Below are positions 1 to 39,687 of a stretch of DNA of 39,687 nucleotides, piece after piece. How positions within the stretch are numbered: the first letter of the stretch is position 1; each line of letters starts with the position of its first letter. A model generated the notes under the pieces. The model was not told the origin of the DNA and ran no database searches. It saw only the letters and a program-made list of their open reading frames with translations. The stretch is taken from IMG/VR virus record IMGVR_UViG_3300024518_003522, positions 1-39,687 of that record; one strand, 5' to 3'. A program made the position numbers and the translations under genes. Source of the stretch: a virus.

Positions 1-86
1 ATCTGCTTCCAAGTCGTATCATCAACTTTATGGTTATTGTTCCATAAATTTATGGCTGCCCCAATTTCGTTAAATGTTTGACTCAT
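1..86 (-). CDS. Partial gene leaving the left edge; possible N-terminus of the SQV-repeat/DUF6745 protein
   Basis: The ATG at 84-86 follows an AAAGGGATAATAAA ribosome site. The frame stays open for 28 codons to the window edge, reading MSQTFNEIGAAI and ending TTWKQ. No known domain is visible. The gene at the right edge (38903-39687) is on the same strand and lacks its N-terminus. The final Trp-Lys-Gln here resembles the Trp-Ser-Gln units of that protein's repeat, so I infer that both may be one gene cut by an assembly break. A direct join of the window ends is not in frame, so a small gap would be needed. Confidence 0.6.
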   Translation of the reverse strand, partial: MSQTFNEIGAAINLWNNNHKVDDTTWKQ

Positions 87-180
87 TTTATTATCCCTTT
101 ATCAATTTTTATTTGCTTTAAATGTTCTAAATTGATATACTAGTAATACTAAATCTAACACATTAACCATTAATTTTGTG

Positions 181-336
181 TTATTCATCTTCGGAGTGCC
201 TTTTAGAATAACCCATTGATTTATCTAAATCTTCATCTAAATCAATTAATTTCAGATGCATCAGCTTTAAGATTTCAAGTATATCAGGTGTATCTTTTCG
301 TAGCATTTTAGCTATTTCAGGCAGTAATTTACTCAT
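181..336 (-). CDS. Small hypothetical acidic protein, 51 aa
   Basis: The ATG at 334-336 has a very good ribosome site (TTGGAGGTCAA before ATG) and the frame closes with TAA at 181-183. The product begins MSKLLPEIAKML and ends in a charged tail. Its centre is a Leu/Ile-rich amphipathic helix, and no family is recognised. It is the first gene after the structured RNA region and the last before the gene at the left edge. The strong ribosome site is the main support. Confidence 0.6.
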   Translation of the reverse strand: MSKLLPEIAKMLRKDTPDILEILKLMHLKLIDLDEDLDKSMGYSKRHSEDE

Positions 337-344
337 TTGACCTC

Positions 345-609
345 CAATTTTAGATACAAAGTCGTTTAATCTGCTGTTTAGACTTAAAACAAAAGTAAGA
401 GTGTTTCATGGGCTTAGACCCACAGTGGAGCTACTGTGCTTTCGCCTTATCGGCTCAAGTAAGTGATTTGAAGACTTATCTGGGCCAAGGACTTTCTCAC
501 AACTCCGACTAAAGTAAGACAGCACTACATAGTATAAATTCAATACTGTCATTATAAGCCTCATAATACTTTATATTCTATTACTTACTTAGGATATAAA
601 GAAAGTCCT
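345..609 (-). ncRNA. Candidate structured RNA with nested long-range stem and compact cloverleaf
   Basis: No gene is visible here on either strand, but complementary segments are dense. A perfect 10-bp stem pairs 600-609 with 488-497 and encloses a 7-bp stem (584-590 with 512-518) and hairpins 551-567 and 531-547. A second domain has three abutting hairpins (460-478, 439-459, 421-438) closed by 483-486 with 417-420. The middle hairpin carries facing GA/GA pairs. The closing stem needs a G-U pair that exists only in leftward-strand RNA, which favours that strand. The element starts in the stop codon of the upstream gene, suggesting processing from the operon transcript or a 3' UTR role. No known RNA class was recognised and the fold was drawn by eye. 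Confidence 0.5.
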
Positions 610-843
610 CTATTGAAGTTTAATAATTGATTTAGCAGTATTTCTAGATAACTTAAATATATTTAATACTCCATGAGCATAGCTAAGTAGTTCTTCATAT
701 TCATTAAAATGATCTGTAACTGGAACTTGGTATTTACCTTGGACTATATTTAATGTTTGCATTATTGCCTCTTGTTTATTTTCTTTAGTCATTTGTAATC
801 TATGTTCTTTAACCATATTTCTTTCATATTCTGTTAATTTCAC
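610..843 (-). CDS. Hypothetical protein, 77 aa
   Basis: The start is GTG at 841-843, preceded by AAGGTGCAATA and overlapping the upstream stop by one base (TAGTG). The product is charged and helical (begins MKLTEYERNMVKEH) with no recognised domain. It belongs to the cluster of tiny genes right behind the leftward promoter, the usual place for early phage proteins acting on the host. That role is inferred from position only. Its TAG stop forms the edge of the long stem of the structured RNA downstream. Confidence 0.65.
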   Translation of the reverse strand: MKLTEYERNMVKEHRLQMTKENKQEAIMQTLNIVQGKYQVPVTDHFNEYEELLSYAHGVLNIFKLSRNTAKSIIKLQ

Positions 844-1001
844 TATTGCACCTTCAATTTAACTTGTTTATCATCTTTAACATACACATACCATGCATCT
901 CTGAATAATGTAACAACTTGCTTATATTTAAGAATAAACCCTAATTTACTTAATTCATGTGCCTCTGATGCTGTAAGTACTTGAGTTCTAATGTATTTCA
1001 T
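843..1001 (-). CDS. Small hypothetical protein, 52 aa
   Basis: I chose the ATG at 999-1001 because AAGGGAGA lies just upstream; the longer frame to 1079 has no ribosome site and would swallow the preceding gene. The product begins MKYIRTQVLTASEAHELSKLG and looks like a short alpha/beta protein (FILKYKQVVTLF, AWYVYVK). No family is recognised. It overlaps the upstream gene by 14 bases and the downstream GTG by one, so it is probably translated by coupling. Confidence 0.65.
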   Translation of the reverse strand: MKYIRTQVLTASEAHELSKLGFILKYKQVVTLFRDAWYVYVKDDKQVKLKVQ

Positions 1002-1146
1002 AATTATTCTCCCTTTTAATGAAATAAACAGTATAGACATTTGGTACAAATGTATGAAACTGAGATAATTGTGTATCAAAGCCTAAATCATTGGCTGATC
1101 TAATAGCCTTTAATGCTCGTTCTAATGATTCAAATGTAATAGTCAC
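988..1146 (-). CDS. Small hypothetical protein, 52 aa, GTG start
   Basis: A GTG at 1144-1146 follows a strong AAGGAGGAGATAACACA ribosome site and the frame closes with TAG at 988-990. The product begins with VTITFESLERALKA and ends NNYEIH. The first part is probably one amphipathic helix and the second a beta strand (TVYFIK). The family is unknown. It sits between two other tiny genes with tight overlaps. The GTG start and small size make it easy to miss; the ribosome site is the main evidence. Confidence 0.6.
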   Translation of the reverse strand: MTITFESLERALKAIRSANDLGFDTQLSQFHTFVPNVYTVYFIKRENNYEIH

Positions 1147-1180
1147 TGTGTTATCTCCTCCTTAATATCGACAATGCATA

Positions 1181-1258
1181 TTATTTTCCCTTTGGTATTA
1201 TATTTTTCTTTCTTTTTCTGGATTTTATGATTCGAATATCAATAAGTGTCATTTTCAT
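1181..1258 (-). CDS. Very small basic peptide, 25 aa; first gene of the leftward unit
   Basis: The ATG at 1256-1258 follows AAGGAGATAATTAA, and the frame closes with TAA at 1181-1183. The peptide begins MKMTLIDIRIIKSRKRKKN and is strongly basic in its second half. It is the first open frame after the promoter at 1290-1318, with a leader of about 25 bases. It could be an early host-acting peptide or only a leader peptide; its sequence does not decide. Confidence 0.45.
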   Translation of the reverse strand: MKMTLIDIRIIKSRKRKKNIIPKGK

Positions 1259-1289
1259 TTAATTATCTCCTTGTTTGTGTCCTATTATC

Positions 1290-1318
1290 ATAATATCATG
1301 AGTATAAGGGGTTGTCAA
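1290..1318 (-). promoter_or_regulatory. Sigma-70 type promoter of the leftward (early/replication/lysis) unit
   Basis: On the leftward strand the sequence has a perfect -35 box TTGACA (1313-1318), a 17-base spacer and a -10 box TATTAT (1290-1295). Transcription should start near 1282, just before the AAGGAG of the 25-aa peptide. It lies in the divergent gap between the two gene blocks and is the only consensus-grade promoter found, so it probably drives the leftward unit. The rightward strand has a TTGTCA in the same spot but no convincing -10 box. Confidence 0.75.
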
Positions 1319-1357
1319 TAGATATTTTGATGAAATATTGATGACAAAAGGTGGTTT

Positions 1358-1624
1358 ATGGATAAGTATAAATATAGTGAATTAGACTTCTTAGTTAAAG
1401 ATTGGAAGAACAAAGACCTTGAAGTTGATGAAGGGTATTATTGGATTAGTCATTTATTTACTGGCATATCTTTAAATGGTAAGATTCGTAAAGAAGATAA
1501 GATTAGAGCATTTAAAGTAATTGAAGGCATAATTAATACTGAAGAACGATATGATGTAAAAGAGATTAATGAATATCAGAAGAAATATGCTGAGGAAGTA
1601 TCAAATGGCACAAATCTCTTTTAA
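1358..1624 (+). CDS. Hypothetical protein, 88 aa; first rightward gene
   Basis: The ATG follows AAAGGTGG at three-base spacing, the ribosome-site style used repeatedly in this genome. The product is acidic and aromatic (begins MDKYKYSELDFLVKDWK) and is predicted mainly helical. No domain is recognised. It lies directly across the divergent promoter region from the early leftward genes, so it may be expressed early. Function unknown. Confidence 0.7.
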   Translation: MDKYKYSELDFLVKDWKNKDLEVDEGYYWISHLFTGISLNGKIRKEDKIRAFKVIEGIINTEERYDVKEINEYQKKYAEEVSNGTNLF

Positions 1625-1659
1625 TGTGCTTTAGAACGTAAATATGGAGGTTTTAAGGC

Positions 1660-1947
1660 ATGACTAAGAAGATGAAGCAGAGTAATGATCAGATTCAATG
1701 GGGTGATACTGACCATAATGTGATACAATATATTCATCATGGGGAAGTTGTAGCTGAACAGAGTTTAACTGATGGACAATGGAAAAGCTATAAATTGATG
1801 CAAAATCCCTTAGAAGCGGCCCAAGTTAATTTATGGTTATGGCAATATCGAGCATTGAGATTGGATAAACCAGTACGAGTTAAGTTTCCTCCTTTGGCTA
1901 TTCATTTCATTGATTTGACTAAGGCCAGTGTTGATGAGAATAAGTGA
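1660..1947 (+). CDS. Hypothetical protein, 95 aa
   Basis: The start is preceded by TGGAGG with good spacing. The product begins MTKKMKQSNDQIQWGDTD and has aromatic stretches (VNLWLWQYRAL) followed by VRVKFPPLAIHFIDL. No membrane segment or known motif is evident. It is the last gene before a 360-base gene-free stretch that separates it from the virion genes. Confidence 0.65.
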   Translation: MTKKMKQSNDQIQWGDTDHNVIQYIHHGEVVAEQSLTDGQWKSYKLMQNPLEAAQVNLWLWQYRALRLDKPVRVKFPPLAIHFIDLTKASVDENK

Positions 1948-2089
1948 TTGTATTGCTTTGTTTGCTGTGATTTAATGGGAATGTACCTTATTACGCTTCA
2001 ATCCTAGACCAACTTAAAGAGAGAGGAGAGAATACCTGACTATTCTAGTCAACTATAGCTCTGATATGCTCATATATGTTGATACTCAA

Positions 2090-2137
2090 GGGTATAGGAG
2101 TGGGGAGAGGGGGTAGTGTTGATGAGAGGAGGAGGGT
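2090..2137 (+). other. G-rich purine tract, possible quadruplex or packaging/regulatory site
   Basis: In an otherwise AT-rich genome this 48-base stretch is almost all purine on the top strand, with runs GGG, GGGG, GGGGG and GGAGGAGGG. It has several G-runs but not four evenly spaced runs of three or more, so any G-quadruplex would be irregular. It lies upstream of the terminase genes. Confidence 0.4.
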
Positions 2138-2193
2138 CCCAGCCTATATATGTGGACTAAACTAAAGAATTAAAGCAAATTAGAGCATTTATT

Positions 2194-2222
2194 TTGTATA
2201 AAAACACTTTTCAATATATAAC
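2194..2222 (+). promoter_or_regulatory. Weak candidate sigma-70 promoter before the late genes
   Basis: TTGTAT (2194-2199) and TATAAC (2217-2222) are separated by 17 bases. The -10 box matches five of six consensus positions, but the -35 box only three. The region is AT-rich, so chance matches are likely. The location just before the virion gene block makes it worth listing. Confidence 0.3.
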
Positions 2223-2309
2223 GCTTTATAAAAAAATTTTACAAATTACTAAAAAGGTGGAAATAAGCAAATTAAGCAACTTAAAAGTTGCTGATGAGCG
2301 AAAGCGAAT

Positions 2310-2690
2310 ATGGCAGATTTGGCGCCCAAAAGTAAACTTCACACACACCCTTTGCCTCAAGTTGATCCGGATTTCTGCTCTTGTTGCCGAAAGAGCATAA
2401 TTCATAAAGGCCCGCAGAAACAGAATGTGGTGCGAATTGATTTGGCTCCGGAACGGATTCTAGGCCTGGATGGCAAGGAACGTGGGGTGGAGGGTAAAAT
2501 GAGACCTAAGGCCTTTTTTCATGCAGTTTGCTTTCAGGACTATCACAGTTACACACCAGGTCGTATTGAGTGCAAATACTGTGGAGTATTGAGTATGGCC
2601 AAAACGATGCATGATGGAACCAAGGTTAAAGAGCAATGTAAATGCTCATGTCACACAGGAGCTACCTTTTGTAGTTTGGTAGTATTTTAA
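2310..2690 (+). CDS. Cysteine-rich probable zinc-binding protein, 126 aa
   Basis: The product has clustered metal ligands: Cys23, Cys25 and Cys26, then Cys74, then CKYC (88-91), then CKCSCH (110-115) with Cys121. This suggests two or three treble-clef or ribbon-like zinc sites. Base composition is visibly richer in G+C than its neighbours, hinting at separate acquisition. No strong ribosome site precedes the ATG, so the start is uncertain. It is the first gene of the virion block, but its role is not evident. Confidence 0.6.
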   Translation: MADLAPKSKLHTHPLPQVDPDFCSCCRKSIIHKGPQKQNVVRIDLAPERILGLDGKERGVEGKMRPKAFFHAVCFQDYHSYTPGRIECKYCGVLSMAKTMHDGTKVKEQCKCSCHTGATFCSLVVF

Positions 2691-2701
2691 GGGGGAAAGA
2701 T

Positions 2702-2956
2702 ATGAAAGTAGGAGACCGATTAGATTTAAATCAATTAAAACGGGAATTGATATCTGCAAATAGACATGATTTATATGATTCTATTACAATAGAGATTTAC
2801 AGACTAAAATCTGAGCTGGCAAATAAAACTTCGACAATTAATCGTTTAGATTATGATTTGCACAAAATAAAGAAACATTTAGAAACGATCGCGGATAATA
2901 AAGCAATTGTTCAAATTCAAAACATTGTTGGCTGTGACTGTTACAAATATGGCTAA
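2702..2956 (+). CDS. Coiled-coil hypothetical protein, 84 aa
   Basis: The ATG follows AAGGGGGAAAGAT. Residues about 25-70 form a continuous heptad-like helix (IYRLKSELANK, then LDYDLHKIKKHL), typical of a coiled coil. The C-terminus carries a short CDC motif. It overlaps the next gene by eight bases, suggesting translational coupling with the probable small terminase. Function unknown. Confidence 0.65.
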   Translation: MKVGDRLDLNQLKRELISANRHDLYDSITIEIYRLKSELANKTSTINRLDYDLHKIKKHLETIADNKAIVQIQNIVGCDCYKYG

Positions 2957-3431
2957 AAATTTTAAATTATCTCATACCCAAAAATTAGCAATTAAAGCTA
3001 GCTATGATGCACATAGACTAGCCGGTAAATCTAAGCAAATTAGCTTAGAAGCGGTTGCTCAGGAAATGGGTGTGCATTGGCAGACTATTCGAAAGGTAGT
3101 TACCAATGCCACACAGCATTTAGATACTACCCAATTGAAGGATGTGAAGACTCAGCAAGCTACTCAGATAGATAAGATTGTAGGGGCAGTCTTAACTGAT
3201 TTAGATAGCTCAGATAAAATTTTTAAAGGTATGAGTCCGGCGCAGTCAATTTTAGCTATTTGTCAATTATTAGATAAATCTCTTAAATTAAAAGGTGAGG
3301 ATGTTACTAAGATAGAAATCCAAGAAGTTGGAGAGAAAGTAGAGAAGAGACTTAATGAACTACAAAATTTAAAAGAAGCATTAAAACAATCTTTAACGGT
3401 TCCGCCTAACGGCGGAGCAAAATCTAATTAG
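2949..3431 (+). CDS. terS: Probable small terminase subunit, HTH protein, 160 aa
   Basis: I use the ATG at 2949, where the proposed start overlaps the previous stop, rather than the longer frame from 2907. Residues 31-50 (ISLEAVAQEMGVHWQTIRKV) form a clear helix-turn-helix. The C-terminal half (from about 95) is helical and highly charged, as in small terminases that oligomerise and bind the packaging site. Length fits the family. The large terminase lies 2.9 kb downstream in the same unit, farther than usual, so a transcriptional regulator remains possible. A TCCGCC-TAAC-GGCGGA hairpin falls in its last codons (3401-3416). Confidence 0.55.
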   Translation: MAKNFKLSHTQKLAIKASYDAHRLAGKSKQISLEAVAQEMGVHWQTIRKVVTNATQHLDTTQLKDVKTQQATQIDKIVGAVLTDLDSSDKIFKGMSPAQSILAICQLLDKSLKLKGEDVTKIEIQEVGEKVEKRLNELQNLKEALKQSLTVPPNGGAKSN

Positions 3432-3442
3432 GGTGGGACACT

Positions 3443-3640
3443 ATGAAAGAACTAGTTCAGATACAGCAATTACTGTTTAAATTACAGAAGAAAGTAAATA
3501 AACATGAGAAACAGATTAACGAATTAGAAACTAAAGTGGGAAAAGATGTTATTGATATGAGAAAGGAAGCTAAAGAAGTTTTAGATAAAGCAAAAGCTTT
3601 GGTGAATCCCTATTCTTCAAATGCAATGACAAATGATTAA
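3443..3640 (+). CDS. Coiled-coil protein, 65 aa
   Basis: The start follows AGGGTGGGACACT. Almost the whole product is one charged heptad helix (LLFKLQKKVNKHEKQINELE), ending in a short polar tail. This suggests a small oligomeric coiled coil, perhaps a structural or assembly partner. No family recognised. Confidence 0.65.
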   Translation: MKELVQIQQLLFKLQKKVNKHEKQINELETKVGKDVIDMRKEAKEVLDKAKALVNPYSSNAMTND

Positions 3641-3649
3641 GGAGTAGTT

Positions 3650-3844
3650 ATGGCAGGTAGAAAACCTAAGAAAATTATTAAAGATGGAGTAGTGTTTGAT
3701 CCAGCAACTGGAATTTCAATTAAAATGAGAACTCCTATTGGTGTAACAAAGAATCCAAGTTTATTAAAAGCAGATCCCACAGCACCTAGACGTAGTAAAC
3801 GAATAGTTAGTGAAGAATTTAAAAAGCGCTTTGGACGTAAATGA
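3650..3844 (+). CDS. Small basic protein, 64 aa
   Basis: The ATG has a GGAGTAGTT ribosome site. The product is Lys/Arg-rich at both ends (MAGRKPKKIIK; RRSKRIVSEEFKKRFGRK) with a central TGISIKMRTPIGV segment. Its charge suggests nucleic-acid contact. Its stop overlaps the ATG of the next small gene (ATGA). Confidence 0.6.
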   Translation: MAGRKPKKIIKDGVVFDPATGISIKMRTPIGVTKNPSLLKADPTAPRRSKRIVSEEFKKRFGRK

Positions 3845-3996
3845 ATTTATCATCAACACATACTCTTAAAGAACGAATTGAATTAATAATTAGAGAAGAG
3901 ATAAATAAATCTGGAGATATCGACGGGTTTATACAAGTATTAACTAATAGAATCTTAGAAATAACACAAGACGAAATAAAATTTAAACGAGGATAG
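3841..3996 (+). CDS. Small hypothetical protein, 51 aa
   Basis: The ATG overlaps the previous stop in an ATGA junction and the frame ends with TAG two bases before the next ATG. The product begins MNLSSTHTLKERIELIIREE, is helical and mixed-charge. Its tight packing between two likely genes supports it. No family recognised. Confidence 0.55.
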   Translation: MNLSSTHTLKERIELIIREEINKSGDIDGFIQVLTNRILEITQDEIKFKRG

Positions 3997-3998
3997 AT

Positions 3999-4310
3999 AT
4001 GCCCACACAACACGCTGGCGAGAATCCTATTGCAAATGCTACAACTCCCGTAATCCAAAATACTACAATGGCGGCAGCTAATTTTGAATATAGTTATACT
4101 TTGCCTAGGAATTGTAGAAAATTTCAAATTAAACCTCGTAATGGTGATGTAGAAATTAAATTATCTTTTACTTCTGGAGAATCTGGAACTAACTATATTA
4201 CCGTTCCACCTGGCGGCTATTGGCACGATATGATAGGGATGCCAAATCAAACTATTTATTTTCAAACTGAAACAGAAGGAACAATTGCTGAAATCGAGGG
4301 ATGGAGTTAA
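3999..4310 (+). CDS. Hypothetical beta-rich protein, 103 aa; possible small virion protein
   Basis: The start is preceded by AAACGAGGATAGAT. The product reads as a small beta sandwich (FEYSYTLPRNCRKFQIKPRN, then VEIKLSFTSGE and TNYITVPPGGYW), a pattern common in minor phage structural proteins. It directly precedes the large fibre-like gene with one base between. A virion role is inferred from neighbours and strand pattern. Confidence 0.6.
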   Translation: MPTQHAGENPIANATTPVIQNTTMAAANFEYSYTLPRNCRKFQIKPRNGDVEIKLSFTSGESGTNYITVPPGGYWHDMIGMPNQTIYFQTETEGTIAEIEGWS

Positions 4311-4311
4311 T

Positions 4312-6303
4312 ATGCCCTTTGGTGATTTAGGGACAATTGCTAAACGAGTAGTTTTATGGCATTCTAGCACTGATTTTAATAAAGGCACAGTAGATTCCGG
4401 AGCAGAAGTTAGCGGTTCGGATGATGCAGCCGTTGTTCGATTAAAAGATAAAGCTGACGGCACAGGAAATTTTGATTTTACAACGCCAGCAGACTATACT
4501 TTATCAAATGGTTCTCTAGTTGAAGTAGCCTCTGGTTTAGCTCGTCTTAAACTTCAGTCAGGAGATTCTGCTGATTTTCCTTTTACAACTTCAGGTAATT
4601 ACACTTTTGATTCAGGAAAGATTGAAATTACAGGCGGAGTTGGTAAATTAAAAGATTTATCTCCAGCAAATTCTACATTCTATGCCAACTTCTCCTCGGA
4701 CGAAGACGGGACATGGGGAAGTGGAGTTCTAACTGGAACGCTATCAGGCGGGGCAACAGTGGCGGCTGGGAAACTTAACCTCATCGGAACTGGAAAGTAT
4801 TGCAGTTGGGACGCTGACTTAAATGCAGACAGTCAACAGGTCGGAGCGTTTCGTTTTTTGGTAACACCAAATTATTCGGGAACTCCGACAACCTCTCAAG
4901 TTTTTCTCCTTGCAACCCAAGCGGCGGGGAACACGAATAATATACTTCAGATTACACACCTCAATAATGGAAAAATCCGACTACAAATTAAAAATGCGGT
5001 TGGTACGGACGTTTTCTTAACCGATTTGGTGGCATGGAGTCCGACAGCCAGTCAAGAATATGAGTTTGAGGTGGATTGGGATATAACCTCAGGAGCCACC
5101 CGCCTGTTTATAGATGGAGTTCAACATGGATCGACTATAACATCAACCGGAACACGTGGTTCGAGTATCGGATTATTGCGAGCCGGAGCCAACGCCGGGG
5201 GAATTACACCAAATCAAGATTTTGAAATGGATGACATTCTCATTTTCTCAACGGTTCAACACACCGCTAATTATACAGCAGGGGCAGCAATACCCCAAGA
5301 AAAATATGATTCAGGGGATCCTACGATTATTAATGTTACGGGCCTTGTTTTTACTGTGGCATTAGATACTTTTACAGAAACATCAACGATTCCATCTGGG
5401 GTTGGTTTAAGATATCATGTTAGTTCTGATAATGGAGTTACATGGGAATATTGGACGGGCGCAGCTTGGGCTGTGACAGATGATACTTTTACTCAAGCAA
5501 ATACTTCTGCTGACGTTGAAACAAATATTGGAACATTAGCTGCATCAGGTACATTTAAGTTTCGGGCCCTATTTTCTACTGATCAAATATCCACCGCTGA
5601 GTTAGATAGACTTCAAGTCTCAGGCCCTACAACTTATTCAACTACAGATGATCTTCATGTTACTACAAACGATAATATTCAATTTAACCCAACAGATCTT
5701 GTTTCATGGTTAACCGCCGTTTTTACTTCAACAACTCCTGCTAGTACGGAACTTAGAGTTTTATTTTCGGTAGATGATCGAGTAAGTTGGCTAACATGGA
5801 GCGGTAGTGCATGGGTTGCTCCTGCGTCAGCAACTACTCGAACAGATGCAACCACTTTAACTGATGCGTCTACAAATTTTGCTTCTTTAACTGTTACTAA
5901 ACCTTTAGATGTTAGAGTATTTATTCGAACAACAGATACTTCAGTAACACCTTCTATGGATAATATTGCTATTACTTCAGATTCAGGAATTAATACTTCA
6001 GGAGAATGGGAAAGTAATCAATATAATTCAACTTATCGTCAATTAAATTGGGGTAAGATTATATGGGTAGAAACAACTCCTGTTGGAGCCACAACAATTA
6101 TAAAAGTCCGAGCAAGCCATACTTTAACTGAATTAAATGCCTCATCTTATACAACAGTGGCAGCTTCTGGAGATGATTCTGGAGTTACGGGACAGTATTT
6201 TCAAGTAAAGGTAGAATTTACCGGAGATGGCATAGTTCGACCTGAAGTAGATGAACTCTGTGCATACTTTATAATTCCAAATAGTATTAATATTACACCA
6301 TAA
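4312..6303 (+). CDS. Fibre-like protein with inserted LamG/concanavalin-like domain, 663 aa
   Basis: The ATG at 4312 follows the previous stop after one base; the longer frame from 4285 lies inside that gene. Residues about 1-120 and 320-663 are Thr/Ser-rich beta repeats of the tail-fibre kind. Residues about 124-319 match a LamG jelly-roll: FSSDEDGTWGSG, then EYEFEVDWDITSGATRLFID and DFEMDDILIFS near its end. Such domains bind glycans or proteins, so I infer host attachment or surface decoration. The LamG part is clearly richer in G+C than the flanks (about 53% in 4681-4740 against 30% in 5881-5940 by hand count), suggesting domain import. Its place upstream of the terminase is unusual for a fibre gene. 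Confidence 0.7.
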   Translation: MPFGDLGTIAKRVVLWHSSTDFNKGTVDSGAEVSGSDDAAVVRLKDKADGTGNFDFTTPADYTLSNGSLVEVASGLARLKLQSGDSADFPFTTSGNYTFDSGKIEITGGVGKLKDLSPANSTFYANFSSDEDGTWGSGVLTGTLSGGATVAAGKLNLIGTGKYCSWDADLNADSQQVGAFRFLVTPNYSGTPTTSQVFLLATQAAGNTNNILQITHLNNGKIRLQIKNAVGTDVFLTDLVAWSPTASQEYEFEVDWDITSGATRLFIDGVQHGSTITSTGTRGSSIGLLRAGANAGGITPNQDFEMDDILIFSTVQHTANYTAGAAIPQEKYDSGDPTIINVTGLVFTVALDTFTETSTIPSGVGLRYHVSSDNGVTWEYWTGAAWAVTDDTFTQANTSADVETNIGTLAASGTFKFRALFSTDQISTAELDRLQVSGPTTYSTTDDLHVTTNDNIQFNPTDLVSWLTAVFTSTTPASTELRVLFSVDDRVSWLTWSGSAWVAPASATTRTDATTLTDASTNFASLTVTKPLDVRVFIRTTDTSVTPSMDNIAITSDSGINTSGEWESNQYNSTYRQLNWGKIIWVETTPVGATTIIKVRASHTLTELNASSYTTVAASGDDSGVTGQYFQVKVEFTGDGIVRPEVDELCAYFIIPNSINITP

Positions 6304-6313
6304 GGATAATTAG

Positions 6314-7906
6314 GTGGATTATTCAAAATTTTCAGTAGATGAAAAATTAAAATTACTTCAACAAATAGAGAAAGAAGAAAAAGAACTTGTTTCTCTTTTT
6401 GATGAAACTAAACAAGCGGATCCTTATTGGTGGTATCGACCCTCTTCAGGAGCTGTTACTTCCGAAGCTCGTGCATTTCTCTCTAAATGGTTAAAGAAAG
6501 AAGATATTCCTGAAAGATTTGATGGGATGCTCCAGACTTTTCAGTCACAAGCTCGTATTATAGGCACATTTGGCGGTAATCAAGCCGGTAAGACTTTAGC
6601 AAACGCCGTAAAGACACACGCTAAAATAACGGGAGAAGTACCTAAACATCTGAAAGGAATTATTCCTGAATGGAAATTAGCAAAGAAATGGCCTGTATTT
6701 GGTAGAGTTTATGGGCTTAGTAATGAAGTAATTGATGAAGTTATTATTCCTAAGTTTAGAGAGTGGATGCCTAAGAAATATCTGAAGAATGGAATTTGGG
6801 AAAATTCTTATGAGAAACAGAATAAGATTCTTCGTTATTATAGAAAAGGAAAATTTATAGGCCAAGTAAAGTTTATGTCTTATGAGAAAGACGTAAGCAA
6901 AACTCAAGGAGCCTCTTTATGGTTTGCGCATTTCGACGAAGAACCGCCTAAAGAGTTCTATGATGAGTGCTTGCCTCGGTTTATTGCAAATGGTGGAAAA
7001 GGTATTGATATAGAGTTTTTCATGACACCCACTAATGGATTAACTTGGGTATGGAAAACGATTCTAAAGAAAAGTAATGTCCCTGGATCTGAAGTTGAAT
7101 GTTTTAAAGTCCCTACAATTACAAATTCATATTGTGATTTAGGAGCTTTAAATAAGATGATGGAAGATTTAGATACTTACGAAGAAAAGAAAATGCGCGT
7201 ATTAGGGGAGTTTATTTCTTTAAGTGGATTAATTTATTCGGGTGAGTCCGCAATCGATACTAAAATACACCTAATTGATCCATTTACTATTAAATATCAT
7301 CGTTATATTGTTTATAGAGGACTTGATCCTCATTTATCAAAGCCCACAGCATGTATTGAAGCAGCAGTAGATAGACAAGGTATAGTATATATTGTAGGTG
7401 CATATAAAGAAAATGCCGATACAGAAAAAGTTAAAACAGATTTAGCAAAACGAGTAATGGAAAGAAAGTATCGGATAGGTTGGACAGCTTATGATAAGTC
7501 TTTAGACTATAATATTAAAGCCTTAAATGATATTAATATTATAGATAGACTAAAGAGACCTCCTAATCCTATTCCAGCAATGATTCCCTCAGAAAAATTT
7601 GAAGGCTCAATTAAAGCAGGCATTGATACAATTAAACAATATCTTAAAAAAGATAAGTATACCGGCAAACCTAGACTTTATTTTTTTAATACAAAAGAAG
7701 TATGGGATTTAATTGAAGAGATGCAGACTCTTGAACGTGATAAGGGAATTAACGAATCAAAACGGGGTGTAAAGGATAAGATTAAAGAAGGCCCTAAAGA
7801 TTTACATGCAGCATTACGTTACATATTTCAAAAACCCTTAGAATGGCTTCCTGTTGATAATTCTTCTACACTCAACGAAGACTATTTCGAAGAAAGGTAT
7901 ATATAA
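6314..7906 (+). CDS. terL: Large terminase subunit (DNA packaging ATPase/nuclease), 530 aa
   Basis: The start is GTG at 6314, seven bases after AAGGA. The ATPase domain has Walker A GGNQAGKT (87-94) and Walker B LWFAHFDEE (202-210, with Asp208 and Glu209), followed by the coupling segment MTPTNG. The nuclease domain has the expected RNase H-like acidic residues Asp338 (GLDPH), Asp394 (AYDKSLD) and Asp496 (PKDLHAALRY). Length is typical. It acts in the cytoplasm with the portal to pump DNA into the prohead and cut it. The portal gene follows after three bases. Confidence 0.95.
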   Translation: MDYSKFSVDEKLKLLQQIEKEEKELVSLFDETKQADPYWWYRPSSGAVTSEARAFLSKWLKKEDIPERFDGMLQTFQSQARIIGTFGGNQAGKTLANAVKTHAKITGEVPKHLKGIIPEWKLAKKWPVFGRVYGLSNEVIDEVIIPKFREWMPKKYLKNGIWENSYEKQNKILRYYRKGKFIGQVKFMSYEKDVSKTQGASLWFAHFDEEPPKEFYDECLPRFIANGGKGIDIEFFMTPTNGLTWVWKTILKKSNVPGSEVECFKVPTITNSYCDLGALNKMMEDLDTYEEKKMRVLGEFISLSGLIYSGESAIDTKIHLIDPFTIKYHRYIVYRGLDPHLSKPTACIEAAVDRQGIVYIVGAYKENADTEKVKTDLAKRVMERKYRIGWTAYDKSLDYNIKALNDINIIDRLKRPPNPIPAMIPSEKFEGSIKAGIDTIKQYLKKDKYTGKPRLYFFNTKEVWDLIEEMQTLERDKGINESKRGVKDKIKEGPKDLHAALRYIFQKPLEWLPVDNSSTLNEDYFEERYI

Positions 7907-7909
7907 ATT

Positions 7910-9805
7910 ATGGATCCTAAAGAACTAATAACAGACGAAACAAAACCAGGCAATAAGGATGAGATTCTTAATGGCGCGTTAGCTCGTTATGCTGAGTCTT
8001 TAACAATTCGTACACGTCTTGAACATCGTTGGACTAAAGATATGAAATTAGTTAAAGGCATTCCTTTATATAAAGAACGCCAAGATAGTTCAGTCCGAAA
8101 ACGAAATAAACTACGTTTTAGAAAGATTTATTCTAATGTAATGAGGCTTTTAGCTTCTCTATTCCAAGCTTTCCTTATTGATAAGAATAAGTTTAAAATT
8201 AGAGGCTTTGATGAAGTTAATGATTTTCAACGAGCCGAAGTCCTAGAAATAATGACTAAGTACCGTTTAAATTGGATGTTTAGACGTAGAGATGGGTTTG
8301 TTAAATTTTTATGGGGCTTCTTAGAGTGTATTGCTCCAGGTACCTCTGTAATGAAGGTTCATTGGCAATATAATGAGGAAAGAGAAATAGATGAGCCTTC
8401 ATTTACTAATTATCCTTTAGAACAGGTTGCTTTAGATTGGGCTGCTCCTACAGTGCATGAAATGAGGTATGTATATCTACAGAATTACTTAACTAGAGAT
8501 CAATTAGAAGATCAAGGGTATAATAATTTAGATAAAGTACAACCATTAGATATTCCTGTAAGTATCTTAAGGGACACACGTTTTCATGAAACAGGAGACC
8601 CTCAACGTGCGCGTAATGAGAGTTCAGGGGTAGATTATCAATCTGGTACAGTGGGACTTAATTTTCCAGGTCCTGGATCACAAGAATCATTAGAGAGTGT
8701 TAGAGATAGGGTGACTCAAAGATTCTTAGCCGTAGAATGTTGGTATAGAAAAGAAGGAAAAATCTGGTTTGGAGTATTTAATCCTCAAGGACGTGTGTGG
8801 TTAGTAGATCCTATAGTTAGTCCTTATGGGAAGATATATCCTATTGCTGTGGGTTCTATGATCTTAGAAGCTCATAAACTTATACCAGAAAGTATAGTAC
8901 AGTCATTAGAGGGGCCACAAGAAGACCTTAATATGACACTCAATCTTCGTAAAGATAACCAAATGTTGGCTATGATGGGAGGATGGAGTATTGATAAATT
9001 TGGTGGTGTTGATAGACAAGCACTTAGTAATCTTCGCCCTGGTTTTATTGTATCTCGTAATTCGGGACAAGGGGTAGTTGAACCTATACGTCTTCCTGAT
9101 GTTACCCAAACATCATATGTAGAAGCAGCCTCTGATCAAGCTATGATTGATGAAATGTCTGGTATTACACCTGTCAAACAAGGGCAGACAAGTACAGATA
9201 AAACAGGCGTAGCTCAAATTAATCTTTTAGAGTCTAATGCTAAAGAAAGATTATTTACTGCAATTGTTGGGGAAACATTCTTTAGACAAATTATTTATTT
9301 GTTAGCTTATCAGATTCAATTATTTGAAACTGATGAAAGAATCTTTAGAGTTGCAAATGCAAATCTTAGGGATAAAAATATCCCTATTGATAAACGAGAT
9401 AATATATTTGATCTAGAATTTGATATGGATGTAGAAATAGATGTAGGAACAAATGAAGTTAGTCGTGCAGTTGAGATACAACGTAAAATGGCATTAACAG
9501 ATAGAGCATTACAATCGAATAATTCCACTCTATTATTAATGAAAACAGGAGTACAGATTCCTAATCCTACTATTTTAGACACAGGAAAAATTTTAGAGGA
9601 TATTGCAGCTGATTTAGAAATCGATGATTTTAGTAAATATCGTGTGCCTGTAGCTCCACCTCCACAACCCCCAACACCACAACAGGGACAAGGTGGAGGC
9701 CAAGAAGCGCAAGCAGCGGAAGGACAAGTAGCTCCACAACCAAATCAACAAGGTGCAGATACATCAGGATTTTTAGAAGCCCTACAGAACGGGCTACAAC
9801 AATAA
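7910..9805 (+). CDS. Portal protein, 631 aa
   Basis: The protein follows the large terminase and has the features of podovirus portals: an early RFRKIYSNVMRLLASLFQAFL segment, a central SLEGPQEDLNMTLNLRKDN helix region and the tunnel-like ASDQAMIDEMSGITPVKQG region. The C-terminus (from about residue 583) is a Pro/Gln/Gly-rich, probably disordered tail. It should form the dodecameric ring at one capsid vertex through which DNA enters and leaves. Assignment rests on gene order, size and family resemblance. Confidence 0.88.
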   Translation: MDPKELITDETKPGNKDEILNGALARYAESLTIRTRLEHRWTKDMKLVKGIPLYKERQDSSVRKRNKLRFRKIYSNVMRLLASLFQAFLIDKNKFKIRGFDEVNDFQRAEVLEIMTKYRLNWMFRRRDGFVKFLWGFLECIAPGTSVMKVHWQYNEEREIDEPSFTNYPLEQVALDWAAPTVHEMRYVYLQNYLTRDQLEDQGYNNLDKVQPLDIPVSILRDTRFHETGDPQRARNESSGVDYQSGTVGLNFPGPGSQESLESVRDRVTQRFLAVECWYRKEGKIWFGVFNPQGRVWLVDPIVSPYGKIYPIAVGSMILEAHKLIPESIVQSLEGPQEDLNMTLNLRKDNQMLAMMGGWSIDKFGGVDRQALSNLRPGFIVSRNSGQGVVEPIRLPDVTQTSYVEAASDQAMIDEMSGITPVKQGQTSTDKTGVAQINLLESNAKERLFTAIVGETFFRQIIYLLAYQIQLFETDERIFRVANANLRDKNIPIDKRDNIFDLEFDMDVEIDVGTNEVSRAVEIQRKMALTDRALQSNNSTLLLMKTGVQIPNPTILDTGKILEDIAADLEIDDFSKYRVPVAPPPQPPTPQQGQGGGQEAQAAEGQVAPQPNQQGADTSGFLEALQNGLQQ

Positions 9806-9821
9806 AGGAAAGGGGTGGATT

Positions 9822-10187
9822 ATGGATTTTGATACACTAAGTGATGATTATTTTCAAGATAATAGTGAAGTTGAGACAGACCATACAGAATTAATAAAGA
9901 AATTAGAAGATGGAGCGCATTTAGAAACTATTCGTACTTCTGCCACTTGGAAAATATTTAGAGAAGTGTGGGAACGAATTTATCAAGATGCTGAAGCTCA
10001 ATTAGACAATGTTCCTGCAAATCAACCAGCAAAGATTATTGAATTACAATTAACTAAACGGTTCTATAAAAATGTATTAGCAACTACTATTAGAAAAGTA
10101 AAAACTGATGCAGTTGCTGCATTTCAACAAGCAAAAGAACGTAATATGTTACCTAGTTTACAAGCAGATTTAAAAAAAGATATTTAG
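9822..10187 (+). CDS. Hypothetical helical protein between portal and scaffold, 121 aa
   Basis: The ATG follows AAAGGGGTGGATT. The product has an acidic N-terminus (MDFDTLSDDYFQDNSEVETD) and a helical remainder with a WKIFREVWERIYQDAEAQL motif. No family recognised. Position between portal and scaffold is often held by small assembly factors, which is the only hint to its job. Confidence 0.65.
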   Translation: MDFDTLSDDYFQDNSEVETDHTELIKKLEDGAHLETIRTSATWKIFREVWERIYQDAEAQLDNVPANQPAKIIELQLTKRFYKNVLATTIRKVKTDAVAAFQQAKERNMLPSLQADLKKDI

Positions 10188-10308
10188 TATCTAAACATAC
10201 CAATTAAATACTAGTATATATAGATACTAATAAGGTGGAATTCGGTTCATTACCGTAATCAAATGATTCGAGTCTATTCTACCTACTCGTAAAACAAGGA
10301 GAAACACA
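10188..10308 (+). promoter_or_regulatory. Structured leader before the scaffold gene
   Basis: This 120-base gap contains an inverted repeat TAGTAT-ATATAG-ATACTA, then AAGGTGG, then a hairpin CGGT-TCATT-ACCG (10243-10255). Between that hairpin and the scaffold gene's own AAGGAG lies a nine-codon minicistron beginning ATGATTCGAGTC and ending TAA. I infer translational or transcriptional control of scaffold dose. No convincing promoter boxes were found. Confidence 0.35.
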
Positions 10309-11349
10309 ATGTCAGAAGAAAATAAACCGGTAACGCCTCCCCCAGCCACGCCAGAGGCTTTGCCGTCAGAACCAACAAGTGGCTCTATCGATAAAGACAC
10401 ACCGTCCCCTAAACAGAAAGGTCATGATTTAGGAAATAGGACACGTAACGATATTTATGACCGCTTTGATAATAAATTCAAAGATTCAGACTCTTCGTCT
10501 GATCAAGAAGAATCTAATGCAGGCACAGATTCAAAACAGGATCCTGATTCGGGAGAACACCCTGAGATAGTGTTAGACACTCCAGAGAAGCCAACCTCTG
10601 TCAAAAAGCGTAAGGTAAAGAAAGAAGCTTCTCAAGAGGAGCAAAAAACTGTACCATTACAAGCATTACATGAATCTAGAGAAAGGTTTAAAACTCTTAA
10701 TTTAGCATCTCGAGAATATAAATCTCAAACAGATGATAAAATTAAGGCTCTTGAATTACAACTTCAAAATCTAACAACTAAACTAACAGAATCTAGAACT
10801 GAAAAGGATAGTTTAGGAGATATAGATGTTTCTGATGTAGATCCAGAAAAGGCGGCTTTAAAAAAGCGTTTAGCTGAATTGGAAGGTAAGTTTAAATCTA
10901 CTGACCAAGAAAAGGCTATACAAGCTCAACTAGAAGCACAGAAAGTACAGCAACAAAAGATTCAAACAGTTTCAAAAGAATTAACTGAAGAGGGTTACCC
11001 AGGATTTGATGTAGCATTACTCAAAACTGGAACCAAACTACAAGAATTAGTGAAATCTGGAGAAATTACTGAATCTGAATCTGCTGATGCTGAGATGTGG
11101 AAAAAGATCTATAAAGAACAAATCTATAGTGAAGTACGAACCATCTTTAACGAACAAGCAAAAGAAGATACCATGGAAAAGAAACGTCAAGCTAAGAAAA
11201 AAGCTAACCTCATTTCTTCTCCTGGAAAAGCTCCGGAAAAACAAGAAGAGACACCTACGGAGGATCTCTCATATTCTGATTTTGTTAAACAGGGAGTTAA
11301 AGATCGGTTACAAGCTAATAAAAGAAAGTTTTATCCGCATTCTAAATAA
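10309..11349 (+). CDS. Probable capsid scaffolding protein, 346 aa
   Basis: The ATG follows ACAAGGAGAAACACA. The product is acidic and low-complexity at the N-terminus (about residues 1-90, rich in Pro, Ser, Asp and Glu), then coiled-coil (about 130-230), and ends in a basic segment (QANKRKFYPHSK). This architecture, and its place immediately before the major capsid gene, match scaffolds that template the prohead and then leave. No maturation protease gene is seen. Homology was not tested. Confidence 0.75.
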   Translation: MSEENKPVTPPPATPEALPSEPTSGSIDKDTPSPKQKGHDLGNRTRNDIYDRFDNKFKDSDSSSDQEESNAGTDSKQDPDSGEHPEIVLDTPEKPTSVKKRKVKKEASQEEQKTVPLQALHESRERFKTLNLASREYKSQTDDKIKALELQLQNLTTKLTESRTEKDSLGDIDVSDVDPEKAALKKRLAELEGKFKSTDQEKAIQAQLEAQKVQQQKIQTVSKELTEEGYPGFDVALLKTGTKLQELVKSGEITESESADAEMWKKIYKEQIYSEVRTIFNEQAKEDTMEKKRQAKKKANLISSPGKAPEKQEETPTEDLSYSDFVKQGVKDRLQANKRKFYPHSK

Positions 11350-11444
11350 CTGGAAATGCTCTATAAGCTTTTGCTTCTCCAAAGCTGGATGAAGCTCAGC
11401 TTTTATAAGGGTGGGAACACAAAACTTATGGAGGAAACAACAAA
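11350..11444 (+). promoter_or_regulatory. Leader of the major capsid gene
   Basis: The gap holds overlapping AGCT-containing inverted repeats (from about 11359 to 11410) and two ribosome sites: GGGTGGGA, which would serve an 11-codon overlapping minicistron starting at the ATG before GGAGG, and GGAGG, which serves the capsid ATG at 11445. Strong, structured leaders are common before capsid genes. No clear promoter or terminator is visible. Confidence 0.35.
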
Positions 11445-12401
11445 ATGGCTCACTTATGGGTAAATGATAGTGATGTTCACTTCAGCCCTGAATTGTCGAA
11501 ATTCCTTCGATACTCGGCGCAACCGAATCTAAAATTCCGACAGTTTGCTGATGTGAAAGATGCCATGGGTAAAGATCAAGGCGATAGCTTTAACTTTCCC
11601 AAGGTTGCCAACGTGTCCACTATTGGTGGAACTTTGGTAGAAACAAATACTGTACCCCAAGCCAGTCAAACCATAACGAAAGGAACTCTTACTATTACCG
11701 AATACGGAAATAGTATTCCTTTCACTTTTAAACTTGATACATTATCTCAGTTTGATATTGAGATGATTATCGACAAAGGTTTGAAAGATGATATGGTTAA
11801 AGTTCTTGATGCCGCTGTACATGCTCAATTTGATGCATGTGCGCTTCGTGGTGTTGGAACTACGACTGCTGCAATAACCGTTACTACGGATGGGACAGCA
11901 ACAGCTACAAATACTTCAGTTTTAAACGAATTTCATATTCGTAAACTGAAACTTGAACTCGAAAAACGCAATGTCCCAACTTTTGATGGGGAAACTTATG
12001 TGTTTGTCGGTTCATTAGAAGCTATTGAAAGCTTAAATGGTGCTATGGTATCTATTAACCAATATACACAAGTTGGTTATGAAAAGATATTCAATGGCGA
12101 ACAAGGCATGGTTCATAACGTACGGTTAGTTAAAGACAACAACGCCACTCGTTTAACTTATGACTTGGCAGCTCGAACAACTGCCTCAAAATCATTCTCT
12201 GGAGGCGAATCTGGAGAAGGGTTTATGTTTGGTAAGGATACTGTTATGGAAGGTATGGCTACTCCAGAACAGATTCGAGCGAAAGAAGTAACAGACTACG
12301 GTCGATCTAAAGGTCTCGCATGGTATTTCTTAGGTGGTTGGAAGATCATCTGGGACGATGAACCAAATGCGAAAATCATTAAATGGGACTCAGCTGCCTA
12401 A
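11445..12401 (+). CDS. Major capsid protein, 318 aa, N4 gp56-like family
   Basis: The ATG has GGAGG nine bases upstream. The sequence resembles the N4 gp56-type HK97-fold capsid family: an N-terminal SPELSKFLRYSAQPNLKFRQF arm, the beta stretch QTITKGTLTITEYGNSIPFTF, a long helix IEMIIDKGLKDDMVKVLDAA, and a C-terminal GGWKIIWDDEPNAKIIKWDSA strand. Codon use is richer in G+C than surrounding genes, as expected for the most abundant protein. Position after the scaffold agrees. Confidence 0.88.
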   Translation: MAHLWVNDSDVHFSPELSKFLRYSAQPNLKFRQFADVKDAMGKDQGDSFNFPKVANVSTIGGTLVETNTVPQASQTITKGTLTITEYGNSIPFTFKLDTLSQFDIEMIIDKGLKDDMVKVLDAAVHAQFDACALRGVGTTTAAITVTTDGTATATNTSVLNEFHIRKLKLELEKRNVPTFDGETYVFVGSLEAIESLNGAMVSINQYTQVGYEKIFNGEQGMVHNVRLVKDNNATRLTYDLAARTTASKSFSGGESGEGFMFGKDTVMEGMATPEQIRAKEVTDYGRSKGLAWYFLGGWKIIWDDEPNAKIIKWDSAA

Positions 12402-12414
12402 AGGAGGCAATAAA

Positions 12415-12819
12415 ATGTCTAATGGATATTATGATGATCCGATTCAAAGTATAAATATTGCCGACGTGGCTGATATAAGTGTTCCGGGAACAGCTGCGGC
12501 TGATACTGAACTCTTACGAATACCACTTAATCGTGCAATAAAAAATGAAACAACTGCTCGCCTCACTCTTAAAACGGGTGGGACGGCTGATGGCCCCAAT
12601 GTTCTTATTGGTCGGTCGTTAGCTGGTACGGGTGCTGTTTCAAACATTGGAACTCACAATGTGGGAACCTCTGCCGATGACCTAACTTCTACCGTTACCT
12701 TAGCTCAAACCGATTGGTTGACTGGGGACGTGTTAGTTATTTCTAATGCGGCTGGTACTGCTGCGTCAACGCCAGTACTATATGCACTAACAATTGACTA
12801 CAAATCTGATTTCGACTAA
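12415..12819 (+). CDS. Candidate capsid decoration or head-completion protein, 134 aa
   Basis: I chose the ATG at 12415, behind AAAGGAGGCAATAAA, over the longer frame inside the capsid gene. The product is Ala/Thr/Gly-rich and beta-patterned (VADISVPGTAAADTELLRIP; DVLVISNAAGTAAST), like head decoration proteins encoded directly after capsid genes. It may be an outer capsid ornament and, with the sugar genes next to it, a possible glycosylation target. Function is inferred. Confidence 0.6.
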   Translation: MSNGYYDDPIQSINIADVADISVPGTAAADTELLRIPLNRAIKNETTARLTLKTGGTADGPNVLIGRSLAGTGAVSNIGTHNVGTSADDLTSTVTLAQTDWLTGDVLVISNAAGTAASTPVLYALTIDYKSDFD

Positions 12820-12829
12820 TCAGCAGTTC

Positions 12830-12854
12830 GAGGGTCTGTAAAACCCTCACAATT
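12830..12854 (+). terminator. Partial intrinsic terminator or attenuator after capsid genes
   Basis: A perfect GAGGGT/ACCCTC stem (12830-12835 with 12843-12848) has a seven-base loop and is followed by ACAATTTT. The U-tract is short and offset, so termination is probably incomplete. It lies between the very highly expressed capsid genes and the sugar island, where lower expression would be expected. Confidence 0.45.
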
Positions 12855-12868
12855 TTAAAGGTGGGAAC

Positions 12869-13900
12869 TTGAAGAAACCAAAATTATTAATTATCGCTTA
12901 CAGAGCTTGGGGCGATTGGCTTTATACGTGTCCAATTATTCCTTATCTCGCAGAAAAGTATGATTTATATTTAGAGTGTAATTGGAAAGTTTATAACTTA
13001 GTCTCTAATGATCCTAGATTTAAATGGGTGTCTTATTTTCTTTATGAACGTTATCCTCAGCATAAATGGGGACAACTATTTGAAGAGCGATGGAAAAAAT
13101 TAGAGACTGATCTTAAACCAGATAGAGTTCTTAATTTAAATGGTTCATTAGAAGTAGAGTGTATTACTCAATGGTTACAACCAGAGCATGAGTGGCCTTT
13201 AGATAAGAAGCGTAAGGTATTTGGAGCTCGTAATTTCTATGACGCAGTATTTAAACGATGTCAATTAGATATCCCGGAAAAGTTAAAAATAGATGAGATT
13301 TATTATTCTCAAGATGAAATCGATATTGTAGAAAAATGGCACAAACGCACTAAAGATAAATTTAAAATCTTAATGCCAATGACAGGAAGTACCAGTCAGA
13401 AAGTCTTACATTCATGGAAAGAATGGTCTAATTATTTTGTTCAACGATACCCTAACGCTGTAGTTTATTTAGTAGGTGATCATAGATGTCAGAAGTCAGT
13501 TAATGATGCTAATATAACACACCCACGTATAAAGAATATATGTGGTTTAGATGCCCCAATAAAACAAATTTTTTTAATGACAAAATATGCAGATTATGTG
13601 ATAGGACCTGAAACTGGAGTAGTTGTTTCTGCGGGGATGTGGGGCGTGCCTAAAACGATGTTATGCACAACTTCAAGTACTTATCAGTGTACAAAATATC
13701 ATAAAAATGATCATTCAATTCAGTCTCCAATGGCTTGCAGCCCTTGTTTTAGTGCCATTTATCATATAGAAGATTGTAGAGAAATGTATGGTGATTTAAA
13801 GAAGAAGATTCATTATCCAGCATGTTCAAAGTCATTTGATATTAAAAGGGTGGTGCCATTTATTGATGAGCAATACAAAAAGAAATTTTCAACAGTATAG
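12869..13900 (+). CDS. Family-9 (heptosyltransferase-like) glycosyltransferase, 343 aa
   Basis: The start is TTG at 12869 behind AAAGGTGGGAAC. The N-terminus reads KLLIIAYRAWGDWLYTCPII, matching the GT9 N-terminal lobe with its Gly-Asp. The C-terminal lobe has YVIGPETGVVVSAGMWGVPK, the nucleotide-sugar loop of ADP-heptose:LPS heptosyltransferases. The fold is GT-B and the donor is probably ADP-heptose, since the next gene makes a heptose phosphate. The acceptor is unknown: virion protein or host surface sugar. A second GT9 enzyme lies 1.1 kb downstream. Confidence 0.8.
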   Translation: MKKPKLLIIAYRAWGDWLYTCPIIPYLAEKYDLYLECNWKVYNLVSNDPRFKWVSYFLYERYPQHKWGQLFEERWKKLETDLKPDRVLNLNGSLEVECITQWLQPEHEWPLDKKRKVFGARNFYDAVFKRCQLDIPEKLKIDEIYYSQDEIDIVEKWHKRTKDKFKILMPMTGSTSQKVLHSWKEWSNYFVQRYPNAVVYLVGDHRCQKSVNDANITHPRIKNICGLDAPIKQIFLMTKYADYVIGPETGVVVSAGMWGVPKTMLCTTSSTYQCTKYHKNDHSIQSPMACSPCFSAIYHIEDCREMYGDLKKKIHYPACSKSFDIKRVVPFIDEQYKKKFSTV

Positions 13901-14447
13901 AGATTCATTAATTGATGCATTAGATGCAATTAATTACCATGAAATATATCAATTAATTGATATTATTAAAACTAGACTTGATTATGGTGGAAAATTAATA
14001 CTGTTTGGCAATGGTGGGAGTGCGTCCCAAGCTCAACACTTAGCCACAGAACTTATTTGTAGTTTTAAGAATAGAACACGTCCAAGTATACCAGCATTAG
14101 CATTAAACTCTGATATTGCTGCTTTAACGGCAATAAGCAATGATTTTTCATTTGAAGATATTTTTTCAAGGCAACTGGAATCTTTAACTGGCCCGTATGA
14201 TACAGTATTAGCTTTATCAACATCTGGCAATTCACCAAATGTTATTAAGGCATTAAAATTAGCTAATAAATTAAAGATACCAACAATAGGATTTACAGGT
14301 AAAGACGGTGGGAAAATGAAAGATCTCTGTAGTCAGTGTTTTATTGTGAATAGTAATGATACGGAGCATATTCAAGAAGCACATTTGGCCGTAGGGCATT
14401 TTATCTGTCAAGAGATTGAAAAAGATTTAGTGGCCTCGAAAGCTTAA
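13866..14447 (+). CDS. gmhA: Sedoheptulose-7-phosphate isomerase GmhA, 193 aa
   Basis: The start at 13866 overlaps the previous gene by 35 bases and has AAGGGTGG upstream; length matches bacterial GmhA (about 192). The SIS fold is clear: GNGGSASQAQHLATEL (48-63), then LSTSGNSPNV (117-126). Metal ligands known from E. coli GmhA (His61, Glu65, Gln172, His180) correspond to His58, Glu62, Gln170 and His178. It should convert sedoheptulose 7-phosphate to D-glycero-D-manno-heptose 7-phosphate, the first step toward ADP-heptose. No GmhB or HldE is present, so the host would finish the donor. A DiaA-like SIS protein is less likely because the metal ligands are intact. Confidence 0.85.
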   Translation: MSNTKRNFQQYRDSLIDALDAINYHEIYQLIDIIKTRLDYGGKLILFGNGGSASQAQHLATELICSFKNRTRPSIPALALNSDIAALTAISNDFSFEDIFSRQLESLTGPYDTVLALSTSGNSPNVIKALKLANKLKIPTIGFTGKDGGKMKDLCSQCFIVNSNDTEHIQEAHLAVGHFICQEIEKDLVASKA

Positions 14448-14450
14448 GCC

Positions 14451-14495
14451 CCCACCTTCTTAAGTGAGTACAGGCCACCCAATTTAGGAGGTGGG
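14451..14495 (+). promoter_or_regulatory. Hairpin able to hide the methyltransferase ribosome site
   Basis: CCCACCT (14451-14457) is perfectly complementary to AGGTGGG (14489-14495), which contains part of the AGGAGGTGGG ribosome site of the next gene. The loop is 31 bases. Folding would mask the site and lower translation of the methyltransferase. Confidence 0.45.
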
Positions 14496-14498
14496 ATT

Positions 14499-15050
14499 AT
14501 GGATTATAAAGGAATCTATGATAAAGAGTATTATGATAAGTATGTAGAGTTAGGAGCAACGCCATTAGCACATGCTATATATTCAGGAAGATGGGCATTA
14601 ATATTAAAGTATTGTAATAACGGTAAGATTTTAGACTATGGGTGTGGTCCTGGATTCTTTAATGCCCATGGGCCTAAAGAGTTTATTAAACTTAATTACG
14701 ATGTTAATCCTAATTGTGGATTTAGAGAACTCCCTAAAGAACAAATTGATATTTTAGCAATGTGGGATAGTATCGAACATATTCCTAATTTTTATGGGGA
14801 AATAAAGAAATTAGATGCCGATTGGTTATTCATAACCACACCTAATTTAGAATCAGTGGTAGAACCCATTATTCATTGGAAGCATTATCGACCTAAAGAA
14901 CACTTATTTGCGTTTGATAGGCATAGTTTACAAGTTATTTTAGCTGATCTTGGTTATCAAATTGTAGAAATGAATTATGATGAGGGTAAATTAAGAGATC
15001 CTAATAGACCACAGGCTATTCTAACTGTAGTAGCAAAGAAGGTCTCTTAA
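14499..15050 (+). CDS. Class I SAM-dependent methyltransferase, 183 aa
   Basis: The ATG follows AGGAGGTGGGATT. Motif I is ILDYGCGPGFF (residues about 44-54), with an acidic residue after the next strand in YDVNPN, and a post-I segment DILAMWDSIEHI typical of Methyltransf_11/23 enzymes, which often modify sugars or small molecules. It is shorter than many but complete. Lying between two glycosyltransferases and after GmhA, it probably methylates a sugar or glycan. Its stop overlaps the next start (TAATG). Confidence 0.8.
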   Translation: MDYKGIYDKEYYDKYVELGATPLAHAIYSGRWALILKYCNNGKILDYGCGPGFFNAHGPKEFIKLNYDVNPNCGFRELPKEQIDILAMWDSIEHIPNFYGEIKKLDADWLFITTPNLESVVEPIIHWKHYRPKEHLFAFDRHSLQVILADLGYQIVEMNYDEGKLRDPNRPQAILTVVAKKVS

Positions 15051-16069
15051 TGTTATTTGCTGCTAAAAGAAAGCCTAAAGAGAAACAAAAGAAACTATGT
15101 GTTGTTCGATATGGAGCTTGGGGAGATGCATTAATGGTGTCTCCTGTTTTTAAGTACTATAAAGAACAAGATTGGTATGTAATTCTTAATTGTACTCAAA
15201 AGTGTTTTGATATATTAAGAACTAATCCATATATTGATGCCTTTATAGTTCAAGAAGACGGTGAAATTCCCTTAGATAAATTAGAAGAACATTGGAAACA
15301 ACTTGAAAAACAAGTAGATAAAGTTGTGAACTTTAGTGGATCTATAGAAACTCAATTATTAGTTTCGTATAAACAACCAGAATTTGGATGGACTAAAAAA
15401 CAATTAGATAAACGTTGTAATATAAATTACTATGATCATACAATGAAAGTTGCTGGGTTTCCTGAGAAAACGGGAGAGAAAGGCGAGATTTATTTTACAA
15501 AGAATGAAGAGAAATGGGCTCGAAAGTTAACCAAAAAGCATGATGGATTTAATGTAGTTGTTTGTTTAACTGGAAGTTCTGTACATAAAATTTATCCTTA
15601 TATGGATGCCCTAATTAATGCAATTGTTGACGGTATCCCTGATTCGCATATATTTTTAGTGGGTGAACCTGGAGCTAAAGGCATTATAGATAAGCATCCT
15701 CAAATAACTGATTTTTGTGGAAAGATTGATATTAGAAAGTCTTTTGTCCTGACCAAACACATGAATTTAGTTATTAGTCCCGAAACAAGTGTGTTAGTTG
15801 CTGCAGGTATTTATGACACCCCAAAGGTCGCTTTATTATCACATGGAAGCAAAGAGAATGTAACTAAATACTATGTCAATTGTCATACAATTGTTCAAAA
15901 TGTTTCATGTCAACCTTGCCATAAGCTACACTATACACGCGATACCTGTCCAGTTGTTCCGGACACCAAGTTTCCAATTTGTATGGGATTATTGCATCCC
16001 AAAGAGATTATACCTGCAATTGAAGAAGAATATATTAAATGGAAGAAAAACCTTTTAGGAGTTAAATAA
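15050..16069 (+). CDS. Second family-9 (heptosyltransferase-like) glycosyltransferase, 339 aa
   Basis: It shares plan and motifs with the first: KLCVVRYGAWGDALMVSPVF at the N-terminus, VVNFSGSIETQLL mid-protein (compare VLNLNGSLEVECI), and LVISPETSVLVAAGIYDTPK in the nucleotide-sugar loop. Both also share a Cys-rich C-terminal segment (SCQPCHKLHYTRDTC; compare SPCFSAIYHIEDC). The two are ancient paralogues. Two transferases suggest at least a two-sugar chain or two acceptors. It ends in a TAATG overlap with the tail adaptor gene. Confidence 0.8.
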   Translation: MLFAAKRKPKEKQKKLCVVRYGAWGDALMVSPVFKYYKEQDWYVILNCTQKCFDILRTNPYIDAFIVQEDGEIPLDKLEEHWKQLEKQVDKVVNFSGSIETQLLVSYKQPEFGWTKKQLDKRCNINYYDHTMKVAGFPEKTGEKGEIYFTKNEEKWARKLTKKHDGFNVVVCLTGSSVHKIYPYMDALINAIVDGIPDSHIFLVGEPGAKGIIDKHPQITDFCGKIDIRKSFVLTKHMNLVISPETSVLVAAGIYDTPKVALLSHGSKENVTKYYVNCHTIVQNVSCQPCHKLHYTRDTCPVVPDTKFPICMGLLHPKEIIPAIEEEYIKWKKNLLGVK

Positions 16070-16956
16070 TGGCAATCCCTACACAGCCAACTGAAACAAG
16101 CATTGTAACAAAATCATATAGACTTTATGGTAAATCTCCAACTTCTACGGAATTAACTGAAGCTATTTCAGACGGTATTGCTATGGTTAAAAGTGATCTA
16201 ATGAACAGTGGGCGAGAGTGGTCTTTTCTTAGACGAACTGCTTATAAACCTATGGCTATTGGGGTTAGTCGGATTCAAGCTCCTACTGACTATTCTAAAT
16301 TAATCTCAGCTGTTCTTTTAGATGGGGTGAGATCTGGTACTGCGCAAGCTGGAACAAGTACTACAATTACATTGGCTGCAGCCGATAATGGAGGCGCCGA
16401 AGATAGTCGTGGGAAAATATTAGTTATAAAATCAGGCACAGGCTCAGAACAAGCCCTTCAAATTAAATCTTTTGACGCTAGCACTAAAGTAGCAACTATG
16501 GAAGAAGCGTGGACAACTACTCCAGATTCCAGTTCTACTTATTTAGTTGCAGATGATCATAAGGAACTGCACTTACAACAGATTTGGAATTTCGATGAAC
16601 TACAGTTACCTTTTCTTTCAGGAGCTCCTGTTAACATATACCATCAAACTGATGATGTAGAAGGAGATTTTAAATTTGATTATACACCTGATAAAGAATA
16701 TGTAGTTCAATTACGCTATTATAGTGACCTACGAAAAGAAGATACTGATACTGGAACAAATACACGATATGCCACAATCCTTCGAAAACTAGAACAAGTT
16801 TTAGTTCAAGGAGTACTTGTTTGGCTACTTCAAGATGATGGACGTGTTCAATTTGAATTGCCTAAATACTCTCGTATGCTTGCTTTAACTGAAGGACAAT
16901 TTTTATACCCTAATAATGCACGTCAAAAAGCTGAATTAGCTGAGGATGCATACTAA
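16069..16956 (+). CDS. Head-to-tail adaptor (podovirus tail accessory) protein, 295 aa
   Basis: The N-terminal half begins MAIPTQPTETSIVTKSYRLYG and has AISDGIAMVKSDLMNSGREW, the helical core of podovirus gp4-like adaptors that bind below the portal. A beta domain seems inserted at about residues 90-163 (AGTSTTITLAAADNGGAED through VATMEEAWTTTPDSSSTY); similar modules recur in phage tail proteins. Position next to the nozzle protein agrees. Family assignment is by pattern. Confidence 0.75.
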   Translation: MAIPTQPTETSIVTKSYRLYGKSPTSTELTEAISDGIAMVKSDLMNSGREWSFLRRTAYKPMAIGVSRIQAPTDYSKLISAVLLDGVRSGTAQAGTSTTITLAAADNGGAEDSRGKILVIKSGTGSEQALQIKSFDASTKVATMEEAWTTTPDSSSTYLVADDHKELHLQQIWNFDELQLPFLSGAPVNIYHQTDDVEGDFKFDYTPDKEYVVQLRYYSDLRKEDTDTGTNTRYATILRKLEQVLVQGVLVWLLQDDGRVQFELPKYSRMLALTEGQFLYPNNARQKAELAEDAY

Positions 16957-18506
16957 TGGCTTTTACTGGGCCTGCATATAAACTTGTCTTTAGTGGAAGT
17001 TTTAATGGCAGTGAGAATATTCAATTAATTCCTAAAGAATCTATGATTACTGGTAGTCGTAATATCAATAGTCATAATGGGGGTTTAGAGAAACGAGGTG
17101 GAACAGAAACAGTAGGATCACAAGTAGGAGCAGGTCCTGATAGTCTTGGTGGCGGTATGCTTATTAAACGTAGTGCTGGAAGTAAACACGTTTATTTTGC
17201 TGGTGTTGATGGAGTAATTTATAGAGATGGTGTTTCGGTTAAAACAGGACGTAATACCACCGCTTATAATCACTATACAACGGGTGATGATGAGATTTTT
17301 ATTTGTAATGGGAAAAACCCTGTGCAAGTTGATACTGGTTCGGCAATAGCCGATATTAGTGCTGCTTCTGCTGATTGGACTGGTTCTGCACAACCTACTG
17401 GATGTGTTGTACATGCTAAAGGAGCTTCACGTCGCATGTTTTTTTGGGGCGTTACTGGTAAAGAAGATACTTTATATTATTCGAGTTTAGGGGCATTTCA
17501 AACAAATACAGGCGGCACATCGGGGACTATTGTTATTGATACTCAACATGGAGATGGTATTACTAACTGTATTTCTAAAGATGGTGTGCTGTTTATTTTC
17601 TCTAAAAATAATGTCTTTATTTTAGAAGATTCAAGTACCACTGTTTCAACTTGGGGATCTTTTTCTGCAGCAGTTAAAGGAGGGTGTTTTAGTCCTCGGC
17701 ATGCTGTAGTTATTAAGAATCAAATATTCTCTATAGATGCTACTGCTGATATTTATGAAGTATTAACTGGAGTAGAATTAAGAGACTATAAACGAGCAAG
17801 TATAGTTATACCATTTGAGCTTCATAACTATATAAAACAAGAATGGGATATAGCTAAAATTGATCAATGGCATTTATCATATGAGCCTCGTACCCAATCT
17901 TTACGAATAGGAGGAGTAAGACTAGGTCAATCTGAAGTAGACACACACCTAGTTTATTATGTCAACCAAAACAAATGGGCTTCGCCGCATGATTCTATTG
18001 ATAATTCTGCTGATTCTGGTTTACAAGCTGCCTCAGCTTTTGCAGCTGAAAGTTCAGATGGAGAATCGTTACTCTATACTCAAGATTATAATGGGTTTAC
18101 GTGGTTAGTAGAATCGACCACTAAATCAGATAATGGAAATGGGTATAATTCAATTGTTTCAACTCCTTGGCTAGAATTTGATTTACACAGTATTCAGAAA
18201 CGTTGGCCTTATGCAATTTTACACTATAAAACTCAAGGAAACTTTCAATTAACTGTAGATTGGTTTGTAGATGATGTGCAACAAGCGACTGATACTGTTA
18301 CTTTAGGATCTACAGCAGGAACACTAGGATCCTTTATTTTAGATACCGATGTATTAGGCACTATTAATTTAACAGCAAAAGAATTTACATTACGACAGCA
18401 AGGTGAAAAAATAAGATTCTTATTTTCAAATAGTGGGGCTGGAGAAGACTTCTTCTTATCTCATTTAATAATTCCTTTCATAGCGAGAGGATTAAGGAGA
18501 CTATAA
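16956..18506 (+). CDS. Tail nozzle/hub protein, 516 aa
   Basis: The sequence has the beta-propeller-like repetition of podovirus nozzle or P22 gp10-type hub proteins: an early SRNINSHNGGLEKRGGTE, repeated short strands such as HVYFAGVDGVIYRDG and EIFICNGKNPVQVDTG, then KDGVLFIFSKNNVFIL, and a late beta domain. It should cap the adaptor ring at the end of the short tail. The gene shares an ATGG/TAATGG junction with its neighbours, showing tight co-translation. Confidence 0.75.
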   Translation: MAFTGPAYKLVFSGSFNGSENIQLIPKESMITGSRNINSHNGGLEKRGGTETVGSQVGAGPDSLGGGMLIKRSAGSKHVYFAGVDGVIYRDGVSVKTGRNTTAYNHYTTGDDEIFICNGKNPVQVDTGSAIADISAASADWTGSAQPTGCVVHAKGASRRMFFWGVTGKEDTLYYSSLGAFQTNTGGTSGTIVIDTQHGDGITNCISKDGVLFIFSKNNVFILEDSSTTVSTWGSFSAAVKGGCFSPRHAVVIKNQIFSIDATADIYEVLTGVELRDYKRASIVIPFELHNYIKQEWDIAKIDQWHLSYEPRTQSLRIGGVRLGQSEVDTHLVYYVNQNKWASPHDSIDNSADSGLQAASAFAAESSDGESLLYTQDYNGFTWLVESTTKSDNGNGYNSIVSTPWLEFDLHSIQKRWPYAILHYKTQGNFQLTVDWFVDDVQQATDTVTLGSTAGTLGSFILDTDVLGTINLTAKEFTLRQQGEKIRFLFSNSGAGEDFFLSHLIIPFIARGLRRL

Positions 18507-18871
18507 TGGCTGCACCTATAGAATATATTACATGGGATGAAACTGCTATTAGTATTGTTCGTTGTATGAATTGTAATAAAGTAATTGCTACTCGAAAAAC
18601 TTTTACTGCCCCTAATGGCACTACGTTTGAAAAATTAGTACACCAATCTCATATGTGCACTATGCGAGTTATTTTACAAGATAATAGTTATTCAAATATT
18701 TTGCTATGTAAAACTTGTCAGGCTGATGCTAGTACTTTAGATTTAGACGATTTAAATATCACCCAAAATTGGGGTTGGCAAAAAGAATTTGAATTTATTA
18801 ACGATAGAGACGCTACGCAAGAAGAAATTGATCGAATGACTCAAAATAAAGATATCGTAAAAAGAGGCTAA
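18506..18871 (+). CDS. Zinc-ribbon-like tail-region protein, 121 aa
   Basis: Two CxxC pairs (CMNC at 20-23; CKTC near residue 73) plus a central HxxHxC segment suggest one zinc ribbon. The rest is mixed, with an acidic C-terminus. It overlaps the nozzle gene by one base and precedes the fibre gene by three, so it probably joins the tail or its assembly. Not a recognised family. Confidence 0.65.
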   Translation: MAAPIEYITWDETAISIVRCMNCNKVIATRKTFTAPNGTTFEKLVHQSHMCTMRVILQDNSYSNILLCKTCQADASTLDLDDLNITQNWGWQKEFEFINDRDATQEEIDRMTQNKDIVKRG

Positions 18872-18874
18872 ACT

Positions 18875-20137
18875 ATGGCATTTCCACCTACACTATTTAA
18901 AACTTATACTACTGGAGAGACACTTACAGCTTCAGATCTAAATTCGTCCTTAGCAGATATTTCAAGTACTAATATACCTGAAGATACTGATGATTATTCT
19001 GTTAATGTAGCTGAAATGCAAACGACTACAGATCCCTATCCTGCGGCTACTGAATCTTTAGCTACTACTCTTGCTGGTGAATTAGAACGAGTCCGATTTT
19101 TATTAACACAAGTTACAGGCGAAGCTAACTGGTATGTTGATCCAGATAGATCTATTGCTTCTATAGCCACTCTTTTAGGCACATCAACTACTGTTGCTTC
19201 TTTCCCTAATGGTTCCGAAGCTCTTCCTTCAATAAGCTTTGCTTCAGATCCTGATACAGGATTTAGACGTCCAAGTGCTGACCAACTTCGTGTTGTTATT
19301 GGCGGTGTTGATATTGTTGATTTCACAGCCACTGCTATTCGAGCTAGTGATGATGGGGTCCAAAATATTGGAACTGCTACTAATAGATTTAATATAATTT
19401 TTATGGATGATGGGACTGTAAGTGCCCCTTCTTATTCTTTTTCAGATACTAATACTGGAATGTATCACAGTGGCGCAGATGAATTAGCATTTACCACTGG
19501 TGGAATTCAAGCTTTAGTGTTAGATACAAATCAACGAATTTTAGGAAACAGTGGCACTAATTCTTTGCCGGCCTTTACATTTATCGGAGATACTAATTCA
19601 GGTCTATATCGAATTGGGGCAGATAATGTGGGAATTGCAACAGGCGGAGTTAATATCTTAGACTTAGATCAAACATCTGCTGATATTTCTGTACCCGTCA
19701 AAACTGCTGCTGGAACTGTTGGCGCTCCATCTTATTCATTTGGCGTTGCTGGCAATAAAGGAATGTATAGTTCAGCTACTAATGATTTATCTTTTGCTAC
19801 TGCTGGGACTATTGGTTTAACTTTAACTTCAACCCAAAGATTACATCATGTAGCAGGAACAAATGGGACACCTGCTATATCCTTTATTGGTGACCCCGAT
19901 ACGGGTTGGTTTAATGGGGGTGCCAATGCTCTTAATGCAGCCGCTGGAGGAACCAATATAGGTGCTTTTACTAGTACCGGACTTCAATTAAATGTGGGGT
20001 CTATGAAAATTCCAGATGGTATAACAGCACCAGGGAGCTCTTCAGGGTTGGCTAAAATTTATGTGGATTCAGCAGATGGGGATCTTAAAGTTGTATTTGG
20101 AAATGGTTTTGTTGCAGTAATCGCTGCAGACTCTTAA
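18875..20137 (+). CDS. Tail fibre/appendage protein with five ~50-residue repeats, 420 aa
   Basis: Residues 1-100 form a distinct N-terminal part likely to anchor to the tail. Five repeats follow at about 117-150, 184-216, 231-264, 283-316 and 332-365, with a core like PSYSFSDTNTGMYHSGADEL: a short strand, Asp/Gly turn, GhY, then an ADELxxxTGG strand. The last 30 residues (GLAKIYVDSADGDLKVVFGN) are a common phage fibre tip. Such repeats build trimeric beta stalks. It probably contacts the host together with the LamG protein. Confidence 0.75.
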   Translation: MAFPPTLFKTYTTGETLTASDLNSSLADISSTNIPEDTDDYSVNVAEMQTTTDPYPAATESLATTLAGELERVRFLLTQVTGEANWYVDPDRSIASIATLLGTSTTVASFPNGSEALPSISFASDPDTGFRRPSADQLRVVIGGVDIVDFTATAIRASDDGVQNIGTATNRFNIIFMDDGTVSAPSYSFSDTNTGMYHSGADELAFTTGGIQALVLDTNQRILGNSGTNSLPAFTFIGDTNSGLYRIGADNVGIATGGVNILDLDQTSADISVPVKTAAGTVGAPSYSFGVAGNKGMYSSATNDLSFATAGTIGLTLTSTQRLHHVAGTNGTPAISFIGDPDTGWFNGGANALNAAAGGTNIGAFTSTGLQLNVGSMKIPDGITAPGSSSGLAKIYVDSADGDLKVVFGNGFVAVIAADS

Positions 20138-20148
20138 TACTAAATAAG

Positions 20149-20337
20149 GTGGGAAATATGGAAATAACAAAAGAACAAAAGAAAGAATTCGAAGAACGTT
20201 TACGAGAATTACAACAAATGGCTTCTCAACGTCATTCAGAATACCAACAAATTTTAGGGGCTATGGGGATTATTCAAAATCTTTTAAATCCTCCTAAACC
20301 AAAAGAAATTAAAAAGAATGAAGATACAAAGGTTTGA
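20149..20337 (+). CDS. Small coiled-coil protein, 62 aa
   Basis: The ATG follows AAGGTGGGAAAT. The first 40 residues are a charged heptad helix (EQKKEFEERLRELQQMASQR), then a LLNPPKPKE tail. It overlaps the following acetyltransferase-like gene by 20 bases. A role in tail assembly is possible, but nothing specific is seen. Confidence 0.65.
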   Translation: MGNMEITKEQKKEFEERLRELQQMASQRHSEYQQILGAMGIIQNLLNPPKPKEIKKNEDTKV

Positions 20338-20707
20338 TGCAAAAGATCAATATCAAATTCTTGCTATTTTAGAATACGAAAAGATACCAGCTGAAGGTGT
20401 GTATGAAGGGGATACTTGGGTAGTAAAGAACTTTGGTATAATTAAAGGATTTTTTACTCTACGATTAGATGGCAAGTTTCCTATGTTACAGCATTTTGCT
20501 ATTCATAGACATTTTAAAACAGACATTAAACTGATATATTTCTTAATGAGACAGGCACGTAAACGAGCCAAAGATTTAGGATTTAAACACCTAGTTTATC
20601 AGGCTCCAAAAGATAAACCTAAAGTAGCACAATTATTGGGGTTTTATACAAGAAAACGACCTTATGCAGAAACAAATAAAGCATGGTGGTTTATAACAAA
20701 AGTTTAA
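20318..20707 (+). CDS. GNAT acetyltransferase-like protein, 129 aa
   Basis: The length and strand order resemble a minimal GNAT fold: FGIIKGFFTLRLDGKFPMLQHFAIH (beta 3-4), a helix MRQARKRAKDLGFKHLVYQA, and the late VAQLLGFYTRKRP element typical of GNAT C-termini. The acetyl-CoA loop (normally Q/RxxGxG/A) is not clear, so it may be degenerate or structural. Similar proteins occur among podovirus tail genes. Substrate unknown. Confidence 0.55.
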   Translation: MKIQRFDAKDQYQILAILEYEKIPAEGVYEGDTWVVKNFGIIKGFFTLRLDGKFPMLQHFAIHRHFKTDIKLIYFLMRQARKRAKDLGFKHLVYQAPKDKPKVAQLLGFYTRKRPYAETNKAWWFITKV

Positions 20708-20719
20708 AGGAGATTTACA

Positions 20720-21895
20720 ATGGGCGGCGGAGGACAAGAAGCACCTAATATTCCAGGACCAACATCAATACAATTACAAGCACAACAAGACACTATAAAT
20801 CTATTAAATCAATTTCAACAGCAAGTTTCAGAACTTCGACCTCTTGTTTTAGAAGGATCTGGATTTACTGAAGAGATAGATCAATCTAAAGTTAGTGAAA
20901 AGACTAAATCTGAAATTGCTTTAAGAGAGCAAGAAATTTCTCGATTAGAGTCTGAGGGGCTTTCAGCTGCTCAAGCAGGCGGACTTCGCCCAGGTCAAAC
21001 TGCTGAACAAAGATTTGAACAAATTCTAGTCCAAAATAGAGACGAATTAACGCAATTTAAAGCTGCTGCATTACGTGAAGGTGGAACTCTTATTAAGACA
21101 CCGCAGCGTTTAGAACAAGAGAAAGCTTTAAAAGAATTACAAACTACCCAAAATGAAATTGCTGCTAAACAAGCCGAAGTTCTTAAACAACGCCTTACTG
21201 CTCAAACAGGTCCAGAAGCTCAGAAAGCCTTAAAAAAACAACAAGAATTAGAAGAGCAATTTAGAGATGTAACAGGTCAATTTATCGAAAGGCAACAAAA
21301 AGCTTTAGCTGGTGAATTACCAGTTTCTCAGGCCTTAACTCGGCAAAAACAAGAACAATTTAATCAGTTTAAAGAAGCTCAAGCACGTCAAGGCAATATT
21401 ATTTTAGGTAATACTCCTGAAGAAGCATTAGCAAAAGGAACAGGAGCTACTGCTGCCCTATCTAAATTTCAAGAAAGATTTGGTATCTTAGAAGAGCAAG
21501 AAAGACGAGGTGTTATTGTCGGAGAAAATCCTTTACTACAATCAGCATTAGGACAAGTAGGTAATATTGGTATTCAACAATTTGGTTTATCACAAGCAAC
21601 TCCAGCTGCATTTGGTCAAGCCGTAGGCACTCAACCAGGCTTTACAGGAGCCGCTCCTAATCTTACAGGATCCTTTGGAGGACTTTTAGCAGGCCAACAA
21701 ACTCTTCTTCAACCATTTCAATCAGGCATACAAACCGGAGGAACAGGAGGGGGAGGTATCTCTCCTTTTGCAGGCGCATTATCAGGTGCAGGATTAGGCG
21801 CTACAATTGGGACTCAATTTTCACCAGGGAAAGGCACATTATTCGGAGCACTCGGAGGTTCTCTAATTGGAGGGCTTGGGACGTTAATTAAATAG
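20720..21895 (+). CDS. Internal virion/ejection protein candidate, 391 aa
   Basis: The ATG follows AAAGGAGATTTACA. The sequence is Gln/Glu-rich and helical for residues about 15-270 (SKVSEKTKSEIALREQEISR), then changes to a Gly-rich, hydrophobic C-terminus (GAGLGATIGTQFSPGKGTLF and GGSLIGGLGTLI). This helix-plus-glycine-zipper layout is typical of podovirus ejection proteins that enter the host envelope with the DNA. It starts a run of three such genes. Confidence 0.65.
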   Translation: MGGGGQEAPNIPGPTSIQLQAQQDTINLLNQFQQQVSELRPLVLEGSGFTEEIDQSKVSEKTKSEIALREQEISRLESEGLSAAQAGGLRPGQTAEQRFEQILVQNRDELTQFKAAALREGGTLIKTPQRLEQEKALKELQTTQNEIAAKQAEVLKQRLTAQTGPEAQKALKKQQELEEQFRDVTGQFIERQQKALAGELPVSQALTRQKQEQFNQFKEAQARQGNIILGNTPEEALAKGTGATAALSKFQERFGILEEQERRGVIVGENPLLQSALGQVGNIGIQQFGLSQATPAAFGQAVGTQPGFTGAAPNLTGSFGGLLAGQQTLLQPFQSGIQTGGTGGGGISPFAGALSGAGLGATIGTQFSPGKGTLFGALGGSLIGGLGTLIK

Positions 21896-21904
21896 GAGAC
21901 TACT

Positions 21905-23062
21905 ATGGCAAACGGCGGATTTAATCCACAAGAACAACAACTTTTACAAACTACTAGCCAACTAAGTAATATTATTGGCCAAGCTGGGCAAGCAAAACAA
22001 CAACAAATACAAACTAAATTAAAACAAGTAGAACAAACTTTTAATAAAATTAAAACTGGATTTAGTACTAAAATGAATCTTTTAAAAAATAAATCAATTC
22101 CTGCAAATAGAAAAGTTGAGATTTATAATACATTAGATGCAGATGGAGAAGTCTTATTTAAAGGGCAAGGCATTACCTTTGGCCAAATTAATGAATGGAA
22201 ACCTGAGTTTAATAAACTAAGCGAACAAGCAGTTGGTCTTTTTACAGACTCCTCAATTCCTCGTAGTGAAATCGCTCCCAGTTTAAATGCTCTAAGAAAA
22301 GAAGCAGCTGGATTAGGAAGATTGCCTGAATTTAATGAGGCAATCCAACCTAGTATTGAACAATTTGGTGGCACTGGAACTATTACTCCTATTAGATCGG
22401 GTACAATAGAAACCCCCTCTCGCATTAATCCTTTGGGAGAAGCCATCCCTATAACTCAGCAACAAACTACGCCAACTGGAATATCTCAACAAGTACCAAT
22501 TCAACAATTAAGTGAAGAGGCTTTAAATAGAGAAGATAAACTACGGGGTGAATTTATTAAACGTAGTGGAGATTTCTTTAAAATTAGGGATGCTTTTCAA
22601 AGAGTACAAGCTTCAGCAGAAGATCCTAGCCCTGCTGGTGACTTAGCCTTAGTCTTTAATTTTATGAAGATTCTAGATCCAGGTTCAGTTGTTAGAGAAT
22701 CAGAGTTTGCTAATGCCTCTAATGCTGGAGGCGTGCCTGAACAAACTAGAAGGCTATTCAATAATTTACAAAGGGCAGCTCAAGGAAAAGGGGCATTTAT
22801 TCTAAGTAATAATCAACGAAAAGATTTTACAGATCGTGCTGATCGTTTATTTGACCGTCAAGAAAAACAACATACAAAACGTATCTCTTCCTTTTCAAAG
22901 TTAGCTGATGATCAAGGAGTCCGTTCTAAAACAGTAACAATTGATTTAGGACCTGCAGGAGATGCCCCCGAACCTGGACCGGTTAAAAATATTACAATTC
23001 AAACCGATCTATCCACTTTATCTAATGAGCAATTGCAAAAAATTATTAATGGAGAATTTTAA
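21905..23062 (+). CDS. Internal virion/ejection protein candidate, 385 aa
   Basis: The ATG follows AGGAGACTACT. The product is polar and mostly helical with Gln-rich repeats near the N-terminus and no membrane segment. Residues about 205-320 form a compact helical region (FFKIRDAFQRVQ; ALVFNFMKILDPGSVVRESE), a motif seen in phage internal proteins next to lytic transglycosylase or ejection genes. No catalytic motif is visible here. The stop overlaps the next ATG. Confidence 0.65.
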   Translation: MANGGFNPQEQQLLQTTSQLSNIIGQAGQAKQQQIQTKLKQVEQTFNKIKTGFSTKMNLLKNKSIPANRKVEIYNTLDADGEVLFKGQGITFGQINEWKPEFNKLSEQAVGLFTDSSIPRSEIAPSLNALRKEAAGLGRLPEFNEAIQPSIEQFGGTGTITPIRSGTIETPSRINPLGEAIPITQQQTTPTGISQQVPIQQLSEEALNREDKLRGEFIKRSGDFFKIRDAFQRVQASAEDPSPAGDLALVFNFMKILDPGSVVRESEFANASNAGGVPEQTRRLFNNLQRAAQGKGAFILSNNQRKDFTDRADRLFDRQEKQHTKRISSFSKLADDQGVRSKTVTIDLGPAGDAPEPGPVKNITIQTDLSTLSNEQLQKIINGEF

Positions 23063-24663
23063 TGGCTTTATCGAATAAAGATAAAATTATATTAAAAGCC
23101 AAAGCACAATTAGAACTTAGAACTCGAACAGCCGAGCCATCTTTAATAGAGCGTGGAAAACAAGCAATAACAAAAGGATTTCAAGTTTCGCCCGGCGTTC
23201 AAAAAGCTGCCCAATTAGCTCAAGTTCCAATTAGAGCTGGAAGAGCTGCTGCGGTAGGCATAGAACGTGCGACAAGAGGCGTAGGATCTCAATTAGGAGC
23301 CCTAGCACTTCCAGGAGGTCCCGTAACTCCCACAGGACAACAAGCATTAGGTCAGGTGGCTGCACAAGCACCTCAAGCTATAGAACGTGCTGGAGCTGCC
23401 TTTAAACAAGGGTTCGAACCTCAAGATCCTAGAGAACGTGTTGCTGCTACAGCTGGAGAAATAGGAGCAATCTCTTTAGCTACATTTCCTATTTTAGCAC
23501 GAGCAAAACACCCGGCAGTTACTGGCGGACTTACTTTTAGCACATTAGAAGCAATTAATCAAGCTGCTAATGAAGGTAGAATTGAACCTATTGAAGTGGG
23601 GAAAGAATTTGCACTAGGGGCCTCTTTACCTCTTGTAGCTCCATCTGCTGCATTAGTTGTTAAAGGAACTAAAAGTGTATTGAAGGGTATTTTGAAAACT
23701 TCTACACGTCTTCCAGAAAAAGCTTTGGATACAGTATTGGATAATCCTAAACTCTTAAAAGAATTTGCGGGCACTCAAAAAGAAATCAGTAAAAGAGTTG
23801 TTAATTTACAAAAAGCGATTGTTCAGTCTCGTCAAAGAGCAGGAGGTGTCCTTCAAAAAGTGAAGAAAAAATTAGGGGTTGATCGCCCCTTAGAAGCCCC
23901 TATTAGAGAAACACCTACAAGAACTCCTACTGAATTAGATTCGGCTTTTAATCAAGCTAAAGTACTGTCTAATTCCAATGCTCCTAAAAAAGAAAAGATT
24001 TTAGCTCTTCTAGATTTACGACAAGAATTAGATGATATGCTTAGCTTTGCTAAACCTGGCCAAACGGTAACCCCTATATCTGGTCGTGTTGAATCACAAT
24101 TAGTTAATCGTAGAAATGAAATTAATACTATACTTAATAAGATTGCCCCTAGACTAAGAAAAGCAGAGGCTGGATTTGCTAAAACGGCTCAAACATATGA
24201 TGAAATACAAAGAGCTATTGCAACCCCAGGAAAAGCAGAAGATCTAATGGTACGACTATTTAAAGGTGAGAATTTAGATGAGGTATTGGGATCTAAAAAA
24301 GACTTACTTCAAGCCTTAAGAAAAGTGGAAGGGATTTCCAAACAAAAACTTATTGAACCAATAATGAAAGAATTAGCTTCTAAATCTCTTAGGGTATTGG
24401 AGCCTCAAGGTTTATCTGGAAGTATCTTGGCTGCTGTAGCTGCGGCCTTAGCAATTGTACAGCGTCCTGGTTTGGCGGGAGTAGTAGCATTAACTTCGAG
24501 TCCTAGAGGAGCTGCTGCTATTTTACCAGCAGCTCAAAGAGTGGGAAGGGGTGTACGTCAAGTAGGTAAAGCTGTAAGTGATCCTAGAACAAGAGCCCTT
24601 ATAGCAGGAGGATTACCTTCCGCTATTACTGAATCTCTATTACCAAGAGAAGAAGGACAATAA
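23062..24663 (+). CDS. Internal virion/ejection protein candidate, 533 aa
   Basis: The protein is Ala/Arg/Gly-rich and helical, with an early basic region (residues 20-110), moderately hydrophobic segments near 145-200 and an Ala-rich C-terminal segment (SGSILAAVAAALAIVQRPG). This composition fits membrane-active ejection proteins. It is the last large rightward virion gene. No enzyme motif is seen. Confidence 0.65.
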   Translation: MALSNKDKIILKAKAQLELRTRTAEPSLIERGKQAITKGFQVSPGVQKAAQLAQVPIRAGRAAAVGIERATRGVGSQLGALALPGGPVTPTGQQALGQVAAQAPQAIERAGAAFKQGFEPQDPRERVAATAGEIGAISLATFPILARAKHPAVTGGLTFSTLEAINQAANEGRIEPIEVGKEFALGASLPLVAPSAALVVKGTKSVLKGILKTSTRLPEKALDTVLDNPKLLKEFAGTQKEISKRVVNLQKAIVQSRQRAGGVLQKVKKKLGVDRPLEAPIRETPTRTPTELDSAFNQAKVLSNSNAPKKEKILALLDLRQELDDMLSFAKPGQTVTPISGRVESQLVNRRNEINTILNKIAPRLRKAEAGFAKTAQTYDEIQRAIATPGKAEDLMVRLFKGENLDEVLGSKKDLLQALRKVEGISKQKLIEPIMKELASKSLRVLEPQGLSGSILAAVAAALAIVQRPGLAGVVALTSSPRGAAAILPAAQRVGRGVRQVGKAVSDPRTRALIAGGLPSAITESLLPREEGQ

Positions 24664-24701
24664 ATCAATAATGCCCCAAATTACAAATATGATAACTACT
24701 A

Positions 24702-24729
24702 TTGAAATAACATACTCATACAGTTTAAT
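24702..24729 (+). promoter_or_regulatory. Candidate sigma-70 promoter after the ejection genes
   Basis: TTGAAA (24702-24707) and TTTAAT (24724-24729) are 16 bases apart, each with five of six consensus matches. They lie in the 84-base gap before two small genes at the end of the rightward unit and could give them separate expression. Confidence 0.4.
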
Positions 24730-24747
24730 AAACATAAAGGAACTCCT

Positions 24748-24942
24748 ATGCAGAAACATCGAAATACAATTTTAGGTACAATAGTAATGCTGCTTGCAAT
24801 TATTGGAACTGTATTTGCTATGTCAGACAGATTTATTGCAAAAGCCACATTTGTTGAATTTAAAGAGCACGTTATTTACAGACTTGACAATATTGATAAT
24901 AAATTAGACCAAATTTTACTTAACAAGGGTGGAAAGGAGTGA
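24748..24942 (+). CDS. Small single-span membrane protein, 64 aa
   Basis: The ATG follows AAAGGAACTCCT. Residues 8-25 (ILGTIVMLLAIIGTVFAM) form one membrane span after a short basic N-terminus; the rest is an amphipathic or coiled-coil helix (FKEHVIYRLDNIDNKLDQIL). The layout fits a spanin-like, pinholin-like or other envelope factor. It sits at the end of the virion block near the lysis genes of the opposite strand. Confidence 0.65.
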   Translation: MQKHRNTILGTIVMLLAIIGTVFAMSDRFIAKATFVEFKEHVIYRLDNIDNKLDQILLNKGGKE

Positions 24943-24949
24943 TGAGTGT

Positions 24950-25177
24950 ATGTTCTTTAAAAGTGAACCAACACAGCCTCTTAAAAAGATACATTGCCCT
25001 GTTTGCACTAATCAATTCCTTGGATTTAAAAAGAAGGATGAATTAAAATCCTTCGAATGCCCTGAATGCAAAGCCACCCATTATTTCTATCCGGGGCGTA
25101 TTCATAGGCCTAATCGATCTGTACCACAATCCCAGAAGAAAGACACTAATTGTGGATGTGGTAGATGTGGCCGTTAA
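24950..25177 (+). CDS. Zinc-ribbon mini-protein, 75 aa
   Basis: I chose the ATG at 24950, ten bases after GGAG; a GTG at 24929 would lie inside the previous gene. CPVC and CPEC form a clear zinc ribbon in the first 45 residues, and the C-terminus ends CGCGRCGR, a second cysteine cluster. The rest is basic and Pro-rich. Function unknown, perhaps nucleic-acid binding. It is the last rightward gene and converges on the leftward block with one base between stops. Confidence 0.65.
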   Translation: MFFKSEPTQPLKKIHCPVCTNQFLGFKKKDELKSFECPECKATHYFYPGRIHRPNRSVPQSQKKDTNCGCGRCGR

Positions 25178-25184
25178 TCTACCA
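25159..25184. terminator. Stem-loop at the convergent gene ends
   Basis: TGGTAGAT (25159-25166) pairs perfectly with ATCTACCA (25177-25184) across a ten-base loop that contains the rightward stop; the leftward stop lies in the second arm. No U-tract follows on either strand, so intrinsic termination is unproven. Position between converging units suggests a bidirectional transcript end or RNA-stabilising hairpin. Confidence 0.4.
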
Positions 25185-25307
25185 TTCCTCCGTAAATATA
25201 TCTAATAACCATTGAAATATTCTCCAGCCTATATAAACTCCTAAACCTACAAAGACTGCAATCTTACCTAACCACAACAACCCTAATCCAATCTCAGTTA
25301 TAGTCAC
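25179..25307 (-). CDS. Small membrane protein, 42 aa, GTG start
   Basis: A GTG at 25305-25307 follows AAGGAATAAT and the frame closes with TAG at 25179-25181. The product has a long hydrophobic stretch (IGLGLLWLGKIAVFVGLGVYI) and an acidic end. It is downstream of the endolysin, so a lysis accessory role (antiholin, holin or spanin part) is possible. The short length and GTG start lower certainty. Confidence 0.5.
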   Translation of the reverse strand: MTITEIGLGLLWLGKIAVFVGLGVYIGWRIFQWLLDIFTEEW

Positions 25308-25343
25308 ATTATTCCTTCGTGACGGAAGTGCTTGTCACTATAC

Positions 25344-25847
25344 TCATTTTAGTCCTATATGAGGCATATCTTTAAGCTTCTTCCAATCTCCACCCCACTC
25401 TAATTTTATTCCAGTCTCCTTACTCACCTTCTTTATAATCTTACCTAATGGTTTATATAATGATACAGCCCAAGTAATACTATTTAAATACGGATCTTTT
25501 ACAGCCGCATCAAGTGCCTTGCTTGGATAATAATTATGCTTTCCTTTCTTCTTATATCCATCTGCATACGTAACTATTTTCCCCGGTTTTGTGCGCCCTT
25601 GTTCGTATATGGCCTTCTGTTTTTTGGGGTGCCTAAATACATCAGTAAGTACAAGAGTATATCCGGGTCGTTTTAACCTATATTGTTCACGTATTAATCT
25701 AAATGCAGTTTGTAATTTAGGATCAGCATCAGATAATTTACGAGAAGACTTCTTTGGTAGACCACGTAATAATTCTCTTGTTGCCTCTTTAGGAGACTTA
25801 TCAAACTTAAATAGTTCTTTTATCGCCTGTAATATCTCTTTTAACAT
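25344..25847 (-). CDS. M15-family peptidase endolysin (L-alanyl-D-glutamate peptidase type), 167 aa
   Basis: The ATG follows GGGAGGTAGTAG. Zinc ligands fit the VanY/M15C pattern: His104 and Asp113 in KHNYYPSKALD, and His163 in WGGDWKKLKDMPHIGL, with the family's LTDVFRHPKKQ and YEQGRTKPG elements before. The enzyme would cut peptide links in peptidoglycan at lysis. There is no signal peptide, so it needs a holin; several small membrane proteins lie within 2 kb. It overlaps the upstream Cys/His gene by 41 bases. Confidence 0.88.
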   Translation of the reverse strand: MLKEILQAIKELFKFDKSPKEATRELLRGLPKKSSRKLSDADPKLQTAFRLIREQYRLKRPGYTLVLTDVFRHPKKQKAIYEQGRTKPGKIVTYADGYKKKGKHNYYPSKALDAAVKDPYLNSITWAVSLYKPLGKIIKKVSKETGIKLEWGGDWKKLKDMPHIGLK

Positions 25848-26001
25848 CTACTACCTCCCGTTTATAACTTTCATGTGCACAACAACCCTCGCAGGCATGC
25901 ACTCCTCGACCATGTCCTACTCCATGAGGACAAGCAAATTCTATCTTTAACCATCTATTCTGTGGCCATTTCCAATTCTCTAAATCTACTTTATCCACCA
26001 T
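25807..26001 (-). CDS. Cys/His-rich protein before the endolysin, 64 aa
   Basis: The ATG at 26001, behind GGGAGACATT, is preferred to a TTG at 26037. The centre CPHGVGHGRGVHACEGCCAH packs four Cys and four His, a strong metal-binding pattern. The rest is charged. It overlaps the genes on both sides. Similar short CPHG proteins occur near phage endolysins, but I know no function. Confidence 0.6.
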   Translation of the reverse strand: MVDKVDLENWKWPQNRWLKIEFACPHGVGHGRGVHACEGCCAHESYKREVVDVKRDITGDKRTI

Positions 26002-26135
26002 AATAATGTCTCCCACGCTGTCCAGAATATAAGCCAACCTAATATTAATACACCTTCTAGTGTAATTTTATTCTGGTATTGAAACTTACCAGTATTTAAA
26101 TGTACTTTACCTTTCTTTGTTATTTTTATTAGCAT
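25986..26135 (-). CDS. Small membrane protein, 49 aa
   Basis: The ATG at 26133-26135 has a strong AGAGGAGGGAAGCT site and the frame closes with TAG at 25986-25988. After a basic first half (MLIKITKKGKVHLNTGK), the C-terminus is a Trp-rich membrane helix (VLILGWLIFWTAWETLLWW). This N-in or interfacial topology next to the endolysin suggests a holin or lysis helper. Confidence 0.6.
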   Translation of the reverse strand: MLIKITKKGKVHLNTGKFQYQNKITLEGVLILGWLIFWTAWETLLWWIK

Positions 26136-26157
26136 AGCTTCCCTCCTCTAAAAACAA

Positions 26158-26658
26158 CTATTCAAAATTCCCTCCAATGTACAGCTTGGGTTTATATATT
26201 TTATCACTATCTCTTATCCATCCTAAATACCCAGCAAACATCTTTTTAATTCCAAAATTGCTCTTATACTTTGGGTATTTAACCACATCTTTCTCTCTCC
26301 AAATAATACTCCAATGTATTCCTAATGGCCACATAAGAGCAAAATGCCAGCGCGTCCAAGGCTGAATACGAGATAAATAATATTCATAACTTTTAGCGAA
26401 TATATTTAAACTTTTTATTCTCCAAGTAACGATATCCCATACCTTACTTCCATCTGTATTTTCTACCCTCCAATCTCCCTCTCCTCGAATAGCAAATAAA
26501 GTCATAGGAATTTCTCTCCATTTCCAGAACGACGACGCAGGAATCACTCTAGGTCCTCCAGTTAATGGCACTTGAATATATTTAAATACCCATCTCTTCC
26601 ACCAGACATCATTGTCTTTGCCCAGCTTATACTTCTTTGGATAGGCAGACCAAGGCAT
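26158..26658 (-). CDS. Tryptophan-rich hypothetical protein, 166 aa
   Basis: The product carries many Trp residues (VWWKRWVFKYIQ; SSFWKWREIP; HWSIIWREK) and an RGEGDWR motif. No catalytic signature is recognised, and hydrophobic parts are too short to be sure spans. It starts at the stop of the upstream gene. Trp-rich, basic composition suggests membrane-surface association; its location within the lysis region fits this. Confidence 0.6.
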   Translation of the reverse strand: MPWSAYPKKYKLGKDNDVWWKRWVFKYIQVPLTGGPRVIPASSFWKWREIPMTLFAIRGEGDWRVENTDGSKVWDIVTWRIKSLNIFAKSYEYYLSRIQPWTRWHFALMWPLGIHWSIIWREKDVVKYPKYKSNFGIKKMFAGYLGWIRDSDKIYKPKLYIGGNFE

Positions 26659-26933
26659 TATTTTATCTCCTCACATCGAGTAGGATCAATATCAACTTTC
26701 ATTCCTTCAGGCACAGTACTAATTACCACATCATAACAAGGACAATTAAGTTCAGTGGCAAATGCAGCGTGTTGAAAAGCTGTCATTATTAACTTGGATG
26801 CTTTAAGATTATATTGCTCCTGCATAGCCTCTTTTGTAGGCACTTCATATTTAGGTTTAGTCTCACCATACCCCAATAACATATACCCTAATACACTAAA
26901 TAAAATAATAGCTACTATAGTTTTAATCTTCAT
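26658..26933 (-). CDS. Exported or membrane-anchored small protein, 91 aa
   Basis: The N-terminus (MKIKTIVAIILFSVLGYMLLGYG) is a signal peptide or anchor; no lipobox Cys is present. The mature part is helical, then has a CPC motif and a beta hairpin ending in CEE, perhaps one disulphide. It could be a periplasmic lysis or superinfection factor. ATGA overlap with the upstream gene. Confidence 0.6.
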   Translation of the reverse strand: MKIKTIVAIILFSVLGYMLLGYGETKPKYEVPTKEAMQEQYNLKASKLIMTAFQHAAFATELNCPCYDVVISTVPEGMKVDIDPTRCEEIK

Positions 26934-27082
26934 ACATCCCCTTTAAACTTTGCTAACATCCTCTCCAATGCTTCAATAACTTCTTGGTCTTTAAATATCT
27001 TTCTTTGTACAAACCATCTCATTATGTACATTTCGAATTCATTTAAGAATATCTCTTCTCCTGATATTGGTGCCATATGCAT
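26930..27082 (-). CDS. Small hypothetical protein, 50 aa
   Basis: The ATG at 27080-27082 follows AGGGAGGTAAT, and the TGA at 26930-26932 overlaps the next ATG. The product begins MHMAPISGEEIFLNEFEMYI and is helical, amphipathic and soluble. Found by reading the strand; the ribosome site and ATGA junction support it. No family known. Confidence 0.6.
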   Translation of the reverse strand: MHMAPISGEEIFLNEFEMYIMRWFVQRKIFKDQEVIEALERMLAKFKGDV

Positions 27083-27083
27083 A

Positions 27084-27236
27084 TTACCTCCCTGAATAAT
27101 GTGTTAATAACAAGCCACTAATCAAACATAAAACTACTACTGTGTAATAAATAGGATCTCCAAATATGAACTTAATCTTTAATCCTAAATATACAAAGAC
27201 TCCTACTGTTAGAAACCCTAGTATTTCATTTAACAT
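27084..27236 (-). CDS. Two-span membrane protein, holin candidate, 50 aa
   Basis: The ATG at 27234-27236 has AAAGGA seven bases upstream. Two hydrophobic segments (ILGFLTVGVFVYLGL and YYTVVVLCLISGLLL) flank a short charged loop KIKFIFGDP, the plan of small class II holins. It lies 1.2 kb upstream of the endolysin in the same unit. Other holin candidates exist (29936-30157, 34273-34437), so assignment is tentative. Confidence 0.55.
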   Translation of the reverse strand: MLNEILGFLTVGVFVYLGLKIKFIFGDPIYYTVVVLCLISGLLLTHYSGR

Positions 27237-27387
27237 GCCATTTCCTTTTAATCATTTTAAATCTCATTGTTAAATTAAACTTCTTTAATACTTCTAATAC
27301 ATCTATAATACTAATAGATGCAGCTTCTGAATCTATAACTTTTTGAATGGCCCGTATAATTTTATTTCTTAATTTAAGTTTTGTCAT
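27226..27387 (-). CDS. Small basic hypothetical protein, 53 aa
   Basis: The ATG at 27385-27387 lacks a clear ribosome site and lies just after an inverted repeat. The product begins MTKLKLRNKIIRAIQKVIDS, is basic and helical, and its end overlaps the next gene by 11 bases. It may be controlled by the structures upstream. Confidence 0.45.
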   Translation of the reverse strand: MTKLKLRNKIIRAIQKVIDSEAASISIIDVLEVLKKFNLTMRFKMIKRKWHVK

Positions 27388-27395
27388 AATCTATA

Positions 27396-27422
27396 GTTTA
27401 TAGTTGATAGTTTACTATAAAC
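27396..27422. repeat. Perfect 9-bp inverted repeat
   Basis: GTTTATAGT (27396-27404) and ACTATAAAC (27414-27422) flank a nine-base spacer TGATAGTTT. The ATAGTTT-like motif also repeats inside. It lies immediately before the ATG of a small gene and after a structured RNA, so it may be an operator or part of that RNA's fold. Confidence 0.5.
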
Positions 27423-27424
27423 TT

Positions 27425-27552
27425 TCTTTAAATTGGCTTAGAGAGTTTCCACACTCCCTGACGACCAAAGCTAAGCCGTAATCCCATGGTAGGGGGATTA
27501 AGCCGTCCACCAGAAATTTCCAGAAGACGGCGATCTAAGACCCGAAGGTCGA
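27425..27552 (-). ncRNA. Candidate structured intergenic RNA with four hairpins
   Basis: Starting at the TAA of the upstream gene, leftward-strand RNA would form GACC-UUCG-GGUC (27539-27550), a GCCGTC/GACGGC stem (27526-27531 with 27502-27507), a perfect 7-bp TAATCCC/GGGATTA hairpin (27479-27500), and a 7-bp GGCTTAG/CTAAGCC stem (27471-27477 with 27435-27441) containing an inner GGGAGT/ACTCTC hairpin. The UUCG tetraloop and a G-U pair exist only on this strand. No gene fits here. The class is unknown; it may be a processed sRNA or mRNA-stabilising 3' element. Confidence 0.5.
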
Positions 27553-28161
27553 TTAAAATCTTGTTCTAACACCAAATACCGGATCTATATTAGTGTCAAC
27601 TCCACCCCAAAAGCCTGTACCAGGCATCCATCTCCAATGTGGACTATAAACGATGCCTAGGTGTCCTCTAATTGAGGCTAGATCTCTACGCATAGCAGAG
27701 GTTGTAATGCCCCCTGTAAGACCCCAGCGCTTCCAATAAGCGTATTGTACGTCTCCGCCTAACCTAAGACCATCTGCAGCTCCTATAACTAATCCTGGCT
27801 CGAATGTGAGGCCTTTAGTGGGGATATCCATATCAATCTTTCCATCCTTAAGTTCGGTGAATGTAGCCTTTCTAATGCCAGTATATACCTTAGTTTCCTT
27901 ATCCTTTTGTTGAATGATAAGTTGATCCCTTAATAAATCCACTATAAGTCTCGCAACTTGATCTTCTTTTAAAGGAGTCTTGGCATCTACATGTTTTGCC
28001 GTTGATTTGTCGGCCCGCCAGGACGCATACTGAAGAGTAAAAGTAATGGCTAGAAGTATCATAAGGCCTGTGTAAAAGGACTCTCTTATGCGTAAACCCT
28101 CAAATAATTTGAGGATTAATGATTTTGTTTTGCGTTTAATTCGTTTTTTTATTCGTTTCAC
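27553..28161 (-). CDS. Membrane-anchored protein with beta-rich C-terminus, 202 aa
   Basis: The start is GTG at 28159-28161 behind AGGAGGAAGAATA. A very basic N-terminus (MKRIKKRIKRKTKSLILK) precedes one membrane span (GLMILLAITFTLQYASW), so the rest is probably periplasmic. Residues about 130-202 alternate like a beta sheet or barrel (LVIGAADGLRLGGDVQYAYW). It may be an envelope protein active in infection or exclusion. No family recognised. Confidence 0.6.
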   Translation of the reverse strand: MKRIKKRIKRKTKSLILKLFEGLRIRESFYTGLMILLAITFTLQYASWRADKSTAKHVDAKTPLKEDQVARLIVDLLRDQLIIQQKDKETKVYTGIRKATFTELKDGKIDMDIPTKGLTFEPGLVIGAADGLRLGGDVQYAYWKRWGLTGGITTSAMRRDLASIRGHLGIVYSPHWRWMPGTGFWGGVDTNIDPVFGVRTRF

Positions 28162-28582
28162 TATTCTTCCTCCTCTTCCTGTGGGATTCGAGAGCTTCTT
28201 TAATTACTCTTCGCTCAGTTTCAGAAACGATATAAGCATTTTTAAGTACTTCAATATCTCTTTTTAACTCCTCGTTGTGTCGGCGTTCGGATTCATGTGC
28301 ATCAATTTCTTTTGAAAGTGCGTCTCTTGTTATTTTTAATCGGCTTTTAATTTCTTCATGCATGTATTTTGAGGTGACCCAATCTTTATTTGGGCGTTTA
28401 TTTTTTTCTTCATCCCTCACCTCCTGGGCGAAGCGGGCGATTTCTTCTTTAAGTCGAACACAAGTGCAGACATTAGCACGACTAAATACAGCTATTACTT
28501 CTGCCCTCTCCACCAAATCGGAGTCGACTTCATCGATCCGAGCCGTCGTTTCACGACTATCCTTATCCGGTTCTTTGGTCAT
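28136..28582 (-). CDS. Coiled-coil protein, 148 aa, paralogue of the gene at 28709-29305
   Basis: The ATG overlaps the upstream stop (ATGA). The product is a long charged coiled coil, with RFAQEVRDEEKNKR, ESERRHNEELKRD and REALESHRKRRK-like blocks (here KEALESHRKRRKNS) that are shared in order with the gene at 28709-29305. I infer tandem duplication and divergence. The function is unknown; it overlaps the downstream membrane protein by 26 bases and may be its partner. Confidence 0.65.
   Translation of the reverse strand: MTKEPDKDSRETTARIDEVDSDLVERAEVIAVFSRANVCTCVRLKEEIARFAQEVRDEEKNKRPNKDWVTSKYMHEEIKSRLKITRDALSKEIDAHESERRHNEELKRDIEVLKNAYIVSETERRVIKEALESHRKRRKNSETNKKTN
28171..28199. repeat. 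Direct repeat copy A, 29 bp
   Basis: This 29-base stretch recurs exactly at 28726-28754. Both copies encode the C-terminal ALESHRKRR region of the two paralogous coiled-coil genes, and both provide the AGGAAGAGGA-type ribosome region for the next gene. It marks the duplication unit. Confidence 0.8.
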
Positions 28583-28719
28583 TCAACAGCTCCGTGTTCC
28601 GGATCTAAATAACTTAAACAGAGATGGCACTGACATTCCCAGTCACTCATACAATCCGGGTGTTCTTCAAAAAATTGAGAAACAAAAAACCATGGAATAT
28701 GGAATAATTTATAAATCAT
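28579..28719 (-). CDS. Small Cys-containing protein, 46 aa
   Basis: I chose the ATG at 28719 behind AGGAGAAGGC instead of a longer start at 28794. The product begins MIYKLFHIPWFFVSQFFEEH, a hydrophobic aromatic segment, then CMSDWECQCHLC, a possible metal site. It lies between the two coiled-coil paralogues. Confidence 0.5.
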   Translation of the reverse strand: MIYKLFHIPWFFVSQFFEEHPDCMSDWECQCHLCLSYLDPEHGAVE

Positions 28720-29305
28720 GCCTTCTCCTCTTCCTGTGGGATTCGAGAGCTTCTCTTGTAAAACACCAATCACATTTTCTGACAGCCCCAGCACTCCCTG
28801 GAATCAAACGACAACTACAAGGCTGATTTTCAAATAGCTTTAACACTTCCACCAACTCATCCGCGTGTCGGCGCTCGGATTCTAATTCTTTTGCTGTATC
28901 CATTACTTTCTTTTTAAGATATGGCATGATTTCAATATCTGCTTTGTTTTTATCCCTCTGAGAATCACGTACCTCCTGGGCAAAACGGACCAATACCATA
29001 ACATTAGACTCAACCATGTTCTTACCTGGATCAAATACAATATCTCTTAAATACCTTTCCTTCGCCATCTCTACAAGATCTTTATCAACATCATGTTTAA
29101 TTATTTTATTGTTAAACATAACCCTCGAATCTAAATGTTGATTTCTGATTTCTTTGATTTCGTCCTCTTTGGTCATTATTCCCCCCTTCTCCTCCCATTC
29201 CACCAATTGCTTTAGAGTCATACCGCAAATCCGACATATTTCACAATTATCCCTTGGCCACCACTCATGTAAAACCCATCCTGGCTTCTCATGCGGTCTT
29301 TTCAA
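28709..29305 (-). CDS. Coiled-coil and cysteine-motif protein, 198 aa, paralogue of 28136-28582
   Basis: The start is TTG at 29303-29305 behind AGGAGGAAAG. The N-terminus has CEICRICG, a probable zinc knuckle, and the C-terminal part CSCRL...CDWC. Between them is a helical region that repeats the RFAQEVRD, ESERRHADEL and REALESHRKRR blocks of the downstream paralogue. A short GTAAAC-GAA-GTTTAC hairpin precedes the ribosome site. Function unknown. Confidence 0.65.
   Translation of the reverse strand: MKRPHEKPGWVLHEWWPRDNCEICRICGMTLKQLVEWEEKGGIMTKEDEIKEIRNQHLDSRVMFNNKIIKHDVDKDLVEMAKERYLRDIVFDPGKNMVESNVMVLVRFAQEVRDSQRDKNKADIEIMPYLKKKVMDTAKELESERRHADELVEVLKLFENQPCSCRLIPGSAGAVRKCDWCFTREALESHRKRRRHDL
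28726..28754. repeat. Direct repeat copy B, 29 bp
   Basis: Exact second copy of 28171-28199, at the 3' end of the other paralogue. The two copies are 555 bases apart in the same orientation and could recombine to delete one paralogue. Confidence 0.8.
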
Positions 29306-29351
29306 CTTTCCTCCTCGTATAGTAAACTTCGTTTACGGCCTGAAAAGAAGC

Positions 29352-29576
29352 TCATGCGTCCTTTTCATAGTTCGCCAAAGCTTTCAAAATAATAGTTATA
29401 AAATGTTTTCGATTAATTTTCTTAAGTGCTTGCATATCTACTCCTATTAAATCCAATGCTTTTACTAGTCTCTGCGCCTTCTCATAAGCTTCGAGATAGC
29501 CTTGGGCAATCATAGCTTCTAAGCAATTATGTGGAGAATCGCCTGTTTGTAATTTCCTTACTTGTTTTATATTCAT
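29352..29576 (-). CDS. Small hypothetical protein, 74 aa
   Basis: The ATG at 29576 has GGAGGG upstream and overlaps the previous stop in TCATGA. The product begins MNIKQVRKLQTGDSPHNCLE and is helical with no domain recognised. Confidence 0.6.
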   Translation of the reverse strand: MNIKQVRKLQTGDSPHNCLEAMIAQGYLEAYEKAQRLVKALDLIGVDMQALKKINRKHFITIILKALANYEKDA

Positions 29577-29695
29577 GATGTTTCTACCCTCCATTGTTCT
29601 AAACATCCATCACAGATATACCCTTGATCCACAGCGGATACTACCTCTGTTTGATTTGATATATTCTGTTTACATTCATTACAAATAAATTCCAT
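29573..29695 (-). CDS. Zinc-finger mini-protein, 40 aa
   Basis: The ATG at 29693-29695 follows AGAGGATGAGCGTTAGCGATT; the frame ends with TGA at 29573-29575. CNEC (5-8) and CDGC (28-31) are two CxxC pairs at zinc-ribbon spacing. The sequence before the ATG resembles the 3' half of the double-hairpin element at 34979-35015 (AGCG-TAGCGA-TATG). Function unknown. Confidence 0.55.
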   Translation of the reverse strand: MEFICNECKQNISNQTEVVSAVDQGYICDGCLEQWRVETS

Positions 29696-29700
29696 AATCG

Positions 29701-29934
29701 CTAACGCTCATCCTCTTGTTTAATATCTAATATTTTAAACCCTTGCTTTTGTTTAGCATCTTTCCATTCTTGTATAGTTTTCTTAGTATCGAATACCGCA
29801 GACATCTTTCCTTCTTCTGCCATTGTCATTAGAAGGTTATGACATTCTTCTTCAGTAGTTAATCCCATTTCATCTCTACGACGATAAAATTCAGCCACAT
29901 ATTCATGCTCTTTAAATTGAAATCCAGTTGTCAT
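29701..29934 (-). CDS. Small hypothetical protein, 77 aa
   Basis: The product begins MTTGFQFKEHEYVAEFYRRR and is acidic and helical with no motif recognised. Its ATG begins two bases after the upstream membrane protein's stop region, with only a weak GAAGAA ribosome site, so coupling is likely. Confidence 0.6.
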   Translation of the reverse strand: MTTGFQFKEHEYVAEFYRRRDEMGLTTEEECHNLLMTMAEEGKMSAVFDTKKTIQEWKDAKQKQGFKILDIKQEDER

Positions 29935-29935
29935 A

Positions 29936-30157
29936 TTATTTCTTCTTTTTTATCCATTCTACCGTTGCGTGTATAATTTTAGCTGCTACATTGGTTGCCA
30001 TAAAAGCCACTATAACATCTCTATTAGTGGTGATAAACTCACTGCCTGATACTTTACCTAAGAATAACAAGGTTAATGTTACAGCCATAAATAGCACACC
30101 CATTGAGAGCTTACGGAAACCATTCAAAAATTGAATCATCTCTTTAATCTTTGACAT
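29936..30157 (-). CDS. Two-span membrane protein, holin candidate, 73 aa
   Basis: The ATG at 30157 has GAGGTGG six bases upstream; the TTG at 30163 is too close to that site. Two membrane segments (MGVLFMAVTLTLLFLGKV and VIVAFMATNVAAKIIHATV) and a very basic tail EWIKKKK match small phage holins. Size and charge pattern make it a better holin candidate than the 50-aa protein at 27084-27236, though it is farther from the endolysin. Confidence 0.6.
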   Translation of the reverse strand: MSKIKEMIQFLNGFRKLSMGVLFMAVTLTLLFLGKVSGSEFITTNRDVIVAFMATNVAAKIIHATVEWIKKKK

Positions 30158-30293
30158 ACTCAACCACCTCTTTAGCTTTTATCAGCCCAGCTAAATATCC
30201 TCGATAAAATGAATCTCTAAGTTGATCTTCAGAGCCAGGGTCACTTAAAGTTGTTTTAGTCTTAGCATTTCTAATAAGATCATCTAGTGTCAT
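30144..30293 (-). CDS. Small hypothetical protein, 49 aa
   Basis: The ATG at 30291-30293 has AAGAGGGGTAAAAAT upstream and overlaps the previous stop (ATGA). The product begins MTLDDLIRNAKTKTTLSDPG, with LRDSFYRGYLAGLIKAKEVV, an amphipathic helix. Found by reading the strand. Overlaps the next gene by 14 bases. Confidence 0.6.
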   Translation of the reverse strand: MTLDDLIRNAKTKTTLSDPGSEDQLRDSFYRGYLAGLIKAKEVVEYVKD

Positions 30294-31027
30294 ATTTTTA
30301 CCCCTCTTTGCCATGATCCACATTTAGGGCAGGCGTGTTGTTTGTATTTATACTTTTTAGTCTTTCTTGGTTGACCCTCTCTCATGGCTCCTTCATACCC
30401 ACATGTTCCACATTCATAGGATTCATCTGTCATATTATAGACCTTCGGAAAACTCTCTGGGGCCCATGCTCTTAACTTTAAATACAACTCTTCCATAGAT
30501 AGTACATCTTCTCGATTATACTGTTTCATTTCTTTCCAAGCATTCTTATTACCTGCTCGACATTCAATCCATAGTTTCATACCAGCAAACTTTTGATGTA
30601 ATAGTTTTACGTGTCTTTGGCATAATTTACTAGTAAGATAGGCTAAACTTTTCGAGGTGAAATCGGCAACAATTTTCACTAATCGGTATAAATCATAATG
30701 TCGATAAGGAGATGGGGGCGTCATTTCATAGTATATCATTCTTGCATTAATTCGTTTCGCATCAAATATAGTCCCATTTTGTGTAATTACTATTTCAGCT
30801 TCATTTAAAAGTTTCCATAATTTATCCAATATCTCTTTTTCTTTTGATTCTTTTTTAGCCTCTTCATATATTACCTTATTAGCTCCCAACCATTTGGCTG
30901 TATAACAAAGGAGTCTCCAATCTTCAGCTATTTGGTCTGAACGAATTACTTGTTTACCTAATCGAAATATATAAGCTAGCATAACGGACGTCTCTATATC
31001 CAGACAAAGAACTTTATTTGACTTCAT
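30290..31027 (-). CDS. DEDDy 3'-5' exonuclease with C-terminal zinc ribbon, 245 aa
   Basis: The ATG at 31027 follows AAGGAGAAAAA; the longer frame runs into the HNH gene. Exonuclease residues are in order: Asp10 and Glu12 (VLCLDIETS), Asp89 (TQNGTIFDAKRI), and Tyr170/Asp174 (YNREDVLSMEELY), giving a complete DEDDy set like RNase_H_2/YprB or proofreading domains. The C-terminus has CGTCG and CPKCG, a zinc ribbon. It likely trims DNA during replication or recombination. It is separate from the polymerase, which has its own exonuclease domain. Confidence 0.78.
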   Translation of the reverse strand: MKSNKVLCLDIETSVMLAYIFRLGKQVIRSDQIAEDWRLLCYTAKWLGANKVIYEEAKKESKEKEILDKLWKLLNEAEIVITQNGTIFDAKRINARMIYYEMTPPSPYRHYDLYRLVKIVADFTSKSLAYLTSKLCQRHVKLLHQKFAGMKLWIECRAGNKNAWKEMKQYNREDVLSMEELYLKLRAWAPESFPKVYNMTDESYECGTCGYEGAMREGQPRKTKKYKYKQHACPKCGSWQRGVKI

Positions 31028-31328
31028 TTTTTCTCCTTTTTCGTTCAGCATCTGTTTTTTTCTTGTGACAGGGCTTACATAATGCTTGACAACCAAAATA
31101 AAACATGCGAAATATATAATTTGAAAAATTGTAGGAGACTCTAGGATAAGGTCCCATGGGTTTAATATGATCAATCTGGAGTTTTCTTCTTTTTTTACAT
31201 TTTTCACATTTGACTTTATCAATACGCCTATTTTCTCCATATTGAAACCATCTACGACGTATATCTCTAGCAATCATCATATACGCTCTATCAGTTCCGT
31301 GTATTCTTTTCTTACTCTTTCTCAACAT
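31014..31328 (-). CDS. HNH endonuclease, 104 aa
   Basis: The ATG at 31328 follows AAGGTGGAAA. The HNH core is CEKCKKRRKLQIDHIKPMG followed by CKPCHKKKT, with two CxxC zinc pairs and the catalytic DH. Such stand-alone HNH enzymes are often homing endonucleases or help packaging. Its location beside the replication genes, not the terminase, favours a homing-type role. Overlaps both neighbours by about 15 bases. Confidence 0.78.
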   Translation of the reverse strand: MLRKSKKRIHGTDRAYMMIARDIRRRWFQYGENRRIDKVKCEKCKKRRKLQIDHIKPMGPYPRVSYNFSNYIFRMFYFGCQALCKPCHKKKTDAERKRRKNEVK

Positions 31329-31698
31329 TTTCCACCTTAACAACTAAATTTTTATCCTCATGTTTACTATAATATATACCAAAGTGTTCTAGAATTCCAT
31401 AAAACATATTTTTTGTTGTCTCTAGCATATCTTCGGTTTCTTCAATATCTTCAAAAACTTCAGTCTCTATTTGAAGTAATTCTTCTCCTTTTAAGCCACT
31501 TTTTCTAATCAAAATATAACCATTAGTAACTTTTTTTACTGTCACTTCCCATACAAACTCTTTTTCTTGATCTTCTTGCGGAATTTTTATATTTTCGGGA
31601 ACCTTAGGTATATCTCTGTCCATATTACACTCCTTACACTTATAATTAATTGGCACAAAATGATTGCACACTTCTTTATCAGGGGGTGGAATCTTCAT
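31312..31698 (-). CDS. Hypothetical protein with N-terminal Cys motif, 128 aa
   Basis: The ATG at 31698 has AAGGTGATTG upstream. The N-terminus (CNHFVPINYKCKECN) is a possible zinc knuckle; the rest is acidic, with a beta segment (EFVWEVTVKKVTNGYILIRK) and helices (EDMLETTKNMFYGILEHFG). No family recognised. It overlaps the upstream zinc mini-protein by 20 bases. Confidence 0.6.
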   Translation of the reverse strand: MKIPPPDKEVCNHFVPINYKCKECNMDRDIPKVPENIKIPQEDQEKEFVWEVTVKKVTNGYILIRKSGLKGEELLQIETEVFEDIEETEDMLETTKNMFYGILEHFGIYYSKHEDKNLVVKVENVEKE

Positions 31699-31834
31699 GC
31701 TCTTCAATCACCTTCCCACATCTTTCACATATCCATCTCATAATGTGTTTATCAGATTCATCCACATCATATTCAAATACCGAATGCTTTCCTTCGGCAC
31801 ATTGTTTATTTGGCGGCAGCCCACGATCTTCCAT
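31679..31834 (-). CDS. Small zinc-binding protein, 51 aa
   Basis: The ATG at 31832-31834 follows AAAGGGGGGTT, inside the end of the polymerase gene, and the frame closes with TGA at 31679-31681. Metal ligands are spaced as Cys12, His17 and CERC at about 36-39. The product begins MEDRGLPPNKQCAEGKH. It resembles the N-terminus of the next protein, suggesting a small family. Confidence 0.58.
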   Translation of the reverse strand: MEDRGLPPNKQCAEGKHSVFEYDVDESDKHIMRWICERCGKVIEEHEDSTP

Positions 31835-33542
31835 AACCCCCCTTTGCTATAATCGGCACATCTAATTTAATTGCATTTTCCATAATATTTTTTATATCTT
31901 TTAATACTATATCTTTATCCATAGAATGTGGAATATAAAATATTAGTTCATCATGAATCTGAAGTGCCATTCTATACCCCTTGTTGTATAATTGAATCAT
32001 TGCTTTTTTAATTAAATCAGAGGCAGACCCTTGAACTTTAGTACTTATCATTTGTCTTTCAATATAACGTCTTTGCTTACATTTATCACAATTCCATCTA
32101 AACTGATGATAACACTTAAGTTCTTTAAGACCATAAAATTTCCTAAATCTTCCTCCAATTGTTTCCACCCCATTATTCTTATAGCCATTATAAATCTCTG
32201 TGGCTATCCATGTTTTTGACACATATAAATCTTCCCAAAACCTATTTAAAATATCTCTACACTCTTCAACTGATCGACCAATAGCGTGGTGTAGGCTGTA
32301 TTCAGTAGCGCCATAGGTCATCCCATGCACACAAGTCTTACCCACATCATAAGGCACCCCAATTCTATCTGATAATGCAGTATGGATATTTTGCCCTTTA
32401 TTAAAAATGGTCACTAATACTGGATCTTTTGAAAAATGGGCTAAAAATCTCGTCTCTATTTGGCTATAATCGAGCACCAATAAATCATGATTCGGGGGCG
32501 GTATAAACATCTCTCTTATTTCTTTAGTGTCTTCTTTACGTCTTGGTATACAATGGAGCTTTGAAGACAATCTCCCCGTATCTGTATTCTGATTAAGTCT
32601 TACTGGAATCTTAGGTAATGTGGGTTCCTTTAATAAAGGTCCTGTATATGTGGTATAAGCTTTATTAAAATTACGATACTTTAAAAAGAGTTTTGCTGGC
32701 TCACATTTTAAAGCTTTTAAAGTCATACTATTAGATGATTTAATAGGGTCTCCTATATGTGCAAATGCCGCTATAATTTGTTTAGGGGAATTTAAGAACT
32801 TTTCTTTATTTGGATATTCAAAGCCACTTGCATCAAATAACGATAATATCTGTTGTCCGTATTCATCTCTAATCTTACCATACTTTTTATGCAATGTCAA
32901 TAACTTGTCTTTATCAACACATACCCCATCTTTTTGTATCTGCGCTAACACTTTAGAATATAAAGGGAATTCTACATCTTTATACCACTTCATTTCTTTT
33001 GCAGATAGATACTTTAAGGTATGTCGGTATAACTTATAAGTTATAAGTGCATCCATACCACAGTATTTTGCCACACGTTCAATAGGCTGTTTATCTAGAG
33101 TTATTTTCTTTTTGCCAGTTCCCACCATTTCTTTATATGTGGGGTATTGTATGTCAAAAAATTGTTTGGCAAGATTTTTCAACCCATATTTCTTTAATGT
33201 GGGATTTACAAGGTAAGCTAATATTTTAGTGTCCCATATATACTGATCATCTCTTATATTTATTCCCCACTTTCGAAGCATTGCTAAATCAAACACTCCT
33301 CCTTGAAATATTAATGGATACCCAGGCAGTACATATATTAATTCAGATAATTCTGAATAATAGTAAACTTTGTCTTCCGATTGACATAAAGCTAAGCCTA
33401 CAAAGTTATCCTTCTCATCAGTCTCCACATCACAAGCAATGGGTTTATCATAATCAAATGGCATATCGCCATCAATTATTAATTCACACCCATAGTCTTC
33501 CGGACTAACAATGGGTTTCTGGAGGTCTAGTGTAGCGGTCAT
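31806..33542 (-). CDS. polA: Family A DNA polymerase with 3'-5' exonuclease, 578 aa
   Basis: The ATG follows AGGAGAGACTTGG. The N-terminal DEDDy exonuclease has Asp38/Glu40, Asp85 (GGVFDLAML), Asp104 (IWDT) and Tyr160/Asp164 (YCGMD). Polymerase motif A is LLVLDYSQIE (Asp358); motif C is QIHDELIF (His530-Asp531-Glu532); QGSASDL is present. There is no 5' nuclease domain. Motif B reads GKTCVHGMTYG (401-411): Lys402 and Tyr410 are kept, but the E. coli Phe762 position is His406, and the Arg754 equivalent seems to be Tyr. Cys477, His479, Cys485 and Cys488 suggest a small zinc insertion between motifs B and C. It is the replicative polymerase, fed by the primase-helicase upstream. Confidence 0.93.
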   Translation of the reverse strand: MTATLDLQKPIVSPEDYGCELIIDGDMPFDYDKPIACDVETDEKDNFVGLALCQSEDKVYYYSELSELIYVLPGYPLIFQGGVFDLAMLRKWGINIRDDQYIWDTKILAYLVNPTLKKYGLKNLAKQFFDIQYPTYKEMVGTGKKKITLDKQPIERVAKYCGMDALITYKLYRHTLKYLSAKEMKWYKDVEFPLYSKVLAQIQKDGVCVDKDKLLTLHKKYGKIRDEYGQQILSLFDASGFEYPNKEKFLNSPKQIIAAFAHIGDPIKSSNSMTLKALKCEPAKLFLKYRNFNKAYTTYTGPLLKEPTLPKIPVRLNQNTDTGRLSSKLHCIPRRKEDTKEIREMFIPPPNHDLLVLDYSQIETRFLAHFSKDPVLVTIFNKGQNIHTALSDRIGVPYDVGKTCVHGMTYGATEYSLHHAIGRSVEECRDILNRFWEDLYVSKTWIATEIYNGYKNNGVETIGGRFRKFYGLKELKCYHQFRWNCDKCKQRRYIERQMISTKVQGSASDLIKKAMIQLYNKGYRMALQIHDELIFYIPHSMDKDIVLKDIKNIMENAIKLDVPIIAKGGYGRSWAAAK

Positions 33543-33894
33543 CCAAGTCTCTCCTATGTTGCATTGTCCATATTGCCATGCCTAAACAACATCTGGCGTG
33601 TGCTAAGTGACTTAATCCTGTTTCTTCATCATTATCCTGCCCCATAGTAAACTGCACTATATGTCGACCTGCTGCAGACAATAATCGTACCATACCTAAC
33701 CCTTGCATCCAATTATATTTACTATATTTCTTTTCTCCAAATCCCATAACTTTTGCTTCTTCCCAAATAGCCTCTCCAGGTATTAAGGCTATTGGGGGTT
33801 TACCCTTATCATTCTTTTTTCCAGTGCCCGAATGTTCCTCACAGATAAAAGGGCCTGCTACAGTATCTTCACATCTACAATTTTTTTCTTCCAA
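33505..33894 (-). CDS. dATP/dGTP diphosphohydrolase-like (DUF5664/MazZ-type N-terminal domain), 129 aa
   Basis: The start is TTG at 33894 behind GAGGAGGATAAT. After a Cys-containing N-terminus (CRCEDTVAGPFICEEH), the core KPPIALIPGEAIWEEAKVMG, KYNW and the HLAHARCCLGMAIWTM helix match the DUF5664 family, whose best known member is MazZ of 2-aminoadenine phages. It probably hydrolyses purine dNTPs. No PurZ is visible, so diaminopurine DNA is not supported; adjusting nucleotide pools is likelier. Confidence 0.72.
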   Translation of the reverse strand: MEEKNCRCEDTVAGPFICEEHSGTGKKNDKGKPPIALIPGEAIWEEAKVMGFGEKKYSKYNWMQGLGMVRLLSAAGRHIVQFTMGQDNDEETGLSHLAHARCCLGMAIWTMQHRRDLDDRYTRPPETHC

Positions 33895-33904
33895 ATTATC
33901 CTCC

Positions 33905-34264
33905 TCAGTCTACGTCACCATTTTCCTTTAATTTTTTATCTTCATAAGCATCCACATATCGACGTTTTAATTCATCTAAAGCAATAGGTAGTGCAGTGTT
34001 ATAATCAGAATGAGAACAGTTTTGTGCGTGTCTAAAATTATTGATATCGTCTACAAACTTTTTGTACCTAAGATTAAACTCATCCCATTTCCAAGCATCA
34101 TTTAAAACCCCCATTTTTAAAAAGTAATAAGTTTTAAATCTAGGAACATCTTCCCATAATTTTACCATTTCAGAATAAAAAATTTCAACCCAATCTCCTC
34201 CCGTTGGTTCAAACTCAAGGTAATCTCGCATTTGTTTTCTTCGTTCTTTTTTTGTATACGGCAT
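33905..34264 (-). CDS. Hypothetical protein, 119 aa
   Basis: The ATG follows AGGAGGGAAT. A basic N-terminus (MPYTKKERRKQMRDYLEFEP) leads into an aromatic helical body (EIFYSEMVKLWEDVPRFKTYY; WKWDEFNLRYKKFVDDIN). No family recognised. It sits among nucleotide-metabolism genes. Confidence 0.6.
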   Translation of the reverse strand: MPYTKKERRKQMRDYLEFEPTGGDWVEIFYSEMVKLWEDVPRFKTYYFLKMGVLNDAWKWDEFNLRYKKFVDDINNFRHAQNCSHSDYNTALPIALDELKRRYVDAYEDKKLKENGDVD

Positions 34265-34272
34265 ATTCCCTC

Positions 34273-34437
34273 CTATTTATATTTCTCTGCAAAAATAAAT
34301 GCACCAAATGCTAATTGCACTAATACATAACCTAAATACATTTCCCAATTATTTGATGTCACAATAAGAAAGGATCCTGTTAGATAACTAACTACCATAC
34401 CAGTATATATTGCTCGTTTCTTTTCTTTCTTTTTCAT
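34273..34437 (-). CDS. Two-span membrane protein, 54 aa
   Basis: The ATG at 34435-34437 has AGGAGATAATAGGGAT upstream; the frame closes with TAG at 34273-34275. A basic start (MKKKEKKRAIYTG) precedes two spans (MVVSYLTGSFLIVT and LGYVLVQLAFGAFIFA). Small size and topology resemble holins or superinfection-immunity proteins. Found by reading the strand. Confidence 0.6.
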   Translation of the reverse strand: MKKKEKKRAIYTGMVVSYLTGSFLIVTSNNWEMYLGYVLVQLAFGAFIFAEKYK

Positions 34438-34451
34438 ATCCCTATTATCTC

Positions 34452-34775
34452 CTAATTACTAGCATATTCTTTCTTATTCTTAATAAAATGTTCTGCGGAA
34501 TGCACTGAATAATCTAGCTCCTTTGAAATATGAACTTCCAAACTTGCACCTTTTGATTTAGTCCAGCCTGGCATTGTGGCTACGCCCGTACAATTCAATA
34601 ATTTAGTAATATCTCGTTTTAAACATTGAACCCAACTTAAAGGTGTGCCATCATCTAATTCTGCGGGATTAACTACTTGATATCCCGCTTTACGGAGTCT
34701 CTTAGCCCATAACATAAATGCAGGATAATTATGCTTTGGCAAACCTGACATTGGCCCTGATAGATAAACTCTCAT
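34452..34775 (-). CDS. DUF4406 / nucleoside deoxyribosyltransferase-like protein, 107 aa
   Basis: MRVYLSGPMSGLPKHNYPAF is the characteristic N-terminus of DUF4406, followed by VVNPAELDDGTP, a DITKLLNCTGVATMPGW strand-turn and KGASLEVHISKELDYSV, all in family order. The fold is that of nucleoside 2-deoxyribosyltransferases; the GASLE glutamate is the expected catalytic residue. It probably acts on nucleosides or nucleotides with the DUF5664 enzyme. It starts one base after the upstream stop. Confidence 0.8.
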   Translation of the reverse strand: MRVYLSGPMSGLPKHNYPAFMLWAKRLRKAGYQVVNPAELDDGTPLSWVQCLKRDITKLLNCTGVATMPGWTKSKGASLEVHISKELDYSVHSAEHFIKNKKEYASN

Positions 34776-34776
34776 A

Positions 34777-34977
34777 TTATTTACTTAACTCCATTTTCGC
34801 TGCGTCAATATCAGTAACTACTCTTAAATTCTTAATATCAAGTTCTTTACAGATATAATTTAACATTAATTTTCTTTGATCATTATTACTATAGCCCTGA
34901 AATGATTGATATTCTCCATCTTTCTTTTTCATCAAAAATCCATTTTGTATAGCATAAATTTCTATTAATTTATCCAT
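34777..34977 (-). CDS. Small hypothetical protein, 66 aa, under a double-hairpin leader
   Basis: The ATG lies immediately after the 3' arm of a hairpin whose loop holds its AAGGAG ribosome site. The product begins MDKLIEIYAIQNGFLMKKKD and has mixed alpha/beta character. No domain recognised. The unusual leader is shared with the primase-helicase gene, suggesting coordinated control of this small protein with replication. Confidence 0.6.
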   Translation of the reverse strand: MDKLIEIYAIQNGFLMKKKDGEYQSFQGYSNNDQRKLMLNYICKELDIKNLRVVTDIDAAKMELSK

Positions 34978-34978
34978 A

Positions 34979-35015
34979 GTCGCTACGCTCCTTCAGCGAC
35001 GGCTTAGCCGCCGTC
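34979..35015 (-). promoter_or_regulatory. Double-hairpin leader, copy 1, with Shine-Dalgarno in a loop
   Basis: Leftward RNA can form GTCGCT/AGCGAC (34995-35000 with 34979-34984) with a ten-base loop holding AAGGAG, and a second stem GACGGC/GCCGTC (35010-35015 with 34998-35003). The two stems share three bases, so they compete. The start codon follows after one base. The same plan recurs at 36573-36608. Confidence 0.6.
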
Positions 35016-35022
35016 TGGCTTA

Positions 35023-36570
35023 TTAAACCTCCTGAAATTTGCATATAGTTTCATTAAAACTGAGACTTATCTCCCCTTTAGGGCCTCTATTTTTTGCTAA
35101 ATCAGCTAAAGTTAAACCCGATCTTAATTGACTTAATAAAATTACTGCGTGTGCTGTATTCTCAATTGTCGATGAATCACTTAAATGTGATAAACGTGGT
35201 TTTTCTAAATCTGCCGCCCTATTTAATTGAGAAGTAATAAGTCCTGCACTATTAGTTTTTTTAGACACATCTTCTAGTCCTTTAATAAAACGACCTATTT
35301 CTCTATGTCGTTGATCTGTGGATTCTTCGATATGCTGAATGTAATCAAAGATAAAAACATCGGGGCAAATTCTGGATATTTCTTCAGTAACAATTCTGAG
35401 GTCAGGCTGAGATTCTTCGACAATGTATAAAGGTCTTGATTTAAATATATCTGCATATTTTGCAAGGTATCTTTTATCTTTTTCGGTAAGCTCTTCTTTA
35501 TGGTCGGTGATAGTATGCAATTTAATTCCTGTTCCCATCGAAGCAAATCGAGCGAAAACTGTTTCCCAAGTTGATTCTGTACTGAATATGAGAACTCTTT
35601 TATTATTTGAAAGTAAGTGTTCAGCGATTGTAGAACTAAGGCCTGTTTTTCCAATACCCGTCCTTGCACCCATAACCCAAATACCTGATCTTTTAAGTCC
35701 TCCGGTATAGCGGTCAAGTGTAGGAAATCCAGTAGATAATTCAACTTGTGCATCTCCTGCGCACTCAAGACTTTTGATAAATTGGATGGTGTGATTTGTT
35801 GGGGTAAAGACTTCAATTGGCTTGACTTCCAATTCATCTGAGGTTTCCAATCTCCGGGCTTGTCCATAATTCTCCTTTCTTTCATATTTAGTAATACTAT
35901 TAAGTCGTTCATAGAAAGCATCTTTATCTCCGCCCACTCTTTCTACATGTGGTAACAGTATACCCTCAATATCAGTTTTTGTCAAGCCTGCATGATGCAA
36001 CTTTCCAATAATACTAACAAACCCATTATGTAAATTCCCCTCATGTAATGTATTAAGAGTGTTATTTATCCAATTTGGGTCTTTGACCTTTGTGTCGTTT
36101 ACAAAATATTCTTTTAACTCTTCAGTTCTATCAAATATCGCTTTTGGAAATTGAGGGAATTTATCTCCTGTAACTGTAAAAAACCTTTTTTCATTATATA
36201 TTTCTAATCCAGGTTTTTTTAAAGATCTAGGAACAACGCCCTTACAAATAATATGTATTCCATTTCCACTAGGTGACTTTTCGGTGTATGACTTTAATTT
36301 ATTAGGTATTTCGAAGCTAAGGGTTTTGTCCAAATCTACTCCAATATACGGCGATTCGAAACAAAACCCTAAGCCTTCATACTCCCCTAACCTAAAGCAT
36401 GAAATTGCTTGAGCAAATGATCCCCATGTTTCTTTATTATTACTTTGAGCTGCGTTATTAGTCTTTGGGTCAAATGGTATCTTATTCTTATACACTACCC
36501 AATTTGGAAGCTGTAAAAGTTCTTCGGGAATATTTCTATAGAGTCTTTGAATATATTCATCTTTGTTCAC
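35023..36570 (-). CDS. Bifunctional primase-helicase, 515 aa
   Basis: The start is GTG at 36568-36570, behind GGAGGAG in the loop of the double-hairpin leader. The N-terminal part is an AEP prim-pol-like domain: Asp79/Asp81 (IGVDLDK), His106 (SPSGNGIHI) and RFFTVTGD. Residues about 280-515 are a DnaB/RecA helicase: Walker A GARTGIGKT (301-309), Walker B DVFIFDY (Asp409), and the DnaB-type SQLNRAADLEKPRLSHLSDS. It should unwind DNA and prime synthesis for the PolA downstream. No separate primase is present. Confidence 0.85.
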   Translation of the reverse strand: MNKDEYIQRLYRNIPEELLQLPNWVVYKNKIPFDPKTNNAAQSNNKETWGSFAQAISCFRLGEYEGLGFCFESPYIGVDLDKTLSFEIPNKLKSYTEKSPSGNGIHIICKGVVPRSLKKPGLEIYNEKRFFTVTGDKFPQFPKAIFDRTEELKEYFVNDTKVKDPNWINNTLNTLHEGNLHNGFVSIIGKLHHAGLTKTDIEGILLPHVERVGGDKDAFYERLNSITKYERKENYGQARRLETSDELEVKPIEVFTPTNHTIQFIKSLECAGDAQVELSTGFPTLDRYTGGLKRSGIWVMGARTGIGKTGLSSTIAEHLLSNNKRVLIFSTESTWETVFARFASMGTGIKLHTITDHKEELTEKDKRYLAKYADIFKSRPLYIVEESQPDLRIVTEEISRICPDVFIFDYIQHIEESTDQRHREIGRFIKGLEDVSKKTNSAGLITSQLNRAADLEKPRLSHLSDSSTIENTAHAVILLSQLRSGLTLADLAKNRGPKGEISLSFNETICKFQEV

Positions 36571-36572
36571 TA

Positions 36573-36608
36573 GTCGCTGTGCTCCTCCAGCGACGGCTAA
36601 ACGCCGTC
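36573..36608 (-). promoter_or_regulatory. Double-hairpin leader, copy 2, with Shine-Dalgarno in a loop
   Basis: Same plan as 34979-35015: GTCGCT/AGCGAC (36589-36594 with 36573-36578) with a ten-base loop carrying GGAGGAG, and GACGGC/GCCGTC (36603-36608 with 36592-36597). The stems are identical in both copies while the loops differ. It controls, I infer, the primase-helicase. On the other strand the second hairpin is followed by TAGCTTTTATTTT and could act as a terminator. Confidence 0.6.
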
Positions 36609-36614
36609 TAGCTT

Positions 36615-37250
36615 TTATTTTCCCTTAATTTCTCTATAAATTTGTCTTAAAGCTAAAAATGATTTCTTTGCTTGTTTTAAATCATCAAAATAAATGTCAT
36701 TAAATTCCAATTTCTTTGATATACGTACAAATACTGCTTTGTTAATCTTTACTTTATATTTCTCTTCATACAAGATGGCATAACCACCAGCTTGGTATTT
36801 ATATTTTGCAAATCTTTCTCTCTCTGCTGTTTTATCTCTTGGCTTTGAATCTGTTTTCCAATCAATAATAATTAATGTCTTTGCCCCATTAAATGTGCCT
36901 ATTACATCGGGTGTACCATTGAACTTGTACTTCTCACTATGCATCCTTTTCTCAAGTTTAATAGCAACTAACTTCTTTCTTTGACACCACTCAATTAACT
37001 CTAAGAGCATGAGTTTTTGATCATTATCCATGCCCTTAGAGCATTGAGAGAATGGTTTTCCTTTCAAGTGCAGTTCAATTCCCCTGTGAACCTTCTTACC
37101 TATTTTCTGACTGACTTGCTTAATAGCATCTGTTTCTTCAAACCCTTTACTTCTAATCCAATATATAATCCAATCTTTTTCTAATATGTCTGTAATACTA
37201 GTAACTGATGGATCGGGATTATCATATCGAGCTTTTTCTTTTGTCTTCAC
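36615..37250 (-). CDS. PD-(D/E)XK exonuclease, RecB/Cas4-like, 211 aa
   Basis: The start is GTG at 37250. The nuclease core is visible: an N-terminal helix with GKKVHRGIELHL, LEKRMHSEKYKFNGTPDVIG, then LIIIDWKTDSKPR (the E/DxK strand), and the QxxxY helix KYQAGGYAILY. These are the motifs of RecB-like and Cas4-like nucleases used by phages for recombination or host DNA breakdown. It precedes the helicase in transcription order and follows a possible ssDNA-binding protein, a normal replication set. Confidence 0.8.
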   Translation of the reverse strand: MKTKEKARYDNPDPSVTSITDILEKDWIIYWIRSKGFEETDAIKQVSQKIGKKVHRGIELHLKGKPFSQCSKGMDNDQKLMLLELIEWCQRKKLVAIKLEKRMHSEKYKFNGTPDVIGTFNGAKTLIIIDWKTDSKPRDKTAERERFAKYKYQAGGYAILYEEKYKVKINKAVFVRISKKLEFNDIYFDDLKQAKKSFLALRQIYREIKGK

Positions 37251-37254
37251 TTTA

Positions 37255-37704
37255 TCAACTTAACTTCTTATCAATACCTTCAAATAACTCACCAAATACA
37301 GCTAATACGGTATCTTTCTTTACTTCTCCAGTAACAATTAAAGAAGCTACAATACGAGATACATAATGCCCAATAGCGCCTTTTCTTTGCCCATCACTAT
37401 TGCTGACATATTTACCATTAGAGCCAGTAGAAGTGGTAGCCACCACATCAGCTGCATTCCCCCCATTTTCCACAATCTTAATAATAAGGCCTTTCTTACC
37501 CGCTTCAGACACTTCTCTTTCTACTAAGTAAGTATTACCTTTTTGAAACTTGCTCATGTTAAACTTTGGTACTGTATTAATCCAAAGCGGTTTAACAGGA
37601 TTCGGATCAATAAGAACCCCGCCTCCATTTTTATATTTAACATTCTCGCTTGAATTTACTCCATGTACTGTAATTGTTTCTTGTACTGTATTTAATGTTG
37701 TCAT
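37255..37704 (-). CDS. Hypothetical protein, possible ssDNA-binding protein, 149 aa
   Basis: The ATG follows GGGAGGGAAAATAA. The first 80 residues alternate in beta strands compatible with an OB fold (TITVHGVNSSENVKYKNGGG, NTYLVEREVSEAGKKGLIIK), but no aromatic stacking set or acidic C-tail typical of SSB is obvious. Position before the nuclease and helicase suggests a DNA-binding or recombination helper. Weakly supported. Confidence 0.5.
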   Translation of the reverse strand: MTTLNTVQETITVHGVNSSENVKYKNGGGVLIDPNPVKPLWINTVPKFNMSKFQKGNTYLVEREVSEAGKKGLIIKIVENGGNAADVVATTSTGSNGKYVSNSDGQRKGAIGHYVSRIVASLIVTGEVKKDTVLAVFGELFEGIDKKLS

Positions 37705-38088
37705 TTATTTTCCCTCCCTGAAATCAGGTATTGATTTTATTAACTTCTTTACTGCTTGTTTTATTAGTTGACTTACTCTTTGTTGCGAAATATTTAATTT
37801 AGTTGCTATCTCTGTTTGTGTAAACCCTTTACAAGTTGCTTGCATTACTTGTCGTTGTTGAGGTGTTAACATTGGAAAATCCGATTCAATTAAACTATGA
37901 GCAAAAAATTGTTTCATATTATAAGCTTCATCCATGCCTTGCTTTTGTTCTAAATATTGGTTACTCACAATAACTGCTGGCTCATTAACCCATTTTTTCC
38001 CATGTTTTACATACAAAACATTCTCTTTATCCACATCAGGGCTATTCTCTATTTGTTTTCTTGTAACTCGTCTGATCTTATCCGCCAT
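37705..38088 (-). CDS. Sigma-70 region-4-like HTH regulator, 127 aa
   Basis: Residues about 74-120 (LTPQQRQVMQATCKGFTQTE, then IATKLNISQQRVSQLIKQA) form a sigma region 4 or LuxR-type helix-turn-helix. No region 2 exists, so it is not a full sigma factor. As a phage gene early in the replication block, it may redirect host RNA polymerase to late promoters. This role is inferred. It overlaps the upstream gene by 40 bases. Confidence 0.72.
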   Translation of the reverse strand: MADKIRRVTRKQIENSPDVDKENVLYVKHGKKWVNEPAVIVSNQYLEQKQGMDEAYNMKQFFAHSLIESDFPMLTPQQRQVMQATCKGFTQTEIATKLNISQQRVSQLIKQAVKKLIKSIPDFREGK

Positions 38089-38417
38089 ACCTTGGTTGTC
38101 CTTTTCTTAAAACGTTTCCAAATTTCTGCTTCTTGCGCTTCATTCTCTACTAATATATCAATACTTTTCATATGCCTAGAGTGCATTAAATCATTGATCA
38201 CTTTAAATCCCACACCTTTAATAAAAACCATATCCCCAAATTCTAATTCTCCACCATAATTAACATGGAGATCTCGACTAATAGCCACCCCATCAATATG
38301 AACATAACGATTAGATGCAGTGATGCACGGGGACGCATCAGTTTGTTCTTCAATAGGTTGGTAAGCCGTCACATTTAAATTACCTATGAATAAAGATATA
38401 AGAAATAATTTAGTCAT
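38049..38417 (-). CDS. 3D-domain (double-psi beta-barrel) exported protein, 122 aa
   Basis: A short N-terminal hydrophobic stretch (MTKLFLISLFIG) could be a signal peptide. LNVTAYQPIEEQTDASPCIT and VAISRDLHVNYGGELEFGDMVFIKG match the 3D domain of MltA/Stp-type cell-wall proteins, with three Asp/Glu sites. Phage members are thought to act on peptidoglycan. It is an isolated cell-wall gene in the replication block, 12 kb from the endolysin. Confidence 0.68.
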   Translation of the reverse strand: MTKLFLISLFIGNLNVTAYQPIEEQTDASPCITASNRYVHIDGVAISRDLHVNYGGELEFGDMVFIKGVGFKVINDLMHSRHMKSIDILVENEAQEAEIWKRFKKRTTKVWRIRSDELQENK

Positions 38418-38595
38418 TTTTTATTTTATACACAATATATTCCCCATTTAATTTTTGGCCAATATCAAACTTATAAATCATTTGTTTTCTAAGATCATTT
38501 AATTCAAAATCTTTAGAAACAAACATCCATGTATTGTCTAATTTTACAGAACGATTACGGTAAGAAATATTTTCAACTAATAATTCTCTTTCCAT
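38410..38595 (-). CDS. Small hypothetical protein, 61 aa
   Basis: The product begins MERELLVENISYRNRSVKLD and is a small, mainly beta protein with no motif recognised. It overlaps the next gene by eight bases and the previous stop by one. Confidence 0.6.
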   Translation of the reverse strand: MERELLVENISYRNRSVKLDNTWMFVSKDFELNDLRKQMIYKFDIGQKLNGEYIVYKIKND

Positions 38596-38906
38596 TAGTC
38601 TATTACCGCGCGTTCCATATCTTTTAGATAATCATATTCTTTAACAATTCCCACTTCATATATACCAATAGGAATAGTTTGCGTGTGATGTTCTTCATGT
38701 GTGAGATCTACAGGTTTAGTTACTTTAAGATAGGACTTCCCATCTTTTTCATAAAACATAGAATTCACTGTATCTTTAATTCTATGTGCATGCCCAGTTA
38801 CTTCTCCATATGCCAAAATAATATGCCCTTTATCTAATTCTTTTTTATTAATGTCTTTTGGTAAACTATCAATTTGTTTTAATAATACATCACCTTGTTG
38901 TCTCAT
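38595..38906 (-). CDS. GEVTGHAH protein, usual neighbour of DUF6745, 103 aa
   Basis: The ATG follows GAGGTGCTAAC and overlaps the previous stop (ATGA). It carries LAYGEVTGHAHRI and LTHEEHHTQTIPIGIYEVGI, a His-rich pattern I recognise from uncharacterised bacterial proteins encoded next to DUF6745 genes, along with the MRQQGDVLL start. The HAH and HEEHH clusters suggest a metal-binding cupin-like barrel. The pair moves together, so a joint function with the SQV-repeat protein is probable. Confidence 0.65.
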   Translation of the reverse strand: MRQQGDVLLKQIDSLPKDINKKELDKGHIILAYGEVTGHAHRIKDTVNSMFYEKDGKSYLKVTKPVDLTHEEHHTQTIPIGIYEVGIVKEYDYLKDMERAVID

Positions 38907-39687
38907 GTTAGCACCTCGGGTATCCAGTTAGATTTTAAGTCTCCTGCTCTCCAATTTAAAGCCTCTTGCACAGTTTTACATTCTCTGCCTACACCTTCTA
39001 CGTGCCATGTTTTAATAGAAGGATTTCTCATTTTTAAATATCTACAATCTTTAATCTCCGAAGATAAATTAAGAGTTAATAATTCATAGTCTCCTTTTTT
39101 ATCAATTTGTTTTGCCCCCATTTTATTAATAACAATATCTATCCCTAATTTACGAATTAATTCTCTACGTTGTTCTACATTTTCAATACTTAATATATCT
39201 TTTCGTGTTATATTTCCAATTGATTTGTTAATAAACCATTTAGGAACACTAACACCATTTAACACATAATATGCCTCCCCATTTTTCCATTTATAAGCGG
39301 GGCCATTATTACAATGAGATTGTCCTTGGTTATTAAATTTAATAGTTTCTGGATAATCACAAGTTAAAATTGCATTATTAAACCAGCAAGTAAAATAGCC
39401 GAATTTTTGTAGTATATTAGTATATAAATTTAATTGCGGGCCCAGTTTTAATATTTGATTAAAATAGTCATAAAAACTTACCCAACTAGAATCAGAATTT
39501 ATATTACTTTCATATACATGTATATATTTCATATCTTTTATTTGCGACCTCACTTGCGACGCCACTTGCGACCCCACTTGCGACCCCACTTGCGACCACA
39601 CTTGCGACTCTACTTGCGACCTCACTTGCGACCTCACTTGCGACGCCACTTGCGACCCCACTTGCGACTCTACTTGCGACCACACTT
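38903..39687 (-). CDS. SQV-repeat protein with DUF6745 domain, partial at right edge
   Basis: The frame is open to the window edge; the GTG at 39683-39685 is a repeat codon and not a supported start. About 50 visible residues are four-residue repeats (x-SQV), then KYIHVYESNINSDSSWVSFY begins the DUF6745 domain with HCNNGPAYKWKNGEAYYVLN, NVEQRRELIRKLG and the C-terminal GRECKTVQEALNWRAG. The family occurs in bacteria and some phages with similar repeat arrays; its role is unknown. The array, when extended, may form a regular helix or solenoid. The N-terminus may be the fragment at the left edge (1-86). Confidence 0.75.
   Translation of the reverse strand, partial: VWSQVESQVGSQVASQVRSQVRSQVESQVWSQVGSQVGSQVASQVRSQIKDMKYIHVYESNINSDSSWVSFYDYFNQILKLGPQLNLYTNILQKFGYFTCWFNNAILTCDYPETIKFNNQGQSHCNNGPAYKWKNGEAYYVLNGVSVPKWFINKSIGNITRKDILSIENVEQRRELIRKLGIDIVINKMGAKQIDKKGDYELLTLNLSSEIKDCRYLKMRNPSIKTWHVEGVGRECKTVQEALNWRAGDLKSNWIPEVLT
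39541..39687. repeat. Tandem array of 12-base units (CTTGCGAC core), at least 12 copies, cut by the window edge
   Basis: Each unit keeps the codons for Ser-Gln-Val and varies one codon, on the coding strand TGG, GAG, GGG, GCG or AGG. The Val codon is GTA before both GAG units and GTG elsewhere, except for the last unit, which has ATA. The order W-E-G-A-R-R-E-W-G-G-A-R suggests unit duplication by slippage or recombination. Units are multiples of three, so copy-number change alters length without frameshift. Confidence 0.9.

Follow-up and report, generated by a model that had tools for sequence, protein, structure and literature searches.

A glycosyltransferase locus conserved beside the major capsid gene of a podovirus lineage, a probable virion-glycosylation cassette

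Introduction

Virion glycosylation has been reported for the mycobacteriophages Che8 and Rita (Freeman et al. 2023, as cited in PMC11256854 and PMC12619734), and in the related phage Maravista the glycosyltransferase genes lie close to the genome's 3' end (PMC11256854). Among bacterial enzymes, TibC is a protein heptosyltransferase that uses ADP-D,D-heptose as donor and possesses a four-cysteine iron finger and an N-terminal beta-barrel covering residues 1–97 (PMC4358343).

Here, we analysed a 39,687-base virus record (the window, i.e. the whole stretch of DNA, on whose numbering all ORF coordinates are given), in which a GT9-fold glycosyltransferase, named GT2, is encoded between the major capsid protein (MCP) and a head-tail adaptor candidate. 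The likeness to Che8 and Rita, as these are presented in the citing papers, lies in phage-encoded glycosyltransferases, which in those phages are linked to capsid-protein glycans and in the window would be so. The window locus differs from the arrangement in Maravista by the position of the GT9 enzyme between MCP and adaptor and by the accompanying accessory sugar genes and, in the window phage, gmhA. TibC is a GT9-fold relative of GT2 (Foldseek 4.5e-9) and, as a protein O-heptosyltransferase, provides a precedent for a protein as acceptor of a GT9 enzyme. However, the two proteins share only ~11–12% identity, the spacing of their cysteines differs (C287/C290/C300/C311 in GT2 versus 339/342/358/370 in TibC), and GT2 is devoid of the N-terminal barrel (~97 residues), its model entering the GT domain at residue 15, which places it outside the BAHT (TibC) group. 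GT2 also has the GT9 fold and the GD motif of WaaC and WaaF, but its sequence has diverged and it is linked to a capsid gene instead of an LPS locus. Serotype-conversion gtr cassettes, in turn, comprise a flippase and a membrane-bound bactoprenol glucosyltransferase, neither of which was recognized by Pfam among the four proteins encoded between the decoration and adaptor genes. A full-text literature search, with most subscription papers outside its coverage, returned no description of a capsid-linked, swappable GT9 locus. Our results suggest that such viruses glycosylate their own shells and can change the sugars as bacteria change surface type.

Organization of the locus

The anchor gene of the locus encodes an MCP of the N4-gp56/HK97 type (11445–12401, plus strand, as for all genes of the locus; PHROG 1357 major head protein, 1.8e-18; TIGR04387, 4.7e-15). 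It is followed by a gene for a decoration or cement candidate of ~134 amino acids (12415–12819), which belongs to a family conserved beside the MCP and whose start codon was assigned from AAAGGAGG, 7 nt upstream. Next come the genes for GT1, a GT9-like glycosyltransferase of 343 amino acids (12869–13900), a GmhA-type sedoheptulose-7-phosphate isomerase (13866–14447, from the ATG at 13866; the listed ORF starts at a TTG at 13836), a SAM-dependent methyltransferase (MT, 14499–15050) and GT2, 339 amino acids long (15050–16069). The head-tail adaptor candidate (16069–16956) occupies the position of the "head completion adaptor" of Vibrio phage 1.232.O. The sequence-only reading had placed these four sugar genes inside the virion block, partly overlapping and in the same direction, with the decoration candidate on one side and the tail adaptor on the other, and the ORF positions bear this out.

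The overlap between GT1 and gmhA amounts to 35–65 nt, while one base is common to each of the pairs MT/GT2 and GT2/adaptor (TAATG), the first base of the adaptor gene being part of the GT2 stop codon (16069). These one-base overlaps would couple the translation of GT2 to that of the adaptor, pointing to late co-translation. The GC content of the cassette genes (0.33) is slightly lower than that of their neighbours (0.36–0.44), a difference that is not decisive. A hairpin (GAGGGT-7nt-ACCCTC, then ACAATTTT) is located between the decoration gene and GT1 (12830–12848, plus strand); it is a possible attenuator that may damp expression downstream of the decoration gene. Promoter and terminator scans gave matches at chance level only. 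In PTXU04, an annotated terminator lies at a comparable place.

GT2 is a core gene of the capsid lineage

Relatives of the window MCP were collected in 80 loci (MCP-first set), and 42 intervals were visible from the MCP down to an adaptor or closure gene. GT2 was found between MCP and adaptor in 40 of them, but not in L070 and Vibrio phage 431E45.1. In the opposite direction, a search with a GT2 profile yielded 80 IMG/VR loci from 421 relatives, and the MCP family was upstream in 62 of the 63 newly fetched viral loci with enough upstream DNA, at a median distance of 2.1 kb. The same was true for 12 of 15 loci with enough upstream DNA in a collection of bacterial and archaeal genomes and, when starting from GT1 in IMG/VR, for 42 of 46, these sets overlapping partly and including near-duplicates. 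The gene order is fixed (MCP-deco-GT1-MT-GT2-adaptor). GT2 is a near-universal core gene of this capsid lineage, at a conserved locus.

Apparent prophages are among the genome matches, in cultured strains of Paraburkholderia (e.g. Paraburkholderia sp. C35, L094, and P. rhynchosiae WSM 3937, L091), Aromatoleum (e.g. A. anaerobium LuFRes1, L086) and Pseudothauera; their boundaries were not found by searching four host genomes for integrases. One MCP-GT2 locus (L084) is on a contig that was binned, perhaps erroneously, as Thaumarchaeota and need not come from an archaeal virus. Isolates carrying the window-type MCP have no annotated glycosyltransferase in the interval, so that at least this lineage of cultured relatives can do without the cassette. 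Among 50,697 records of isolated phages, GT1 and GT2 were without match.

The window GT2 scored 20.0 bits against the GT9 family of Pfam (PF01075, gathering cutoff 22), which was matched at E<=0.01 by 14 of 28 members of the GT2 family, the best at 2e-15. Single-sequence searches of the PDB with GT2 produced weak matches only, mostly to alphaRep, so that a family profile and a fold search were needed. The family profile retrieved the GT9 protein 3tov (6.5e-7) and WaaF (1psw, 7.6e-6). The AlphaFold (AF2) model of GT2 (pLDDT 94.7) presents a GT-B fold closest to GT9 structures, and Foldseek found it to resemble 3tov (2.1e-14), WaaF (1psw, 2.8e-12), 6dfe (1.6e-9), WaaC and TibC. Residue D26, which aligns with the GD motif of 1psw and 3tov, is invariant, together with E100 and K180, in 113 of 113 sequences (loci non-redundant by MCP sequence), and the cysteine quartet is conserved in every sequence with residues at these positions (110–111 of the 113). 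With dN/dS values of ~0.03–0.24 in the pairs where it could be computed, GT2 appears to be under purifying selection and, given its invariant catalytic-type residues, looks like an active enzyme. Congruence between the MCP and GT2 trees is positive but weak (Mantel 0.30), which fits exchange at GT2.

GT1 follows the decoration protein

GT1 had zero matches in Pfam and its single-sequence PDB search was also empty. GT1 and GT2 are diverged paralogues (~31% by blastp) with a common set of motifs, and a family alignment revealed D16, K178, E248 and C290/C293/C303/C319 as invariant in GT1. Its relatives sit directly behind decoration genes. In the MCP-first loci, GT1 was present in 12 of 12 with the deco19/deco32 decoration family and in 0 of 34 without it; the pooled set gave 40 of 42 and 0 of 82, respectively, both counts being uncorrected for phylogeny and concerning two genes that are neighbours. 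The pair was found on several portal and adaptor backgrounds, hinting at co-transfer. The decoration protein itself was modeled by AF2 (pLDDT 83) as an all-beta protein, a predicted beta-sandwich with weak Foldseek matches to jelly-roll-type folds, and is a second candidate acceptor beside the MCP.

The isomerase, the methyltransferase and the donor sugar

GmhA was clearly recognized, both by Pfam (SIS_2, 4.7e-21) and in the PDB (1tk9, 2e-40). Its score is below the TIGR00441 equivalog cutoff (165 versus 209 bits), and it is thus considered as GmhA-type and not as a curated equivalog. Alignments with 1tk9 and 2xbl revealed that H58, E62, Q170 and H178 (numbered from the ATG at 13866), the metal ligands of GmhA enzymes, are all present. 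The protein shares its SIS domain and ligands with bacterial GmhA and clearly matches solved structures of these enzymes, but is phage-borne, in a virion operon, and falls under the NCBI cutoff. MT matched Methyltransf_23 (1.6e-11) and PHROG 6564 (2.6e-21) and contains the motif DYGCGPG, whereas a single-sequence PDB search with it found nothing. These comparisons agree with the enzymes initially named for this locus: two GT9-type glycosyltransferases, a GmhA with its metal ligands and a methyltransferase.

We also considered gmhA as a core gene of the locus, which was rejected when an IMG/VR scan with GmhA returned a single contig, which over this region is identical to the window. In the nearest relatives (MCP 84%), gmhA is missing and the order is deco-GT1-MT-GT2-adaptor. 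As gmhA is limited to the window phage and that contig, the inserted element is this gene, which overlaps GT1 at the latter's 3' end. The idea of a whole sugar island inserted in the virion block, proposed in the sequence-only reading, must consequently be reduced to this one gene, GT1-MT-GT2 being common to close relatives. The best reading of gmhA is that of a lineage-specific precursor booster. Membership of GT9 does not by itself fix the donor sugar. In the window, the donor is probably ADP-heptose, as favoured by the GT9 fold together with gmhA, a gene that the relatives lack.

LPS is the target of those GT9 enzymes that are best known; the nearest characterized ones, WaaC and WaaF, build the LPS core, and gmhA feeds the LPS heptose pathway. 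This could mean that the enzymes modify host LPS or another surface glycan late in infection, blocking superinfection or reducing the loss of progeny on debris, with the capsid linkage reflecting late expression. We consider this unlikely, given that the linkage to a single MCP family is nearly strict even among widely diverged phages, that GT1 tracks the type of decoration protein, and that Pfam recognized no flippase or membrane glycosyltransferase in the set of four proteins. In the apparent prophages, moreover, a position in the late operon would fit lysogenic conversion poorly.

Exchange of the glycan cassette

In relatives, the MCP-adaptor interval encodes GT4 and GT2-family glycosyltransferases, GT17, a sulfotransferase, GalE/RmlD-type epimerases, UGD/hexapeptide proteins, a DegT aminotransferase, radical SAM enzymes, and rhamnosyl O-methyltransferase-like and Methyltransf_13/14 proteins. 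Glycosyltransferase and methyltransferase are also found fused, either way round: L013 has GT1-MT, and MT-GT2 is seen in L016 and others. The clearest case of exchange is provided by two near-clonal phages (L109 and L116), whose scaffold, MCP, initial part of the cassette and adaptor are 98–100% identical, against only 62–86% from the first GT2 codon to the adaptor, the sole stretch that is swapped. In both, a sulfotransferase-like gene lies right before GT2 (L109:7372–7998 and L116:4599–5228), and the glycan of this clade may thus be sulfated. The contig 3300030103_003364 (L110/L117) carries two different GT2 cassette alleles, one per end, an indication that the two are present in a single sample.

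Such variable content, the lineage-specific gmhA and an HNH endonuclease ORF inserted at the 5' end of GT2 in place of its first codons (L138:7437–7940) could also be expected of passenger genes, accumulated at a recombination hot spot in a permissive MCP-adaptor gap and playing no role in the virion. This is quite improbable for a near-universal GT2 under apparent purifying selection with invariant catalytic-type residues, in a locus of fixed gene order.

In a clade without recognized decoration gene (L018–L065), MCP and GT2 are separated by a long ORF (family c4, e.g. L041:8323–9876) that is hypervariable and of low complexity; there, the DNA of L019 and L020 is 48–69% identical compared with ~95% in the MCP. 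The product of this ORF is a possible alternative acceptor.

A Thr-rich loop of the MCP as candidate acceptor

Inspection of the MCP alignment pointed to a Thr-rich loop (residues 139–155, TTTAAITVTTDGTATAT, 11859–11909, plus strand) as the candidate glycosylation site, based on the residue counts of its columns. Positions 141, 147, 148 and 151 are mostly Thr or Ser in phages bearing the glycosyltransferase (~0.77–0.94 of sequences). The five MCPs examined from phages without it (two Vibrio phages, two E. coli phages and L070) all have Ala or Pro at position 141, Glu at 147, and either Ala or a gap at 148. These five form one clade, so the contrast corresponds to a single evolutionary event; the loop is kept in GT-bearing prophages of Betaproteobacteria, which are among their nearest relatives in the tree. 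An N-glycosylation sequon in this loop was discarded since the Asn of NGT alternates with Asp, which makes Thr the more likely acceptor.

Proposed role in virion glycosylation

We propose that the segment is probably a virion-glycosylation cassette of a podovirus lineage acting on the MCP, the decoration protein or both; activity, acceptor, donor and benefit are deduced from the genes. The view that the phage glycosylates its own particle, already put forward from the window sequence, is strengthened by the reciprocal MCP-GT2 linkage, the co-occurrence of GT1 with the decoration protein and the loss of the Thr loop in phages without glycosyltransferase, all of which are genomic observations. 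GT2 would be a soluble GT9-fold enzyme expressed from the late operon, produced together with capsid and adaptor as capsids form, and would use a nucleotide sugar to glycosylate Ser or Thr residues in a virion protein. The MCP is the most likely acceptor, with loop 139–155 as candidate site. GT1 would most likely glycosylate the co-occurring decoration protein or extend its glycan, and the methyltransferase would methylate, and thereby cap, the sugar. In the window phage, GmhA would raise the first step of the heptose pathway, with host enzymes carrying out the remaining steps to ADP-heptose. Changes in the cassette would then alter the surface chemistry of the particle.

That the enzymes glycosylate phage DNA into hypermodified bases as a protection against restriction is hardly credible: DNA-modifying phage glycosyltransferases are known (cited in PMC12619734), but the present genes lie in the virion block, away from the minus-strand replication genes, the right-arm proteins that were scanned gave no match to a base-modifying or thymidylate-synthase-like enzyme, and the fold is that of GT9. 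None of the three alternatives considered, host-surface modification, passenger genes and DNA glycosylation, explains the reciprocal linkage as well as virion glycosylation.

A more specific scheme for virion glycosylation, which we put forward tentatively and hold to be possible rather than probable, is that throughout a broad lineage of podoviruses and prophages the GT9 core O-glycosylates the Thr loop of the MCP (O-heptosylation in the window phage), while the cassette is swapped in an O-antigen-like manner to give switchable surface types. If true, sugar-coated capsids would be normal rather than exceptional in a widespread and mostly uncultured group of phages, capsid surface chemistry would evolve through cassette exchange, and phage "LPS genes" found near capsid genes should be re-labelled as particle-modification genes.

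Other features of the window

Three further features were noted on the minus strand. An M15-type endolysin is encoded at 25344–25847, and a small protein resembling sigma-factor/HTH families at 37705–38088. At the end of the contig, about a dozen 12-bp tandem repeats (CACTTGCGACCC-like, 39515–39682) lie within an ORF (38903–39685) that matches DUF6745.
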